Shown piece by piece: positions 1 to 64,000 of a stretch of 64,000 nt of DNA. Positions within the stretch are counted from its first letter, which is position 1. The number at the start of each line of letters is the position of its first letter. A program made the position numbers and the translations under genes. The notes under the pieces were generated by a model that was not told the DNA's origin, ran no database searches, and saw only the letters and a program-made list of their open reading frames with translations. The DNA is from Rhodospirillaceae bacterium (GTDB lineage: Bacteria > Pseudomonadota > Alphaproteobacteria > GCA-2731375), in NCBI GenBank assembly GCA_018660265.1, contig JABJKS010000009.1:1-64000 (forward strand), in the 5' to 3' direction.

Positions 1-23
1 ATGGCGGCCATATTGTTGGCACG

Positions 24-35
24 ACGCTATAGCGT
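24..35. promoter_or_regulatory. Palindrome upstream of the first SDR gene, possible operator
   Basis: The 12-mer ACGCTATAGCGT is a perfect palindrome, embedded between GGCAC and GTGCC, and lies about 140 bases before the first start codon. It could bind a dimeric regulator. No regulator gene is adjacent and no promoter could be fixed. The rest of bases 1-176 holds no recognisable gene. Confidence 0.2.
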
Positions 36-176
36 GCCAGAGCATTTCCGACTAGGAAATGCGCCGACTCTTAAGAATCGAGCAATTGTTCCAATCACAT
101 CGAATAGCAAAGCGATTCTCTTTAGACCGGAATTGCTCTAGGCTAAGCAAAATGAAATGAGAGAGGATAGTTCGAG

Positions 177-941
177 ATGGGTAGATTGGATGGCAAGGTC
201 GCGGTGATTACCGGGGCGGGATCAGGGATTGCACGGGCCGCAGCGCGGATTTTCACCCGCGAGGGCGCGCAGGTGGTGGTCGCCGAACTTAATCCGGAGC
301 TGGGTGCAGCCGCCGCATTAGAGGCCGGCAACAACGCCATTTTCGTTCCCACCGACGTCACGGATGAAGACAGCGCCAAAAACACCATGGCCAAGGCAGT
401 GGAGCATTTCGGCGGTCTGCATATTCTATTCAACTGCGCCGGTGGCTCTGTACTGGAGGATGGCAAGGTCACGGATGTCGGTATGGAAGTGTGGGATCGC
501 ACCATACCACTCGATTTGAAAGGCCCGTTTATTTGTAGCCGTTATGGCATCCCCCATATCATAGCCAGCGGTGGTGGTGCGGTGATCAATGTCTCCTCTG
601 TTGTGGCCTTGCGCGGCAACCACCCGGCGCATGTCTATTCTTCGGCTAAGGGCGGCTTGATCTCGTTCACCCGCAGTCTGGCCGGGTCTTATTCAGATGA
701 AGGCGTGCGCGCCAATGTGATCTGTCCCGGCTTGGTGAAGACCGACCGGATCAAATCACGCTATGTGGCGCGCAAACCGTCGGAAGAGCGGGAAGGGACG
801 GTCAGTACCTTTGAAAGCTATCCCTTCGGTGTGGGAGAGCCAGAAGACATTGCCAATATCGCGCTGTTTTTGGCCTCGGATGAATCGCGTATGGTCAACG
901 GCGCGGTGATCCCGGCAGAGGGCGGCATTTCCGCCTACTAG
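177..941 (+). CDS. SDR family NAD(P)-dependent oxidoreductase
   Basis: This is a classical short-chain dehydrogenase of 254 residues, the usual length. The N-terminal dinucleotide-binding loop reads TGAGSGIA near residue 12, an NxxG-type stretch (FNCAGG) follows, and the active-site serine and YSSAK (Tyr-xxx-Lys) are present around residues 140-160. It probably oxidises or reduces a small alcohol/ketone substrate in the cytoplasm; the substrate cannot be read from the sequence. A GAGAGGA ribosome site precedes the ATG. The M24 peptidase-like gene starts 17 bases downstream behind its own AGGGGAG site, so the two are probably cotranscribed. Confidence 0.9.
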   Translation: MGRLDGKVAVITGAGSGIARAAARIFTREGAQVVVAELNPELGAAAALEAGNNAIFVPTDVTDEDSAKNTMAKAVEHFGGLHILFNCAGGSVLEDGKVTDVGMEVWDRTIPLDLKGPFICSRYGIPHIIASGGGAVINVSSVVALRGNHPAHVYSSAKGGLISFTRSLAGSYSDEGVRANVICPGLVKTDRIKSRYVARKPSEEREGTVSTFESYPFGVGEPEDIANIALFLASDESRMVNGAVIPAEGGISAY

Positions 942-958
942 CTTTCAGGGGAGCCGAC

Positions 959-2194
959 ATGCTGTTCAACCGTGAACGTTGCGAAAAAATCATGGCCAAA
1001 CATGGCCTTGATGCCCTGGTGGCGGCATCGCCGGACAACGTGCTCTACGCCACGAATTATGAATGCGTGACCCATTGGTTGAACAAAGGCTTTCAACTCT
1101 ATTCCCTGTTTTCGCCGGGGCATGACCCGGTCGCTTCCCTGATCGCGCCCAGTTTGGAATTGGACGCCATCGTGGATGGCGATGTCTGGGTCGACGACAT
1201 CTATTTATTCAGCCCGTTTTTGCGCGGCCCGGCGCAAACAGATGCCATGGATCAGGTTGGTCGCGATGCCAAGGTCCTGTCGGAACGGGCCCATCATGTG
1301 GGACGCGCCCTGGACGGATTGGTTGCCTCTATTGAAAGCCGGGGGTTGGAGGGGGCCCGCATCGGCGTGGATGAAAGCGGTATCTCTCCCCTGTTCTGGT
1401 GGGAGCTGCAACAACGTCTGCCTAATGTGGATATCGTTTATGCCAACGCCATCTGGTGGAAAGTGCGGATGGTCAAGACACAGGACGAAATCGCCCGCCT
1501 GACCCGCGCCTCCGCCATTACGGAAGCGTCTATCCTGGAGGCTTTTCGTCTGATCAAGCCGGGCGTTACCGAACGTACGATCATCGATGCCTATCATTCC
1601 GGGGTCACGGCACGCGGCGGGCGATCCACGTTCTGTATTCTGGGCAGTGGAAGCCGTACTGCCCAACCGCATGCCCTGCCCTCCGACAAGGTGATCGAAG
1701 ACGGCGACCTGATCCGTTATGACATCGGCTGTACCTATGGCTATTACCACGCCGACAATGCCCGCGCCGTGGTCCTGGGCACGCCCAGTGCAGAACATAA
1801 CCGGATCTACGACGCCATGGCGCAAGGGGTGGACGACGCCGTCAACCTGATGCGGCCAGGCGCGGATGTGCGTGATGTCTACAAGGCCGCCATGGCGCCG
1901 GGACAAAAACTGGGGTTGGAGAACTTTGAACGCTTTCACTGCGGCCACGGCATCGGCGTCTCGGTTTATGACCCGCCGGTGATCACTTTGGCTGACCCCG
2001 AAACCTCCGCCTTTCTAATGCCCTCCGTCGATGGTGGGTTGGAGCCTGGCATGACCTTCAGTATCGAGGTTGGCTATTACATCCAGGGGGTCATGGGTTT
2101 TCTATGCGAAGACACCGTGGTGGTAACCGAAAATGGCGTGCGCCGGTTGACCGGAAATTCAAAGTCTCTGGATTTAGCCGCTTTCATTGCCTGA
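959..2194 (+). CDS. M24 family metallopeptidase (creatinase / Xaa-Pro dipeptidase-like)
   Basis: A 411-residue protein with an N-terminal creatinase-type domain and a C-terminal pita-bread domain. All five metal-ligand positions of the family appear: Asp in RYDIG, Asp in HADNAR, His in HCGHGIG, Glu in SIEVG and Glu in LCEDT. This favours a metal-dependent hydrolase (Xaa-Pro peptidase-like) over the metal-free creatinases. It probably hydrolyses a C-N bond in a small peptide or amide. It lies between an SDR and a PEP-mutase-like gene in a run of catabolic genes, so a role in degrading a modified amino acid or amide is plausible but unproven. An AGGGGAG ribosome site supports the ATG. Confidence 0.85.
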   Translation: MLFNRERCEKIMAKHGLDALVAASPDNVLYATNYECVTHWLNKGFQLYSLFSPGHDPVASLIAPSLELDAIVDGDVWVDDIYLFSPFLRGPAQTDAMDQVGRDAKVLSERAHHVGRALDGLVASIESRGLEGARIGVDESGISPLFWWELQQRLPNVDIVYANAIWWKVRMVKTQDEIARLTRASAITEASILEAFRLIKPGVTERTIIDAYHSGVTARGGRSTFCILGSGSRTAQPHALPSDKVIEDGDLIRYDIGCTYGYYHADNARAVVLGTPSAEHNRIYDAMAQGVDDAVNLMRPGADVRDVYKAAMAPGQKLGLENFERFHCGHGIGVSVYDPPVITLADPETSAFLMPSVDGGLEPGMTFSIEVGYYIQGVMGFLCEDTVVVTENGVRRLTGNSKSLDLAAFIA

Positions 2195-2230
2195 TCACAA
2201 AATCAGACCAAACAAGGGGAGAACCGCTCA

Positions 2231-3091
2231 ATGTCACGTTGGAGCAACCGTCGGCAAAAATTCCGGAAAATGTTGGAGACCCAGCACTGCGTATATCCGG
2301 CCTCTGTTTATGATCCCATATCGGCCCGCATTGCCGAGAACATCGGTTACGAGATGGGCATGTACGCAGGTTCATTGGCATCCCTGGCGGTGCTGGCCGC
2401 GCCCGATTTGATCCTGTTGACCCAGACGGAATACGCCCAACAGGCCCATCGTATTGGCCGGGCCTCTGAATTGCCATTGTTTGCCGATGCGGATCACGGC
2501 TATGGCAATGCCTTGAACGTCAAGCGCACGGTGGAGGAGTTGGAGAATGCGGGCCTGGCGGGATTGTCGATTGAGGATACGGATCTGCCCCAACCATTCG
2601 GTAGCGATGGTAAGGCAACCCTGCTGTCCATAGATGAAGGTGTGGGGAAAATGCGCGCCGCTGTTGCGGGGCGGTCCGATCCGAACCTGGTCATTGCCGG
2701 GCGCACCAGTGCGCCGCAACTGACCTCCATCGAAGATACCATTGCGCGGTCCAAGGCTTATGTAGGGGCGGGGGTGGATGCCATTTTCCTGGTTGGCATG
2801 CCCTCGCGGCAGGCATTTGAGACCATCGCCGCCGAGGTTTCCGTGCCTATCCTGTTGGGCGGCGGTGCCAAAGATATGCGCGATCCGGCCTGGTTGGCAT
2901 CTCATGGTGCCCGTTTCCTGTTGCGGGGGCACCAGACCTTTACCGCCTCCGTGCAGGCCATTCACGATACTATGCAAGCCTTGCGCGACGGTGTGGAACC
3001 GGAAGATATCTCGGGCACGGCCTCGGGCGAACTTATGCGAACGGTAACAAAGAGCGAAGATTACGCCCGGCAGGGAAAAGACTGGTTGTAG
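2231..3091 (+). CDS. Isocitrate lyase / PEP mutase family protein (oxaloacetate decarboxylase-like)
   Basis: A 286-residue TIM-barrel protein of the ICL/PEPM superfamily. The metal-binding FADADHGYGN near residue 80 and the following GLSIED stretch are family hallmarks, as is GRTSA in the middle. There is no cysteine-containing KKCGH loop of true isocitrate lyases, so a lyase or decarboxylase acting on a 2-oxo or 2-hydroxy acid (oxaloacetate decarboxylase, methylisocitrate lyase or carboxyphosphoenolpyruvate-type activity) is more likely. An AAGGGGAG ribosome site lies nine bases before the ATG. It follows the M24 gene by 36 bases and faces a convergent membrane-protein gene nine bases downstream. 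Confidence 0.82.
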   Translation: MSRWSNRRQKFRKMLETQHCVYPASVYDPISARIAENIGYEMGMYAGSLASLAVLAAPDLILLTQTEYAQQAHRIGRASELPLFADADHGYGNALNVKRTVEELENAGLAGLSIEDTDLPQPFGSDGKATLLSIDEGVGKMRAAVAGRSDPNLVIAGRTSAPQLTSIEDTIARSKAYVGAGVDAIFLVGMPSRQAFETIAAEVSVPILLGGGAKDMRDPAWLASHGARFLLRGHQTFTASVQAIHDTMQALRDGVEPEDISGTASGELMRTVTKSEDYARQGKDWL

Positions 3092-3100
3092 CGGTAAGCC

Positions 3101-3520
3101 TTATTCATCTACGTCATCAATATCGGCCTGTCCACTAATCCGGCGGCGGATATGGGACCAGGAAATTCCGACCGCCAGAATAGTGGCGAAGGCGAACAGC
3201 AATATCCAGGTCATGATCGTTGGCTGTGCCAGATTCAATAAACCAAGATCTATGCTGACCCAGATCAAAGCCGCCAAAAGGGCAGCAGCCAAACCCACGC
3301 CAATGGGACCGATGGATCGCCAGGTGGCGCGGAAATAGATCACGTAAACGATCAACAACAAAATCCCCGCCAAGGCCTTGAGGGGCAGACTTTCCCCATC
3401 CATGGGCAAGACCCAACGGTAGAAGGAATAGTCGGTGGGATTAAATGTAGCGAAGACCAATACCAGGGCAATGATCCAGCGAAGTAGAAACGAGACGGGC
3501 GTGAACGCGGCTTGAGCCAT
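3101..3520 (-). CDS. Small four-helix membrane protein, DUF6524-like
   Basis: A 139-residue protein with four clear hydrophobic segments (about residues 10-25, 45-65, 75-95 and 100-120) and a charged C-terminus ending in acidic residues. It resembles the conserved proteobacterial inner-membrane family DUF6524; function is unknown. Its stop is only nine bases from the end of the convergent PEP-mutase-like gene, and its start faces the next SDR gene. An AAAGG site precedes the ATG. It interrupts the rightward catabolic genes and may be an unrelated resident gene. Confidence 0.75.
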   Translation of the reverse strand: MAQAAFTPVSFLLRWIIALVLVFATFNPTDYSFYRWVLPMDGESLPLKALAGILLLIVYVIYFRATWRSIGPIGVGLAAALLAALIWVSIDLGLLNLAQPTIMTWILLFAFATILAVGISWSHIRRRISGQADIDDVDE

Positions 3521-3588
3521 TGTATGACCTTTACGAAATGGTTAGAACGATTTGATTTTACTTCGAATGTAGCGTGGAGGGAAACAGC

Positions 3589-4350
3589 ATGTCGGATAGG
3601 TTGGCGGGACAATCCGCCCTGGTGACGGGATCCGGCCGTGGCATCGGACAGGCGATTGCCCTTCGTCTGGCAGAAGATGGCGCCCAGGTCGTGGTGGCGG
3701 ATATTGACCTTGATGCAGCCAACGACACTGTTGGACTGATTGCCAAAGCGGGTGGCACGGCGACGGCGCAGCATGTGGATGTGACTGACCGCGCATCTGT
3801 CACCGCCATGGTGGCTGCGGTTGTGGCCCGCTATGGTCAGCTGGATGTCGCGGTCTCCAATGCCGGGATCATGGATCGCATGCCGTTCCTGGAAATGACC
3901 GATGATTTTTGGGATCGGGTCATTGGCCTGAACCTTTCCGGAGCCTTTATGGTAGGGCAGGAAGCGGCTCGCCAGATGGCCACCCGGGAAGAAGGCGGGC
4001 GCATCGTCTTTGTTGCGTCGAATTCAGGAATATTCGGCGGTCGGGGGCGGGCGGCCTATGGCGCGTCCAAGGCCGGCCTGATCAACCTGACACAAAGCAT
4101 GGCGATTGAGTTGGTCGAGCATAATATCCGCGTCAACGCCGTCGCACCCGGACCCACCAAAACCTCAGATGCCCAGGGTGAGGTGCCACCCCCCAGCGTG
4201 ATGGCACGGATGCCTATGGCGCGGTTTGGCCGTCCGGAAGAAATTGCCGCCGTCGCGGCCTTTTTGGCAGCAGAGGAAAGCAGTTTTGTGACAGGGCACG
4301 TTTATGGTGCCGATGGCGGCTACACCGTATCAGGCATGATGGAAGGTTGA
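3589..4350 (+). CDS. SDR family oxidoreductase
   Basis: Classical SDR of 253 residues with the TGSGRGIG cofactor loop near the N-terminus, NAG in the middle, and a YGASK catalytic Tyr/Lys pair around residue 155. The ATG at 3589 is preferred over the in-frame GTG at 3574 because GGAGG sits eight bases before it and overlaps the GTG. Basic residues after the glycine loop suggest a possible NADP preference, which is weak evidence. Substrate unknown. The frameshifted CmcJ-like gene follows 54 bases downstream. Confidence 0.9.
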   Translation: MSDRLAGQSALVTGSGRGIGQAIALRLAEDGAQVVVADIDLDAANDTVGLIAKAGGTATAQHVDVTDRASVTAMVAAVVARYGQLDVAVSNAGIMDRMPFLEMTDDFWDRVIGLNLSGAFMVGQEAARQMATREEGGRIVFVASNSGIFGGRGRAAYGASKAGLINLTQSMAIELVEHNIRVNAVAPGPTKTSDAQGEVPPPSVMARMPMARFGRPEEIAAVAAFLAAEESSFVTGHVYGADGGYTVSGMMEG

Positions 4351-4404
4351 TGTGCCGGACCAGCCTACCTATCTATAAAAACGGGAAACAAAGGATCTAT
4401 TGTC

Positions 4405-5281
4405 ATGAACGCGCCGACGCCCAAGGAAAATTTGACGCCCACGAGCCAGGATTTAGATCAGATCCAGGCGTCCCTGACCTTTATCGTGCCCCAGGATAGC
4501 AAACCGTATTTTGAAAGCTCCGCCCTGACAGGTGGTGCGCCAAAGACATTCTTCAAGACGGAAGACCTGTGCGTGGACATCAACGATATGCGCCCGCTGG
4601 CTGATGATCTGTCGGTTGATGCTCAAGGGTTTGAACTGCGTAATTACCCTACCGCCGTTGAGGACTTGTATGATGATGCGGCTATATCCGGGCCATATGA
4701 GGCGGAGTTGATTGCCTTGCTGAAAGAGGCGACGGGTGCGGATAAAGTCGTGGTATTCGATTACACCCGCCGTTCCGACGCCGAGGCGGGCGCGGCAAAT
4801 CCTGATGGCCTGCGCGGACCGGCAGGCCGTGTGCATGCGGATTACACACCTCTTTCAGGGCCCCCAGCGGGCCCGTGATGCCTTTGGCGAGGCTGAGGTG
4901 GAACGCGTTCTTGGCGCGGGTGGGCGAATTACGCAGATAAACGTCTGGCGGCCTATTTCAGCGATTGTACAGCGTTCCCCCCTGGCCTTGGCGGATGCGC
5001 GCAGTGTGGCAGCGGATGAACTGGTGGCAACAGATCAGCGCTTTCCTGATCGCACGGGGGAGATTTATCAATTGGCCCATGGCCCCTCCCAGCAATGGTA
5101 TTGGGCACCTGAAATGACCCGGGACGAAGTGCTGTTGATCAAAGGCTGGGATAGTATTGATGATGGCCGGGCGAAATTCACGCCCCATGGTGCTTTTAAG
5201 CACCCGGAACAGGACCCAAACAGCCCGGCGCGGGAAAGTATCGAGGCCCGCTGCTACCTGATTTATGAAGGCAGTGATTAG
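4405..5281 (+). pseudogene. CmcJ/NvfI-type oxidoreductase, split by a +1 frameshift
   Basis: Two reading frames together encode one protein of about 290 residues of the CmcJ/NvfI (asaB-like) family of putative 2-oxoglutarate/Fe(II)-type enzymes. The first frame ends at 4878 after GRVHADYT, the usual HxD metal-site region; the second frame continues exactly in register with LFQGPQRARDAFGEAEVER and carries the C-terminal WRP and AFKHP motifs to 5281. One extra C at 4849-4850 explains the break. No other lesion is visible, so this is either a very recent mutation or a sequencing error. As written, the product would lack its C-terminal half. If intact it would be a cytoplasmic oxygenase in the catabolic gene run. 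Confidence 0.82.
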
Positions 5282-5547
5282 CAACTCGGATCGTATGTGA
5301 AAAGGCTTGCTTTCCAGTGTTAGCCGCCGTACCAAAGGGGTGTTCAATTCGGGGCCAAGTTGGCGCGCGAAAAGGAAGCCTGAAAACTGAAATTCCTCAA
5401 TTAAATCAAGTATATCACCATATATAAATCGCGTTTTCGTTGGTGCGGACTGTTGCTAGTTGCGAAGTCTTGTATTAACGAACCTGATCTATAGTCTGGC
5501 TATTGATTTTGAGTCTATCGACGTCCCGTCTATCGAAAGAGTGATTA

Positions 5548-6564
5548 GTGCAGCAGACGAAACAAGAGACCTCTACCACGCCGACCCGCGATTGGTTGCG
5601 CGTTCTGGCGCAGTATCGTGAACCCAGCCATATCCGTAGCTTTGTTGAGCTGGGTATTACCGGGGTTTCGTTCATCGTGCTTTGGGGGGCTGCCTGGTGG
5701 GCGCTTTCGGTTAGTTATTGGCTAACCCTGGCCATTACCATTCCCGCAGCCGCCTTTCTGGTGCGCCTGTTCCTGATCCAGCATGATAGCGGTCACGGCG
5801 CGTTTTTCCGCCGTCGCTTCCTCAATGACTGGCTGGGTCGTGCCATCGGAATTCTGACTTTCACACCCTATGATGTCTGGCGGCATAGCCACGCAGTTCA
5901 TCACGCCACTTCGGGCAATCTGGACAAACGTGGGGTCGGTGATATCGACACCATAACGGTACAGGAATACCAGGCACTGCCGCGCACGGGGCGTATCGTT
6001 TACCGCCTGTATCGCAATCCCATGGTTATGTTCGGGCTTGGGCCTGCCTATCACTTCCTGCTGCGTAACCGGTTGCCCGATGTCCTGGGCTCTACGGAAT
6101 GGCGTCCGTGGGTCAGTGCCATGGGAACCAATGTAGGCATGGCATTGATTGCAGGGACGGCCATCTATTTCCTGGGCGCGGGACCTTTCTTGGCTGTGCA
6201 ATTGCCCATTATCCTGCTGGCGTCTTCTATCGGGGTCTGGCTGTTCTATGTTCAGCATCAGTTTGAAGACACTTATTGGGCCACGGATAAGGCCTGGGAT
6301 TTGCCGGAAGCAGCACTTGTGGGCAGCTCCTATTATCATCTTCCCGGGATTTTAAGTTGGGTGACAGCGAACATAGGTGTGCATCATGTCCACCACCTTA
6401 GCAGCCGTATTCCTTTTTACCGCCTGCGTGAAGTTTTGCGTGATCACCCCGAACTTGCCACCCGCAACCGCTTGACCATATGGCAAAGCCTGGCCTGCAC
6501 CCGGTTGCGGTTGTGGGACGAAAGCCGAAAAAAATTGGTCTCGTTCTCCGAATCCCGCAAATAA
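5548..6564 (+). CDS. Fatty acid desaturase family protein
   Basis: A 338-residue integral-membrane di-iron desaturase. The three histidine boxes are complete: HDSGH at residues 79-83, HAVHH at 115-119 and HHVHH at 279-283, with hydrophobic helices around 38-75 and 190-232 in the expected spacing. It probably introduces a double bond in membrane fatty acyl chains (delta-12/omega-6-like architecture), drawing electrons from an external ferredoxin or cytochrome b5-like donor. The start is a GTG. The 266-base gap before it is AT-richer than the flanking genes and probably holds its promoter; nothing else was recognised there. Confidence 0.88.
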   Translation: MQQTKQETSTTPTRDWLRVLAQYREPSHIRSFVELGITGVSFIVLWGAAWWALSVSYWLTLAITIPAAAFLVRLFLIQHDSGHGAFFRRRFLNDWLGRAIGILTFTPYDVWRHSHAVHHATSGNLDKRGVGDIDTITVQEYQALPRTGRIVYRLYRNPMVMFGLGPAYHFLLRNRLPDVLGSTEWRPWVSAMGTNVGMALIAGTAIYFLGAGPFLAVQLPIILLASSIGVWLFYVQHQFEDTYWATDKAWDLPEAALVGSSYYHLPGILSWVTANIGVHHVHHLSSRIPFYRLREVLRDHPELATRNRLTIWQSLACTRLRLWDESRKKLVSFSESRK

Positions 6565-6662
6565 CCCGGATTTCCCAGACGGGATAAGTTGCGTCCCCGG
6601 CTCGCGCCACCTATCGTTCTCGCAAGCGAATTTCTGCAGGCGTTTGAAGGACGGAACCAGCC

Positions 6663-7754
6663 GTGAATAATCCCACTAAAAAGACGAACTATCGTATTGC
6701 CTTGATCCCCGGCGACGGCATTGGCCACGAAGTGGTGCCGGCGGCAGCCCAAGTTTTGGAAAAAGTCGGCAGCCGTTTCGGTTTCACCTTCGATTGGACC
6801 GAGTTTGACTGGAGCTGCGAACGCTTTACCAAAACGGGCGCGATGATGCCCGATGATGGCGTTGATCAATTACGTGCTTTTGACGGCGTATTCCTTGGCG
6901 CAGTAGGATTTCCAGGCGTGGAAGATCATATTTCACTATGGGGCCTGTTGATCCCCATTCGCCGCGCCTTCGATCAATACGCCAACGTCCGCCCCTTAAA
7001 ATTGTTCGAAGGGGTGCAAAGTCCCCTGATCGGACGTAGTGCCGGCGATATTGATATGGTCATCGTGCGCGAAAATGCTGAGGGTGAATATTCTGAAATG
7101 GGCGGGCGCATCTATGCCGGTACGGATCGGGAAATGGTGGTTCAGGAGAGCGTGTTTTCCCGCTTTGGCGTTGATCGGATCATCCGCCATGCCTTTGAAT
7201 TGGCGACCAAGCGGGCCGCCGAACGGGGCCGCCCGGGACGTGTCACATCGGCTACCAAATCCAATGGCATTATCCATACCATGCCTTTTTGGGATGAACG
7301 TTTTGAGTTAATGGCTGCGGAATATCCCGATATCGTGACCGACAAATTTCATATTGATATCCTTTGCGCCCATTTTGTTCAGCATCCCGATTGGTTTGAC
7401 GTGGTTGTCGGCTCCAACCTGTTTGGGGATATCCTCTCGGATCTGGGCGCGGCCGTTGTCGGCGGCATGGGCCTTGCACCAGCCGCCAACAGCAACCCGG
7501 AGGGCAACCATCCTTCGATGTTTGAACCTGTTCATGGTTCCGCCCCTGATATCGCGGGCAAAGGCGTTGCCAATCCCATCGCGCAGATTTGGACCGGTGC
7601 CATGATGATGGAACATTTGGGTGAGGCGGAAGCCGCCCGCGCGATTGAGGCAGCCATCGCTGAAGTTTTGGCCGACGGTTCCGTGCGCACACCTGATCTG
7701 GGCGGTCAGGCCAATACCAGCACCTTGGCGCAAGCCATCACGGATGCCCTTTAA
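6663..7754 (+). CDS. Tartrate dehydrogenase / isopropylmalate dehydrogenase-family enzyme
   Basis: A 363-residue NAD-dependent beta-decarboxylating dehydrogenase. LIPGDGIGHEV at the N-terminus, the RENAEGEYSEMGGR substrate loop near residue 135, the lysine in ATKSNGI and the Asp pair in SNLFGDILSD are family signatures. The sequence GGRIYAGTDREMVVQES resembles tartrate dehydrogenases rather than leuB. It would oxidise and decarboxylate a 2-hydroxy acid such as tartrate or D-malate. The start is GTG. Its TAA stop overlaps the ATG of the hydantoinase A gene (TAATG), implying translational coupling and a shared pathway. Confidence 0.85.
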   Translation: MNNPTKKTNYRIALIPGDGIGHEVVPAAAQVLEKVGSRFGFTFDWTEFDWSCERFTKTGAMMPDDGVDQLRAFDGVFLGAVGFPGVEDHISLWGLLIPIRRAFDQYANVRPLKLFEGVQSPLIGRSAGDIDMVIVRENAEGEYSEMGGRIYAGTDREMVVQESVFSRFGVDRIIRHAFELATKRAAERGRPGRVTSATKSNGIIHTMPFWDERFELMAAEYPDIVTDKFHIDILCAHFVQHPDWFDVVVGSNLFGDILSDLGAAVVGGMGLAPAANSNPEGNHPSMFEPVHGSAPDIAGKGVANPIAQIWTGAMMMEHLGEAEAARAIEAAIAEVLADGSVRTPDLGGQANTSTLAQAITDAL

Positions 7755-9883
7755 TGGCTGCTGGGGTGATGGGAAACGGGGCCAGGCTGGCCGTAGATAT
7801 TGGCGGCACATTTACCGATGTTGTCCTGGAACATAGCGCAGGCACGGATACTGCCGGCCAGGACAGTTTGAAGTTGTTGACGACCCCTGATGCGCCCGAA
7901 CGTGCGGTTTTGGAAGGCGTTGACGAAATCCTCAAGCGTACGGGCGTCAGTGCCGCTGATGTGACCTTGGTTATTCATGGCACCACCCTGGCAACCAATG
8001 CCCTGATTGAACGCAAGGGCGCGCGCACGGCATTGGTGACGACGGATGGTTTTCGCGATTCAATTGAAATTGCCTATGAACATCGGTTTGAACAATACGA
8101 TCTGTATATGGAGCGGCCACAGCCGTTGGTCGAACGGGATTGGCGATTTTCGGTGCCGGAGCGGATTGCGGCGGATGGATCGGTGTTGTTGGATCTGGAT
8201 GAGGCGGCAGTCCGCGTCCTGGCGGGTGAATTGGCGGAACTTGGTGTGGAGGCAGTTGCCGTGTGTTTTCTGCACAGCTATGTCAATCCGAGCCATGAAC
8301 AGCGCGCCGGCGCAATACTGGCAGAAGCTTTGCCAGGGGTCTCCATCACCCTATCAGCGCAGGTCTGTCCGGAAATCCGTGAGTATGACCGTATGTCGAC
8401 GGCCTGTGCCAACGCTTATGTACAGCCCATGATCGCAGGCTATCTGAACCGGTTGGAAGACGGTTTGCGCGCCCGTGCCCTTGATTGTCCATTGTTGTTG
8501 ATGATGTCCAGCGGCGGTGTGACGACGGTGGAGACGGCGACCGTCATACCAATTCGCCTTGTTGAATCCGGACCAGCGGGCGGTGCGATCCTGGCGCGCG
8601 ACATTGCCCGGGAAAATGACCTTAACAAAATCTTGTCTTTCGACATGGGCGGGACGACGGCCAAAATCACCCTGATTGACGATTTTCAGCCCCATATCGC
8701 CCGCTCTTTTGAAGTCGCCCGCATGCATCGTTTTCTCAAGGGCAGCGGTTTGCCGTTGCGCATTCCGGTCATTGATATGGTGGAAATCGGGGCCGGGGGT
8801 GGGTCTATCGCCGATGTTGATGCCATGCGGCGCATCCGGGTGGGCCCGGAAAGTGCCGGGTCCGTGCCGGGGCCTGCCTGTTACGGCAACGGCGGCACGG
8901 CACCTACCGTAACGGATGGTGATGCGGTATTGGGGCGGATCGATCCATCACGCTTCGCAGGCGGCAAAGTAACCTTGGAACCGGCCCAGGCGGCCGCGGC
9001 CATTGATCGTGATATTGGCGATGCCCTTGGCACGGAAACCAATATCGCCGCTGCCGGGATTTCCGAAATCGTTGATGAACATATGGCCAATGCGGCACGG
9101 GTGCATGCCATTGAAAACGGCAAGGACATGGTGGATCGCTCCCTTGTAGCCTTCGGTGGTGCGGCACCATTGCACGCCACCCGCTTGGCGGAAAAATTGG
9201 GGATCAACAGGGTGATTGTACCCCAAGGCGCTGGTGTCGGCTCCGCCATCGGGTTTTTGCGGGCGCAGATTTCCTATGAAATGGTGCGGACCCGCTATAT
9301 GGATCTGCGGGAATTTGATCCCGACATTGTCAATGACATCTATAACTCAATGCGGGCCGAGGCCGAGGCGGTGGTCCGCCTGGGCGCGCCGGATGAACCG
9401 CTGGTGGAAACCCGAACGGCCTTTATGCGCTATCGCGGCCAGGGGCACGAGATCATGGTGTCAGTGCCGGTTAAGGCATTCGGACCCAACGATGGTACGG
9501 CTTTGGCGGACTGGTTTGGGGCGGCTTACGAAAAGTTGTTCAGCCGCACCATCCCCAATCTTGGTGTGGAGGTGCTGACCTGGACCTTGTCCCTGGCGAC
9601 GGATCGGCCCAGCGCGGCGGGTGCTGAAGCTGTATCGCAAACAAATGCGACTTATCAGCCGGAAGGATCGGGCCGACGCAGATTGTTCGACCCGGCCAGC
9701 GGTGCCTGGATAGAGGCAGATGTTTATGCCAGGGGTGAACTACGGCCCGGTGCGGTCGTCAAGGGACCCGCCATGATCGTCGAGGATGAAACGACAACCC
9801 TGGTGACAAACAACTTTGGCGCGGAGATTAATGCGCTGGGCCAAATTGTCATGACCAGGGCAGTAGAGGGAACGTCGCCATGA
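7754..9883 (+). CDS. hyuA: Hydantoinase/oxoprolinase family protein, subunit A
   Basis: A 709-residue protein with an actin-like ATPase fold: RLAVDIGGTFTDVVL at the N-terminus is the phosphate-binding motif, and SFDMGGTTAK (about residue 295) the second one. This family forms the ATP-using half of N-methylhydantoinases, 5-oxoprolinases and acetone/acetophenone carboxylases. The cytoplasmic partner is the hyuB product encoded next. Start overlaps the preceding dehydrogenase stop, and its own TGA overlaps the hyuB start (ATGA). Which ring or ketone is attacked is not determined; no adjacent gamma subunit typical of acetone carboxylase is present, favouring a hydantoinase/oxoprolinase role. Confidence 0.9.
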   Translation: MAAGVMGNGARLAVDIGGTFTDVVLEHSAGTDTAGQDSLKLLTTPDAPERAVLEGVDEILKRTGVSAADVTLVIHGTTLATNALIERKGARTALVTTDGFRDSIEIAYEHRFEQYDLYMERPQPLVERDWRFSVPERIAADGSVLLDLDEAAVRVLAGELAELGVEAVAVCFLHSYVNPSHEQRAGAILAEALPGVSITLSAQVCPEIREYDRMSTACANAYVQPMIAGYLNRLEDGLRARALDCPLLLMMSSGGVTTVETATVIPIRLVESGPAGGAILARDIARENDLNKILSFDMGGTTAKITLIDDFQPHIARSFEVARMHRFLKGSGLPLRIPVIDMVEIGAGGGSIADVDAMRRIRVGPESAGSVPGPACYGNGGTAPTVTDGDAVLGRIDPSRFAGGKVTLEPAQAAAAIDRDIGDALGTETNIAAAGISEIVDEHMANAARVHAIENGKDMVDRSLVAFGGAAPLHATRLAEKLGINRVIVPQGAGVGSAIGFLRAQISYEMVRTRYMDLREFDPDIVNDIYNSMRAEAEAVVRLGAPDEPLVETRTAFMRYRGQGHEIMVSVPVKAFGPNDGTALADWFGAAYEKLFSRTIPNLGVEVLTWTLSLATDRPSAAGAEAVSQTNATYQPEGSGRRRLFDPASGAWIEADVYARGELRPGAVVKGPAMIVEDETTTLVTNNFGAEINALGQIVMTRAVEGTSP

Positions 9884-11604
9884 AGGATGCCGAAAACGCC
9901 GCCAGTATGGGGCAGATCCGATATCAGGTCATGTGGGATCGCTTGCTTTCCGTCGTTGAGGAACAGGCGCAAACACTTATGCGGACAGCGTTTAGTACCT
10001 CCAGCCGGGAGGCCGGTGATATCTCCGCCGGGGTGTTTGACCTTGAGGGGCAGATGCTGGCCCAGGCGGTCACCGGCACCCCGGGGCATATTAATTCCAT
10101 GGCCCGGGCCGTGGTGCATTTCCTGGATGTTTTTCCAACCGATGTCATGAAAGACGGCGATGTCTATATCACCAACGATCCCTGGAAAGGGACGGGGCAT
10201 TTGCACGACTTCACGGTTGTGACGCCGACCTTCCGCAAAGGCAGAATGGTTGCTCTGTTTGCCTGTACATCCCATGTCGTCGATATTGGCGGTGTCGGAA
10301 TGTCGCCCGATGGCCGGCAGGTTTATCACGAGGGTCTGTTCGTACCCATCATGCCGCTCGCCGTAGGGGGCGAGATGAATGCCTGGTTGTTGAACCTGAT
10401 CCGCTCCAACGTGCGGGAGCCGGTACAGGTGGAAGGGGATATCTATGCCCTGGCGGCTTGCAACGATACCGGGGCGCGACGCCTGTTCGATATGATGGAT
10501 GAATACGAGCTGGATGATTTGGATGCCCTGGGCACACATATTATTGAGCAAAGCCGTACCGCCATAACCGCAGCGATCAACAAGCTGCCCCAAGGTAGCT
10601 GGCAGCACGCCATGCGCATTGATGGTTTTGAAAGTCCCATCGATCTGGTGGCGGAGTTGACCATTTCGAACGGTATCATTCAGGTCGATTACACAGGTTC
10701 TTCCGGCACCTCGGACTTCGGCATTAACTGCCCCATGTGTTACACCGAGGCCTATACGGCGTTTGGTGTGAAATGCGTCGTGGCCCCGGACATCCCCAAT
10801 AACGCCGGGACTTTAGACGCCATCGCCGTATCCGCGCCGGACAATACGATCGTCAATGCGCCCCATCCTTGTGCCGTGGTCGCGCGTTCCACCATTGGCC
10901 ATATGCTGCCCGATGTTGTGTTTGGCTGCCTGCATCAGGCGCTGCCAGACCGTGTTCCGGCAGAGGGCACTTCGAACCTGTGGAATATCAAACTGGGTGC
11001 CGGACATGGTATCACCGAACGATCAGAGGCCGAGACCACGACCTTTATGTTGATGAGCTTTCACAGCGGTGGGGCCGGCGCGCGGCCCAGCTTGGACGGC
11101 TTGTCGGCAACGCCCTATCCAAGCGGCGTGCGCAATGTTCCGGTTGAGATATCTGAGGCGATCACGCCCATTGTTGTTTGGCGTAAGGAATTGCGTACGG
11201 ATTCCGGTGGTGCAGGTGCCCAGCGCGGCGGACTGGGACAAATCATGGAAATTACCAGCCGGGAGGATGCCCCTTTTGGTATCTTCGCCAGTTTTGAGCG
11301 TGTCCTATTTCCCGCCCGTGGCCGTGATGGTGCCGGGTCCGGCGCGACGGGGGAGCTTCGCCTTGGCTCCGGTGAGAACTTGCGCAATAAAGGCTTTCAA
11401 ACGATCCCGGCGCGGGAACGGCTGATTATCGAAATGCCCGGCGGTGGCGGTTTTGGAGACCCGATGGAGCGGGCCCCCGACGCCGTTGCCCAGGATGTCC
11501 GCCATGGCCTGGTCAGTGCGGAGGCTGCAATGCGTGAATATGGCGTCGTTCTGCAGGATGGCGGGCAGGTTGATACGGCTGCAACCGCGAAACAACGGCA
11601 ATAG
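9880..11604 (+). CDS. hyuB: Hydantoinase B/oxoprolinase family protein
   Basis: A 574-residue partner of HyuA. Family markers include the N-terminal EEQAQTLMRTAFSTSSREAGDIS region, the metal-binding FACTSHVVDIGG near residue 130, and the C-terminal MPGGGGFGDP. The B subunit carries the metal site where the phosphorylated substrate is hydrolysed or carboxylated. It overlaps hyuA by four bases, consistent with a stoichiometric complex. With the dehydrogenase upstream it may feed a released amino or hydroxy acid into central metabolism; this is inference from order only. Confidence 0.9.
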   Translation: MKDAENAASMGQIRYQVMWDRLLSVVEEQAQTLMRTAFSTSSREAGDISAGVFDLEGQMLAQAVTGTPGHINSMARAVVHFLDVFPTDVMKDGDVYITNDPWKGTGHLHDFTVVTPTFRKGRMVALFACTSHVVDIGGVGMSPDGRQVYHEGLFVPIMPLAVGGEMNAWLLNLIRSNVREPVQVEGDIYALAACNDTGARRLFDMMDEYELDDLDALGTHIIEQSRTAITAAINKLPQGSWQHAMRIDGFESPIDLVAELTISNGIIQVDYTGSSGTSDFGINCPMCYTEAYTAFGVKCVVAPDIPNNAGTLDAIAVSAPDNTIVNAPHPCAVVARSTIGHMLPDVVFGCLHQALPDRVPAEGTSNLWNIKLGAGHGITERSEAETTTFMLMSFHSGGAGARPSLDGLSATPYPSGVRNVPVEISEAITPIVVWRKELRTDSGGAGAQRGGLGQIMEITSREDAPFGIFASFERVLFPARGRDGAGSGATGELRLGSGENLRNKGFQTIPARERLIIEMPGGGGFGDPMERAPDAVAQDVRHGLVSAEAAMREYGVVLQDGGQVDTAATAKQRQ

Positions 11605-11629
11605 GCGGATCACGGGCAGATAGGACGTC

Positions 11630-11965
11630 ATGTTACGCCTGTATAATGCAACCCGATATTCCCTGATGGGTCTGGCCGCGGCCTGGCGCAGCGAACCTGC
11701 GTTTCGTCAGGAAGTGGTATTGTTCATCCTGCTGGCGCCGTTGGGCTGTTGGCTGGGAGACAACGGTGTGGAGCGCGCGCTGCTGCTGGGCCCGCTGTTC
11801 CTGGTTCTGGTTGCCGAGCTTTTGAACAGTGGCCTGGAGGCGGCCATCGACCGCATAGGTGAAGAAATCCATCCACTATCCAAGCAGGCAAAAGATGTGG
11901 GGTCTGCCGCCGTTTTTGTGAGCCTGGTGAGTGTCGTCGTCGTTTGGGCCCTGGTTCTATACTGA
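11630..11965 (+). CDS. dgkA: Diacylglycerol kinase (prokaryotic type)
   Basis: A 111-residue, three-helix inner-membrane enzyme that phosphorylates diacylglycerol (or undecaprenol in some lineages) with ATP. The family signature AELLNSGLEAAIDRIGEE (about residues 62-79) and the following KQAKDVGSAAV are intact, and the length is normal. It starts 25 bases after hyuB and could share its transcript, although its lipid-recycling role is unrelated to the catabolic genes. Confidence 0.93.
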   Translation: MLRLYNATRYSLMGLAAAWRSEPAFRQEVVLFILLAPLGCWLGDNGVERALLLGPLFLVLVAELLNSGLEAAIDRIGEEIHPLSKQAKDVGSAAVFVSLVSVVVVWALVLY

Positions 11966-12028
11966 GCGGAAATGCGCTAGGATGCCCACTTAACCAACGC
12001 TCTTACGCCAGCCAAATATGAGGTAGCT

Positions 12029-12742
12029 ATGATCACGCTAAAACGGGAAGATGACGTATTTGTTCTGACGATGGGTGCCGGCGAAAACCGCTGGAACACC
12101 AATTTTGTGCGCGCTTTCGATGCCCGCCTCGATGAAATTTTGGCCTCGGAAGGTCCAGCGGCCTTGGTCACAGCGTCGAGCAATCCGAAATTCTTTTCCA
12201 ATGGACTGGACATTGATTGGCGCAGAGGTGAGGGCGACGGAGAGGGCGGTGACAAGTCCGTCTTTGCCAAAGAGTTCATGGCAATGATGGGGAAATTGAT
12301 TACATTTCCCGTGCCCACCGTTTGCGCCATCAACGGTCACGGCTTTGGCGCCGGATTTATGGCAGCATTGTGCCACGACGTGCGCATGATGCGGGCGGAC
12401 CGGGGTTTCCTCTGCGCCAATGAAATTCAACTGGGCATGTCGATCCCGGATCCGGAATTGGCATTGTTCCGGCACAAAATGTCTGCCAGCGCGTTTTTTG
12501 ACACTGTGCAGCTGGCCCATCGCTGGACCGGACCGGCTGCCCAGACTGCGGGATTTGTCCATGCGGTGGCATCCGAGGATGACCTTCTTCCCAAGGCGAT
12601 CGAACGCGCGGCGCAATTGGCACCCTTGGGTGCGAACCGGGCGTTATATTCTGAATCCAAGGAGCGTATCTTTGGCGAGAGCCCATCTATAAACGAGGAA
12701 AACGGTGCGGCCTATTTATTGCGCAACATGGAAAGCCACTAA
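12029..12742 (+). CDS. Enoyl-CoA hydratase/isomerase family protein
   Basis: A 237-residue crotonase-fold protein, slightly shorter than typical hydratases. The oxyanion-hole segments FSNGLDIDW (about residue 57) and NGHGFGAGFMAALCHD (about residues 100-115) are present. The position of the second hydratase glutamate is not obvious, and the overall sequence resembles delta3-delta2-enoyl-CoA isomerases, so an isomerase in beta-oxidation is at least as likely as a hydratase. A GAGG site precedes the ATG. It ends 32 bases from a convergent small gene. Confidence 0.82.
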   Translation: MITLKREDDVFVLTMGAGENRWNTNFVRAFDARLDEILASEGPAALVTASSNPKFFSNGLDIDWRRGEGDGEGGDKSVFAKEFMAMMGKLITFPVPTVCAINGHGFGAGFMAALCHDVRMMRADRGFLCANEIQLGMSIPDPELALFRHKMSASAFFDTVQLAHRWTGPAAQTAGFVHAVASEDDLLPKAIERAAQLAPLGANRALYSESKERIFGESPSINEENGAAYLLRNMESH

Positions 12743-12773
12743 CAGGGTGGGACCGGCAAGATAGGGACGGCAA

Positions 12774-13079
12774 TCAGATGCTTTGGGAAAATTCCACCAG
12801 TTCCCTGGTCCGCACGACCTTGCCTTCCCAATGGCGATCAAATTCCTTGATGAAACTTTTCAGAATATCCGAACTGACCAGCGCCTCGGCGACCGCAAGG
12901 TCGGGGAATTCATAGAATGCGATATGGACATTGTCTTCGACGCTGCTCCAGCCTCTTTTGGCGCTGATGGCCTTGAAATCCCTTAATGCGTCAGGCAAAT
13001 GCTCATTTTGGTACCAGACGTCGAATTGACTTTTGACGGAGGGGTCTACTTCGGCACGCACGATCAAATAGGCGGTCAT
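12774..13079 (-). CDS. Small dimeric alpha/beta-barrel-like protein (WYxxEHLP type)
   Basis: A 101-residue soluble protein of unknown function. VWYQNEHLPDALRDF near residue 21 resembles the WYDxEHLP-type motif repeated in the two small proteins encoded at 31.1-32.2 kb, suggesting a ferredoxin-like (EthD/ABM-type) fold. It is transcribed divergently from the flavin monooxygenase gene that begins 122 bases away, and the intergenic space may hold promoters for both. Proteins of this fold often act on reactive small ring compounds, but no reaction can be assigned. Confidence 0.6.
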   Translation of the reverse strand: MTAYLIVRAEVDPSVKSQFDVWYQNEHLPDALRDFKAISAKRGWSSVEDNVHIAFYEFPDLAVAEALVSSDILKSFIKEFDRHWEGKVVRTRELVEFSQSI

Positions 13080-13201
13080 GATTGAAGTCCTGTAATATTT
13101 GAATACACGAAAAGGTTAACGTGGTTGAGTGGTTTATGGCAATATTGCTATCACAGCGTCTGTTGGGCTAATCTGAATTTCTGTAACGAATTATAGAGGC
13201 G

Positions 13202-14851
13202 ATGGAAACCATGTCCCTGTCCAGCGAAAACGGCCCGCACGCCATTGATGCAGCGCAACTTGACCACGATGTCATCGTCATCGGGGCGGGCATGTCGGGT
13301 ATGTATCTGATTTACCGCCTGCGGGAACTTGGCCTGCGGGTGCGGGTGTTTGAGGCCGGAACCGGCGTCGGAGGTACGTGGTATTGGAACCGGTATCCGG
13401 GTGCCCGCTTCGATTCTGAAAGCTATTCTTACGGCTATTCCTTTTCCCAGGAAGTGCTTGATGAATGGGACTGGAGTGAGCATTTTTCGTCCCAGCCGGA
13501 GATCGAACGCTACCTTAATTTTGTTGCTGACAAGTTCGACCTGCGCCGGGATATTCAATTTTCCGCCCGTGTACAATCAGCCACATATGATGATGATGAC
13601 GGTTGCTGGAACATCGTCCTCGAAGACGGCAGCTTGCACCGCTCGCGTTTCGTGGTCACGGCGTTGGGGCCTCTGTCCGCGCCAACCATGCCCAGGTTCG
13701 AGGGCATGGCGGATTTCCAAGGTCCGTCTTTTCACACCGGCCTATGGCCAAAAGAACCGATCAGTTTCGAAGGCAAGCGTGTTGCCGTCATCGGTACGGG
13801 TGCCAGTGGTGTTCAGGCGATCCAGGAAATTGCCAAGACGGCTGAACATCTGACCGTGTTCCAGCGTCGGCCCAACTGGTGTACGCCCCTGAACAACGGC
13901 CCCATTGGTGGGGCTGAAATGGAGGAGATCCGAGCCGGATATCCGGAGCTGTTTCAGCGTTGCCGCGAGACGGCGGCCTGTTTTGTTCATACCATCGATC
14001 CGCGCGGCACCTTCGAGGTGACGGACGAAGAGCGGACTGCTTTTTGGGAATCCCTGTACGCCGGTCGTGGCTTTGGGATATGGCAAGGCAATTTCCGCGA
14101 TATTTTGACTGACGCTGCGGCGAATAAGATGATTTCCGATTTCGTTGCCGACAAGATCCGCGGGCGGGTCAACGACCCGGAAACAGCCGAGTTATTGATC
14201 CCCAAAGATCATGGTTTCGGCACCCGCCGGGTGCCACAGGAGACCCATTACTTCGAAGTCTACAATCAGCCAAACGTAGAACTGATCAGTATGCTGGAAA
14301 CCCCGATTGAGCGTATTACCTCAACCGGCCTCAGCACGACTGACGCGGACTATGAATTCGACATTATCATTTACGCCACCGGCTTTGATGCGGTTACGGG
14401 CAGTTTTGACCGTATCGACATTACCGGGGCGGAAGGGCGGAAACTGAAAGAGGAATGGCAGGGTGGTCCGACAAGCTTTGTCGGCGTGATGGTCCAGGGC
14501 TTTCCCAATATGTTTATGGTGATGGGGCCGCACGCGGCCCTTGGCAACAATCCCCGCAGTATCGAATACAATGTGGAATGGGTGCAAAGGTTGATCGGCT
14601 ATATGAGTGGGCGGGATTTGACGGTTGCCTCAGCGACGCCGGAGGCGGTGGAAGCATGGACCGGTTTTGTTAGGCAAAAGGCCGAGGGTCTGTTGTCCAA
14701 TGAAATAGATTCCTGGATGACCGGTGTGAATATGAATGTAGAGGGTAAACAGACCCGAACACTTGTCCGCTATAGCGGTTCCGCGCCGGAATACCGTGAA
14801 TGGTGCGACAAGGTCGCGGATCAGGGTTATCAGGAACTCACACTCTCGTAG
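13202..14851 (+). CDS. Flavin-containing monooxygenase, Baeyer-Villiger type
   Basis: A 549-residue FAD/NADPH enzyme of the cyclohexanone-monooxygenase class. The first Rossmann motif GAGMSG (about residue 28) is followed by GGTWYWNRYPGAR; the Baeyer-Villiger fingerprint FQGPSFHTGLWP lies about residue 170 and the NADPH motif GTGASG about residue 198. It should insert oxygen next to a ketone, giving an ester or lactone. The ATG at 13211 nine bases downstream is an alternative start; AGAGG lies just before either. A paralogue is encoded at 37.1 kb. Confidence 0.92.
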   Translation: METMSLSSENGPHAIDAAQLDHDVIVIGAGMSGMYLIYRLRELGLRVRVFEAGTGVGGTWYWNRYPGARFDSESYSYGYSFSQEVLDEWDWSEHFSSQPEIERYLNFVADKFDLRRDIQFSARVQSATYDDDDGCWNIVLEDGSLHRSRFVVTALGPLSAPTMPRFEGMADFQGPSFHTGLWPKEPISFEGKRVAVIGTGASGVQAIQEIAKTAEHLTVFQRRPNWCTPLNNGPIGGAEMEEIRAGYPELFQRCRETAACFVHTIDPRGTFEVTDEERTAFWESLYAGRGFGIWQGNFRDILTDAAANKMISDFVADKIRGRVNDPETAELLIPKDHGFGTRRVPQETHYFEVYNQPNVELISMLETPIERITSTGLSTTDADYEFDIIIYATGFDAVTGSFDRIDITGAEGRKLKEEWQGGPTSFVGVMVQGFPNMFMVMGPHAALGNNPRSIEYNVEWVQRLIGYMSGRDLTVASATPEAVEAWTGFVRQKAEGLLSNEIDSWMTGVNMNVEGKQTRTLVRYSGSAPEYREWCDKVADQGYQELTLS

Positions 14852-14889
14852 CACATAACACATGCCACAAAGGGGACACCTTCGGGCCT

Positions 14890-14910
14890 GGCAAAACGAT
14901 ATGGTTTGCC
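14890..14910. terminator. Hairpin between convergent genes, possible terminator
   Basis: GGCAAA (14890-14895) can pair with TTTGCC (14905-14910) around a nine-base loop in the gap between the convergent monooxygenase and HlyD genes. There is no clear T-run, so an intrinsic terminator is only a suggestion. Confidence 0.25.
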
Positions 14911-14929
14911 TCCGCTACGACGGCGGGGT

Positions 14930-16144
14930 CTATCCTTCATGGCGCGCTACTACCTCGTCGCCATCATTTAGGATATCACTGGGGTGCTCAATAACCTGAT
15001 CGCCGACGGCAAGGCCCTCTATAATCTGCGCCTGTTCGCCGTTGGTCCTGCCGATTTTTACCCGTTGCAGCCGTGCCAGGCCATCTTTAGAGGCGAACAC
15101 GGCCCAATCCTGCCCCTCCCGAAATAGTACCCCCATGGGCACTTGTAAGACGTTGTCGCCGCGCCAAACAACGATGCGCGCTTCGACCCGGTAGCCATGG
15201 CCTAGGCGGGCGTAACGCTCCGGTGGATCCGTGAAATCGATCAACACATTGACGCGTTGTTCTTCCACCCCCAGGGCGGATATTTTTGTGAAGCCGGCGG
15301 GTTCGACGCGGCGTACCTGTCCGGTAAGGGTAATGCCGCCGCCCCAATCGGTCATATGAACCTCGTCACCGGTCTGGACTTGAACCGCGTCCGAAGACAG
15401 CAGATCAACCACGATTTCCAGGGCCCGGGGATCGCCAACTTCCACCAACGGTGCGCCCATGGGGACGACGGCGGCACTTTCCTGGACAAGGCGCAGGATC
15501 TGTCCATCGATGGGGGAGAGAACGGTGACGCAACAGGACGGCCCGGATGCCCCCGCCTGCATGGCGGGATCGATCAACGCGGCATTGGCCGTCTCCAGCT
15601 CAAATCGCTTTACCCGCAGTCCCGCCTGCGCCGTGGAAACGGCGGCTTCCTTTGTTCGGACGCCTAGTTGAGCGCGCTCTTGCTCCCGTTTTGAAATCGT
15701 GCCGCGTCTGACCAGGGCCTGGGCCCGGTCGAAATCGGCTCGGGCGAAGTCCAATTCGGCGCGATTTCGTTTCAACTCCGCCTCCGCCAGGGTTTGGGCT
15801 GCCTGGGCTGCCTTGATACGCGCCTTGGCTTCCGCCGTTGAACGTACATCCAGAAAAGCAGGGTCGCTGGGTTCGATGGAAGCTAACACTGTTTCCTGGG
15901 CAATGACGGTGGCGCCGACTTTTTGCGTCAGACGCAGCTTGCGCCCCGAGACAGGGGCGGAGACGACATAGATATCCTTGACCCGTGTGCGACCCTCTTC
16001 ATCCAGGGTGACGATCATGGGCGCAATGGTCACCGTCGCCAAATTGACGGCGATGGGTTGGGGCTTGAAGGCATAGGCGAGCCCACCTGCAACGGCGACA
16101 ATCGCTACCAGATATCCCACACGTCGTGGCCAGGGTGATACCAT
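14930..16144 (-). CDS. HlyD-family periplasmic adaptor (membrane fusion protein)
   Basis: A 404-residue adaptor with one N-terminal membrane anchor (about residues 8-25), a biotinyl-lipoyl-like half (VSAPVSGRKLRL near residue 65), a long alanine-rich coiled-coil hairpin (about 100-200), the second lipoyl half (VLSPIDGQIL) and beta-barrel/membrane-proximal domains. It connects an inner-membrane ABC transporter to an outer-membrane channel. It is the last gene of a leftward operon, starting six bases after the FtsX-type permease ends, and should work with the two products encoded upstream. No outer-membrane factor is encoded nearby. Confidence 0.88.
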   Translation of the reverse strand: MVSPWPRRVGYLVAIVAVAGGLAYAFKPQPIAVNLATVTIAPMIVTLDEEGRTRVKDIYVVSAPVSGRKLRLTQKVGATVIAQETVLASIEPSDPAFLDVRSTAEAKARIKAAQAAQTLAEAELKRNRAELDFARADFDRAQALVRRGTISKREQERAQLGVRTKEAAVSTAQAGLRVKRFELETANAALIDPAMQAGASGPSCCVTVLSPIDGQILRLVQESAAVVPMGAPLVEVGDPRALEIVVDLLSSDAVQVQTGDEVHMTDWGGGITLTGQVRRVEPAGFTKISALGVEEQRVNVLIDFTDPPERYARLGHGYRVEARIVVWRGDNVLQVPMGVLFREGQDWAVFASKDGLARLQRVKIGRTNGEQAQIIEGLAVGDQVIEHPSDILNDGDEVVARHEG

Positions 16145-16150
16145 AAACCT

Positions 16151-18529
16151 CTACTCCCTTGTTTTCAGAACCGAGACCAGATCAAATCCGTCAATCCGCC
16201 GCCGTACAATCAGACCGGAAACCATAGAGGCAGCGATGACAGCGGTCATGGCCATGGCGAAGGTGGCCGGTTCTACCACCATAGGCACGCGAAACAGCTC
16301 CGTATTCAGATTGGCAACCATCAATTGTGCCAAGACTACGCCAAAGACACAGCCGAAGGGCAGGGCCAGAATTGTCAGGATTGCCAGCTCTCCCAACAAA
16401 ATATAAGAGACTTCTCCACGGGTGAACCCCAGCACGCGTAGAGATGCCAGCTCTCGCCCTCGTTCCGATAAAGAGATCCGCGCGCTGTTGTAAACCACAC
16501 CAAAGGCGATAAGGCCGCCGAAAAGAACATAGAAAAACAGCATGATATTCATGGTTTCCGCCATTGTTTTGCGGAATGTGGTCAATGCCGCGGTCTGCAG
16601 GGAAACGCCTGCGACGGCGGGAAGGTTCTTCAGGTCGCGGTACAACGCCTCGGATTGGTTGTGATCGATTTGCAGATAGGCCCCGGAAATCGTTGGCCCC
16701 TCACGCATCAATCTGTTCAAGGCATCACGATGCATATAAGCGGGTGCGGCGATGAACTCTTCGATGATGGCGGTTACCGGCACCTCAATAACGGGCCGCT
16801 GGCCTTCCAGGAGTTCAAGGCGAACCCGCGAGCCACGGCTGGCATTTAGCATTTTTGCCATCGTGGTTGAAAGTACCAGACCGGTTTCAGGCAATGCCAC
16901 CGGTCTCAAATCTTCATCCAGCGCCCGGCGCAATATGGCATCGCCATCCAGACCGGCAATGGAGGCCCGCTCATACCGGTTGCCATGATACAGTTTTGCA
17001 GCCACCACCCGATAGGGTTCCGCCGCCATGACGCCGGGCAGGCGGCGGATCTCCGTCAAGGCGCGCATGTTGCGTGGTTCGGTGAAAACCACCGTGGCGT
17101 CCTGACGTTGGCCATGATGAAAGTAGACGTCCATCAAATGCTCTATGGCATCATAGAAAAACAACGAAGCGACCAGAATGGCAACGGACATTGAAATTCC
17201 AAGTGTCGTCAAGCCTGCCCGAAGGGGCCAGCGGCCCAGGTGGCGCAGGATCATCAACGTAGGCTGACTTAACCGTTCTGTCAGACCGAACATATTCAGG
17301 ACGCCCCTGCGGTAGATGGTGGGGGCTGCCGGCTGCATGGCGACGGCGGGGGGCAGAATGACCGCAGCCCGTATGGCACCCACGGCACCAATGCCGCTCG
17401 CCAATAAACTCGCGATGCCGGCTAGAACGAAGACTTGCAGGTCAAGTTTGAAAAAGAGCACGGGAAAGCGAAAGAAATCCGTATAAATCTCCGTCACTTC
17501 GCGGCCGAACCAGGCACCTACCAAAAGGCCCAGTGCGACGCCAACGCTGGCGACCAACAGGACGAGCTTAAGGTAGTGGCCGCCGACGGACAGATCCGAA
17601 TAGCCAAAAGCTTTCATAAGACCGATTTGCTCCCTCTCGGTCGCGATGATGCGGGATATGACGACATTGAGGAGGAAAGCCGCGACGGCGAGAAATATCG
17701 GTGGTATGACGCTGCCCAGACCTTTGAGCAGCTCCATTTCATTGGCAACGAAGGCATGGGAAATTTGATCCTCCCGCCCATAGGCACCGATTCCGCCCCA
17801 TGGACTAAGGATACGGTCAAGCCGTTCAATTACGGCGGCCTCGTCCGCTGCACGCATAAGGCTCAATGACACATCGTTGAAAGCCGATTTCAAATCAAAA
17901 CTGGCCGCCAGCGCATCCCGCCCCATCCAGACAATGCCAAAGCGCTCATCATCGGGCATCAAAATGCCTGGCCCGATGGCGTAGATATATTCCGGCGAGA
18001 TGGCGATGCCGACAATATCCAGTTCTCGTCGATGGCCGTTTATGGTCGCCCGTATATGTCCACCTGGTATGAGACCGTGGGCATCTGCAAATGGTTCGCT
18101 CAAGACCACTTCATCCACGCGATTTGGATCCGGCAGCCGACCCTGGCGCAGAAAAATTTTGTTCAGCCCCGTCCCTGCCCCCGCTCCCGCAGTGGCAGGC
18201 AGTGAGATCAATTGCCCCAGGACCGGTTCGTCCATGCCCGCCACATCCAGATTTGCCGCTTCAACGATGCGGGTTTCAACGCGCTTTACACCGTCAATCC
18301 GGGCTATCCGCTCAACCAGCGCCGTCGGTGCCCGCTTCAGGTGTGCGAAGACATCGGCAAAGCGCTGTTGTTCGTAATAGGCATCCCGGGTCACCTCCAG
18401 CGACGCCAAAGTGCCAAACGACATCACGACGGTGCTGACGCCACAAGCGATGACCACCGCTATGGCCATGGCCTGGCCTCGAATATGCCATAGATCGCGA
18501 AACAGCTTTTTGTCCAGAACCGCTATCAC
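16151..18529 (-). CDS. ABC transporter permease, FtsX/MacB type (duplicated)
   Basis: A 792-residue permease. An N-terminal helix, a large periplasmic domain and three helices (about 270-395) are followed by a second copy of the same arrangement (helix about 440, periplasmic domain, three helices at about 675-780). This tandem architecture is typical of the lipoprotein/small-molecule exporters with two FtsX domains. The start is GTG, overlapping the ATPase gene stop in a GTGA. Cargo is unknown. Together with the HlyD adaptor and the ATPase it makes a complete inner-membrane export complex. Confidence 0.88.
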
Positions 18530-19254
18530 CAGCTGACCTCCGCCGCGCCGATCTTGGTAAGGTTGACCCGGACCTCTGACAGGGCACCGTCGGCAAAGAT
18601 CACCACCCGGTCGGCGATATCGGCAATGGCGGCGTTATGGGTGATGACGGCCGCCGTGGTGCCGAATTCCCGGTTGACCAGTTCGATAGCTTCCAGAACC
18701 GCGATGCCCGTCTTGCTGTCCAGGGCGCCGGTAGGCTCATCACATAAAAGAACGTCCGGCTTTTTGGCTATGGCGCGGGCAACGGCGACCCGCTGCTGTT
18801 CCCCGCCCGACAGTTGCGCTGGAAAATGATCCATACGGTCGCTCAGGCCAACCAATTCCAGGGCCTCATCGGGCCTTAATGGCGCGGTGGCGATTTCTGT
18901 CACCAGGGAAACATTTTCCCGCGCCGTCAGGCTGGGGATAAGATTATAAAACTGAAAGACAAACCCCACATGATCGCGCCGATACTGGGTCAGGCCATTG
19001 CTGTCCAACGCAGTTATGTCACGGCCCTGAAAGGTCACGGTGCCGCCGGTCGGACTATCCAGGCCACCCAAGATGTTCAGGAAAGTCGATTTTCCGCTGC
19101 CTGATGGTCCCAACAGCACCGTCAATTCACCTTGCGGCAGGTCAAGGTCTACGCCGCGCAGTGCATGGACCTGGGTCTCGCCAGTGCCATAGATCTTGGT
19201 TAAACCCTGAACGGAGAAGGCCGTTGCACGTTCCACACTTTGTACGTTCTGCAT
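18526..19254 (-). CDS. ABC transporter ATP-binding protein (MacB/LolD type)
   Basis: A 242-residue ATPase with Walker A GPSGSGKS (about residue 50), Q-loop, signature [14 protein letters not shown] (about 149) and Walker [12 protein letters not shown] (about 173). It energises the FtsX-type permease encoded next. First gene of the three-gene leftward operon. The 235 bases between this start and the universal stress gene at 19490 contain no gene that I recognise and should carry divergent promoters. Confidence 0.93.
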
Positions 19255-19489
19255 ATTGGATGCTCTGCATATCCACGACCGGTAACGATCCTAGTCAAAT
19301 ACATTGGGTAAGAGAACGACTTTCCAAGGTATGCTCACCAGCAGTGGCAATTGGCCGCATTTGACCTATTCTCCGTACGGGCTAAAATTAATGTATAACT
19401 TCCGTTCAGATCGTAATGCGTCGGCTAATAGTGCTACGTAACCATTGAGAAGCGAAATTGGGACTAAATCGGCAAAGGGCCAGGAAAAA

Positions 19490-20023
19490 ATGATAAAGAC
19501 AATTCTAGTAGCATCCGATGGTTCGGATCATGCCAAAAAGGCAGTGAGTTTGGCCAGCGATCTGGCGGCTAAATATCGTGCCAGGTTGGTTCTGGTTCAT
19601 GTATTGCTGACCAACGCGCGATCGGAAACGTTGCAGGCCCTGGCGACCCGCAAGGGGATGACGAAAAAACTTCGGCATTTGATGGAAAATTACGAGGCGG
19701 ATTTCCAGATGGAAATGGCTGCGGCAGGTGGTGCGGTTGGATTTATCACGGTGCCGCCGCCGCGTGTACTGGTTGAAACCATTGGCGCTCAAGTCATTGA
19801 TCGCGGGGAGAAAATTGCGGCCAAGGCCGGGGTGAAAAAAATCACCTCCCTGATGGTTGAAGGAGACCCGGCGGAGGTCGTTCTTGATTTAGCGACGAAG
19901 CACAAGGCGGACATGATCGTCATGGGTAGTCGTGGTTTGAGCGATTTCAAGGGCCTACTGCTTGGCAGTATTTCCCACAAAGTCAGCGCCCAGGCGGAAT
20001 GCACCTGCATAACGGTCAAATAG
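19490..20023 (+). CDS. Universal stress protein
   Basis: A 177-residue UspA-fold protein. It begins ILVASDGSDHAKKAV and ends with the ATP-binding G-2x-G-9x-G-S/T pattern (MGSRGLSDFKGLLLGS) followed by CTCITVK, so it is probably an ATP-binding USP. The ATG at 19490 is chosen because AGGA precedes it and the fold starts here; an in-frame upstream start would add 15 unrelated residues. It heads a cluster with a cation antiporter, FtsH, Lon-like protease and formate/nitrite channel, a grouping that suggests anaerobic or envelope stress. Confidence 0.9.
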   Translation: MIKTILVASDGSDHAKKAVSLASDLAAKYRARLVLVHVLLTNARSETLQALATRKGMTKKLRHLMENYEADFQMEMAAAGGAVGFITVPPPRVLVETIGAQVIDRGEKIAAKAGVKKITSLMVEGDPAEVVLDLATKHKADMIVMGSRGLSDFKGLLLGSISHKVSAQAECTCITVK

Positions 20024-20061
20024 GCGTTAGATTGATGACGGATTGATGACGGGCGGATGCC

Positions 20062-21123
20062 GTGCTTGATCTCTCGGCGCTGCCGCTTGTCCTGATCGTT
20101 GCCATATTTGTCGCGGCCTCCGGCCTTATTTTCGTTGCTGGAACGCGGTTGTGCTATCTGGCCGATGCCATAGGTGACCGCAGCGGCATCGACCGTGCCT
20201 TCATGGGTTTGATCTTCTTAGCGGGCATCACATCGCTTCCCGAATTGGTCACGACCGTTTATGCCGCCTGGATGGGCAGCCCGTTATTGGCGCTGAATAA
20301 CATCTTTGGCGGCATCGTTATGCAAACCGCCATACTTGCCGTGGCCGACGGGTTCGTCCTGCATGCGGTCATTACCTCCTTTCCCCGCAAACCGACGCCG
20401 ATCCTTGAAGGTGTTCTGCTGATCTTGTTGTTGAGTGTGGTTCTGGCGGTAACGTCGGTCGGGGAAATCGCCATATTCGACTATCTCGGTGTTGCCGCGG
20501 CAGGTTTGGCGGGTGCCTATGTGCTGGCCATATTTCTTCTGCGGAACTTTGATCTTCGTCATGACTGGCGGCCCATCTCCCTGCCGGATCCGGGCGATGG
20601 GGGGGCTGCGCAGGGAGCGGCAAACTCGTATCGATCAAGCACAATATCGGCCTTGATCCTATCTTCTGTCCTCGCCTCCCTGGTCGTGGTCGTTTGCGGC
20701 ACAGCTTTGGTTGAAGCCGCAGATGCCCTGGCTGTGCGAACATCATTGGGTCAAGGCTTCATCGGCGTAACATTGCTGGCGGCAGCGACTTCCATGCCAG
20801 AGCTAAGCACAACCATCGCCGCCGTTCGAATGGGGGCCTACACCATGGCCATCTCGAACATATTCGGCAGTAATCTGATTATGGTATTGATGATCCTGCC
20901 AGCAGATCTGTCCTTTCGTGACGGGGCGATCCTGAATTTTGCCGATGACACGACGCGCCTAGCCCTGGTTCTGGGAATTCTTGTCACGGCTATTTATCTG
21001 GTTGGCTTGCTGGTCAAAAAGAAGCGCCGGATACTGGGCATCGGTATGGATTCTATGCTGGTGTTGATACTCTACGCCTTCAGCATTTATGCCTTGTTCG
21101 TGGTCAGTCGCGACATGCTCTAG
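20062..21123 (+). CDS. Sodium/calcium exchanger-family cation antiporter (CaCA, YrbG-like)
   Basis: A 353-residue membrane protein with about ten helices and two inverted alpha repeats: GITSLPELVTTV (about residue 55) and ATSMPELSTTI (about residue 240), each followed by NIFG. The Glu in each repeat is the cation ligand of the family. It would exchange Ca2+ or another divalent cation for Na+ or H+. The start is GTG at 20062, following the USP gene by 38 bases. It ends nine bases from the convergent ftsH gene. Confidence 0.88.
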   Translation: MLDLSALPLVLIVAIFVAASGLIFVAGTRLCYLADAIGDRSGIDRAFMGLIFLAGITSLPELVTTVYAAWMGSPLLALNNIFGGIVMQTAILAVADGFVLHAVITSFPRKPTPILEGVLLILLLSVVLAVTSVGEIAIFDYLGVAAAGLAGAYVLAIFLLRNFDLRHDWRPISLPDPGDGGAAQGAANSYRSSTISALILSSVLASLVVVVCGTALVEAADALAVRTSLGQGFIGVTLLAAATSMPELSTTIAAVRMGAYTMAISNIFGSNLIMVLMILPADLSFRDGAILNFADDTTRLALVLGILVTAIYLVGLLVKKKRRILGIGMDSMLVLILYAFSIYALFVVSRDML

Positions 21124-21131
21124 ATAGACGC

Positions 21132-22961
21132 CTAGGTGGGCCCGTCTTCCCATGGCGCAATCACCGGCAGCTCGTCCGCCGTCAGGGTTTCTTTCTTCAA
21201 CAATAATTTCGCCGTCGATACGAGGGTAGAACGATGTTGACCGAGCACCTCGCTGGCCCGCGTAAAGGCGGTATGGACCAGCGCCCGCACAGCGCAATCG
21301 ATTTCACGTGCGGTTGCCTCACTATGGCGGCGACGTTCCGGATACAGGCCCGCCGGGCTTTCCAGGAACGTTGGCGCATCGCTCTCATAGGTCATTTCAC
21401 CCAATGTTTCGTCCATACCATATCGCGTAACGATGGCATGGGCGATGTCGGTGGCTTTGTTTAGGTCATCTGCAGCACCGGTCGACAAATTACCAAAGAT
21501 CAGGATTTCCGCTGCACGCCCGCCCAAAAGCACTGCCATCTTGTTCTCAAGCTCTTGCCGGGTCATTAGAAAGCGGTCCTCGGTAGGCCGCTGAATTGTG
21601 TAACCAAGAGAACCGATGCCCCTTGGAATGATCGATACTTTTTGCACCTTGTCCGTGGTCGCCAGGGCCAGGGCGGTAATGGCATGACCGATCTCATGGT
21701 GTGCAACCACTTCCCGCTCTTTCGGGTTCAATAGGCGGTTTTTCTTCTCCAGACCGGCGATGATGCGTTCGATTGCCTCGACAAAATCGGCCATGATAAC
21801 AGCCTCTCCGCCCCGGCGTGTGGCCAGCAAGGCCGCCTCGTTGACCAGATTAGCCAAATCGGCCCCGGTGAAGCCCGGTGTTAATCCGGCAATCGCTTCG
21901 CTATCCACGTCACTGGCCAGTTCAACCTTTTTCAGATGGACGAGGAGGATTTGTACGCGGCCCAGACGGTCCGGCCGGTCGACAAGAACCTGTCGGTCAA
22001 AGCGGCCGGCCCGCAACAGCGCGGGGTCGAGTATCTCCGGCCGGTTGGTCGCCGCCAGCAACACCATGCCCTCCTTTGAAGGATCAAAACCATCCAGCTC
22101 CATCAACAATTGGTTCAATGTCTGCTCCTTCTCATCATGCCCACCCATGCCGGGAAAGGCCCCACGGGCCCGTCCAAGGGCGTCCAGTTCGTCGATGAAT
22201 ATGATGCACGGGGCCATCTTGCGCGCCTGTTCAAAAAGATCGCGCACCCGCGCGGCACCGACGCCCACGAACATTTCCACGAATTCCGAACCACTGATGG
22301 AAAAGAACGGCACGCTGGCCTCCCCCGCCACGGCGCGGGCCAGCAGGGTTTTGCCCGTGCCAGGCGGGCCCACCAGCAAGACGCCTTTTGGCAAACGCGC
22401 CCCAAGGCGGCCATAGGTATCGGGATTTTTCAGGAACGCGACGATTTCCTGCAATTCCGTCTTGGCTTCATCGACGCCTGCGACATCATCAAAACTGACC
22501 TTGATATCGTTTTCGACAAAGATTTTGGCCTTGCTTTTGCCAATGGACATCATGCCGCCGCCCAGGCCCAGGCCACCTGCGAAACGACGGATGACAAACA
22601 TCCAAACGCCCAGAAACAGCAGCATGGGCAACAACCACGATGCAAGGGATTTCAAAATCGTCTCATCGGTCCCGCCAACGACCTTGATACCGTGCTCGGC
22701 AAGTGTTTCTGCCAGTTCGGGTTCTACTCTATTGGTTCTGAAAGTCGTTTTGCCTTCGGTCAAGGGGGTTTTAAATGTGCCGCGAATATGGGTCTCTGTG
22801 ACGACGACTTCCGATATCCGGCCTTCTGTGACGAAGGTTTGAAATTCGCTGTAGGGGATGACCTCAATCCGATTGATGCTTTGCCACCACGATTGCAGCA
22901 ACAAGACGGAGGCGATGGCGATGATCGCATAGACGATATTGAATTGAACCTTGCGCTCCAT
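21132..22961 (-). CDS. ftsH: ATP-dependent zinc metalloprotease FtsH-type
   Basis: A 609-residue membrane-anchored AAA protease. Two N-terminal helices (about 8-24 and 105-124) flank a small periplasmic domain; Walker A is GPPGTGKT at 198-205, Walker B FIDELDAL about 255-262, the second region of homology about 305-325, and the zinc site HEIGH at 422-426. It degrades misfolded membrane proteins. Its company with a Lon-like protease and USP suggests an accessory, stress-linked copy rather than the housekeeping ftsH, which is usually beside tilS or rlmE. TGGAGG precedes the ATG. Confidence 0.9.
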
Positions 22962-22992
22962 GGGGCCTCCAAAAAAATTCCAGAATATCCGT

Positions 22993-23802
22993 CTAAGACG
23001 ATACTAAAAGGACGTCGCAATTTATCGCTGATCGAAGTGTGGCCAGGCTCTTGATAGACGCAATCTTGCCGCCTGCATCCAGAAATAACAGCTGCCCCCG
23101 CGCCGACGTCAAAGCGCCAACAATGGCGGCTTCACTTAAGGGCAGACGCCGCGTGGTCACAGATACTGCTTTGCCGGCGGTCTTGCCTAAAACTTCGCCA
23201 GCCTTGGCGACTGCTTTGGCACCGCTGGCCGCGTCCCTGGCCGGCACCAAAACCTCCAACGGCAGGCCATGAACTCGTGCCGCCCTTGCCGCCAATTCAA
23301 GGACGCGACCGCCGCGTTCGCCGTTTTCAAATATAGCCAGAATTGAATTCGTGGGCGCGCCCCGGTTTTGGCGTGCGGGCCGCGACTTTAGAGTGGGAAA
23401 AAAAGGTGAGGCGAGCACGCTGCAAACCAATTCCTCGGTCTTGGCGGCTTCCCTCAACGCCTGGTCCATGCTGGCGCGGCGTACTTCAAAGGTCCAGGAC
23501 AGTGACAATGCCTGGGCCAGGCGCGCCACTTCCTCTTTTGCCGCATTGGCACTGCGGCGCATCTGACGCTCCATCTCGACCCGGCTGGTGGATTTGCCCG
23601 TGCCACTTGCCAGGCTAATTTCGTGGCCGGGCAGTTCACTCATTCGCAGCAGGTTTATGTCTTCCAGGAATAGTCCGGCAAGTTCGACCCGTAGTTCACC
23701 GGCCAATACTGCGGCCCGGCGCAGACCGGCCAGACTTTCCGCATTGCAGTCCATGGCGACGAGAAGTCGGCGGCGTCGGCCTGTGGTAGGTTTCAGGGTC
23801 AT
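22993..23802 (-). CDS. USP-like tandem-domain protein of unknown role
   Basis: A 269-residue protein that looks like two degenerate UspA-type domains: [21 protein letters not shown] at the N-terminus (UspA strand 1 and helix 1) and [24 protein letters not shown] in the middle, ending with a strand [10 protein letters not shown]. The ATP-binding G-2x-G-9x-G motif is missing. It overlaps the Lon-like protease gene by four bases (ATGA) and precedes ftsH, so it could be a regulatory or adaptor partner of one of the two proteases. That role is inferred only from position. Confidence 0.65.
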
Positions 23803-26309
23803 GGGTTGCCCTCTGCATCATCCTTGCCGGAGTCTTTGCCATTGGCCTTGCCATTCGGTTTGGCGCGGGCAAATTGCCGTCGTAGGGCGGCCAGCTTATG
23901 AACCCTGTCCTGCACCAATCTGTTGATGCTGTTGGCGGGATAGCGCCCGTTGCGGCCCAATTTGCCGGCTTTCCGACCCGTCAGAACCTCAATGCCCTGG
24001 TCAATAGTGGCAATGGCATGGACTGTGAACCGGCCCGCGCCGACCGCCTCGACAACGTCGTCCCGCAGCATCAGGTGTTCCACGTTGGATTTCGGGATCA
24101 AAACCCCCTGCCGACCCGTCAGCCCCCGGGCCTGACATAGATCGAAAAAGCCCTCTATCTTCTCATTCACGCCACCGATGGCTTGCACTTCACCATGTTG
24201 ATTGACGGATCCGGTAACCGCAAAGCCTTGTTCTATGGGTATATCTGACAGCGCTGAAAGCAGAACATACAGTTCGGTGGAGGAGGCAGAATCTCCATCA
24301 ACACCGCCATATGACTGTTCAAAAACCAGACTGGCGGAAAGGGAGAGAGGATGATCGGCTGCATAGCGGGCACCAAGAAAGGCGGATAAGATCAAGACGC
24401 CTTTGGAATGCAATGGCCCACCCAAATCAACACGACGCTCTATATCAACCACCTCACCATTGCCCATACGCACCCGGGCGGTAATGCGGCTGGGTTTGCC
24501 AAAGGCATGATTGCCCATGTCGTAGACCGCCAAACCATTGATTTGGCCAACTTTTGCCCCGTCCGTATCGATTAGAATGGTTTCCCGGACGATCATCTCC
24601 CGCATGCGGTGGGGGATCCGGTCTACCCGCCGTACCTGGGCATCGAGCGCGGATTGAATATCCGATGCCGTGATAATCCGGTGTTTTTCCAACTGGGCGC
24701 AATAGTCGGCTTCTTTCAGCAGGTCGGAAATATTGCCCACCTGCAACGATATCTTCTTTATGTCGCCCGCCATGCGGGTTGCCTGGTCCACCACTTTCGC
24801 CACGGCACCGCGATCCAACGGGCGCAGATCATGATGCCGGGCAACTGTTGCAACCAACCTGGCAAATTGCGTCAGGCTGCCGGTGCGATCCATGTCTTCA
24901 TCAAAATCCACCGCCACCTTGAAGAGAGCTTCAAAGTCCGGGTCATGTTGACACAACAGGTAATAGACCTGCCGCTCACCGATCAACACGATCTTTATAT
25001 CCAGGGGAATTGCTTCGGGTTCCAGCGATACGGTGCTGATCAAGGATAACATTTCGCCAGGAGACTCAATATTGATGCAGCCGCTGCGCAGCACCCGTTT
25101 TAAGGCTTCCCAGGCATAGGGCTGTTGCAGCAACCGCATGGCGTCAATGATCAGATAACCGCCATTGGCTCGATGCAGGGAACCGGGCTTGATAAGGCTG
25201 AAATCCGTCAGCAGCGCGCCCATTTCGGACTGATGCTCAACCCGTCCGATCAGGTTGGCATAGCTGGGGGCTTCCTCGGCAAAGACCGGCGCGCCCTGGG
25301 CATGACCATCGCCGACCATGACATTCACGGAATATCGTCGCTGCGCAAACGCCTGGCGAATTGCCGTCGACTGGCCTGCCATCCCGGCCATCCCGCCACC
25401 AGCTGCCATCCCCGCCATCATTTGCGGTGCCGGGTTCATAGGGTCCGCCTGGGCCGCCTCGCCAGGCAGAAACAGATCCACATGCTCGCCAATATCCCGT
25501 TCCACGGCGGCAATATAATCCAGCGCTGGTTTCAATCCGGCATAGTTCGCGCGCAACCGGGTGATCAACTGGGAATAGGCTACACCGGTAATCTCCTGGT
25601 TCAGCTCCCGTATCCGCCGTCGTCTTTCCCGCTCCCAATCAGGCAATTGCTGCACCGCCCCCTGCAGGCGGGCTTGCAGTTCCTCTATATCGGCCTCAAT
25701 TTTCTTCCGTGCCAGGGGGGTCAGTTTCTGAAATTCTTCCGGCGGCATGACTTCGTTGCCTTTGGCAGGTGCCAGGGCCAACCCCATGGGCGTGCGGACA
25801 AGGGCCAACTCGCGCTTGTTGGCTTCCTCCTGCACAGCACCGAAGGCTGCCTCCTGACGCTCCTGAAAGTCATCCTGGATTGCCTGCCGCCTGGTCTTGT
25901 ATTCATCTGTCTGGAAGGCAGCCGGGATCGCGATCAACAATTCCTCGATCAAAAGCTCCATATCCCGGCGCAGGGCGACGGCCCGTCCGTGGGGCAGGCG
26001 CAAGGCAATGGGTTTATGGGCGGCTTCAAAATTGTTTACATAGGCCCAGTCGTCCGCCGGGTCCCTTGTTGCTGCCTGGCGTTCCAGATAGCGGCGAACA
26101 ACCGTATGCCGTCCCGTGGCACGCGGGCCCAGGACGAAAAGATTATAACCCTTTTGTTCAATGCCGATGCCGAAGGATAATGCTTCCACGGCGCGGGGTT
26201 GGCCTAGGACGGCTTCCAGATCCGGTAGATCGGACGTGGTATTGAAGCGGAATGATTTTGGATCGCAACGCCGGCTAACCTGATTTGCCCTTAGTGGCTT
26301 GATCGCCAT
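23799..26309 (-). CDS. Lon-like ATP-dependent protease (S16 family, LonB/YcbZ-like)
   Basis: An 836-residue protein with an N-terminal AAA module (LFVLGPRATGRHT as the P-loop), a glycine/methionine-rich and helical middle, and a C-terminal S16 protease domain. The catalytic serine lies in GVDGDSASS and the dyad lysine in the following GGVNEKIEGFF, so the enzyme should be active. The ATG at 26309 is preferred over GTG at 26318 because AAGGG is spaced correctly for it. It lacks the LON substrate-binding N-domain of housekeeping Lon. It is followed by the USP-like gene in a four-base overlap. Confidence 0.85.
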   Translation of the reverse strand: MAIKPLRANQVSRRCDPKSFRFNTTSDLPDLEAVLGQPRAVEALSFGIGIEQKGYNLFVLGPRATGRHTVVRRYLERQAATRDPADDWAYVNNFEAAHKPIALRLPHGRAVALRRDMELLIEELLIAIPAAFQTDEYKTRRQAIQDDFQERQEAAFGAVQEEANKRELALVRTPMGLALAPAKGNEVMPPEEFQKLTPLARKKIEADIEELQARLQGAVQQLPDWERERRRRIRELNQEITGVAYSQLITRLRANYAGLKPALDYIAAVERDIGEHVDLFLPGEAAQADPMNPAPQMMAGMAAGGGMAGMAGQSTAIRQAFAQRRYSVNVMVGDGHAQGAPVFAEEAPSYANLIGRVEHQSEMGALLTDFSLIKPGSLHRANGGYLIIDAMRLLQQPYAWEALKRVLRSGCINIESPGEMLSLISTVSLEPEAIPLDIKIVLIGERQVYYLLCQHDPDFEALFKVAVDFDEDMDRTGSLTQFARLVATVARHHDLRPLDRGAVAKVVDQATRMAGDIKKISLQVGNISDLLKEADYCAQLEKHRIITASDIQSALDAQVRRVDRIPHRMREMIVRETILIDTDGAKVGQINGLAVYDMGNHAFGKPSRITARVRMGNGEVVDIERRVDLGGPLHSKGVLILSAFLGARYAADHPLSLSASLVFEQSYGGVDGDSASSTELYVLLSALSDIPIEQGFAVTGSVNQHGEVQAIGGVNEKIEGFFDLCQARGLTGRQGVLIPKSNVEHLMLRDDVVEAVGAGRFTVHAIATIDQGIEVLTGRKAGKLGRNGRYPANSINRLVQDRVHKLAALRRQFARAKPNGKANGKDSGKDDAEGNP

Positions 26310-26395
26310 GCCATTCACCCTTCTTTCGGTTCAGAAATACAAACAGGTCCAGGAAATTCACCTGATACGCATTATCTAATTGCGCCTATTTGCGC

Positions 26396-27196
26396 TTAAT
26401 TGAGCGGTCGGTTTTCGCGGTAGATGAGCCAGTAGACCCCTCCGACCAACACGCCGCCGCCGATCACATTGCCGCAGGTGACAACCAGCAAATTCATGCC
26501 ATAACCCGCCGCATTGATGACCTCCGACCCTGCCAGCCAGCCTGCTGGTATAAGATACATATTCGCCACCGAATGCTCAAAACCCAAGGCGACAAAGGCC
26601 GATACCGGGAAAACTATGGCAACGATCTTACTTACCACGGAACGGGCGGCAAAGCATAACCAGACGGCCAGGCAAACCAGGACATTGCAAAGAATACCAC
26701 GCACGAACGCTTCCATCGGCGCCAATGCCATCTTGCCCTCGGCCACCCGCATGGCTGTTGCCCCGACTGCACCGTCGGACAGGTTATGGATGCCGGACCA
26801 ATGCACCGCCAGGGCCATGATTGAGGCCCCGAGGAAATTTCCCAGATACACCAAAACCCAGTTTCGCAGCAGGCTGGCGGTTTTAATCTTCCGGTCGCAC
26901 CAGGCAAAAACGATCAAGCTGTTGCCGGTAAATAATTCCGCACCGCCAATAATGACCAGGACCAGGCCCAAAGAAAATGCCATGCCGCCCAGCAACCGCT
27001 CCGGCCCAAAGCCCAAACCGCTGTTGGTAATCACGACTTCGTAAAATACGGCCCCAAGAGCGATAAAGGCACCGGCAAGTACCCCAAGCAGCAGGGTTGG
27101 CATGGTGCCAAGGTGGGCTTTGGCAACGCCCGACGTCTCAACCCGCCGCGCGATTTCCCGCGGTGCATATGCGTCAACGTTGTTCGTGTCCGTCAC
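26396..27196 (-). CDS. Formate/nitrite transporter family channel
   Basis: A 266-residue inner-membrane protein with six helices and the FNT pattern: GVLAGAFIALGAVF early, ELFTGNSLIVFAW in the pore region (about residues 100-115), GNFLGASIMALAVH, and FVALGFEHSVANMYLIP (about residues 198-215), including the central pore His. It should move formate, nitrite or a related monoacid anion. Nitrite import or export would fit the nitrite reductase cluster elsewhere in this window. The start is GTG. A candidate FNR-type box lies about 85 bases upstream. Confidence 0.9.
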   Translation of the reverse strand: MTDTNNVDAYAPREIARRVETSGVAKAHLGTMPTLLLGVLAGAFIALGAVFYEVVITNSGLGFGPERLLGGMAFSLGLVLVIIGGAELFTGNSLIVFAWCDRKIKTASLLRNWVLVYLGNFLGASIMALAVHWSGIHNLSDGAVGATAMRVAEGKMALAPMEAFVRGILCNVLVCLAVWLCFAARSVVSKIVAIVFPVSAFVALGFEHSVANMYLIPAGWLAGSEVINAAGYGMNLLVVTCGNVIGGGVLVGGVYWLIYRENRPLN

Positions 27197-27275
27197 AATT
27201 TTCTCATCCGATAAATTGACACCTTTGTACTGTCTATCTGGTAGCTAATTATCGCCGACTATGCCCCGATAAAAT

Positions 27276-27289
27276 TTGATGTAACTCAA
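27276..27289. promoter_or_regulatory. FNR/CRP-family-like box upstream of the FNT gene
   Basis: TTGATGTAACTCAA matches the FNR consensus TTGAT-N4-ATCAA at nine of ten defined positions. Its centre is about 86 bases upstream of the FNT start codon, allowing a class II (-41.5) promoter with a leader of about 45 bases. The site is also just beyond the 3' end of the molybdenum hydroxylase gene, which runs in the same direction. Confidence 0.45.
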
Positions 27290-27300
27290 TTTTCGGAAAC

Positions 27301-29667
27301 TTAAAGCCTGTGGTCTTTTGCGTCCTGGATCGCCTGCCAAACCCGTTGTGGTGTTGCGGGCATAGCCACATGTTTAACGCCGAATTCAGACAAAGCATCT
27401 ACAATGGCGTTGATCAACAGGCCCAGGGCCGGCGTCGTGCCGCCCTCTCCTCCCGGTCGAATACCATGAGGGTGGGAGCTTGCGGGAACTTCCATGATTA
27501 CGGTCTTGAGGTTGGGAATGGTAAAGGCCCGCGGCATCGCATAGTCCATGAACGAGCCGGACAAAAGCTGTGCGCTGTCGGGGTCGTAGTGGATCTCCTC
27601 CAGTAAAGCCTGCCCCACACCTTGCATCACCGCGCCGTGGGCCTGGCCGTGCAGGATAGCTGGGTTGACCGCCAATCCAACGTCATCAACCCCTGTCCAG
27701 GCGACAATATCCACATGCCCGGTGTCGGGGTCGACTTCGACCTCACAGACATGGCTGCCATAGGGATAGCCACCGGCACGATTGGTGATATCACCGGCAC
27801 CCTCAAGTCCGCCGCGAAGTTTATCAGGCAGGCTATCCAGGGTCGCGGCGGCCTTGGCGACAGCCCATAGATCGACACTGCCTCCGCCCGGGGCGGCAAA
27901 GGCGCCATCCTCGAAGACGATATCCGCAAGCGGAGCCTGCAATATATGCGCCGCGATGGCTTTCCCATTGGCCAGTAATTCTTCAACTGCTTCTCCAAGG
28001 GCGATGGAAACGAGGCGCATGGAGCGGCCTGAGTGGGAGCCGCCGCCGACTGAAACCCGGTCGGTATCGTTGGCGATGTAACGCACTTTCTCGAACGGGA
28101 TCTGCAGCCAATCGCTAAGCAGCTGGGGAAAGGAGGTTTCATGGCCCTGCCCACTACTCATGGTGCCGACGACCAATTCGATGAAACCGTCGTCGCAGAC
28201 CTTCAATTCGGCTCGTTCCCGGGGGATGCCGGAGGTAATCTCGATATAATTCGCAACACCGACGCCCCGGCAAAGCCCGCGTTCGGCAGAGGCTGCCCGT
28301 CGGGCTGTAAAACCATTCCAATCAGCCTCGTCCAAGGCGGTGTCCATGGCCGTCTCATATTCCCCGCTGTCATAAGTTGCCCCGACCGCGTTGGTATATG
28401 GCATGGCTGTACTTGGGATCAGATTGCGGCGGCGCAGCTTCACCCGATCAAAGCCGTGGGCATCCGCTGCCAGATCAATCAGACGTTCGATCATATAAAT
28501 CGCCTCGGGTCGTCCCGCACTGCGATAGACAGCCGTGGGTGCCGTGTTGGTTAGAACCGCATGTCCCTTGAAGTGGACGTGGGGGATACGATAGACGCTT
28601 TGCATCATCGACAGCCCCTTGCGAAGGGGCCAGAAAAACACCGTGTAGGCACCAAGGTTCATGGTGTTGACGCCACGCAGGCCGAGAAAATTACCGTCTT
28701 CATCCAGGGCCAGCTCGGCCACGGAAGCCAAATCACGGGCCTGATAATCGCTTAGGAAGCATTCCTGCCGGGTGGCGGTCCATTTAACGGCACGCCCGAC
28801 GCGTTTTGCGGCCCACGGCATCAGGGCATATTCCGGGAAGAAGGCATTGCGGGTGCCGAAATTGCCGCCCATGTCGCCAAAGACGGCGCGGCAATTTTCC
28901 ATCGGAACCCCCAATGTCACCGCCAGCCGCTCCCGGCTGCGCACAACCCCGGCGCCGGAGCCCGTACGCAGGGTATAGCGGCCATCTGTTGGATCATATT
29001 CGCCGACGACTGCACGAGGTTCCATGGGGCTGCCGGTGACTCGGTGGATCCAGCCGTCAAATTTGACAATGTGGGCGGCATTGGCAAAGGCGCGTTCGGT
29101 GGCCTCTTCATCTCCAACATCGCAGGTCAGGGCCAGATTCTCGGAACAGGCGGGCCAAACCAAAGGTGCGCCAGGTGCCATTGCCGCCCGTGCATGGACG
29201 ACCGCCGGCAAAACATCATAGTCCACATCGACCAATTCAGCGGCGTCGTTGGCGGCTGCCACCGTCTCTGCCACCACCATTGCAACCGCTTCACCCACAT
29301 AGCGAACTGTATCCAGCGGTAGGGCCGTATTCTCGGTCACATAGACATCGAAATCAGGCGGCAGGCGCAAGGTTGCATCAGGTGGTCCGACCCAATCGGG
29401 ATTATGGGGGATGGGTCCCAGCCCGTCGACGGCGGCATCGGCCCCAGTCAGAACAGCGATGACGCCTGGTAAGGCCATAGCCTGTGAAATATCGATGGCG
29501 CGGATTTTCGCATGCGGGTAGGGGGAGCGGACCATAACGGCGTGACAATGCCCGGCAGGGGAAATATCGGCTGAAAACTGACCCTGGCCCATAAGCAGCC
29601 TGGGGTCTTCGATCCTTGGAAGGGACGCGCCAATTACGCCGGCGCGGGTTGTGCCCAGTACTGACAA
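27301..29667 (-). CDS. Xanthine dehydrogenase-family molybdopterin-binding subunit (CoxL-like), orphan
   Basis: A 788-residue large subunit of a molybdenum hydroxylase. The substrate-pocket motif reads VYRSAGRPEA (about residue 370), not the AYxCSFR loop of true CO dehydrogenases, and the catalytic Glu lies in GGEGGTTPAL near the C-terminus. It should hydroxylate an aldehyde or heterocycle. Unusually, no FAD or [2Fe-2S] subunit is encoded beside it, so these must come from elsewhere or the enzyme differs. The start appears to be TTG at 29667. It is divergent from the MmgE/PrpD operon, with about 118 bases between starts. Confidence 0.85.
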   Translation of the reverse strand: MSVLGTTRAGVIGASLPRIEDPRLLMGQGQFSADISPAGHCHAVMVRSPYPHAKIRAIDISQAMALPGVIAVLTGADAAVDGLGPIPHNPDWVGPPDATLRLPPDFDVYVTENTALPLDTVRYVGEAVAMVVAETVAAANDAAELVDVDYDVLPAVVHARAAMAPGAPLVWPACSENLALTCDVGDEEATERAFANAAHIVKFDGWIHRVTGSPMEPRAVVGEYDPTDGRYTLRTGSGAGVVRSRERLAVTLGVPMENCRAVFGDMGGNFGTRNAFFPEYALMPWAAKRVGRAVKWTATRQECFLSDYQARDLASVAELALDEDGNFLGLRGVNTMNLGAYTVFFWPLRKGLSMMQSVYRIPHVHFKGHAVLTNTAPTAVYRSAGRPEAIYMIERLIDLAADAHGFDRVKLRRRNLIPSTAMPYTNAVGATYDSGEYETAMDTALDEADWNGFTARRAASAERGLCRGVGVANYIEITSGIPRERAELKVCDDGFIELVVGTMSSGQGHETSFPQLLSDWLQIPFEKVRYIANDTDRVSVGGGSHSGRSMRLVSIALGEAVEELLANGKAIAAHILQAPLADIVFEDGAFAAPGGGSVDLWAVAKAAATLDSLPDKLRGGLEGAGDITNRAGGYPYGSHVCEVEVDPDTGHVDIVAWTGVDDVGLAVNPAILHGQAHGAVMQGVGQALLEEIHYDPDSAQLLSGSFMDYAMPRAFTIPNLKTVIMEVPASSHPHGIRPGGEGGTTPALGLLINAIVDALSEFGVKHVAMPATPQRVWQAIQDAKDHRL

Positions 29668-29785
29668 TTTTTTCTCTTTCTTCCACTCGGCACGACCAGC
29701 TTCGCGCGTTAGAATTCAAACATTGATAGCGCCGCCAAGCAAGGCGGCTTGCATATGGTTGCTGCAAAAGGATGATCGTTCAGCC

Positions 29786-31132
29786 ATGACAAAGAACATA
29801 AGCGAACAAATCGCCGCATTTGCCGCACAAACGGCGTGGGCGGATATTCCCGCCGATGTGCGCCATGAAGCCAAGCGCTCGCTATTGAACTATTTCGCAA
29901 CGGCAATCGCCGGCAGCAACGAAATTGGCATGAAGAAAAGCCTTTCGGTGCTGGCACCATTTGCGGCGACTGGCGCGTGCAAAATTATTGGTCGTGCCGA
30001 GCAGGTGGATATGGCGTTTGCCGCCTACTTAAACGGGGTCAGCGCCAATATTTACGACTTTGATGATACCCATCAGGAAACGGTGATCCATCCAACAGCA
30101 CCCATTGCACCGGCTGTCTTTGCCCATGCTGAGGTGCGGCCATGTGACGGCAAGGCGCTGTTAAAGGCCTTCATCATCGGGGGTGAGATTGAGTGTCGGA
30201 TTGGTAATGCGGTCTCTCCCTCCCATTATGCCCGTGGCTGGCACATTACCGCGACCTGCGGTGTGTTTGGGGCTTCCGCCGCTATTGCGGGAATGCTGGA
30301 CCTTAGCGAGGAACAGCATGTCTGGGCCCTTGGCAATGCGGCGGCGTATACCTCCGGTCTGGTGGAAAACCTGGGCACTATGTCGAAAAGTATCAGCGTC
30401 GGCAATGCCGCCCGGAACGGCATACTATCGGCTTTGCTGGCCCAGGCAGGTTTTTCCGGCCCGACTGACCCGTTAGGGGGCGTGCGCGGCTTTTTGAACG
30501 TTTATTCCGATCTACCATCGCTCAATCGAATGACCGATGGCCTGGGCGAGGTTTGGGAGATTGCCAAGAACACTTACAAACCTTATCCGGGCGGAATTGT
30601 TATGCATCCCATGATCGAAGGCTGTCTCCGCCTGTATAACGAGGCTGGCCTGCGCGCCGAGGACGTGGTTGAGGTAGAGCTGACCGGCCATCCCCTGTTG
30701 CGTGAACGCACGGATCGCCCGGATGTGACAACGGGCCGGTTGTCCCAGATCAGTGCCCAACATACTATTGCCATCGCCCTGCGCCGGGGCAAAGCCGGCC
30801 TGACCGAATTCAACGATGACGCGGTTGGGGAAACCCTGCGCGACGGCATCCGGCCGAAGGTGAGATTTATCGATGATGATAGCCGCGACATCGCCAACGT
30901 CCATATGCGCGTGCTGACACGCCAGGGACCGGCCCATGAAATCGAGATTACAGCGGCCAAGGGCGGGCCGGATAACCCCATGACTGACAGGGAGTTGGAG
31001 GATAAGCTAGCCGAACTTGCCGAATTTCGTGGTTTCAAGCGGGATGTTCAGGCCATTGCGGATGCTGTCTGGGCCTTGGATACTGCCGAAGATGCGTCTG
31101 CCGTCATGCGTCTGACCAATCTGCCCAGCTGA
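29786..31132 (+). CDS. MmgE/PrpD family protein
   Basis: A 448-residue protein of the 2-methylcitrate dehydratase / cis-aconitate decarboxylase / iminodisuccinate epimerase family, recognised by YFATAIAGSNE near the N-terminus, DFDDTHQETVIHPTAP (about residues 90-105) and the central CGVFGASAAIAG. It would dehydrate or decarboxylate a tricarboxylate-like intermediate. ATG 29786 is preferred to the far upstream in-frame start, which would run into the divergent molybdenum hydroxylase gene; AAAAGGA lies upstream. It leads a seven-gene tightly spaced operon ending at 36042. Confidence 0.85.
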   Translation: MTKNISEQIAAFAAQTAWADIPADVRHEAKRSLLNYFATAIAGSNEIGMKKSLSVLAPFAATGACKIIGRAEQVDMAFAAYLNGVSANIYDFDDTHQETVIHPTAPIAPAVFAHAEVRPCDGKALLKAFIIGGEIECRIGNAVSPSHYARGWHITATCGVFGASAAIAGMLDLSEEQHVWALGNAAAYTSGLVENLGTMSKSISVGNAARNGILSALLAQAGFSGPTDPLGGVRGFLNVYSDLPSLNRMTDGLGEVWEIAKNTYKPYPGGIVMHPMIEGCLRLYNEAGLRAEDVVEVELTGHPLLRERTDRPDVTTGRLSQISAQHTIAIALRRGKAGLTEFNDDAVGETLRDGIRPKVRFIDDDSRDIANVHMRVLTRQGPAHEIEITAAKGGPDNPMTDRELEDKLAELAEFRGFKRDVQAIADAVWALDTAEDASAVMRLTNLPS

Positions 31133-31145
31133 TAGGAAACAGCAC

Positions 31146-31514
31146 ATGCCAATCGGAACAAAATATTTCTTTGTCGTCAGTATGGACGTTGCGGCGGAGA
31201 AGGAGGATCTGTTCAATGAGGTTTATGAGGTTGAGCATGTACCCTATCTTACCGCTGTACCGGGTGTCCTTGGTGCGACCCGTTCGACCAGAGAGCCTTT
31301 GCGCATGATGCTGGCGGGAGAAGAGCGGACCATGGATCCAGGCGACGAACCGAAATACAGTGTCATCTACGAAATTGAGAGCCCGGAAGTTTTGTTGAGT
31401 GCGGCCTGGGCCGAAGCGGGTGAGCGTGGCCGTTGGCCGACGGAGGTTCGCCCCTTTACCAGCAATCGACGGCATATCCTGCGCCAGGTCATCCCATCGG
31501 GGAACACGGCATAA
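31146..31514 (+). CDS. Small alpha/beta-barrel-like protein, single domain (EHVP motif)
   Basis: A 122-residue soluble protein of unknown function. FNEVYEVEHVPYLTAVPGVLGATR (residues about 24-47) matches the WYDxEHVPxxxAVPG motif seen twice in the next gene and in the protein at 12.8 kb. The predicted fold is a ferredoxin-like dimeric alpha/beta barrel (EthD-like), a scaffold used by small ring-modifying enzymes and ligand-binding proteins. It sits 13 bases after the MmgE/PrpD gene and 18 before its two-domain relative, so it belongs to the operon. Confidence 0.7.
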   Translation: MPIGTKYFFVVSMDVAAEKEDLFNEVYEVEHVPYLTAVPGVLGATRSTREPLRMMLAGEERTMDPGDEPKYSVIYEIESPEVLLSAAWAEAGERGRWPTEVRPFTSNRRHILRQVIPSGNTA

Positions 31515-31532
31515 AATTGGAGGGATTGGTAG

Positions 31533-32171
31533 ATGAGGGGTCTATTGGCGGTGGTGTTCGATTATTCGAACGCCCATGAAGACGAATTTCATGATTGGTA
31601 TGATTTGGAGCATGTGCCGGAGCGGGAGGCAGTGCCGGGTTTCGGTGCCTGCGAACGCTGGATTGATGTCGAAGAGTCTAAGACGGCCGTCGCCACTTAT
31701 GATCTCGATAGCCTCGATGTGCTGCGGGGTGCGGACTACAAAGCCATCGCATACGATAATTTGTCCGCCTGGTCTATGCGGGTGGCCGGGATGAGCACGC
31801 GGCTGCTACGATTTGAGGGCAGCCAGATCACGCCGGGGGATGAAGCCGCGCCCGACGCTGCGGGCGGTCTGTTGCTTAACGCCATGAATGTCACGGCGGA
31901 GGCGGAGGACGATTTCAACGCCTGGTACGATGAAGAACATTTACCAGCTTTGTTGGCCGTGCCCGGTACCCTGTCGGCCCGGCGCTATCGGGCCGGTGTG
32001 GACGCTGAGGGAACCCATCGTTATGTGGCGATCTATCATCTGACGGCACCAGAAGTCACCCAAAGCGAGGCCTGGAAAACGGCTGTCGACACACCTTGGT
32101 CCGCGCAAGTACGGCCGCATTTTCGGGACCGAATGCGAATCCTAAGCCGACGTTACAGCCGCGCTGTTTGA
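31533..32171 (+). CDS. Tandem-domain alpha/beta-barrel-like protein (two WYDxEHxP motifs)
   Basis: A 212-residue protein built from two related halves: FHDWYDLEHVPEREAVPGF (about residues 19-37) and FNAWYDEEHLPALLAVPGT (about 128-146), each opening a roughly 100-residue domain. It looks like a fused duplication of the preceding single-domain protein. The aromatic-acidic-His core of the motif could form an active site in a pseudo-dimer barrel. No reaction can be assigned. GGAGGG precedes the ATG. Confidence 0.7.
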   Translation: MRGLLAVVFDYSNAHEDEFHDWYDLEHVPEREAVPGFGACERWIDVEESKTAVATYDLDSLDVLRGADYKAIAYDNLSAWSMRVAGMSTRLLRFEGSQITPGDEAAPDAAGGLLLNAMNVTAEAEDDFNAWYDEEHLPALLAVPGTLSARRYRAGVDAEGTHRYVAIYHLTAPEVTQSEAWKTAVDTPWSAQVRPHFRDRMRILSRRYSRAV

Positions 32172-32237
32172 CCCGCTATTTGACCCAGGCCTACACGGGC
32201 CATAGTCTTGCCCTCAAATTTGTATGGAGAGAAGCTT

Positions 32238-33266
32238 ATGTTAGAGACATTGCAACTGGGAAAAAGCGGGCTCAGTGTGCCGCGCCTGTGTTTGGGTACG
32301 ATGAATTTTGGTGAGCCTGGCCGCGGCCATCAGGGTGATTGGACGCTTACGCTTGATGAGGCCCGGCCTATTTTCCAAGCCGCGATCGATCATGGCCTGT
32401 TTTATTTCGATTGCGCCAATATCTATGGTTTGGGTGCCTGCGAACGGGTGGTGGGACAGCTTTTGCGGGAGCTGTTGCCCCGTGACGAATATGTCCTGAC
32501 CACCAAGGTGTCCGCCCCCATGGGCAAGAACCCCAATCAAGGTGGTCTGTCCCGCAAACATATTATGGAGAGCGTGGATGCCTCCCTCCAACGCATGGGC
32601 CTGGATTATGTGGATCAGCTGATCATCCATCGCCATCCCCACGGCCGTCTTGGTTCGCCAATGGCACCGATTGAGGAAACTATGGAGGCGCTGCACGATG
32701 TGGTGAAGGCGGGCAAGGCGCTTTACCTTGGTGGTTCCTCGATGTTTGCCTGGCAGTTTGTTGAGCTGCAGATGACGGCGGAGCGGCATGGCTGGACGAA
32801 GTTCATCTCCATGCAGAACCATTACAATCTGATCTATCGCGAAGAAGAGCGGGAGATGAACCCATATTGTGCCGCCACCGGCGTGGCACTGACGCCTTGG
32901 TCTCCTTTGGCGCGGGGCATTTTGACGGGTGCCTACAAGGGCAGTCTTGATGCAGGTAGTACCGCGCGCTCCCAAGGGGCGGATCGTAAGCGTACGGAAG
33001 GGCTGTATCTGGGCGAGATGGACTTCCCCATCGCCGCGCGGGTGGTTGAGGTGGCGGAAAAGCTGGGACACGCACCGGCACAGATCGCCGTGGCCTGGCT
33101 GTTAAGCAAGGGGGAGGTGACCGCACCTGTTGTTGGCGTTTCAAAGATCAGCCAGCTTGACCAGCTGGTAGCGGCGACCGAGATCACTTTGGCAGCGGAA
33201 GACATCGCTTATTTGGAGGAGCTGTACCAACCAGTGGAAAACCTGCTCAGCTTTGGCAGCTCATAA
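32238..33266 (+). CDS. Aldo/keto reductase
   Basis: A 342-residue TIM-barrel NADPH-dependent reductase. The catalytic tetrad is visible: Asp and Tyr in FDCANIYGLG (about residue 55), Lys in LTTKVSAP (about 88) and His in LIIHRHPH (about 133). It resembles the family of beta-subunit-like/YajO-like reductases. The ATG at 32238 follows a GGAGAG site; an in-frame start 30 bases earlier lacks one. It should reduce an aldehyde or ketone intermediate of the operon's pathway. Confidence 0.88.
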   Translation: MLETLQLGKSGLSVPRLCLGTMNFGEPGRGHQGDWTLTLDEARPIFQAAIDHGLFYFDCANIYGLGACERVVGQLLRELLPRDEYVLTTKVSAPMGKNPNQGGLSRKHIMESVDASLQRMGLDYVDQLIIHRHPHGRLGSPMAPIEETMEALHDVVKAGKALYLGGSSMFAWQFVELQMTAERHGWTKFISMQNHYNLIYREEEREMNPYCAATGVALTPWSPLARGILTGAYKGSLDAGSTARSQGADRKRTEGLYLGEMDFPIAARVVEVAEKLGHAPAQIAVAWLLSKGEVTAPVVGVSKISQLDQLVAATEITLAAEDIAYLEELYQPVENLLSFGSS

Positions 33267-33296
33267 GGCGCGAAATGACTTTGGGGACATGATCAA

Positions 33297-34139
33297 ATGA
33301 ACAGTTCGAAAAAACCGGTCGCCGTCATTATCGGGGCCACATCCAAATGGCAGTCCGATGGCCGCAATACAAAGCTGGCCCATGGCACGGAATTGGACGA
33401 CCAGGACCTGCCCGTCGGCATGCGTTGGGGGATCGGCGGCGCGGTGGCGCAGAAATTCGCCCAGGAAGGCTATTTCGTCGTCATGACAACACGCACGGCG
33501 GCGAATGCCGCGGCCCTGGAAGCTGCTATTAAGGACCAGGGTGGCGACGGCATGGTTGTCGAATTAGACCTGGTCTCTGAATCCTCCATATCGACTGCGT
33601 TCGAGACGATCCGGCGGAAGGCCGGTGCGCCGGAGATTCTGGTCTATAACGCCGGGTATCTGGAGGGGCGTGATCTGCCCCCTGGAAAGGAGCTGTTGGA
33701 ACATATCCCCATCGAAATGTTCGACACCGCCCAGCATATTGCCAGCCGGGGACCGTTTCTGGTGGCCAAGGAAGTATTGCCTACGATGCGGGAAAAGGGG
33801 GAGGGGTCCTTCCTGATTTCCAACAACAATTTTTCCCTGCGCGGACGCCAACGCAAAACCGGCGAGTCCCTCTATTACCCACGGGTCATGATGCGCACCC
33901 TGGCCCAGGTGTTGACGGAAGAATATTCCGAACACGGGGTGCATGTGGCCAATGTGGTGATCGATGGCCTGATCGATTCCCCTGGCACCCGGGCCCTGCC
34001 AAAGGCGCAGGAGAACCCGGATATCGTGATGAACCCCATAAAGATTGCCGAGGCGTTCTACTATCTGCACACCCAGGATAGGTCCTGCTGGACCCACGAA
34101 CTCCAGCTCACGCCGTTTCCCACCAACCCGGCCTTCTAG
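33297..34139 (+). CDS. Atypical SDR family oxidoreductase
   Basis: A 280-residue SDR-like protein with two oddities. The cofactor loop is split: IIGATS at residues 9-14 is separated from GIGGAVAQKFA (about residue 45) by roughly 30 residues rich in polar and charged side chains. The expected YxxxK pair is not evident; the corresponding region reads LYYPRVMM. It still has the NAG-like VYNAGYL and the C-terminal SDR layout. It may bind a nucleotide differently or have lost dehydrogenase activity. It lies 30 bases after the aldo/keto reductase and 15 before the amidohydrolase. Confidence 0.78.
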   Translation: MNSSKKPVAVIIGATSKWQSDGRNTKLAHGTELDDQDLPVGMRWGIGGAVAQKFAQEGYFVVMTTRTAANAAALEAAIKDQGGDGMVVELDLVSESSISTAFETIRRKAGAPEILVYNAGYLEGRDLPPGKELLEHIPIEMFDTAQHIASRGPFLVAKEVLPTMREKGEGSFLISNNNFSLRGRQRKTGESLYYPRVMMRTLAQVLTEEYSEHGVHVANVVIDGLIDSPGTRALPKAQENPDIVMNPIKIAEAFYYLHTQDRSCWTHELQLTPFPTNPAF

Positions 34140-34154
34140 TCAGGATAATCTTGA

Positions 34155-34982
34155 ATGCAAATCGTTGACGCGCAAGTCCATCTTTGGGGCACAGGTTTGC
34201 CCAGCAACATGTCTCATTGGCAAATAACATCCTTCACGCCTGAAGATGCCATTGGGTTGATGGATGAGGCCGGTGTCCAGGGGGCGGTGATCCATCCGCC
34301 CGGTTGGGATCCACGCTCTACTGAAATGGCCCTGGAAGCGGTGCAAAACTATCCCGGCCGCTTTGCGATTATGGGTTCGGTGCCTCTCGATCAACCGGCC
34401 TCCCGCGATCTCATAGCGGATTGGCGAAAGCAGCCCGGCATGCTGGGCTTGCGATATCTGTTTCTAAATGATCCGGCCCGGCAATGGCTGCACGATGGCA
34501 CCTTGGATTGGCTTTGGGCGGCAGCGGAAGATGCGGGCGTTCCTATTGCGGCCCTGGCGACGAATTGTCTGCCCGCCCTTGGCAAGATTGCCGAACGCCA
34601 TCCCGGACTTCGCTTGACCATCGATCATATGGGTGGCCGGGGGGGCACTACGCCCCTTAAGGACCATGAGGCCATGACCCATATGCCGGAGCTTCTGGCC
34701 CTGGCGAAATACCCCAACGTGGCGGTCAAGGCGACAGGGGCACCGGGCTATTCCAGCGAGGCCTATCCATTTCCGATCATGCATGACTATTTGCACCAGA
34801 TTTATGATGCCTTCGGGCCGCAGCGTATGTTCTGGGGCACCGATATCTCCAAGATGCCCTGTTCATGGCTTGAATGTGTTGAGATGTTTACGGAGCAGTT
34901 GCCCTGGCTGAACGATCAGGACAAGCGTCTGATCATGGGAGATGCCCTTTGCGACTGGTGGGGCTGGGACCGGACCGCCTGA
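34155..34982 (+). CDS. Amidohydrolase family protein (amidohydrolase_2 type)
   Basis: A 275-residue metal-dependent TIM-barrel hydrolase/decarboxylase. It begins MQIVDAQVHLWG, where the usual HxH is QxH as in a subset of this family, contains TIDHMGG (about residue 155) with the barrel His, and ends with MFWGTDISKMP (about residues 225-235) carrying the conserved Asp. Relatives are lactonases, decarboxylases of aromatic acids and ring hydrolases. AGGA lies before the ATG. The next gene starts one base after its TGA. Confidence 0.83.
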   Translation: MQIVDAQVHLWGTGLPSNMSHWQITSFTPEDAIGLMDEAGVQGAVIHPPGWDPRSTEMALEAVQNYPGRFAIMGSVPLDQPASRDLIADWRKQPGMLGLRYLFLNDPARQWLHDGTLDWLWAAAEDAGVPIAALATNCLPALGKIAERHPGLRLTIDHMGGRGGTTPLKDHEAMTHMPELLALAKYPNVAVKATGAPGYSSEAYPFPIMHDYLHQIYDAFGPQRMFWGTDISKMPCSWLECVEMFTEQLPWLNDQDKRLIMGDALCDWWGWDRTA

Positions 34983-34983
34983 T

Positions 34984-36042
34984 ATGGAAAGTCTTGAGGT
35001 ATTAAGTTTGCTGCGGATTACTGCTGAAGAACGGGCCATGATCCAGGCGGTCGATCCGGCGATTAAACTGACCGATGCCGGTGGCTGGTTTGACGGTGAA
35101 ATTCGTGAAACCTGGCCCCCTTTCACATCTGAACGCTATTTGCCGCCTGACGCCAATGGCGCGGGCAGCCAGGAGGAACGCGACAATCTGCTGGCGGAGG
35201 CCGAGGTCATCCTGGGCGGCTGGCCCTTTCTTCTGGATCTGCGCGCCAGGGCAAAAAAGCTGAAATGGTTTCACCAGCGCCCTGCTGGTGCCTCCAATTT
35301 GCTGCGTGGTGATCTGTGGGGCAGTGACGTTGTGGTGACGACGTCACGTGGTTCGGGCAATACCCTGGCCATGGCCGAATACACTGTCGCCGGCATATTG
35401 CATTTCGCCAAGGGCTTGCCCCAGGCCGCTGTCGATCGGGAAGCCGGGCATTTCGATCACCGGGCCTACCGCCCACTTCAGATCCACGGCAAAACTGCCC
35501 TTGTCGTCGGGGCGGGGGGCATTGGGCAGGACGTGGGTAGATTGTGTGCCGCACTTGGCATGCGTGTTGTTGGCACGCGCGGTACCCCGCAGGGCGATGC
35601 GCCGCTGCCTGAGGGATTTTCATTCATCGGTGGTCCGGGCGATCTTGACGACCTTTTGCCGGAGGCCGATTTCGTCGCGATCTGCTGTCAATGGACGCCG
35701 CAGACGACGGACCTTTTCAACCGTGAACGCTTTGCCCTGATGAAACCGGGTTCCGTGCTGGTTAACGTCGCCCGTGGTGAGATTGTGGATGAGAGCGCTT
35801 TGGTCGAGGCGCTGCAACGCAATCATCTTCGCGGCGTCGCCTTTGATGTCTACGTGGGTGAGTTTGAGACCCCGCCAATTGAACAGCTATGGTCGGACCC
35901 TCGGGTACTGATTACGCCCCATATCTCAGCCGCCAGCGATGAGCACCGGCATCGCGCGGTCGAAATATTTTGCCAGAACCTAGCCGCCTACCTTGCCGGA
36001 CAGCCCCTCAGCAATGTTATTGATTGGGAGCGGGGCTACTAG
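34984..36042 (+). CDS. D-isomer-specific 2-hydroxyacid dehydrogenase
   Basis: A 352-residue NAD(P)-dependent dehydrogenase. The Rossmann motif VVGAGGIGQDVG is near residue 175 and the catalytic Arg (NVARGEIVDE), Glu and His (ITPHISA) are all in the second half. It would interconvert a 2-oxo acid and a D-2-hydroxy acid such as glyoxylate or hydroxypyruvate. ATG 34984 directly follows the amidohydrolase stop. It ends the operon: its TAG stop is formed by the TA target duplication plus the first G of a MITE-like element. Confidence 0.87.
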   Translation: MESLEVLSLLRITAEERAMIQAVDPAIKLTDAGGWFDGEIRETWPPFTSERYLPPDANGAGSQEERDNLLAEAEVILGGWPFLLDLRARAKKLKWFHQRPAGASNLLRGDLWGSDVVVTTSRGSGNTLAMAEYTVAGILHFAKGLPQAAVDREAGHFDHRAYRPLQIHGKTALVVGAGGIGQDVGRLCAALGMRVVGTRGTPQGDAPLPEGFSFIGGPGDLDDLLPEADFVAICCQWTPQTTDLFNRERFALMKPGSVLVNVARGEIVDESALVEALQRNHLRGVAFDVYVGEFETPPIEQLWSDPRVLITPHISAASDEHRHRAVEIFCQNLAAYLAGQPLSNVIDWERGY

Positions 36043-36301
36043 CGCGCTTCCGGGCAATTCTGACCCATTTGATGGCATCCACAAGTCATTCGGGTAGGCG
36101 CGTCGCGTAGCGCGATGTGGTTCATCGGGCAAGCGGCGTAACGCATCCGAATGGCTCGTGGGTGCCACCGGAGGCCGCCTTGCCAAGCCCTGTGGCGGCG
36201 TTGCGGTCCTTGGGAGATGCCCCCACATCGCCCAGCGTACCGCGCCTACCCACAGGGCTTGGTAAGGCGGTCAAATGGGTCGCAATTGCCCGGAAGCGCG
36301 C
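36042..36301. mobile_element. MITE-like element with 31-bp terminal inverted repeats and TA duplication
   Basis: A non-coding 260-base element. Its left end, starting GCGCGCTTCCGGGCAATT (36042-36072), and its right end (36271-36301) are inverted repeats matching at 29 of 31 positions, and each is flanked by TA (36040-36041 and 36302-36303). TA duplication is the hallmark of IS630/Tc1-mariner-type insertion. The interior contains two further inverted-repeat pairs, 36074-36093 with 36147-36166 and 36175-36195 with 36250-36270, so the element can fold into a branched cruciform. It carries no open frame and lies between two convergent genes, whose TAG stops both use the flanking TA. It may also terminate transcription both ways. 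Confidence 0.85.
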
Positions 36302-36993
36302 TAATCACCACTCACAATGATTTTGACTAATTCATCTGGCGCACTCAGCATGGGATAGTGGCCGGTGTCAATTTCGTGCCAGCTGGCACCTAAGGTTTCG
36401 GCACAGCGCCGCTGATGGGCCTCGCCGGGGTTGGGGGCCTGGCGGCAATAGATGACGGTGGCTTTCCAGTCTTGCGACCAGAAGCTATCAAGTGCGACTG
36501 GCGATTTGTGAACCGCAATGGGGTGCAAGCTGCAGCGTTCCACTGCCCAGGCCCGCATTTCCGGGCCCAAACTGGCAAACAATCGCCCCTCTGCATCTTC
36601 GCGGGATGGCCCCAAAGCCAGATCGGTGATGATCGATGATGGTCGGGTAACGATATCCGAGACTTTTTCGCCGTTCTGCAGGGCCAAGGCATCGGCAAAG
36701 ACCAATCGGCTGATCCGCTCCCGCGCGCTCTCCGCCACCTTCGCCATGACCATGCCGCCGCTTGATGTGGCGACGAGAACAACATCGTTGAGGTTTTCGT
36801 AGAACAACAGTTGCACGACTTCAGCCGCCTGGGTTTCGACCGTAATGCCTGCGCGCAGGCTACCGGCACGATCGGCACAGCCATCCAGGCTCGGGGCATA
36901 GACCAGATGGCCCTGCGCGCGCAGGCGCTCGGCGACCGGCTGCCAGATCCAACCACCCTGATAAGAGCCATGTAAGAGTACGAACGTTGTCAT
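36301..36993 (-). CDS. Alpha/beta hydrolase
   Basis: A 230-residue hydrolase-fold protein of the pyrethroid-hydrolase/methylesterase-like group. It starts TTFVLLHGSYQGGWIW, the oxyanion-hole HG motif; the nucleophile elbow appears as LVATSSGGMVMAK (about residue 80), a Ser in SSGG, and the catalytic His is in IDTGHYPMLSAP near the C-terminus. ATG 36993 is chosen because GGAG precedes it; the longer frame lacks a ribosome site. Its stop abuts the MITE-like element. It would cleave an ester or lactone, possibly the product of a Baeyer-Villiger monooxygenase. Confidence 0.85.
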   Translation of the reverse strand: MTTFVLLHGSYQGGWIWQPVAERLRAQGHLVYAPSLDGCADRAGSLRAGITVETQAAEVVQLLFYENLNDVVLVATSSGGMVMAKVAESARERISRLVFADALALQNGEKVSDIVTRPSSIITDLALGPSREDAEGRLFASLGPEMRAWAVERCSLHPIAVHKSPVALDSFWSQDWKATVIYCRQAPNPGEAHQRRCAETLGASWHEIDTGHYPMLSAPDELVKIIVSGD

Positions 36994-37140
36994 TTTAATT
37001 CTCCGTAGAACTGTCCCCGAAACCCTAAATGAGTAGAATCTTGCGAAAATGGTCATTTTTCGACAGAATGACGCATCCCCTGTGAACCCAGGTTATAGGT
37101 TCACCTTCCAATGTCAAAAGTTCCTAGTGAGGTTGCCAGC

Positions 37141-38889
37141 ATGTCCGCCAATTCAAAATCCGAAAATAATCGCACCCCAGACGTGGATGTCGCCTTTGAC
37201 GCCGTGGTTGTCGGCGCAGGGTTTGCCGGCATGTATATGCTGCACCGCCTGCGTGGTATGGGCCTGACGGCGCGGGTCTATGAAGCGGGCGACGGTGTTG
37301 GTGGTACCTGGTACTGGAACCGCTATCCCGGCGCACGCTGCGACATTATGAGCATGCAATATTCCTATTCCTTCTCAGAGGAATTGGATCAGGAATGGAA
37401 TTGGACGGAAAAATATTCGCCGCAACCTGATATTCTGGATTATGCAAACCATGTGGCTGATCGCTTTGATCTGCGCAAGGATATCCAGTTTGAAACCCGA
37501 GTGACGGCGGCGACCTTTGATGAAACAGCCAAGCGTTGGCTGGTCGAAACGGACCAGGGGGATCAGATCAGCGCCCAGTTCTGCATTATGGCGGTGGGTT
37601 GTCTGTCGACCGCGAACCTGCCGCCTTTTGAAGGCCTGGATGATTTCCATGGTCCGGTCTATCACACCGGCCATTGGCCCCATGAAGATGTGGATTTTAC
37701 CGGCAAACGGGTTGCCGTCATTGGTACCGGTTCCTCGGCCATTCAATCCATTCCCGTTATCGCGGAACAGGCCTCGGAATTGACTGTCTTCCAGCGTACG
37801 CCGAACTATTCCGTCCCCGCCTGGAACGAGAAAATGGACCCGGAGGTGGAGCGGGAGATCAAGGCCGGGTATCCGGAGTTGCGGAAAAAAATGCGGGCGC
37901 GCCCGACCGGGTTCTATTTTGAATTCAACGCACAACCGGCTTTGGAAGCAACAGAGGAAGAGCGGGAGGCCCAGTACGAGACATTTTGGGCCAGGGGCGG
38001 TCTGCCGTTTCTTGGCTCCTACGGTGATCTGTTGTTTGAGAGAGACGCCAACGACACCATCGCTGAATTCGGACGCCGTAAAATTCGCGAGATCGTGAAA
38101 GACCCCGCGACGGCGGAGTTGTTATGCCCCAGTGATATTTTTGGCGGCAAGCGTCTGTGTGTCGATAGTGGCTATTTTGAGACTTATAATCTGCCGCATG
38201 TTTCGTTGGTCGATGTCTCGGAAAAGCCTATTGAACGCTTCACCAAACAGGGCATCGTGGCCAACGGCACCGAATATCCTGTTGATGCGGTGGTCTGTGC
38301 CACGGGTTTTGCGGCTATGACCGGGTCATTCGACAATATCAAGATTTCGGGCCGGGACGGCCTGGCCTTAACCAAGAAGTGGGAAGCCGGGCCCCGGACC
38401 TATCTGGGCCTGTCGTCAGCGGGCTTTCCCAATCTGTTCATGATCACCGGGCCTGGCAGCCCCTCCGTCCTGGCCAGTATGATCCAGGCGATTGAGCAGC
38501 ATGTGGACTGGATGGCCGATTGCATCGGTCATATGCGTGATATTGGGGCCCAGACCATCGAGGCGAAGGTGAACTATGAAGACGATTGGGTGGAGCATGT
38601 GAACGAGGTGGCGAAAATCTCCCTGCGGTCCACTTCCTCCTCCTGGTATCTTGGTGCCAATATGCCAGGCCGGCCACGGGTCTTTATGCCCTATATTGGC
38701 GGCTTTCCCATCTATGTGGACAAATGCAATCAGGTCATGACCAAGGGTTTTGAAGGCTTTGTCCTCGACGGCACTAAAAACAGTGACGAGGAACCAAAGT
38801 ATCGCCTGACCGAACGCTGGCGTGTGCCCGTGGATATGGACGTCATATCGCCTGCCGCAATCGCTGCCAAACGTGTGCCTATCGTCTGA
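37141..38889 (+). CDS. Flavin-containing monooxygenase, Baeyer-Villiger type (second copy)
   Basis: A 582-residue paralogue of the enzyme encoded at 13.2 kb. GAGFAGMY (about residue 24), GGTWYWNRYPGAR, the fingerprint FHGPVYHTGHWP (about residue 167) and the second Rossmann motif GTGSSA are intact. ATG 37141 follows GAGG; an in-frame start 30 bases upstream is possible. It should convert a cyclic or aliphatic ketone to a lactone or ester using NADPH and O2. The divergently transcribed alpha/beta hydrolase would be a natural next step. A cupin gene follows 16 bases downstream. Confidence 0.92.
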   Translation: MSANSKSENNRTPDVDVAFDAVVVGAGFAGMYMLHRLRGMGLTARVYEAGDGVGGTWYWNRYPGARCDIMSMQYSYSFSEELDQEWNWTEKYSPQPDILDYANHVADRFDLRKDIQFETRVTAATFDETAKRWLVETDQGDQISAQFCIMAVGCLSTANLPPFEGLDDFHGPVYHTGHWPHEDVDFTGKRVAVIGTGSSAIQSIPVIAEQASELTVFQRTPNYSVPAWNEKMDPEVEREIKAGYPELRKKMRARPTGFYFEFNAQPALEATEEEREAQYETFWARGGLPFLGSYGDLLFERDANDTIAEFGRRKIREIVKDPATAELLCPSDIFGGKRLCVDSGYFETYNLPHVSLVDVSEKPIERFTKQGIVANGTEYPVDAVVCATGFAAMTGSFDNIKISGRDGLALTKKWEAGPRTYLGLSSAGFPNLFMITGPGSPSVLASMIQAIEQHVDWMADCIGHMRDIGAQTIEAKVNYEDDWVEHVNEVAKISLRSTSSSWYLGANMPGRPRVFMPYIGGFPIYVDKCNQVMTKGFEGFVLDGTKNSDEEPKYRLTERWRVPVDMDVISPAAIAAKRVPIV

Positions 38890-38905
38890 ATTGAGGGGAA
38901 TTGAA

Positions 38906-39304
38906 ATGCTAAAAATTCATCGGGCTGAAGACCGACCGACGAAAAAGGCATCGGCGGATATGTTTACCGGCGATGTTTTTCAGGATGCAGTTCTGGTGGG
39001 GGAGGCCCCCTCGCGCATGCGGGCCACCAACGTCACCTTCAATCCAGGCGCGCGGACGGCCTGGCATCAGCATCCTGTGGGTCAGACCCTGTGGGCGGTG
39101 GCGGGCGTCGGGCGTGTTCAGGTTGAAGGCGGCGCTGTGCAGGAGCTGCGCCCCGGCGACACGGCGATCATCCCGCCCAACGCCCGCCATTGGCATGGCG
39201 CGGCACCGGACAGGATTTTTACCCATCTCGCCATGTCGGAAATTGGCGAAGACGGCGGCGGCACGGAATGGTTCGAAAAAGTCAGCGACGCCGACTATTC
39301 GTAA
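38906..39304 (+). CDS. Cupin-domain protein
   Basis: A 132-residue single-cupin protein. The metal-binding pattern is AWHQHPVGQTLW (His-x-His, and the Gln/Glu position) around residue 52 and the second cupin motif RPGDTAIIPPNARHWHGA around residues 85-102. It resembles the manganese-cupin hydroxynitrile-lyase-like group, but the reaction is not certain. GAGGGG precedes the ATG. Its last codons (SDADYS) recur, diverged, 2.3 kb downstream, marking a rearrangement. Confidence 0.85.
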   Translation: MLKIHRAEDRPTKKASADMFTGDVFQDAVLVGEAPSRMRATNVTFNPGARTAWHQHPVGQTLWAVAGVGRVQVEGGAVQELRPGDTAIIPPNARHWHGAAPDRIFTHLAMSEIGEDGGGTEWFEKVSDADYS

Positions 39305-39369
39305 TAATTATTCCGATTAATCCGGAAGCTTCGTTGATTGCCAGGCCACCATGCGCCGGGCACCGTTCT
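39284..39369. repeat. Left copy of an 86-base diverged direct repeat (cupin end / NTF2 end)
   Basis: Bases 39284-39300 are identical to 41610-41626, and bases 39333-39369 match 41658-41694 at 33 of 37 positions, with almost the same spacing between the two blocks. Each copy spans the 3' end of a cupin gene and the 3' end of a convergent NTF2-like gene. The two copies bracket about 2.3 kb of foreign-looking sequence. Confidence 0.75.
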
Positions 39370-39373
39370 AATT
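39317..39373 (-). pseudogene. 3' remnant of an NTF2/SnoaL-like gene
   Basis: Read leftward this stretch encodes NGARRMVAWQSTKLPD and a stop, matching the C-terminus of the intact NTF2-like protein at 41.6 kb (NGTWRMVAWQSTKIPD). An in-frame TAG lies two codons before the match begins and no upstream homology is visible. It is a leftover end of a second, diverged NTF2 gene copy. Confidence 0.75.
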
Positions 39374-39761
39374 CAGAGTCCGCACTTCATCCGCAAGCAG
39401 ACATTCGATGAAAAGGCAAATGAGTCCGCTATGTGCCACGAACGGACTGTTAGAGTTTCCTAATGCATTGCACCTAGATGCCGGCGGGCAGAGGCCGTCC
39501 ATAGCATCAAAACGCGACCTTAGGCGGCCAAAATCAAAGTGCCCTAGTTGGTGTCAGGGATATCGCAAGAAATAATGCGTTGCAGGCTGGTAAATTATTT
39601 GGAGCACAAGGCAAAGGCCGCCGGCGACAGGCTCGAAAAATTGGCGGCGGGTTCGCATCGTATTGGAATGGCTGGAAGTATTGGCCTATGCCCCCTTGTA
39701 AGATCAATGCTGTATTCTAATTGTAAGCGTCTCCAATCCTGGCGAATAGCTAACGCACGAC
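39374..39761. other. Non-coding stretch within the inserted segment
   Basis: No convincing gene, hairpin or repeat was recognised here. The frames are short and have no family motif. The base composition is less GC-rich than the flanking catabolic genes, in keeping with decayed or imported DNA. Confidence 0.5.
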
Positions 39762-39869
39762 TTCGCCGCGGAACGGGTGATTGGCGAATGGGTCTACTTT
39801 TGCGACACCGAACACCCGCATTTATCCTTTGACTTTCAAGCACCGCACGAGGCCTACTGGCGTGAGTGA
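39762..39869 (+). pseudogene. C-terminal remnant of an IS3-type transposase
   Basis: The frame reads EWVYFCDTEHPHLSFDF followed by APHEAYWRE and a stop. This resembles the end of IS3-family OrfB integrases (W-x-x-FYNxxRPHxxLxxxTPxEAYW). Only about 36 codons remain, with no DDE core or inverted repeat recognised. It is a decayed insertion sequence end. Confidence 0.5.
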
Positions 39870-39969
39870 CCCGTGGATATGATGGACAAGGCCGGTACCT
39901 TAACCACATATCCACAAGCCCAACGGCGACGAGAAGAGATCGACGGAATATACCGCAAGGAGGAATACA

Positions 39970-40761
39970 ATGCGCCGGGGTATTAGGGTTGTATTTCTTG
40001 CGGCGACAATACTTGCCGTGGCGGCGTGCGTGAGCGCTGGCTTGAGATTTCCAAGTGCCAAGATATATCCAAGCGATACCGACACAAAGAATATCCATGG
40101 CCTTCTTTTCAAACCGGACAATCCCGGCCCCTCTTCTCCTGCGGTCGTATTGCTTCATCACTGTGGCGGCATGACAGGACTGGTTACAGAGGACTGGCCA
40201 AGCTATTTATCAAGCCTGGGTTACGTCGTGTTGACCATCGACAGCTACGGGTCGCGAGGGGTTCAACGGTGCACCCGAAAAAACTACTTCCAAACCCGGA
40301 CGAACATGGTCAAGGACGCATACGGAGCGCTGGAGGCACTTGCGAAGCTACCGTATGTGGATGGCAACCGGGTCGCGGTGATCGGGTTTTCCGAGGGCGC
40401 AAATGCAATAAATCAAAGAATAATTGCGTTCGAACTTGATCGCAAAGAAGAGCTTCAATTCAAAGCCGCAATCTCGTTTTATGGCAGGTGCAACAATATG
40501 CTTTCTTACAGCAAGGATGACATGCCTTTGCTGCAAATCATTCCGGAACTGGACGTGCAACGTGCCAGCACATGCATCATGGCTGGCAAGAGGACTGACA
40601 TGGAATATCTGCTGCTGATGGGAGCCTACCACTCGTTCGACGATATTAGAAGCAGCGGTAGAATCGATTCATGGGGCAATCAGATGTTGTACGACACCGC
40701 GGCAACGGACAAAGCGCGGGAGGCAACAAAAATCTTCCTGGCCAGGCACCTGAAAAAATAG
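39970..40761 (+). CDS. Dienelactone hydrolase-family lipoprotein
   Basis: A 263-residue alpha/beta hydrolase with a lipoprotein signal peptide: MRRGIRVVFLAATILAVAAC places the lipobox cysteine at residue 20. The oxyanion/HG-like region is VVLLHHCGGMTG (about 57), the nucleophile elbow is an apparent GFSEGA (about 140, Ser), and the late His is in AYHSFDD (about 219). It should sit on a membrane face in the periplasm. An AAGGAGG ribosome site is close to the ATG. Its lower GC and location inside the 2.3-kb repeat-bounded segment suggest horizontal acquisition. Confidence 0.8.
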   Translation: MRRGIRVVFLAATILAVAACVSAGLRFPSAKIYPSDTDTKNIHGLLFKPDNPGPSSPAVVLLHHCGGMTGLVTEDWPSYLSSLGYVVLTIDSYGSRGVQRCTRKNYFQTRTNMVKDAYGALEALAKLPYVDGNRVAVIGFSEGANAINQRIIAFELDRKEELQFKAAISFYGRCNNMLSYSKDDMPLLQIIPELDVQRASTCIMAGKRTDMEYLLLMGAYHSFDDIRSSGRIDSWGNQMLYDTAATDKAREATKIFLARHLKK

Positions 40762-40763
40762 CG

Positions 40764-41207
40764 GCATCGTCGCCATGGAGCCGCAGTTTTACAGCCTGCT
40801 GCTGGACAAGCTCTCACTGGACAAGGAGCATTTCTCGGACCAGATGAACAGACATCGCTGGCCCGAATATGCCGCAGAACTGGCGATAGTTTTCCTGTCG
40901 AAAACCCGAGATGAATGGTGCGATATCCTAGAAGGCAGCGACGTCTGTTTCGCGCCGGTGCTGAGTTTGGCGGAAGCGCCCAATCACCCCCCACAATGTC
41001 CCCCGGGCGACATTTATCAAACACGACGGTTTCATCCAGGCTGCCCCGAGCCCACGTTTCAGCCGCACGCCTGGGAAAATTCAGTCCGCTTCGCGAGCCT
41101 CTGGCACAGACACAAAAGAGGTTCTGGCCGGGTTAGGATACGGCAACGAGGAACTAATTGCGCTGAGCAAAGCAGGTGCTATCGCAATCGATAACCCGTC
41201 AATCTGA
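40764..41207 (+). pseudogene. C-terminal fragment of a CaiB/BaiF CoA transferase (alpha-methylacyl-CoA racemase-like), frameshifted
   Basis: The first frame gives AMEPQFYSLLLDKLSL, RTRDEWCDILEGSD-like sequence and APVLSLAEAPNHP, typical of the C-terminal third of alpha-methylacyl-CoA racemases. After the six-C run at 40987-40992 the homology continues one frame over (ATFIKHDGFIQAAPSPRFSR, later LAGLGYGNEELIALSKAGAI) to a TGA at 41205-41207. The N-terminal two thirds of the family are absent; the fragment starts immediately after the lipoprotein hydrolase gene. It is a truncated, shifted relic. Confidence 0.8.
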
Positions 41208-41606
41208 GGAACCGGTGCGCCAGCGCGCTCCAATCAAACCTGACAGTCGCCGCCGGCAAAACTTTGCCACATACTTTCGAGCCATTCAGATTGGCTTCAG
41301 TCGGGCGGCGTGCGTGGAGCGCAGGCCAGCTTGGCCTATGGTACGACTTGAAAGTTTCTACCGTTTGACTGTTCCCACCCACCTCAAGGTCCGCTCCGGG
41401 CCAAACTGCGACATAAAGTTTCCCTTTTATAATGCTCGAAGTTGAGGGGTAAGCAGACATGCCCATAGGGTCACGAACACCTGGAGCCGCTCTGGGAATG
41501 CAGGTTTAAGGCTGCATTGAGATGGGACAGAGCAATACCGGCATCCGGTATAGTTGACCGTTGATGGGCCTCGTAGAAGCTATGGTCGTCGTCGCGGTGT
41601 TCGTCA
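41208..41606. other. Non-coding stretch at the right end of the inserted segment
   Basis: No gene, RNA or repeat was recognised over about 400 bases. The frames present have no family motif. It lies between the CoA-transferase relic and the right copy of the cupin/NTF2 repeat. Confidence 0.5.
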
Positions 41607-41636
41607 GGTTAGCGACGCCGACTATTCCGGCCAATA
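41607..41636 (+). pseudogene. 3' remnant of a cupin gene
   Basis: These ten codons read VSDADYSGQ and a stop, matching the last residues of the cupin at 38.9 kb (VSDADYS). The upstream sequence has no cupin homology. This is the counterpart of the NTF2 remnant at 39.3 kb and shows that each junction lost a different gene. Confidence 0.6.
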
Positions 41637-41694
41637 AGCACCTAGTCGGGAATTTTGGTTGATTGCCAGGCAACCATGCGCCAGGTGCCGTTCT
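41610..41694. repeat. Right copy of the diverged direct repeat
   Basis: Partner of the repeat at 39284-39369; the identical 17-base block is at 41610-41626 and the 33/37 block at 41658-41694. The second block lies inside the 3' end of the intact NTF2-like gene. Confidence 0.75.
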
Positions 41695-42016
41695 GGTTCT
41701 GGTATACGTCTGTAAACCGGACGCCGAATTTTTTCGGATCGCCAGCCACAAGCACGCCGATTTGGGCGGCCCCGGTCAAGATGACCACTTCGCCCAAATC
41801 CTGCGCCACAACGTCTGACGCCTCGACCGCCGTATAGACCGTCGCACCCGACTCCATGGCTCCAATCAGGCTTTCCTTGGTGTCGAGGCGGGCGGATGAA
41901 TGGGTATAGATCAAATCCTTGCACAGTAGATTGTTCAGTTTGGCGATATCCTTGTCCGCCATGGCCTGCATGCGTTCTTTGTCCAGGGCAATAATGCGTG
42001 CGCCGTTTTCACTCAT
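41642..42016 (-). CDS. Nuclear transport factor 2 / SnoaL-like protein
   Basis: A 124-residue cone-shaped NTF2-fold protein (IALDKERMQAMADKDIAKLNNLLCKDLIYTHSSARLDTKE and a C-terminal RMVAWQSTKIPD). Such small proteins act as isomerases, dehydratases or ligand-binding chaperones; the His in YTHSS is a common pocket residue. AAGGAGA precedes the ATG. It lies 20 bases after the 2-hydroxyacid dehydrogenase gene and closes the leftward operon. Confidence 0.8.
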   Translation of the reverse strand: MSENGARIIALDKERMQAMADKDIAKLNNLLCKDLIYTHSSARLDTKESLIGAMESGATVYTAVEASDVVAQDLGEVVILTGAAQIGVLVAGDPKKFGVRFTDVYQNQNGTWRMVAWQSTKIPD

Positions 42017-42036
42017 CGTATGTCTCCTTCAAATGT

Positions 42037-43026
42037 TTAGGTAATGTCGCTTGGCTTGACCAGGCCCTGCAGGGCCTCGCCATTTGCTAGCCGGGTGAGA
42101 TTGTCGAAAAACAATTGCTGCCACCGATCGTTAACCCCATCACCGGAAAAGGAAGTGTGCGGTGTGAGGCGAATGTTCGGGTGAGACCACAGAGGGTCGT
42201 CCGCGGGAAGGGGTTCCTGGCGGAAGACATCCAGAACGGCAGTGGCCAGGCGATCTTCATCCAGGGCCTTGATTAAGGCGCTGTCAACAATCAGTGCGCC
42301 TCGTGCAATGTTGACCAGCAAAGCCCCTTCCTTGATGGCCCCGAAGAAGGCCTCATCGGCGAAATCCCGCGTGTCATTGTTTAGGGAACAGGCCAGGACG
42401 ATCACATCCGCTTGTGGCAGGAATTTGGGCAGGTCAGCCATGGTGCCTGCGGCATCGACCAGATCAGAGGTTTCCGGCGTTCGGCGCACCACCGCCGTTG
42501 TTGCGCCAAAGGCCTTGACCCGCTTGGCGATCTGTTGGCCGATGGGCCCGTAACCGATAATCAGCCAATTCATGCCGGAGAGTTCACGGAATGGTGTCCG
42601 CTGCCACAATTTTTTGCCCTGTTGCTCTTTTTGCAGGTCCACCGGCTGCACCAGACTTAAGACCTGGGCCATAACATATTCGGAAATGGCAATTGCCTGG
42701 GCGCTGCTGTTGTGGATAGGGATGCCCTTGTCGGCGATCTTTTTGTAATAGGGATTATCAAGGCCGGCGTTGAAAGTTTGAACCAGGCCGACGGATTTGC
42801 ACGCCAGGACCAATTCGAAGGCCGCCGCCAATGTGCCGCCAATGGATAGATTGGCGCTCAACCAGAAAAAATCGATCTCCATTTCAGAAGGGTCGACCGC
42901 GATGCCATCTATTGCGTGCCAACCGTCCTCGTTGAAGGGACGGATAATGATGTCCAAATCCAATGCGTCGAGGCGTTCGTGGATCAGCTCCAGCGTTCGA
43001 TCAAAAATGGCCACTGTAATGGGCAT
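42037..43026 (-). CDS. D-isomer-specific 2-hydroxyacid dehydrogenase (second)
   Basis: A 329-residue dehydrogenase with IIGYGPIGQQIA (about residue 155), the catalytic Arg in NIARGALIVDS, and the His in LTPHTSFSGDG. It belongs to the glyoxylate/hydroxypyruvate-reductase-like group. A GAAGGA site precedes the ATG. It lies 50 bases downstream of the TauD-like dioxygenase in a leftward operon with a CaiB transferase. Confidence 0.87.
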   Translation of the reverse strand: MPITVAIFDRTLELIHERLDALDLDIIIRPFNEDGWHAIDGIAVDPSEMEIDFFWLSANLSIGGTLAAAFELVLACKSVGLVQTFNAGLDNPYYKKIADKGIPIHNSSAQAIAISEYVMAQVLSLVQPVDLQKEQQGKKLWQRTPFRELSGMNWLIIGYGPIGQQIAKRVKAFGATTAVVRRTPETSDLVDAAGTMADLPKFLPQADVIVLACSLNNDTRDFADEAFFGAIKEGALLVNIARGALIVDSALIKALDEDRLATAVLDVFRQEPLPADDPLWSHPNIRLTPHTSFSGDGVNDRWQQLFFDNLTRLANGEALQGLVKPSDIT

Positions 43027-43076
43027 ACGTATCTTTTCCTTCAGGTTCGATGAATTTGGATTTATCCGGTGATGTT

Positions 43077-43934
43077 TTAGGCAGCTTCCGTCGTGCAGCG
43101 CCGTAGTTGCCGCAACTGGCCCAGTTCATAGGCGCGGCCCCGATGCAGGGTGCATTGGTTGTCCCACATGACAACATCATGGTTGGTCCATTCGTGGCGA
43201 TAGACGAACTGCCGCTGTGTTGCATGCTCCAACAGATCATGCAGCAGCATGCGGGCCTCTGGTGTCCAGATGCCTTGGATCTCCCGCGCATGAATGCCGA
43301 TGTACAGTGATTTTCGGTTCGATTCCGCAATGGTATGCACCATGGGCCAATGTACGGGGGGCAAATTGTCCAACTCTTCCTGTGAATATCCACCGCCGCC
43401 AAGCATATTGCGGGAATGATAGGCCCAGTGTTCGGCGATCAACCCTTCCAGGCGGGCTTTCATATCTTCGTCCAAGGCGTCATAGGCGGCCCGCTGATCG
43501 GCGAACTCTGTCTGGCCACCTGTGGCGGGCAGGTTAATACCGCACAGTATGGAATACTTACCAGCCGGATTTTTGAACGAGCTGTCGGCGTGCCAATATT
43601 GGTTTGCGATCAATGAGACGTTTCGAATATTTGTGGCGGGCAGAACATTGCCCTCCATATCCACATTGGCCAAATCCATGACATCGACATTTTCCAATCG
43701 GCGTTTGCGTTTTGTGTTGAGCAATAGCCCCTTGTCGATGGATCCGAAACGACGGGTAAAGTCACTGTGTTGATCGTCCGTCAGGGGCTGATTTGGGAAA
43801 ACCAATACGGCGTACTGGGCAATGGCCTGTCCGATCGCCCCTATCGCGTCTTCGCCTAATTCCTGGGCCAGATCAATGTCCGTAATCCTGGCGGCGAAGT
43901 CATCATTAATTGCTTCAATTTTCAAAACATTCAT
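43077..43934 (-). CDS. TauD/TfdA-family 2-oxoglutarate-dependent dioxygenase
   Basis: A 285-residue Fe(II)/2-oxoglutarate dioxygenase. The facial triad is visible as YWHADSSF (His-x-Asp, about residue 114) and TLHRGRAYE (His, with the 2-oxoglutarate-binding Arg just after, about residue 263). It hydroxylates a small substrate such as a sulfonate, phenoxyacid or carnitine-like compound, releasing CO2 and succinate. It starts 20 bases downstream of a small secreted-protein gene. The substrate is unknown; a CoA-transferase neighbour suggests an acid. Confidence 0.88.
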   Translation of the reverse strand: MNVLKIEAINDDFAARITDIDLAQELGEDAIGAIGQAIAQYAVLVFPNQPLTDDQHSDFTRRFGSIDKGLLLNTKRKRRLENVDVMDLANVDMEGNVLPATNIRNVSLIANQYWHADSSFKNPAGKYSILCGINLPATGGQTEFADQRAAYDALDEDMKARLEGLIAEHWAYHSRNMLGGGGYSQEELDNLPPVHWPMVHTIAESNRKSLYIGIHAREIQGIWTPEARMLLHDLLEHATQRQFVYRHEWTNHDVVMWDNQCTLHRGRAYELGQLRQLRRCTTEAA

Positions 43935-43954
43935 TCCCCAAAAGCGTAGACGGA

Positions 43955-44317
43955 TTAGCTCGTGCGCCGTTCACAACGGTGCCAGGTTTCGGCCTCTCCG
44001 GGTTCGGAGGACGCAGCCCTATTGTGCCAGACATGCATGGTGTTGTCGTTCTGCTGCAACATCATCACCCTTTGCCCCGCTCCAGCCTCGTCCTTTGGTA
44101 CCACATAAGCGAAGCCATGGCGGTCATATTCGCCGCGTAGCGTGTTACCCTCCGGTGTGACGATTTCCGGTCCATTGATGGACAAGCCGCGGCCATCCTT
44201 GTGGCACCATTCGCCGTCGATCTGATCGGCCTGCGCCATGCCCGGGATCAAGATCGGGCAGGCCAGGGCCAGGGCCAGGACCAGGACCGGGAAAATGCGG
44301 GCTATGCTGCGTCGCAT
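43955..44317 (-). CDS. Small secreted protein of unknown function
   Basis: A 120-residue protein with a clear signal peptide (MRRSIARIFPVLVLALALACPILIPGMAQA) and a mature domain of about 90 residues beginning DQIDGEWCHKDGRGLSINGPEIVTPEGNTLRGEYDRHGFAY. Two cysteines (WCHKDG and WHRCERR) could form a disulfide in the periplasm. ATG 44317 is chosen because GGAG lies upstream and a signal peptide starts there. It sits between the CaiB and TauD-like genes in the same direction. I do not recognise the family. Confidence 0.7.
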   Translation of the reverse strand: MRRSIARIFPVLVLALALACPILIPGMAQADQIDGEWCHKDGRGLSINGPEIVTPEGNTLRGEYDRHGFAYVVPKDEAGAGQRVMMLQQNDNTMHVWHNRAASSEPGEAETWHRCERRTS

Positions 44318-44333
44318 CAGATCATCTCCAACC

Positions 44334-45536
44334 TTAAACGACTTTGTCATTATGCAGGCGGGCGATGTCGTCTTCTCCAATCTGCAAAACATCGCGCAGC
44401 ACATCATCGGTATGTTCGCCAAGTTCCGGTGGGCGGGTAATCTCTGTTGGTGAGGCGGACAGTTTGATGGGATTGCCCACGGTCTGATAACCACCCCGGC
44501 GTCCGTATTCCAAATCAACGATCATCTCACGCGCCTTCAGGTGGGGGTCAGCCAATACCTCGCCCGTATCCTGACAGGCCCCGCATGGCACGCCCGCATC
44601 TCCCATGGCTTGCATGATGTCATGCTTGCCTCGTGTCATCGTCCATTCCGTGATGATGCTGTCCAGAGCCTCCCGATTATCCCAACGATCCTCTAATGAG
44701 ACAAAACGGGGGTCCTCTGTCAGCTCCGGCATACCGAGCACGCCCAAAAACGCGGCCCACATCTGCGGTTGGGCAAAAATAAAGACATAGTCGTTCGGCC
44801 CGCCCGGATGGCAGGGATAGGTGGTGCCGGGAACATTGCGGCCCAGCTGGTTGCCCGTGCGCGCCATGGTATAGCCCTGGCGTTGATGGTCGCGCAGGCT
44901 GACCCGGCACAGGTTGACCACGGCATCCTGCATGGAGACTTCCACATGCTGGCCAAGGCCGGTGCTATGGCGTTGTTGCAGTGCGGCCAGAATGCCGATC
45001 ACCATATGCATGCCGGTACCGGAATCGCCAATCGACGGCCAAATATAGGTGGGCGGTCCATCAGGCTCCCCCGTCACACTCATGGCCCCGCCCATGGCCT
45101 GGGCGATGGGCTCAAAGCTTTTATAGTCCGCATAGGGGCCATAGGTGCCATAGGTGCCGAAGCCCTTGATTGTGGCATAGATCAGGCCGGGGTTGATTTC
45201 CTTCAGCACATCATAGCCGAGGCCAAGGCGATCGAGGGCGCCGGGGGCAAAATTCTCCACCAACACATCCGACTCCGCGATCAGCTGTTTGAACAACTGC
45301 TTGCCCTCGTCGGATTTCAAATTCAGGGTCAGGCTGCGTTTGTTGGCATTCAGGATCAGGAAAAACAGGCTGTCGCCATGTTCATCCGCCATATTTCGCC
45401 GGGCCACATCGCCGCCCGTCGGTTCCTCCACCTTAATCACATCGGCACCAAGGAAGCCCAGGACCTGTCCGCATGCGGGTCCTGCCTGATTGTGGGTCAT
45501 GTCCATGACGCGGATGCCGTTCAGTGCGGTACTCAT
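44334..45536 (-). CDS. CaiB/BaiF CoA-transferase family protein
   Basis: A 400-residue family III CoA transferase. GIRVMDMTHNQAGPACGQVLGFLGADVIKVE opens the fold, the CoA-binding RSLTLNLKSDEGK is near residue 70, and MQDAVVNL carries the catalytic Asp about residue 200 (SMQDAV). It moves CoA between carboxylic acids, for example from succinyl-CoA to a pathway acid. GGAGG precedes the ATG. It heads the leftward operon with the TauD-like and hydroxyacid dehydrogenase genes, divergent from the MetE-like gene 153 bases away. Confidence 0.9.
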   Translation of the reverse strand: MSTALNGIRVMDMTHNQAGPACGQVLGFLGADVIKVEEPTGGDVARRNMADEHGDSLFFLILNANKRSLTLNLKSDEGKQLFKQLIAESDVLVENFAPGALDRLGLGYDVLKEINPGLIYATIKGFGTYGTYGPYADYKSFEPIAQAMGGAMSVTGEPDGPPTYIWPSIGDSGTGMHMVIGILAALQQRHSTGLGQHVEVSMQDAVVNLCRVSLRDHQRQGYTMARTGNQLGRNVPGTTYPCHPGGPNDYVFIFAQPQMWAAFLGVLGMPELTEDPRFVSLEDRWDNREALDSIITEWTMTRGKHDIMQAMGDAGVPCGACQDTGEVLADPHLKAREMIVDLEYGRRGGYQTVGNPIKLSASPTEITRPPELGEHTDDVLRDVLQIGEDDIARLHNDKVV

Positions 45537-45689
45537 GTCTGCCTATCCTCCAAAATGCCATCTTCGTCTGTCATGGTCTTCTATGCCCAACGGAATAGTG
45601 TTTCCGGAATTGTAGCCCTTGCACCGGATGGGCGTCGAGCTAACAATAGACGGGTGCGGATGTAGAAAAGACATCGGGAGTGGGAAACC

Positions 45690-46721
45690 GTGAGTGAGCA
45701 ACTAATACCAACGACATTGGTGGGCAGCTACCCGCAACCGGCCTGGCTGGTACACAAGGATATTCTGCTGAGTAAAGGTCCGCCCCGCATCCGCATGCGT
45801 GATGTCTGGCGGCCGCCCATGGAATTGCTGGAGGAAGCCCAGGATGACGCCACCTTGACCGCGCTGCACGACCAGGTTCGGGCCGGGATCGACATCGTCT
45901 CGGATGGGGAGGTTCGACGGGAGAGTTATTTTAATCACTTTGCCAATGCTCTGGACGGCATTGATGTGGACAATCCGGCGACTGTTCCGGGCCGCACGGG
46001 TGTGCCGACCTTGGTGCCCCGCGTGGTTGGCCCCATCCGCCGCAAAACATCGGTGCAGGTGCGCGATGTGGCTTTCCTTCGTGGCCATACGGACAAGGCC
46101 ATCAAGATCACTATTCCCGGCGCATTCACCATGGCCAAGATGGCTGCGGATGAATACTACGGCGATCAGGAGGCCCTGATCATGGCCTATGCGGATGTCC
46201 TGAACGAGGAAGTACGCGAAATGAAGGCGGCGGGGGCGGATGTCATTCAGATCGATGAACCCCACATGCAGGCCCACCCTATCGAATCCAACCGCTACGG
46301 CATCGCCGCGATTGACCGCGCCCTGAAAGGTATCGAGGGTACGACGGTGGTGCATCTATGTTTCGGATATGCCTATGTAGTTGCTGACAAGCCGTCGGGT
46401 TATTCTTTTCTGCCCGAGTTGGATAAATGTTCCGCCACGACGATTTCAATTGAGGCGGCACAGCCCGGCCTTGATCCGGTCATTTTGGAAAAACTGCCCA
46501 GCAAGAAAATCATGTTCGGGGTCATCGACCTTGGGGATGAAGAGGTGGAGACGCCGGAGATGATTGCCGAACGCCTGCGCTGTGCCCTGCGCCACATCAG
46601 CCCCGACCGCCTGATTGCCGCCCCCGATTGCGGCATGAAATACCTGCCCCGGGAAGTCGCTTTTGGCAAAATCAAAGCCATGGTGGACGGCGCGGCAATC
46701 GTCCGCAGGGAAATCAGCTGA
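45690..46721 (+). CDS. MetE C-terminal-like methyltransferase
   Basis: A 343-residue protein matching the catalytic C-terminal half of cobalamin-independent methionine synthase. It opens with TTLVGSYPQP; zinc ligands appear as His and Cys in VHLCFGYA (about residue 220), a Glu and Cys in PDCGMKYLP (about residue 312). It lacks the N-terminal half of MetE, so it probably transfers a methyl group from another donor (e.g. a corrinoid or demethylase product) or acts on a different thiol. The start is a GTG with GGGAG upstream. Confidence 0.83.
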   Translation: MSEQLIPTTLVGSYPQPAWLVHKDILLSKGPPRIRMRDVWRPPMELLEEAQDDATLTALHDQVRAGIDIVSDGEVRRESYFNHFANALDGIDVDNPATVPGRTGVPTLVPRVVGPIRRKTSVQVRDVAFLRGHTDKAIKITIPGAFTMAKMAADEYYGDQEALIMAYADVLNEEVREMKAAGADVIQIDEPHMQAHPIESNRYGIAAIDRALKGIEGTTVVHLCFGYAYVVADKPSGYSFLPELDKCSATTISIEAAQPGLDPVILEKLPSKKIMFGVIDLGDEEVETPEMIAERLRCALRHISPDRLIAAPDCGMKYLPREVAFGKIKAMVDGAAIVRREIS

Positions 46722-46815
46722 CTATGGCAAGGTATTTCATCGACCCGTGTCCCAGGCTGAAATGCCGCATCCTCCCCCCTGGCGTTGTAGGCTCTATTCC
46801 TATTAACATGGTGTA

Positions 46816-47376
46816 ATGGGACGCATATTTATCATTCTGACATTTGGGTTTTTGCTCTACCAACAGAGTGGACCTGCGATGGCGGCGTCGACCCCAGTCG
46901 ATGGGGTCGGTGGGGTAGATCTTGTCGGAAAGGTCGAAGTCGTCGACGGCGACACTTTGCTGGTCGGGGGCAAGAAGGTCCGCCTGTACGGCATAGACGC
47001 ACCCGAAACCGATCAATATTGCGCCACCAAGCACGATAAGGCATTCCATTGCGGCCGACTGGCGACGCGGGCCCTGCGGCTTTTTCTAAGTGGCGCGGAT
47101 GTCCATTGCAAGATACGCAGACAGTTGCAGAACGGCATGGTCCTGGCCAATTGTTATGCCGGGCGCAATGATCTATCGGCGCAAATGGCCACCGCCGGTT
47201 GGGCTCTGGCGGATCCCGATACCGGGGCGGACTATCGCCGGGGCGAGTTGGCGGCGCGGGCAACCAAGGAAGGTCTGTTCAAGGGCAATCTTTTACCGCC
47301 ATGGGAATGGCGTGCGGGGAAACGGGAAATCGCGCCTGGTCTGCCCTGGGATGACGCTGCCAAGGCCCGAAAATAG
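46816..47376 (+). CDS. Thermonuclease-family secreted nuclease
   Basis: A 186-residue staphylococcal nuclease-like protein. A signal peptide (about residues 1-24, ending AMAAS) is followed by VEVVDGDTLLVGGKKVRLYGIDAPETDQYC, the OB-fold core with the calcium-ligand Asp, and later the catalytic-type Arg and Glu region (NGMVLANCYAG). It cleaves nucleic acids outside the cytoplasm. It is convergent with the bacteriohemerythrin gene 39 bases away. Confidence 0.85.
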   Translation: MGRIFIILTFGFLLYQQSGPAMAASTPVDGVGGVDLVGKVEVVDGDTLLVGGKKVRLYGIDAPETDQYCATKHDKAFHCGRLATRALRLFLSGADVHCKIRRQLQNGMVLANCYAGRNDLSAQMATAGWALADPDTGADYRRGELAARATKEGLFKGNLLPPWEWRAGKREIAPGLPWDDAAKARK

Positions 47377-47414
47377 GCAATCAGAAATCGTTGCTACTGC
47401 CCGCAGCTGGCTTA

Positions 47415-47816
47415 TTACTCAGTCAAATGGCCCAGGCGCGCGTCGTAGCCTCGAAAATGCTCCTCGAACCAGTCTTTCAGCAAATCGGCCAGTAACTGCG
47501 GTGCGCCCACATAGTCGCCGCCATAATGATGATCCATTATATCGCGAATACCATCCAGCAATTGTTCGTGGTTATCCTTGTGGGGCTGGTAGTCGTCATA
47601 GGCGATATCGCGCATGATTTTCTCCTCCAACGCAAAGTGCGCCGAGATATTGGCGAAGACTTCGCCCAAGAAACCTTCCAGGCTATCGCTGTCAGGGTCA
47701 CGGCATAATTCTCCATGCAATCGATTTAGCAGCGCCACCATTTCCTGATGTTCGAAATCCACAGACCGAACCCCGGTTTCGAATTCAGTCTGCCAAGCAA
47801 CCAATGTCATATTCAC
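47415..47816 (-). CDS. Bacteriohemerythrin
   Basis: A 133-residue four-helix di-iron O2-binding protein. All ligands of the family are readable: His in VDFEHQEMV (about residue 22), His and Glu in HFALEEKI (about 60-64), HKDNH (about 79-83), His and Asp in EEHFRGYD (about 120-126). It binds O2 (or NO) in the cytoplasm. It is the last gene of the leftward nitrogen-oxide operon, 12 bases downstream of the membrane-anchored protein gene. That position suggests a role in scavenging O2 or NO beside the heme-copper enzyme rather than chemotaxis. Confidence 0.92.
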   Translation of the reverse strand: MNMTLVAWQTEFETGVRSVDFEHQEMVALLNRLHGELCRDPDSDSLEGFLGEVFANISAHFALEEKIMRDIAYDDYQPHKDNHEQLLDGIRDIMDHHYGGDYVGAPQLLADLLKDWFEEHFRGYDARLGHLTE

Positions 47817-47828
47817 CCCTCCCCAAAC

Positions 47829-48347
47829 TTATTCGCGAAACAAAAAGCCACCCATCTCAGAGCGGAAGTCGATGGCCAGACTTTGCCGGGCCACCAGGTT
47901 GATAGTCGCAGTCTTCACATAGTCAAAGCCGTCCCTGCGGTCGCTGTCACGCAGGCGGGCAACAACCGCATGCGGCCCCGGGCTGACCATGACGCGTTGA
48001 TAGATGCGGCTGGGTCCATCGCCGGAAATGCCGGTGGGTGCCACTGTATCGCGATAGCGGGTTTCACCATCGATCTCCAATTCGATATAGACCGGCAAAC
48101 GCTGGCGCGGACAGTCCATGGGTCGGCGCATGTTCGGGGCCATTTTCTGCAGCTCGGCCTGGGTAAAGCGGCGGCAGCCGCCGACCCGCTTGGCGCCATG
48201 CGCCAGGCTGAGTTTGATGAGTGCCATATCGGGGGGGAAATGCGTATAGCTGGGCGCAGAGGCGAAATAGCCAATGAAGCCTGCGAACAACAGATAGACC
48301 ACGGTCTGACCCAGATAGCGCACGGCGGTGGGAAGAGGCTTTCTCAT
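47829..48347 (-). CDS. Membrane-anchored protein of unknown function in the nitrogen-oxide operon
   Basis: A 172-residue protein with one N-terminal membrane segment (about residues 10-30) and an exported domain of about 140 residues, rich in beta structure (LPVYIELEIDGETRYRD, SRIYQRVMVSPGPHAVVARLRDS). Two cysteines (GGCRRF and MDCPRQ) lie in the first third. No cofactor motif is seen. It overlaps the cytochrome b fusion gene by four bases (ATGA), so the two products are probably made together, perhaps as an accessory subunit. I do not recognise the family beyond that context. Confidence 0.7.
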   Translation of the reverse strand: MRKPLPTAVRYLGQTVVYLLFAGFIGYFASAPSYTHFPPDMALIKLSLAHGAKRVGGCRRFTQAELQKMAPNMRRPMDCPRQRLPVYIELEIDGETRYRDTVAPTGISGDGPSRIYQRVMVSPGPHAVVARLRDSDRRDGFDYVKTATINLVARQSLAIDFRSEMGGFLFRE

Positions 48348-49903
48348 ACTGTTTCCCCCACGCGTGCCGTTGGCTTTTCGGCTTTAAGGGGCTGCGGCGG
48401 CAGCCCGCTCTGAAATTCAGCGACGATACCACGCAGTTCTTTGCTGGAGCGACCGGTGGCCCAAAGTTGGCCAATGCGTTCACGGGGTACGCGGGCCCGT
48501 AAGTGGGGATCACGAACACCGGCAAGTCTTTGTTCCGTCCAACGCAGGCCGAACCGTGCATGACAATCGCCGCCGCCACAGCCGGAGAGGAAGACCCCAT
48601 CAGCCAGGTCGCGGCTTAGAATATAATCAATGAATGATGGCGGCAGGTTGCCGATGCACGGCAAGGTAACCGGTGCAACCCCTTCCATGGTCGCAAGCGT
48701 TTTCGCCAGGCCATGGTCGCAGCCAAACACCAGAACCCGATTGCCGCCGCTTAACTTTGCCGCCGCCGCGTGAACGTCGTCACGCAGTTGATGCAGGGGC
48801 CGGTCAACCAGATCAATGCCCGGCACCATGTCGGTGGCGCGTCTGAAAGGCGTCGATGTGGGACAGGCCCCGGCACATATGCCGCAGGCGGTGCACAAGT
48901 CTGGGTCAACCTCTGCCTCTCGTTCAAATGGCCTGCCGTCGCTGCGCGGCACCATGGTGATGGCCGAGAAAGGGCAGTCAACCTGGCAACGGGTACAGCC
49001 ATTGCAGTTGGCCAGGTCAACCTTTGCTATGGGCCGTTGCCGCAGGGGCGGCAGCCAGGGCAGCACTGAAATCAGGATGCTGCCACCAAAAGTCAGGGCC
49101 CAGGCCGGTCCCGCACCCCAGATCTCCACTACCGGGTAGGCAATCAGATAAAACCAATCAAGTCCGACCTGCGCCGGGACACGGGCCAGATCGGCAGGCC
49201 CCTGGCTTAGGGCCGGCCAGGCGAGGGATAACCCCAACAGCATACCGAATGTGCCCAGGGCCAGTCCACGGGCGGGAAAAATTTCCGGCTTGGCAACACG
49301 TTGCAGATGGATCCACAGGACAAGCAGCAGGATCAACGGTACGGCGATGTGCAGAAACACCATCAAGGTAAAAAACCGATCATCCAATAGTTCTGGGGAA
49401 AGGAAATTACGGGCTATGGATTCGCCGAAAATCGGCATCCAATCCAGCCATTCCGTGGTTGCCGTAGCGACATATTGGGCCAGGGTATCCCAGACCAGCC
49501 AATAGCCCGTAATGCCACTGATCACCACAAGCCAGAGGATCGGCACACCAGTGAACCAGGTAAACCAGCGGGCACCTCGATGCCGGTCGAGGGAGAATTC
49601 CCGCACCATGTGCAACATCATCATGGCCACCATGCCGTCAGAAGCATAGCGATGCAAAGAGCGCATGACGCCGCCCAAGTACCACTGGTCGTGCGTCAGG
49701 TATTCGACCGAGGCGTAGGCTTCCGAGATGCCTGTGTCGAAGAAAATATAGACATAGATGCCGCTGACCGCGACGACCCAGAAATAGAAAAACCCCAAGG
49801 CACCAAGATGGTACATCGGGTTCCAGTCGGGCCCGAATATCTCGTCCAGCCCGGATTCGAGAGGGCTAAAAATGGCCCGCAATGGCGATTGTAGTGCTAA
49901 CAC
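48344..49903 (-). CDS. Cytochrome b - 2x[4Fe-4S] ferredoxin - MvhD-like fusion protein
   Basis: A 519-residue fusion. Residues 1-270 are a cytochrome b N-terminal domain with heme-ligand His pairs on two helices (LHRYASDGMVAMMMLH and LHIAVPLILLLVLWIH) and Qo-like features. Residues about 295-350 hold two classical clusters, CNGCTRCQVDCP and CTACGICAGACP. Residues about 370-500 resemble the MvhD/HdrA-partner [2Fe-2S] protein with FGCDHG, LPCIGNLPP and SGCGGGDCHARFG. The start is GTG with AAGGGG upstream. It could pass electrons between the quinone pool and an unknown soluble or periplasmic partner. It lies between SCO and the unknown membrane protein in the leftward operon. Confidence 0.88.
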   Translation of the reverse strand: MLALQSPLRAIFSPLESGLDEIFGPDWNPMYHLGALGFFYFWVVAVSGIYVYIFFDTGISEAYASVEYLTHDQWYLGGVMRSLHRYASDGMVAMMMLHMVREFSLDRHRGARWFTWFTGVPILWLVVISGITGYWLVWDTLAQYVATATTEWLDWMPIFGESIARNFLSPELLDDRFFTLMVFLHIAVPLILLLVLWIHLQRVAKPEIFPARGLALGTFGMLLGLSLAWPALSQGPADLARVPAQVGLDWFYLIAYPVVEIWGAGPAWALTFGGSILISVLPWLPPLRQRPIAKVDLANCNGCTRCQVDCPFSAITMVPRSDGRPFEREAEVDPDLCTACGICAGACPTSTPFRRATDMVPGIDLVDRPLHQLRDDVHAAAAKLSGGNRVLVFGCDHGLAKTLATMEGVAPVTLPCIGNLPPSFIDYILSRDLADGVFLSGCGGGDCHARFGLRWTEQRLAGVRDPHLRARVPRERIGQLWATGRSSKELRGIVAEFQSGLPPQPLKAEKPTARVGETV

Positions 49904-49949
49904 CTGTATCCCCTTTCCCCTAATCCCACTTAGCCCCGTTCCGCCCCGG

Positions 49950-50795
49950 TCAACTCTGCTCGGCCCGGGGCTCGGGGCCCCGGAAGCCGGATCGCCTGCG
50001 CCATAGATTGCGCACCAGAATACTGCCCACGGCGGTTAATGCGGCAAGTCCGATGCCGAGGCCGATAAAAACGGAATAGTCAAAGCGATAACGTTGTGCC
50101 GCCGGGTCATAAAGGGTGCAGAACAAACGCAATCGATTGATTAATCCGGTCAGGTCGGTCACCGTCCGACCCCGGCCAAAAACCAGGTCCTTCAGGGGCT
50201 CAACAAGAAACGGGCTGTCAAAATATTCGCCATAAACCTGTCTATACAGACGGCTTTCGCTGTCCAGTACACTGACCTGGGCCAGGTGCTGGAACCCCTG
50301 GGTGGAGGCGTAATAGACAAACCCCAGTTGCTTAGCCAGCTTTTCAATGGTCCGCCCGTCACTGGATAGAAAACGCCAGTTGGGCAAATCAATTCCCTGG
50401 CTGCGGGCAAAGGAACGCATACGGTCCGGCGTGTCGGAGCCTGCATCGAAGCCAACAGTGATAATGTTAAAGTTGTCCGCATCCAGGGCACCTTGGGCAT
50501 CCACGACGGCGTCAGCCAGGGTCTGTACGATGACGGGGCAGCTGCGAATGCAGGCGGTATAAATCAGATTGATAACCAATGGTTTGCCGGCGTAATCGCT
50601 TAGATGCACGGTTTGTCCATCGCTATCGACGAAGCGAAAATTATCTAGCTGTCCGCCAATCGCGGCCTGGCTTGTGGCCAGGGCACCTTGCTCGTCCAAC
50701 AGCGGCGGTGCAACTGCCCAAGATAGGGAAGGGGCCATGGCCGTGACAGTCGTCAACAAAGCCGCGCCAATGCCCCATATGCCCTCTTTGATCAT
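49950..50795 (-). CDS. SCO1/SenC-family copper chaperone
   Basis: A 281-residue thioredoxin-fold protein with a signal segment (about residues 5-27), the copper-binding CIRSC (Cys-x3-Cys, about residue 78) with the distal His in GFQHLAQVS (about 168), and a C-terminal membrane helix (about 245-268). It loads copper into the CuA centre of oxidases. ATG 50795 overlaps the ctaB stop (ATGA); a longer frame upstream would run antiparallel to no homology. It fits the CuA subunit encoded upstream in the same operon. Confidence 0.88.
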   Translation of the reverse strand: MIKEGIWGIGAALLTTVTAMAPSLSWAVAPPLLDEQGALATSQAAIGGQLDNFRFVDSDGQTVHLSDYAGKPLVINLIYTACIRSCPVIVQTLADAVVDAQGALDADNFNIITVGFDAGSDTPDRMRSFARSQGIDLPNWRFLSSDGRTIEKLAKQLGFVYYASTQGFQHLAQVSVLDSESRLYRQVYGEYFDSPFLVEPLKDLVFGRGRTVTDLTGLINRLRLFCTLYDPAAQRYRFDYSVFIGLGIGLAALTAVGSILVRNLWRRRSGFRGPEPRAEQS

Positions 50796-51664
50796 AGCAG
50801 CCTCATGACCCAAGGGTCGGCGCCTGCAACGACCAACAGCATGGTCAACTGGATAAGCGAGGCAAAGAATGTCTTCATGGCAAGGGCCGGGCCGGGATTT
50901 CCAACCAACTGGATCGCACGCCAGATGAAATAGCCGCCACCCAGTGCGGCGCCTGCCAGATATAGCCAACCCATGCCAAAGAAAAACGGCAACAAAGACA
51001 GTGCTACCAGGGCGACCGTATGGGCCAGGATGACCCGCGCGGCGGGCCCGTCACCAATAACCACGGGCAGCATGGGGACCTTCGCGGCGGCATAGTCCTT
51101 GTGCAGGGCCATGGCCAAGCTCCAAAAATGCGGTGGGGTCCACAGGAACAGCACTACGGCGAGGAGGACCGGCGCGGTCGCCAGATCGGGATCGGCCGCG
51201 GCGACACCCGCCAGAACCGCGAAACTGCCCGACAGGCCGCCAACAACAATATTCATCCAGGTCCGACGTTTCAGCCAGACCGTATAGACCACGCCGTAAA
51301 AGAACGCGCCCAGAAAGACATACAGCGCCGTGGCGAAATTCAACACCGACCAGGCCAGGATGACAGCGCCCGCCAACAACAGCGTGATCGCGATGACCCA
51401 TTTCGGCCCGGGCTTATAGAACCCGGTGACAAAGGGACGATTGGCCGTGCGCGCCATGGCACCGTCCAAATCCCGTTCCAAATATTGATTAAGGGCCCCC
51501 GCGGCGGCAGCTGAGACCAACACCGCGAGGGCCAGGGAGGTTACTTCGAATAGGGATAAATCCGCGTTCGGTGTCATCGCCAGGCCGGCCAATGCGGTCA
51601 GCATGATGGCAAAGCCAATGCGCAGCTTGAAGACGTTGTGTAGTTGGCTGAATGTGCCGGCCAT
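50792..51664 (-). CDS. ctaB: Protoheme IX farnesyltransferase (heme O synthase)
   Basis: A 290-residue UbiA-family enzyme with about nine helices. The prenyl-diphosphate motif NQYLERDLDGAMARTANRP (about residues 59-77) and a second Asp-rich loop support prenyl transfer to heme b, giving heme O. ATG 51664 is used because GGGAG precedes it; the longer frame has no ribosome site. It lies 105 bases after the heme-copper subunit I gene and implies that the enzyme uses an O- or A-type heme, or that this copy supplies it locally. Confidence 0.9.
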   Translation of the reverse strand: MAGTFSQLHNVFKLRIGFAIMLTALAGLAMTPNADLSLFEVTSLALAVLVSAAAAGALNQYLERDLDGAMARTANRPFVTGFYKPGPKWVIAITLLLAGAVILAWSVLNFATALYVFLGAFFYGVVYTVWLKRRTWMNIVVGGLSGSFAVLAGVAAADPDLATAPVLLAVVLFLWTPPHFWSLAMALHKDYAAAKVPMLPVVIGDGPAARVILAHTVALVALSLLPFFFGMGWLYLAGAALGGGYFIWRAIQLVGNPGPALAMKTFFASLIQLTMLLVVAGADPWVMRLL

Positions 51665-51768
51665 TTTGTCGTCTCCCCTTAACGCGGCAAATGTGAATTC
51701 CAGAAAGTTGGGAGCGGACCAGGAGGGCCTGGAGGGAACCATAAGGTCCGCTCCCCAAAGAACAGAGA

Positions 51769-53502
51769 TCAGCTAAGTGGCCAGACCTCTGATAGGTACT
51801 TCCAGTTGACGTAGTAGTAGAGGACGAAAGCTACGAAGAAGACGCTGACCAGGACGATGGTGCCCGGCAATTTCGCGTGTGTTTCGCTGCCATATGTCGT
51901 GACGGTCTCCGCGCTGCCGGTTTTCGGCAGAGTGGGGAACGCAGCAATGGATTCCGGCGTCCGTTCTTTGCCGAAAAAGACCGAAGACACGATCACGACC
52001 ACGAACATCACCCCGCCCACTGCGGCACAAATGGCGGAGATACCGTTCAGGCCCATCATCAGGAAGGCCGTTGCCGGATAATCAAAGCTCATCGCCGCAT
52101 CGGAAAAGCCGATGTCCCAGTGCCGCCGCGCGACACCAAGAGTGCCCGCGCCCATCATGAACAACGAGATCCCCGCAATGCCGCCGCCGAATACATACGG
52201 CTGCCAACGGGCGATGGTCTTGAACATGATCTCTTTGCGGAAGATCAGCGGCACCAGCAGATAGGTGATCGCCATGAAGGCAAGCGTCGTGCCGCCGACC
52301 ACCGTGGCATGGAAGTGACCCGGTACATACAAAGTGTTGTGCATGATCAGGTTCAACTGTTCCGTACCCATGATGACACCGGTGATGCCGCCCAGAAAGC
52401 CGAAGATCACGATCGACAACATGGTGCCTGAAAAGGCCGGGTTGCCCCACGGTGCCTTACGCAGCCATTCAAAGATGCCGTTGTTGAAGCCATTGCGCCG
52501 TTGCGCGGCCTCCATGGCACCGGGAATGCTCATGCCGTGGATCATGCTGCCCAGGACAGCGAGATACAGGGCGTATGAGGTGTTGAAGATCTTCCATTCG
52601 GAACTGACGCCCGGTTCCACCAACAGATGATGGGCAGAGGCCAATTGCAGGAATAGAATATACATCAGGAAAGCCATGCGGGAGACCTTCTCGGACAACG
52701 GCTTGGCACCCAGCAACATGGCTGCAATCGCATACCAGATCGCTACTTGGGCCGAGACATTGATCTGTTGCGAGGCATGTCCCATGCCCCACCAGATCAC
52801 CTTGTACATCAGGGGATCAATGTGGCTGATGTAGCCGACCGACCACAGAAATGTGGGGATCAGGATGATCGCGCCCGAGGCAATGGTGAAGACCGCAATA
52901 ATTGCCGCCGTGATGGCACCAAAGGTAACCAAGGGGACGGAGCCTTCATAACTGCCTTCCTCCTTGGCGATAACAAGGGTGCCAAAGAAACAGAACACGG
53001 CAATCAATGTACCTACCGCAAAAACGATCAGCCCCAGATAGAAATGGGGTGCCGCCTGCATGGGCACATAAGAGGTGAACATGACGCTTGATTCGCCCTG
53101 CAACACCGCCACATTGGCCAGGATGGCACCAACTACCATCAACACAAAGGCCAGCCAGGCGAATTTTGGTGCCGCCAATCGACAGTTCAATATGATGGCG
53201 GAGGCAAAATACAACACCGCGACTTCAAAAAAGATGATCCAGAACAACAGAACATCGGCACCATGGGCAGTAAGCAGCAGATAGAACCAATCGGCAGGCA
53301 GCAGATGCACCGCCGGCCAACGGGTTAACGCCACCAAAAGGCCGAACAGGCCACCAACGGCGAGGAAAACAACCGCCACGACGGCGTTCACCTTGATTAA
53401 GGCTTCGGCCTGGGAACAGACCTTCAACCCGGTTTCCGGGCAGGTTCTATAGCTAGCGCCTATGAACCCGCGCGATGGTGCTTGTGTATCAACAGCCATC
53501 AT
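51769..53502 (-). CDS. Heme-copper oxidase superfamily subunit I lacking the active-site tyrosine (NO reductase-like)
   Basis: A 577-residue protein with about 12-14 helices. The low-spin heme ligands are H80 (TAHGADVLLFW) and H398; CuB ligands H242, H291 and H292; the high-spin heme ligand H396 (VPGHFHATV). The region that reads HPEVY in oxygen reductases is HASQQ here (242-246): the tyrosine that cross-links to the CuB histidine is Gln246 and the Glu is Ser244. Loss of this tyrosine is the hallmark of NO-reducing members, as in the CuA-type sNOR group. It is encoded with a CuA subunit, SCO and heme O synthase, beside nirS, so NO reduction is the best hypothesis; oxygen reduction is not excluded. 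AAGGGG precedes the ATG. Confidence 0.85.
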   Translation of the reverse strand: MMAVDTQAPSRGFIGASYRTCPETGLKVCSQAEALIKVNAVVAVVFLAVGGLFGLLVALTRWPAVHLLPADWFYLLLTAHGADVLLFWIIFFEVAVLYFASAIILNCRLAAPKFAWLAFVLMVVGAILANVAVLQGESSVMFTSYVPMQAAPHFYLGLIVFAVGTLIAVFCFFGTLVIAKEEGSYEGSVPLVTFGAITAAIIAVFTIASGAIILIPTFLWSVGYISHIDPLMYKVIWWGMGHASQQINVSAQVAIWYAIAAMLLGAKPLSEKVSRMAFLMYILFLQLASAHHLLVEPGVSSEWKIFNTSYALYLAVLGSMIHGMSIPGAMEAAQRRNGFNNGIFEWLRKAPWGNPAFSGTMLSIVIFGFLGGITGVIMGTEQLNLIMHNTLYVPGHFHATVVGGTTLAFMAITYLLVPLIFRKEIMFKTIARWQPYVFGGGIAGISLFMMGAGTLGVARRHWDIGFSDAAMSFDYPATAFLMMGLNGISAICAAVGGVMFVVVIVSSVFFGKERTPESIAAFPTLPKTGSAETVTTYGSETHAKLPGTIVLVSVFFVAFVLYYYVNWKYLSEVWPLS

Positions 53503-53511
53503 CAGCCCCTT

Positions 53512-54054
53512 TTATTTATCGACGACGTGAATTTTGCCGACCATCGTGTGATGGCCGATGCCACAGAATTCGTTACAGACGACCGCATATTCGCCGCTCT
53601 TATCCGGCGTTATCGTCAATACAAAGTCATATCCGGGATGCACCTGGATATTGATGTTCTGCGGTTGCAATGAGAAACCATGCTGCCAGTCCATGGACGA
53701 CAGATGCAGGCGATAGGTCTGGTCTTTTTCCAGCTCCAGCACCGGCCACCATTCCCACAGCCGCGACAGCATATAAACGTCCGAGCCTGGTGGGGGGCGG
53801 ACCACGGGAACGCCCGTGTCACCTTCTTCCCGAACCTGATACCGTTCGACCATGGCTTCGACTTTCTCACCGAAGACATTTGGATCGATGCGATAGGTCT
53901 CGTTCGAAAGATTCTGTTTGCCGACGAAATGCCAGCCCACCATGGTGCCAAACATGACAAGGCCCCATATAAAGGCGATGCCGATCCAGGTTATTTCCAC
54001 GCCCGACAGCGGTTCCTTCCACCACAGACGATTTGTTGGAGGGGTAATTGCCAT
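53512..54054 (-). CDS. CuA-containing subunit II of the heme-copper enzyme
   Basis: A 180-residue protein with one N-terminal helix (about residues 20-44) and an exported cupredoxin domain. The binuclear CuA ligands are complete: H125 (DWQHGFS), C160 and C164 (CNEFC), H168 and M171 (GHHTM), with E162 between the cysteines. It takes electrons from a periplasmic cytochrome c. No heme c domain is fused, unlike cNOR NorC, so this is an oxidase-like subunit II. GGGAGG precedes the ATG and subunit I starts nine bases downstream. Confidence 0.9.
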   Translation of the reverse strand: MAITPPTNRLWWKEPLSGVEITWIGIAFIWGLVMFGTMVGWHFVGKQNLSNETYRIDPNVFGEKVEAMVERYQVREEGDTGVPVVRPPPGSDVYMLSRLWEWWPVLELEKDQTYRLHLSSMDWQHGFSLQPQNINIQVHPGYDFVLTITPDKSGEYAVVCNEFCGIGHHTMVGKIHVVDK

Positions 54055-54075
54055 TTTCTCTACCTCCCTATTGAT

Positions 54076-54249
54076 CTATTGCGGCGCCAGAGGGATCTGA
54101 GACAATTCCATCACCCCCCAGAGCAGGTAAAACGCGGCCGGTGTGGCCACGCCCATAAAGAGCAGCAGAAATGGGTTATCGAGTAACCGTTGCATGGCGG
54201 GCACCCGTTCTTCCGGCGTGGTGCCGGCTTCTGTATTTTGATTGCTCAT
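54076..54249 (-). CDS. Small single-helix membrane protein of the heme-copper operon
   Basis: A 57-residue protein (MSNQNTEAGTTPEERVPAMQ, then the helix FLLLFMGVATPAAFYLLWGVM at about residues 25-48). AAGGGG lies six bases before ATG 54249. The stop is 21 bases upstream of the CuA subunit start. Small single-helix subunits often stabilise heme-copper enzymes; I take it as a subunit or assembly factor. Position is the only evidence. Confidence 0.7.
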   Translation of the reverse strand: MSNQNTEAGTTPEERVPAMQRLLDNPFLLLFMGVATPAAFYLLWGVMELSQIPLAPQ

Positions 54250-54330
54250 CACCATCCCCTTCAAAGGACCGTTTGGAAAACCAATGCCTATTCAGGCCGA
54301 TGAATGATGCTACGTCGGTGGGCCAGAAGT

Positions 54331-55296
54331 TTAATTGACCGCCGTCAAGTGCAGCGTCTTGCGGCCAAACGGTCGCAGCCAGGCCTGCTGTCCACCACCC
54401 TGGCGGAGCAGATCCATCGCCTGTTCGGGCGGGGCCAGGAACAGCGCCGTCGATAGGGCGTCGGCGGCCACGGCGGTGCCGGCCAAAACGCTGACGGTGT
54501 TATAGCGCCCGCCGCTGCGCCCGGTTGCGGGATGCAGTAGATGATGGACCTCACCGGCTGCGCCAAAGGGACTGCTGGGCCCCGACGAGGTTGCGATCGC
54601 GGCGTTGTTCAGTTCCAATCTGTTGTGGCTGCCTGGTAAACCTATAGACCAGGACCTGCCCGGCAAGGCGCGGATTTCACCCAAATTCAACAACACATCA
54701 TCCCAGCCACGGGCGCGCAGCAGGGCTGCCACCCGATCCGTAATATAGCCCTGCGCGATACCGTTCAGGGTCAGTGACATACCCGGCTGCAGACGGATTT
54801 CCGATGCCTTGATACTGATACGGCGATAGTCGACCAATTGCAGTGCGGCCTTGATGGCTTCAGGCGATGGTGCGCTGGCATGGGTAGAAAAATGCTCTGC
54901 ATAGAGCTGCCAAAGGGGCTGAATGGTCGGATCAAAAGCGCCCTCGCTCAGATCGCTATAGCTCTTTGACAGCTGCAACAGCCGCCGCATGTCGTGGGAC
55001 GGCCAGGATATCCGCCCGGCGGCATTTAGTCGCAGCAATGCCGAACCGGCTTGATACAAGCTAAATTCGCCTTCGAGGCGTCTGATCTCTGCCAAAGACG
55101 CGGCAATGGCGGCTTCAGCTTCGGCCTGGTCATGATGATAGAGAACAATGGCCGCTTGGGCGCCCAGGGCCCCGCCCCGCCATTCGAATCGGTTCGCTCG
55201 TGACCCGGCAGCGCCCGGCATCAAGGCAGCACTGGCGACTGCGGCAATGCTCAGGAAACGCCGGCGCGAAAGGGAAGGTGAAAGCATATCTCTCAT
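54331..55296 (-). CDS. FAD:protein FMN transferase (ApbE/NirX/NosX type)
   Basis: A 321-residue exported flavin transferase. The Tat signal SRRRFLSIAA with a hydrophobic stretch begins at residue 10; family motifs DPTIQPLW (about 122), LNGIAQGYITD (about 188), HLLHPATG (about 255) and ADALSTALF (about 280) are present. It attaches FMN covalently to a Ser/Thr of a partner. The gene overlaps the nirI stop (ATGA), and the NirI product has an SGAT flavinylation motif, so NirI is the likely target. Confidence 0.88.
   Translation of the reverse strand: MRDMLSPSLSRRRFLSIAAVASAALMPGAAGSRANRFEWRGGALGAQAAIVLYHHDQAEAEAAIAASLAEIRRLEGEFSLYQAGSALLRLNAAGRISWPSHDMRRLLQLSKSYSDLSEGAFDPTIQPLWQLYAEHFSTHASAPSPEAIKAALQLVDYRRISIKASEIRLQPGMSLTLNGIAQGYITDRVAALLRARGWDDVLLNLGEIRALPGRSWSIGLPGSHNRLELNNAAIATSSGPSSPFGAAGEVHHLLHPATGRSGGRYNTVSVLAGTAVAADALSTALFLAPPEQAMDLLRQGGGQQAWLRPFGRKTLHLTAVN
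54335..54348. promoter_or_regulatory. TTGAC-N4-GTCAA palindrome, candidate Dnr/Nnr-type box for the heme-copper operon
   Basis: TTGACCGCCGTCAA is a perfect inverted repeat with a four-base spacer, similar to the TTGAT-N4-ATCAA boxes of the CRP/FNR family. Its centre is 93 bases before the ATG at 54249, which suits a -41.5 activator site with a transcript of about 50 leader bases. It overlaps the last codons of the ApbE gene. A near-identical site lies between nirI and nirS. Confidence 0.55.
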
Positions 55297-57488
55297 GACC
55301 CAGCCTTTTTTTGTAGGGGCGCGCTATTACGTGCCCGCATTTCCCGGCGCTTGCGCTTCGCGACCAAGGGCGGACAAACCCGGTTGTCAAAAAAGTTCGC
55401 CTGGCAGGCTAGGCAGTAGATGCATTCGTTGGGGTTGATCGAACCATTGGGATGAATGGCCTGCACCGTGCAGCGGGTTGCGCAAAGTTTGCAATCGTGG
55501 CCGCACTGAAAGCGCCGCTTCAACCATTCGAACATGCGCAGGCGGGCCGGGATCGCCAGCGCCGCGCCCAAGGGGCAGAGGTAGCGACAGAAGAACCGTT
55601 CGATAAACAGGCCCAGGAACAACAGCCCGCCCACATAGGCCACGAACGGCCAATGGCGGATGAAATGCATGGAGATGGCGGTCTTGAACGGCTCCATTTC
55701 CGAGCCCGCAATGGCCATGACAGTTGAATGCAGCGAGACCGCGAACAGACCAAGGAAGATGATGTGTTTGATCGGCCATAAGCGTTCATGCAAGGCAAAT
55801 GGCACTGTGATCTGGGGAATGCGCAGGAACCGCGCGGCCTCGTTCAACAGCTCCTGTAGTGCCCCAAAAGGACAAAGCCAACCGCAAAACACCCCCCGCC
55901 CCCAGAACAAAAGGGTAATGGCCACATAGCACCAGAGAATAAAAATCAGCGGATCAAGCAGGAAGAATTCCCAGCGAAAGCCACTCAACAAAGACTGCGC
56001 GAAGGTCAGAACATTGATCACGGACAGCTGGGCACCTGCATACCAGCCGAGCCAGACCAGGGTGATTGCCAGATATATCAGCCGTACCGGACGATAGAGC
56101 CGTTGATGACGCACAAGGTTATCCTGAAATACCAAGATACCAGTCAGAATGAACAGCAGCCCCAGAAGGATCGTGACCCGGCCAGTACGCTCCCGCCAAT
56201 TGCGCAGCCAAAGGGCCGGCTCCCCCGCATTCAGCTGTTGTTCCAGATAGGCGACGACCCGGTCCATTTGACCCGTCGGCTGTGGGCGCTCCACCACTTG
56301 GCCAAGGCGGTATTGAGGCGGCAGTATATAAGGTAAGGGGAAATCCAAATGCACCAGCCCGCCTTGCCGTGTTTTCCTGCTGACCAATAGCTCCAATCGC
56401 CATTCGGTCAGAGGGTCAAAGCCCGTATCGGCGGGCAAAACGAAAACCCCCATTTCGCGAAGCGGCGGCGCACCGGAGATCTTGAGGCCGTTAACGAAGT
56501 GATAGTGTCGTTTGACCAAGCGAATAATCTTGTCGCCCTGGACCAGTTGAATACGGTCAAAAAGGCCAGATCGGCGATAGCGCGTCCCTTTGAAGGAATA
56601 AATTCCATTGCCGCCGATAAAGATCGCCTGATCATCCGGCCCCATATCTGCCAGCAACTCGTTGAATGCCAGGCTGCCGACGAGATTCTGGCCAATACGC
56701 GGCGGCGTGACTAAGGCGGCGTAAAGTTCGGAATACAATTCGTCTGGGGACCGATTGCCATCAAACTCCGCGCCTGGAATGGTCACCCGGTCTCGATAGG
56801 CCTGCTCTATCTTGCCTCGGCTCAACAGCAAGTGCGCGATAGAGCCATCAGCGCGCAATTCCGGCCAGTCCGCCGGTTCGTAGCTTTCCCGATCCAGACG
56901 CACATTGCTGGTCTCAGTCTGTAACAGGCCGCGACTACGTGCCACGGCGCGGGCGGCGCGAATTATGGAATCCCCGATGACCGCGCTGGAGATCGTCGCA
57001 CCTGAAATGGCGTCAGGCAGGCGGCCTGACTTTTCCCCCTCCCGCAATTCCCCCGGTCGTCGGATATCGACCCCGGCATAGCCGGCAACAAACTGCCGCA
57101 AGGCCTGATCCGGAATGCCGATCACCAGGATTGGTTCGTTATGGCTACGAACTTTGGCGCCAGTCACTATGCCGTATTCCGTTATCCCAACCAGGATATC
57201 AATTGGCTTGCCGGAAAATCCAACTGAGGCGACAACGTCCCGCGTAGAGAAAACAAAGCCGACCCGGGCACCGCGTCGAAATACGGAAGCCGCCAGCGGT
57301 TTGCCGGATAAAGCACCGGCACGTTCCGCACCGGGGAAAATTTCAGCCAGGGTTTCAGGACCTATCCGCCCGCCCGGTTCTGCCAGGGCAAGCGAAGCGG
57401 GCAAAGCAATAAGGACAAAGCCCAGAACCAGTAGGGCTCTCAGGCTCCGACACAGGCAATTTTGTTTGCTGTGATGCCACGTCCACAT
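55293..57488 (-). CDS. nirI: NosR/NirI-type flavoprotein-polyferredoxin membrane protein
   Basis: A 731-residue protein. An N-terminal signal/anchor (about 13-36) is followed by an exported FMN-binding domain with the ISGAT flavinylation motif at residues 161-165, then five or so helices (about 415-650) holding CGWLCPFGALQE and CRYLCPLGAALA, and a C-terminal pair of ferredoxin-type clusters (CGHDCKLCATRC and CIYCLACQANFFDNRVC). NirI is needed for nirS expression and/or electron supply in Paracoccus-type denitrifiers. It is divergent from nirS and cotranscribed with the ApbE gene. Confidence 0.9.
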   Translation of the reverse strand: MWTWHHSKQNCLCRSLRALLVLGFVLIALPASLALAEPGGRIGPETLAEIFPGAERAGALSGKPLAASVFRRGARVGFVFSTRDVVASVGFSGKPIDILVGITEYGIVTGAKVRSHNEPILVIGIPDQALRQFVAGYAGVDIRRPGELREGEKSGRLPDAISGATISSAVIGDSIIRAARAVARSRGLLQTETSNVRLDRESYEPADWPELRADGSIAHLLLSRGKIEQAYRDRVTIPGAEFDGNRSPDELYSELYAALVTPPRIGQNLVGSLAFNELLADMGPDDQAIFIGGNGIYSFKGTRYRRSGLFDRIQLVQGDKIIRLVKRHYHFVNGLKISGAPPLREMGVFVLPADTGFDPLTEWRLELLVSRKTRQGGLVHLDFPLPYILPPQYRLGQVVERPQPTGQMDRVVAYLEQQLNAGEPALWLRNWRERTGRVTILLGLLFILTGILVFQDNLVRHQRLYRPVRLIYLAITLVWLGWYAGAQLSVINVLTFAQSLLSGFRWEFFLLDPLIFILWCYVAITLLFWGRGVFCGWLCPFGALQELLNEAARFLRIPQITVPFALHERLWPIKHIIFLGLFAVSLHSTVMAIAGSEMEPFKTAISMHFIRHWPFVAYVGGLLFLGLFIERFFCRYLCPLGAALAIPARLRMFEWLKRRFQCGHDCKLCATRCTVQAIHPNGSINPNECIYCLACQANFFDNRVCPPLVAKRKRREMRARNSAPLQKKAGS

Positions 57489-57547
57489 GACATTTCCGTT
57501 CCCTCATCAGCGTGCCGGAAGGATGCCGCGATTTTTTCCGCACCGAC

Positions 57548-59378
<1,831 letters not shown>

Positions 59379-59385
59379 GACGCCA

Positions 59386-59415
59386 GGCGGGGCCGAAAGA
59401 TATTCCGGCCCCGCC
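59386..59415. terminator. Strong hairpin after nirS (attenuator or mRNA stabiliser)
   Basis: GGCGGGGCCG (59386-59395) pairs perfectly with CGGCCCCGCC (59406-59415) around a ten-base loop, just after the nirS stop. No T-run follows, and nirE begins 56 bases on, so this is more likely a partial terminator or a 3' stabiliser raising nirS mRNA over the biosynthesis genes than a full stop. Confidence 0.6.
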
Positions 59416-59471
59416 AACCGTCTCAACCAAAACAATTCTGAAATAGAATGCAAACGCGGGGGACGTTAACA

Positions 59472-60278
59472 GTGTCAAAAACAAGCAAAGTATTTCTCGT
59501 TGGCGCGGGACCGGGGGACCCGGAATTGTTGACCATGAAGGCCCATCGCCTTTTGCAAAGCGCCGACGTCGTGGTTTATGACCGCTTGGTCTCTGCCGAA
59601 ATTCTGGACCTGATCCCGAATGGCACAGCCCGCATCAGCGTTGGTAAACAACCAAATAATCATCCCGTTCCGCAGCCGGAGATTAATCAATTGCTGGTCC
59701 GCCTGGCAAAGGCCGGTCGCAAGGTGGTGCGCCTGAAAGGCGGCGATCCGTTTGTCTTTGGCCGTGGCTCTGAAGAGGCCATGGCTTTGGTCGACAGCGA
59801 CGTGGCGTTCGAAGTGGTGCCCGGCATCACCTCCGCCTCCGCCTGTTCGGCAGCAGTTGGCATGCCCCTAACCCATCGCGGCGTTGCCACATCCGTGCGG
59901 TATTTGACCGGCCATTGCCAACAGGACAGCGAGCTGGATTTCGACTGGCAGGGCCTGGCGGATCCGACGACGACGTTGGTCATCTATATGGGCCTGGCCA
60001 ATGTGGAGCAGATCACGGCGAGGTTGATCCAACACGGTGCGGATCCAATGCTGCCCGCAGCGGCCATCAACAACGGCACAACGCCCGAACAACGGCAGAT
60101 CGTGTCCACATTGGCTGAGCTGGCCGTTGATGCCAAAGCGGCGCGGTTTACCGGGCCGGTCCTGTTCATTGTCGGGCGGGTCGTGGCATTGCAGGCCATT
60201 CTGGGGGGAAACGCTCATGGGGAGCAGGACAATGTACAGCAGAACAATGAACAGCAGAACGCAGCTGTGGGCAGCTAG
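59472..60278 (+). CDS. nirE: Uroporphyrinogen-III C-methyltransferase of heme d1 synthesis
   Basis: A 268-residue SAM-dependent methyltransferase (SUMT). It opens KVFLVGAGPGDPELLT, the SAM motif, and has VVRLKGGDPFVFGRG (about residue 85), the VVPGITSASACSA region and THRGVATS. It makes precorrin-2 from uroporphyrinogen III, the first step of heme d1 synthesis. The GTG at 59472 follows GGGGGA and fits the family start; an ATG at 59448 would add eight residues without a ribosome site. Its 3' end overlaps the nirC reading frame. Confidence 0.9.
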   Translation: MSKTSKVFLVGAGPGDPELLTMKAHRLLQSADVVVYDRLVSAEILDLIPNGTARISVGKQPNNHPVPQPEINQLLVRLAKAGRKVVRLKGGDPFVFGRGSEEAMALVDSDVAFEVVPGITSASACSAAVGMPLTHRGVATSVRYLTGHCQQDSELDFDWQGLADPTTTLVIYMGLANVEQITARLIQHGADPMLPAAAINNGTTPEQRQIVSTLAELAVDAKAARFTGPVLFIVGRVVALQAILGGNAHGEQDNVQQNNEQQNAAVGS

Positions 60279-60606
60279 GGCTGCTTTTTGCCTTGCCATT
60301 CTGATCGCGTCGGCGGTGCCTGCTTGGGCCGGGGAGGATGTTTCGCCATCCCGTCAAAAGGAGTTGCTGTACCTGCTGCAACAGGACTGTGGTTCCTGCC
60401 ATGGTCTGACCCTGAAGGGCGGCCTCGGCTCCCCCCTCCTGCCGGCAAATCTGGCTGATAAGCCTGATGCCGCGTTGGTGGAAGTCATCATGCACGGATT
60501 ACCGGGCACACCCATGCCCCCCTGGCGCTTTTTGTTGAGGGAGGCGGAGGCTGCGTTTTTGGTTCGCGCCATGAAGACCGGACAAACTATGGGGAATGAA
60601 CAATGA
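60232..60606 (+). CDS. nirC: c-type cytochrome of the nir operon
   Basis: A 124-residue periplasmic monoheme cytochrome c. Signal peptide residues about 12-34 end at AWAGED; CGSCH at 53-57 binds the heme, and MHGLPGTPMPPW (about 87-98) supplies the axial Met. NirC donates electrons to or matures NirS. ATG 60232 is chosen for its GGGGAG site; ATG 60217 with an upstream G-run is an alternative. The start lies inside the end of nirE and the stop overlaps nirF (ATGA). Confidence 0.82.
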   Translation: MYSRTMNSRTQLWAARAAFCLAILIASAVPAWAGEDVSPSRQKELLYLLQQDCGSCHGLTLKGGLGSPLLPANLADKPDAALVEVIMHGLPGTPMPPWRFLLREAEAAFLVRAMKTGQTMGNEQ

Positions 60607-61772
60607 GATTTCTAGCCTTTGTACTCATGCTTTTCTCGTCCGCCGCTGGGGCGCAAGGCGTAACACGGGGTACCGGCGATCTGGGCCTGATCATTGAACG
60701 GGCCCAGGGTAGCATCCAGATCATTGAGACGACCAACCGCACAGTCCTGGGCCGGGTCGATGGCCTGGGTGACCTAAGCCATGCCTCCGCCGTTTATGCG
60801 CGGGATGGGCGTTATGCGTTTATATTTGGCCGCGACGGCGGGTTGAGTAAGATTGATCTGCTGGAACAACGCATGGTCAATCGTGTGGTGCAATCCGGCA
60901 ACAGCATCGGTGGCGCGATCTCGCAGGACGGCAGCCTTGTCGCAGTCTCCAATTACAAACCCGGCGGGGTTAAGGTTTTTAGCGCGGCCAGCCTGGAACT
61001 AATCGCCAATATCCCGGCCCAGGCCAGCGATGGAAGCGGTCTGTCAAAAGTCGTTGGACTGGTGGATGCGCCGGGGCAACGTTTCATATTTTCGCTTTAT
61101 GACGCCGGCGAAATCTGGATTGCCGATTTTTCCAAGGGCCCAAAATTTACGCTGACAAAACATAGCAGTATTGGTGAGTTGCCCTACGACGGCCTGATTA
61201 CCGACGATGGCCGATATTACATCGCCGGCCTGTTTGGTGAGGACGGCATGGCGATGCTGGATCTATGGCAACCGGAAAAAGGCGTGCGCCGTATTCTTGA
61301 TAATTATGGCCGGGGGGAAGAAAAGCTACCGGTCTACAAGATGCCTCATTTGGAAGGCTGGGCCCGGGCCGGTGATGTTATCTTCCTTCCCGCCGTGGGC
61401 CGTCATGAAGTGTTGATGGTGGAACCGGGTAGTTGGCGCGAAGTGGGCCGCATTGCCGTGCATGGCCAACCCATCTTTGCCGTGGCTCGTCCCGACGGTC
61501 GTCAGGTCTGGGTAAACTTCGCCCATCCACGCAACGATACGGTACAGGTCGTCGATGTTCCCAGCCGTAAGATCATTCATGAATTCAAGCCAGGCAAAGC
61601 GGTCCTGCATCTGGAGTTTACACCACGGGGGGAGCAGGTCTGGATATCCGTCCGCGATGCCGACCGGGTCGATGTTTATGACACGGAAACCTTTGCCCTG
61701 CTGAAATCCCTGCCTGCGCAAAAGCCTTCGGGCATATTCCTGACCGCCCGGGCCAACCGGATAGGGTTGTAG
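60603..61772 (+). CDS. nirF: Heme d1 biosynthesis protein NirF
   Basis: A 389-residue periplasmic protein with a signal peptide (MRFLAFVLMLFSSAAGAQG) and a propeller fold related to the d1 domain of NirS. Repeats such as GRYAFIFGRDGGLSKIDL and PDGRQVWVNFAHPRNDTVQVVD are visible. NirF acts late in heme d1 synthesis (dihydro-heme d1 / side-chain step). It overlaps nirC by four bases and is followed after two bases by nirD. Confidence 0.92.
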   Translation: MRFLAFVLMLFSSAAGAQGVTRGTGDLGLIIERAQGSIQIIETTNRTVLGRVDGLGDLSHASAVYARDGRYAFIFGRDGGLSKIDLLEQRMVNRVVQSGNSIGGAISQDGSLVAVSNYKPGGVKVFSAASLELIANIPAQASDGSGLSKVVGLVDAPGQRFIFSLYDAGEIWIADFSKGPKFTLTKHSSIGELPYDGLITDDGRYYIAGLFGEDGMAMLDLWQPEKGVRRILDNYGRGEEKLPVYKMPHLEGWARAGDVIFLPAVGRHEVLMVEPGSWREVGRIAVHGQPIFAVARPDGRQVWVNFAHPRNDTVQVVDVPSRKIIHEFKPGKAVLHLEFTPRGEQVWISVRDADRVDVYDTETFALLKSLPAQKPSGIFLTARANRIGL

Positions 61773-61774
61773 AG

Positions 61775-62221
61775 ATGACTTTGTCGGTCCAGGAACGCGA
61801 TCTGATCAACCGCTATCAACGGAATTTTCCATTGCAGCCAAGGCCCTATGCCGAGATGGGGGAGGCTATTGGTTTGCGTGAAGATCAGGTCCTTCAAATG
61901 CTGGCGGATTTATCCGACCGGGGGATTTTGGGGCGGGTCGGTGCCACGGTGCGGCCAAATAGCGCCGGGACTTCCACGCTCGCGGCCCTTGCGGTGCCAG
62001 CAGAACATCTGGATGCAGTGGCTGAACAAATCAGTGCGATGGCAGCGGTCAATCACAACTATGCCCGGGAGCATGAGTACAATTTATGGTTCGTGCTGAG
62101 CGCGGCGGACGAAGTGGGCATTGATCTGGCCTTGCAGGAGATTGCGTCGGAAACCGGACTAAACCCCCTAAAATTACCCCTTGAGGCGGAATATCATATC
62201 GATCTGGGGTTTCCGGTATGA
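61775..62221 (+). CDS. nirD: Siroheme decarboxylase subunit NirD (AhbA-like)
   Basis: A 148-residue protein with an N-terminal Lrp/AsnC-type helix-turn-helix fold and a C-terminal RAM-like domain. The His-bearing signature NHNYAREHEYNLWFV (about residues 90-104) marks the NirD/NirG (AhbA-like) half. It acts with NirL, NirG and NirH to decarboxylate siroheme to 12,18-didecarboxysiroheme. Its stop overlaps the nirL start (ATGATG). Confidence 0.88.
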   Translation: MTLSVQERDLINRYQRNFPLQPRPYAEMGEAIGLREDQVLQMLADLSDRGILGRVGATVRPNSAGTSTLAALAVPAEHLDAVAEQISAMAAVNHNYAREHEYNLWFVLSAADEVGIDLALQEIASETGLNPLKLPLEAEYHIDLGFPV

Positions 62222-62721
62222 TGGAGATTTCAGACATGGATCATCAGCTGCTGGCCCGTCTGGCAGATGGTTTGCCATTGGTTGCGCGGCCCTATGAGGA
62301 ACTTGGCGAAAAGCTGAATATCTCTGAAGGCGAGGTGATTGAGCGGTTGGGGAACCTGCGGGAAATGGGCGTTATCCGTCGGTTTGGCCTGATTGTTCGC
62401 CACCATGAATTGGGCTATCGCCACAACGCCATGGCGGTTTGGGATTGCCCCGACGATCAGGTTGATGGGCTGGGCGCGAAACTGGCGGCATTTCCGTTCG
62501 TCACCTTGTGCTATCGCCGACGTCGGCAATTGCCACAATGGCCCTACAATCTGTTCGCCATGGTGCATGGTAAGGCGCGGGGCGAGGTCCTGGATCAAAT
62601 CGGGCAGATCAACGAGCAGGCGCGCCTGTCGGATCTGCCGCACAAAGTGTTGTTTTCCAATAAGCGCTATAAACAGAGTGCGGCCCGTTTCCAATCCGGC
62701 CTGGACAGGACGGGCTCATGA
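62218..62721 (+). CDS. nirL: Siroheme decarboxylase subunit NirL (AhbB-like)
   Basis: A 167-residue AsnC/Lrp-like protein of the AhbB half of siroheme decarboxylase. LCYRRRRQLPQWPYNLFAMVHG (about residues 98-119) is the AhbB signature. It pairs with NirD. It overlaps nirD at its start and nirG at its end (four bases each). Confidence 0.88.
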   Translation: MMEISDMDHQLLARLADGLPLVARPYEELGEKLNISEGEVIERLGNLREMGVIRRFGLIVRHHELGYRHNAMAVWDCPDDQVDGLGAKLAAFPFVTLCYRRRRQLPQWPYNLFAMVHGKARGEVLDQIGQINEQARLSDLPHKVLFSNKRYKQSAARFQSGLDRTGS

Positions 62722-63170
62722 AAACTTTGGACGAGATTGACCGTCGCATTATCAATGGCCTGCAGGGCGGTTTTCCTATTTGTCCCGCGCCCTATGCTGC
62801 GGCTGCCAAGGATATCGGCATTGACGAGGCGACCCTTTTAATCCGCCTGCAACGCTTGCTGGCGGATGGCCTGCTCAGCCGTTTTGGGCCTATGTATCAT
62901 GCCGAGCGCCTTGGCGGGGCATTGACCCTGGCGGCCATGGCGGTGCCCGAAGACCGGTTCGATGCTGTCGCCGGGCAGGTCAATGGCCATGGCGAGGTGG
63001 CCCATAATTATGCCCGCGAACATGAATTGAATATGTGGTTCGTATTGGCGACGGAGGAACCCGAACGGATCGCCGAAGTAATCGCGGAGATTGAGGCGGA
63101 GACCGGTTTGACGGTTTTCAACATGCCGAAAAAGGAGGAGTTCTTCATAGGCCTCCGGTTTGAAGTATGA
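62718..63170 (+). CDS. nirG: Siroheme decarboxylase subunit NirG (AhbA-like)
   Basis: A 150-residue AhbA-type protein and paralogue of NirD: AHNYAREHELNMWFVLATEE (about residues 95-114) matches the NirD signature. The ATGA overlap with nirL and nirH indicates coupled translation. It functions in the siroheme decarboxylase complex of heme d1 synthesis. Confidence 0.88.
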   Translation: MKTLDEIDRRIINGLQGGFPICPAPYAAAAKDIGIDEATLLIRLQRLLADGLLSRFGPMYHAERLGGALTLAAMAVPEDRFDAVAGQVNGHGEVAHNYAREHELNMWFVLATEEPERIAEVIAEIEAETGLTVFNMPKKEEFFIGLRFEV

Positions 63171-63649
63171 AGCATCCCGACGAAATAGATCGCCGCATCA
63201 TCGTCGCCAGCCAGGGCGGGCTGCCTCTGGTCGCGGAACCTTACCAGGCCATCGCCGATGAATTGGGCCTGCCGGTTGATGAGGTCATGTCCCGTATGCA
63301 GGCAATGCAGGAACGCGGACTGATCCGCCGGATCGGTGCCGTGCCTAACCATTACGCCTTGGGGTTTCGCGCCAACGGCATGTCCGTCTGGGATGTGCCC
63401 GACGATGATATCCTTGAAATGGGCGAAATGGTTGGCGGCTTGGATTTCGTCTCCCATTGCTATCACCGGCCCCGGCACCTGCCTTATTGGCGTTACAACC
63501 TCTTTGCCATGGTGCATGGCCGGGATCGTGACGAAGTTTCGGCGAAAGTGGCACTTATCGCAGAGTTGATGGGGGTCAAGGATCGGGGGCACGAGATTTT
63601 ATATTCTCATCGTATCTTGAAGAAGACGGGGTTGCGTCTCACAGGCTGA
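63167..63649 (+). CDS. nirH: Siroheme decarboxylase subunit NirH (AhbB-like)
   Basis: A 160-residue AhbB-type protein and paralogue of NirL: HCYHRPRHLPYWRYNLFAMVHG (about residues 97-118) is the family signature. It overlaps nirG by four bases. The four separate nirD/L/G/H genes provide two AhbA/AhbB pairs, as in Pseudomonas-type operons. Confidence 0.88.
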   Translation: MKHPDEIDRRIIVASQGGLPLVAEPYQAIADELGLPVDEVMSRMQAMQERGLIRRIGAVPNHYALGFRANGMSVWDVPDDDILEMGEMVGGLDFVSHCYHRPRHLPYWRYNLFAMVHGRDRDEVSAKVALIAELMGVKDRGHEILYSHRILKKTGLRLTG

Positions 63650-63678
63650 CCGACCCCCGCGAAATATGGGGAAAAGTA

Positions 63679-64000
63679 ATGTTTCGAATTAGCCAATATG
63701 CCCGTGAGGTCCTCTCACCTACGCCGATTACACCGGCCCGCCAACCCGCTGGTCCGGTGGTTATCTGGAATTTGGTTCGCCGTTGTAATTTGAACTGCAA
63801 ACATTGCTATTCCATCTCCGCTGATACGGATTTCGCCGGTGAATTGAACACGGCGGAGGTTTTTTCGGTGATGTCGGATCTGCGTGCTTTCCACGTACCC
63901 GTGCTGATCCTGTCCGGCGGGGAGCCATTGCTGCGCCCGGACATCTTTCAGGTCTCCGCCAAGGCCAAGGAGATGGGTTTCTACATCGGCCTTTCCACCA
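63679..64000 (+). CDS. nirJ: Heme d1 biosynthesis radical SAM protein NirJ (5' part only)
   Basis: The reading frame starts at ATG 63679 behind GGGGAAAA and is open to the window edge (107 codons). It encodes MFRISQYAREVLSPTPITPA and then CNLNCKHC (C36, C40, C43), the [4Fe-4S] radical-SAM motif, followed by LILSGGEPLLRPD. NirJ replaces two propionates with carbonyl groups in heme d1 synthesis. It lies 29 bases after nirH. The remaining two thirds are beyond the window. Confidence 0.93.
   Translation, partial: MFRISQYAREVLSPTPITPARQPAGPVVIWNLVRRCNLNCKHCYSISADTDFAGELNTAEVFSVMSDLRAFHVPVLILSGGEPLLRPDIFQVSAKAKEMGFYIGLST

Follow-up and report, generated by a model that had tools for sequence, protein, structure and literature searches.

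A putative IS630-type MITE bearing a REP-like hairpin pair within changing ends in Rhodospirillaceae bacterium

MITEs are usually regarded as decayed transposons, in which the ends matter and the interiors drift. Those derived from IS630, such as RUP of Streptococcus pneumoniae and the Correia elements of Neisseria, are described as having no transposase gene, terminal inverted repeats, a TA target and IS630-like ends (PMC2229807, PMC2817692), all of which are shared by the element reported here. Insertion into TA with duplication of the TA is described as a hallmark of the IS630/Tc1-mariner group (PMC2170065). The other sequences close to this element are the REPs. Published examples, such as those of Xanthomonas, are described with the head GTAGGAGCG and the tail CGCGAC, and the RAYT genes described there are flanked by their own REPs (PMC2817692). 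Head-to-head GTAG dimers are reported to be common, and REP dimers lying within long palindromes are described in A. variabilis (PMC3733652). GTAG termini are also described as often supplying the TAG stop codon of neighbouring genes.

The window analysed here is a stretch of 64,000 nucleotides from Rhodospirillaceae bacterium (contig JABJKS010000009.1). It holds, between two convergent genes, an element that we consider fairly likely to be a REP-like hairpin pair borne by exchangeable IS630 ends and kept as a folded single strand.

Anatomy, copies and insertion sites of the element

The features of the locus are listed in Table 1. The palindromic anatomy proposed in a sequence-only reading of the window was borne out: the ends are identical at 29/31 positions (31/33 with the TA), TA flanks both sides, and two nested hairpins lie between them. 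The coordinates given in that reading also held, whereas its title length of 260 bp had to be replaced by the measured 264 bp. The outer inverted repeat (36040-36120 and 36223-36303; 81 nt) is imperfect, with 78% complementarity, and the inner one (36175-36195 and 36250-36270; 21 nt) is 95% complementary. Folding of both strands as RNA, a check suggested by the same reading, gave -192.3 kcal/mol for the + strand (shuffles averaged -114.1, sd 5.2; z -15.2) and a z of -13.3 for the - strand, and 0 of 200 shuffles equalled the native fold on either strand. In a scan of the window stretch with Rfam 15, the best match was MIR918 at 36046-36297, whose 44.2 bits fall short of the gathering score of 268; it was set aside as a chance match to a long hairpin and not a microRNA. 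The same scan of 8 related loci gave 0 matches.

Table 1. Positions of the features in the window and end classes around the core in the same genome
Feature	Position	Strand	Basis or remark
Whole element, including TA at each side	36040..36303	.	264 bp; sequence, copies, empty site
Left terminal inverted repeat, starting with the duplicated target TA	36040..36072	+	31/33 identity with right repeat
Right terminal inverted repeat, reading inward on - strand	36271..36303	-	End comparison
Hairpin A	36073..36167	+	Limits from fold and sequence
Conserved ~72-nt unit A, GTAGG head, AAC tail	36084..36155	+	Covariance model R1, 81.2 bits, E 3.6e-16 in window
Conserved linker CCACCGGAGGCCG between hairpins, overlapping their feet	36165..36177	+	Sequence comparison
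Hairpin B	36175..36270	.	Arms 36175-36195 and 36250-36270; fold
Unit B, homologous to unit A, inverted	36187..36259	-	R1 78.9 bits, E 1.2e-15; alignment A4
Left convergent gene, 2-hydroxyacid dehydrogenase family (PF02826)	34942..36042	+	TAG from first three bases of element; ORF, Pfam
Right convergent gene, alpha/beta hydrolase family (PF12697)	36301..37056	-	TAG from last three bases of element; ORF, Pfam
End class TAGAGC/TAGCGC	own genome		Nine copies
End class TACCA	own genome		L328, L329, L330, L334; L335 = 192-bp form
End class TAGTG	own genome		L331-L333
End class TAGACC	own genome		L340, L342

Further copies and an empty site had been predicted, and both were found. The element's own genome contains nine near-full copies, including that of the window, and matches were present in 15 of the 61 genomes searched, among them its own and those of 9 of 10 congeners; the congener G008 had no match in this search. 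In the congener G006 (L095), the same convergent gene pair meets at a single TA with the element absent, which is a precise empty site. One locus of the own genome (L021, G000:C31:76901) holds a 47-bp palindrome that is hardly more than both ends.

The survey of target sites (57 + 18 records) yielded 70 distinct TA sites, comprising CTAG (32), TTAA (13), CTAA (11), TTAG (3) and ATAT (11). Since some copies end TATACCAA, the ATAT sites are read as copies of the TACCAA class with the target TA two bases further out. Copies with wrong trimming or odd ends (L156, L169, L180, L198, L215, L219, L235 and L240) were dropped before this survey and the stop-codon survey described below. Insertion would follow a cut-and-paste route, with the TA within YTAR sites as the target.

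In relatives, IS630 transposase loci (Pfam DDE_3) have ends of the TAGAGC, TACCAA and TAGTG/TAGTA types. For comparison, 22 IS630 elements were picked from 37 loci by their own end symmetry, which was partly weak. Of the 29 MITE representatives compared with the 44 ends of these elements, 22 had left ends that exceeded 500/500 null draws, and the left ends of the remaining 7 were indistinguishable from the null. The best match of a MITE end with an IS630 end, either end considered, was 24/26, and the best of the window copy was only 17/26. The own genome has two DDE_3 matches (L044 and L045), which were rejected as a source of the ends, both being partial and having no matching ends alongside; no intact IS630 with the ends of the element was found in this genome. 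A same-ended IS630, for which the sequence-only reading had proposed a search, is therefore represented by similar ends in relatives but by no intact element in the own genome, and we infer, rather than observe, that the window copy was moved by an IS630 transposase. The nine copies, the empty TA site and the similar IS630 ends in relatives together identify the element as an IS630-type MITE, in agreement with its earlier assignment as a non-autonomous element of IS630/Tc1 type, and it would be moved in trans by IS630-type transposases.

G008 carries 60 matches to an IS630-type end with at most 2 mismatches (e.g. L074, L083, L091 and L123). All three examined border a contig end, hinting at a recent IS630 in high copy number; in L123, the transposase stretch is interrupted by stops.

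Stop codons and gene context

As noted in the sequence-only reading, both convergent ORFs terminate at a TAG composed of the terminal TA and the adjoining G of the element. That reading held that the insertion had either hit or created both gene ends. When the flanks were rejoined without the element, the + gene ended in TAA and the - gene in TAG; the ends had thus been hit, and creation of stops by the insertion is ruled out here. At the window site, the insertion would have occurred into the TA common to two overlapping convergent stop codons, and both stops are kept, as TAG, because the end base of the element is G.

The stop-codon survey started from 57 + 36 records. Sites had to be unique, to show TA at both ends of the element and to have 300 flanking bases left and right; 63 qualified, and copies lacking one terminal TA (L008 and L009) are not among them. 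At these 63 usable insertions, 38 ORFs of at least 100 aa (raw count) terminate at the TAG of the element, and coding-like base periodicity was present in 31 of the 38, on 28 of the 63 elements. All 38 rejoined triplets were TAA or TAG, a result due in part to the YTAR target preference, because with YTAR targets an in-frame rejoined triplet is necessarily TAR; target choice and terminal G predict the outcome. The element enters pre-existing stop codons and preserves them. An element with G beside its TA can therefore occupy stop codons and leave the proteins unchanged.

Other repeats were observed at similar places. At L303 (G001, about 1999-2133), a different TAGAGC-ended element of ~130 bp lies at a stop codon, and this is the stop codon that bears a copy of the window-type element in G003 (L027), indicating two hits. 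At L101 (G003), beyond the 3' end of the gene orthologous to the + gene of the window, the corresponding intergenic gap bears another repeat with TCCCGCGAAAGCGGGA palindromes, and similar palindromes occur in L083 of G008.

Gene context was assigned at 83 sites by a crude longest-ORF caller, with wrongly trimmed copies still included. The convergent arrangement found at the window recurs among these sites (23 convergent), and the 28 elements located at a coding-like stop codon would likewise suit a mobile bidirectional transcription terminator that is kept for insulating convergent genes. We consider such a role very improbable, since 30 sites are tandem and 9 divergent, the longest T run is 3 on either strand, and no terminator-like site was detected within 35700-36650. 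The bidirectional, intrinsic termination suggested in the sequence-only reading therefore found no support; the GC-rich stem with a T run that defines an intrinsic terminator is absent.

A constant core within changing ends

The interior is the constant part of the element and the ends are the changing part, a feature missed in the sequence-only reading. Pattern scanning of a species-genome collection returned 112 stretches, all of which have titles naming an alphaproteobacterial taxon or 'Proteobacteria bacterium'; the pattern itself forces part of the conservation of hairpin A. The core was found within unrelated ends of the TAGAGC, TACCAA and TAGTG/TAGTA types. Among 114 core matches, 65 were bounded, one of them a duplicate (L178 of L036); the 49 unbounded matches include 32 without room for the pair at the stretch edge and some that are single-hairpin or divergent. 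Single-hairpin copies are L151, L177, L335, L228 and L038, and other ends, read by eye, occur in L228 and L038 (TAACCCGC and TAGCCCGC).

In the own genome alone, one core is found in four end classes (Table 1); among the 15 loci L328-L342, an end pair of at least 21/24 is present in 11 and not in 4 (L336-L339). The covariance model of the ~72-nt unit, which has 72 positions, includes no end sequence and was trained on copies that it later finds, detected 52 units in this genome at E<=0.01. Of these, 40 make up 20 inverted pairs, with a spacing of 103-104 bp in 18 and 112 bp in two. Class-wide, with at most 17 candidates scored per genome, the unit was present in 29 of 289 sampled genomes (own included) and in 24 of 223 genera at E<=1e-4. 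It was absent from 39 IS630 loci, indicating that it is no left-over of those transposons.

A tree was built from the core sequences of 89 elements, ends excluded, after two of the 91 (L169 and L240) had been dropped. It requires at least 6 changes of end class, the minimum possible being 3; because of long branches (a warning for L331-L333 versus the rest and for L350) and a TAGTG class that perhaps merges two differing groups, the 6 changes are indicative. The TAGACC pair nests within the TAGAGC class on well-supported branches. The occurrence of the hairpin pair within several unrelated end sets in related bacteria suggests that the hairpins, not the ends, are kept, and over time one core may have been re-packaged with different IS630-type ends.

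Base changes within the fold were compared in 28 diverse elements (alignment A2, from which L198 and L215 of the 30 rows in alignment A1 were omitted). Double changes were found in 68 of 95 pairs, covariation was 0.557 against 0.173 in shuffles, and 93.4% of the cells paired against 71.7% after shuffling and 36-42% when the partner was slid by one column. The covariation of the outer stem is partly accounted for by the need of both ends to fit one transposase; the hairpin stems (helices 2 and 7), in which 26 of 32 pairs have double changes, are therefore independent evidence.

A further coupling was observed just outside the inner stem, between the position that follows GYAGG and the initial base of the RAC tail. 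Of the 58 units with letters at both positions, 33 have the combination C-A and 25 the combination A-G, with 0 exceptions; the coupling holds in 105/107 by a regex count and in 53/54 in alignment A4. It is not forced by the covariance model, which leaves these positions unpaired. Both sites undergo 10 changes on the best tree, and with 3 independent changes on well-supported branches (sign test p 0.25) the number of coupling events is uncertain. G-U and A-C pairs were also counted (n=31, with the wrongly trimmed L169 and L240 still included). G-U to A-C was 52:11 in hairpin A (H2+H4), 7:4 in its tip and 25:21 in the end stem; in hairpin B it was 6:21 for H7+H8 and, the opposite way, 58:8 for H6+H9 (H6 32:6, mostly one constant pair; H9 26:2). 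Since H6 and H9 oppose the pattern, a wobble bias toward the own strand is taken as suggestive.

Well-matched stems with abundant double changes, the strand-symmetric end stem and the many near-identical copies within a genome would also be produced by an ordinary IS630 MITE, with a functionless interior and with palindromes kept matched, as the DNA is replicated, by template-switch (palindrome) correction. This explanation appears improbable to us: linker, junction and hairpin cores are better conserved (0.74-0.89) than stems and ends (0.57-0.66), the core outlasts the changes of ends, and copying of a complement would not yield C-A and A-G, so that the coupling speaks against palindrome correction. 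As judged from the alignments, covariation in the stems and the coupling in 58/58 units indicate that selection probably acts on the core as a folded single strand, and the selected structure suspected in the sequence-only reading is upheld by the double changes and by this non-Watson-Crick coupling.

Kinship with REPs and comparison with known systems

The two hairpins are homologous ~72-nt units in inverted order, each with a GYAGG head and an RAC tail, like head-to-head REPs. A GTAG-type head followed by a hairpin is present, being GYAGG in most units and of the GGCA/GGTT type in some B units, and the inverted pair with heads outside occurs both in the element and in the own-genome pairs. 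Genes with Y1_Tnp are available as well, with 3 matches in the own genome and presence in 12 of 14 related genomes. Head, tail and order, which recall the published GTAGGAGCG..CGCGAC REPs (PMC2817692), and the Y1_Tnp genes would fit a true REPIN that a RAYT (Y1 tyrosine transposase) mobilises in the form of single-stranded DNA and that became enclosed in IS630 ends, perhaps using both routes. Such a REPIN is, in our view, unlikely, though less so than the ordinary MITE. Published RAYTs are described as having flanking REPs (PMC2817692), whereas the unit gave 0 matches at E<=1 across 33 RAYT loci, and RAYT genes were accordingly rejected as its neighbours; moreover, the unit measures ~72 nt against 20-40 bp, and every bounded copy has IS630-type ends and TA sites. 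The greater length of the unit and its absence from the RAYT and IS630 loci lead us to an IS630-type MITE with a REP-like dimer, not a REPIN. At one locus of the own genome (L134, G000:C78), the palindromes on both sides of a Y1_Tnp gene (GGGGACACAATAC) have no relation to the unit.

In the MITE with a REP-like dimer, the two homologous REP-like hairpins, arranged head to head with a GYAGG head and an RAC tail, would be the cargo and would owe their retention to a function of each unit as a folded single strand. Owing to their inversion, one unit is presented in its own sense by either strand; that selection acts on the single strand is what we infer. The hairpins may act as RNA or as single-stranded DNA. 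Their partner, the least certain part of the reading, could with a somewhat less than even chance be a single-strand DNA enzyme of REP/RAYT type; the other candidate is an RNA factor whose site of action would be the 3' untranslated region. More tentatively still, a structured single-strand element that is widespread in Alphaproteobacteria may persist as its own selected unit by changing carriers, being repeatedly re-clothed by whichever IS630 is at hand; the cargo would then be older and more constrained than the ends, with a dedicated binding partner still to find.

The usual picture of a MITE is reversed here, in that the interior is constant and the ends change, and the covariation, with a non-Watson-Crick pair among the coupled positions, points to a selected folded strand. 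Two testable questions are thereby raised, namely what recognises REP-like hairpins that have no adjacent RAYT gene, and whether a structured sequence can survive through transposase switching.

Compared with known systems, the element lacks the GANTC motif conserved in the CIR repeats of Caulobacter and other alphaproteobacteria, which are likewise intergenic with two arms and a linker but are described as ~110 bp long (PMC2229807); GANTC is absent from the window element and from 61 of 91 elements, and identity with CIR was set aside on the basis of this motif. From RUP and the Correia elements it differs in having a conserved interior that occurs in several unrelated end classes and is absent from the 39 IS630 loci. 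With GTAG REPs and their head-to-head dimers (REPIN, BIME) it shares the GTAG/GYAG head, the hairpin, the short tail and the inverted pair with heads outside, whereas the unit is ~72 nt instead of 20-40 bp, has no RAYT adjacent in the 33 loci, and has feet that extend into stems joined to the ends of several IS630 classes. Among titles and abstract starts of open-access PMC articles, with the subscription literature mostly outside this scope, no description was found of one core in several IS630 end classes. The best reading is therefore an IS630-type MITE carrying a REP-like dimer; MITEs and REPs are both known, and it is the sharing of one core across several end classes that sets this element apart.
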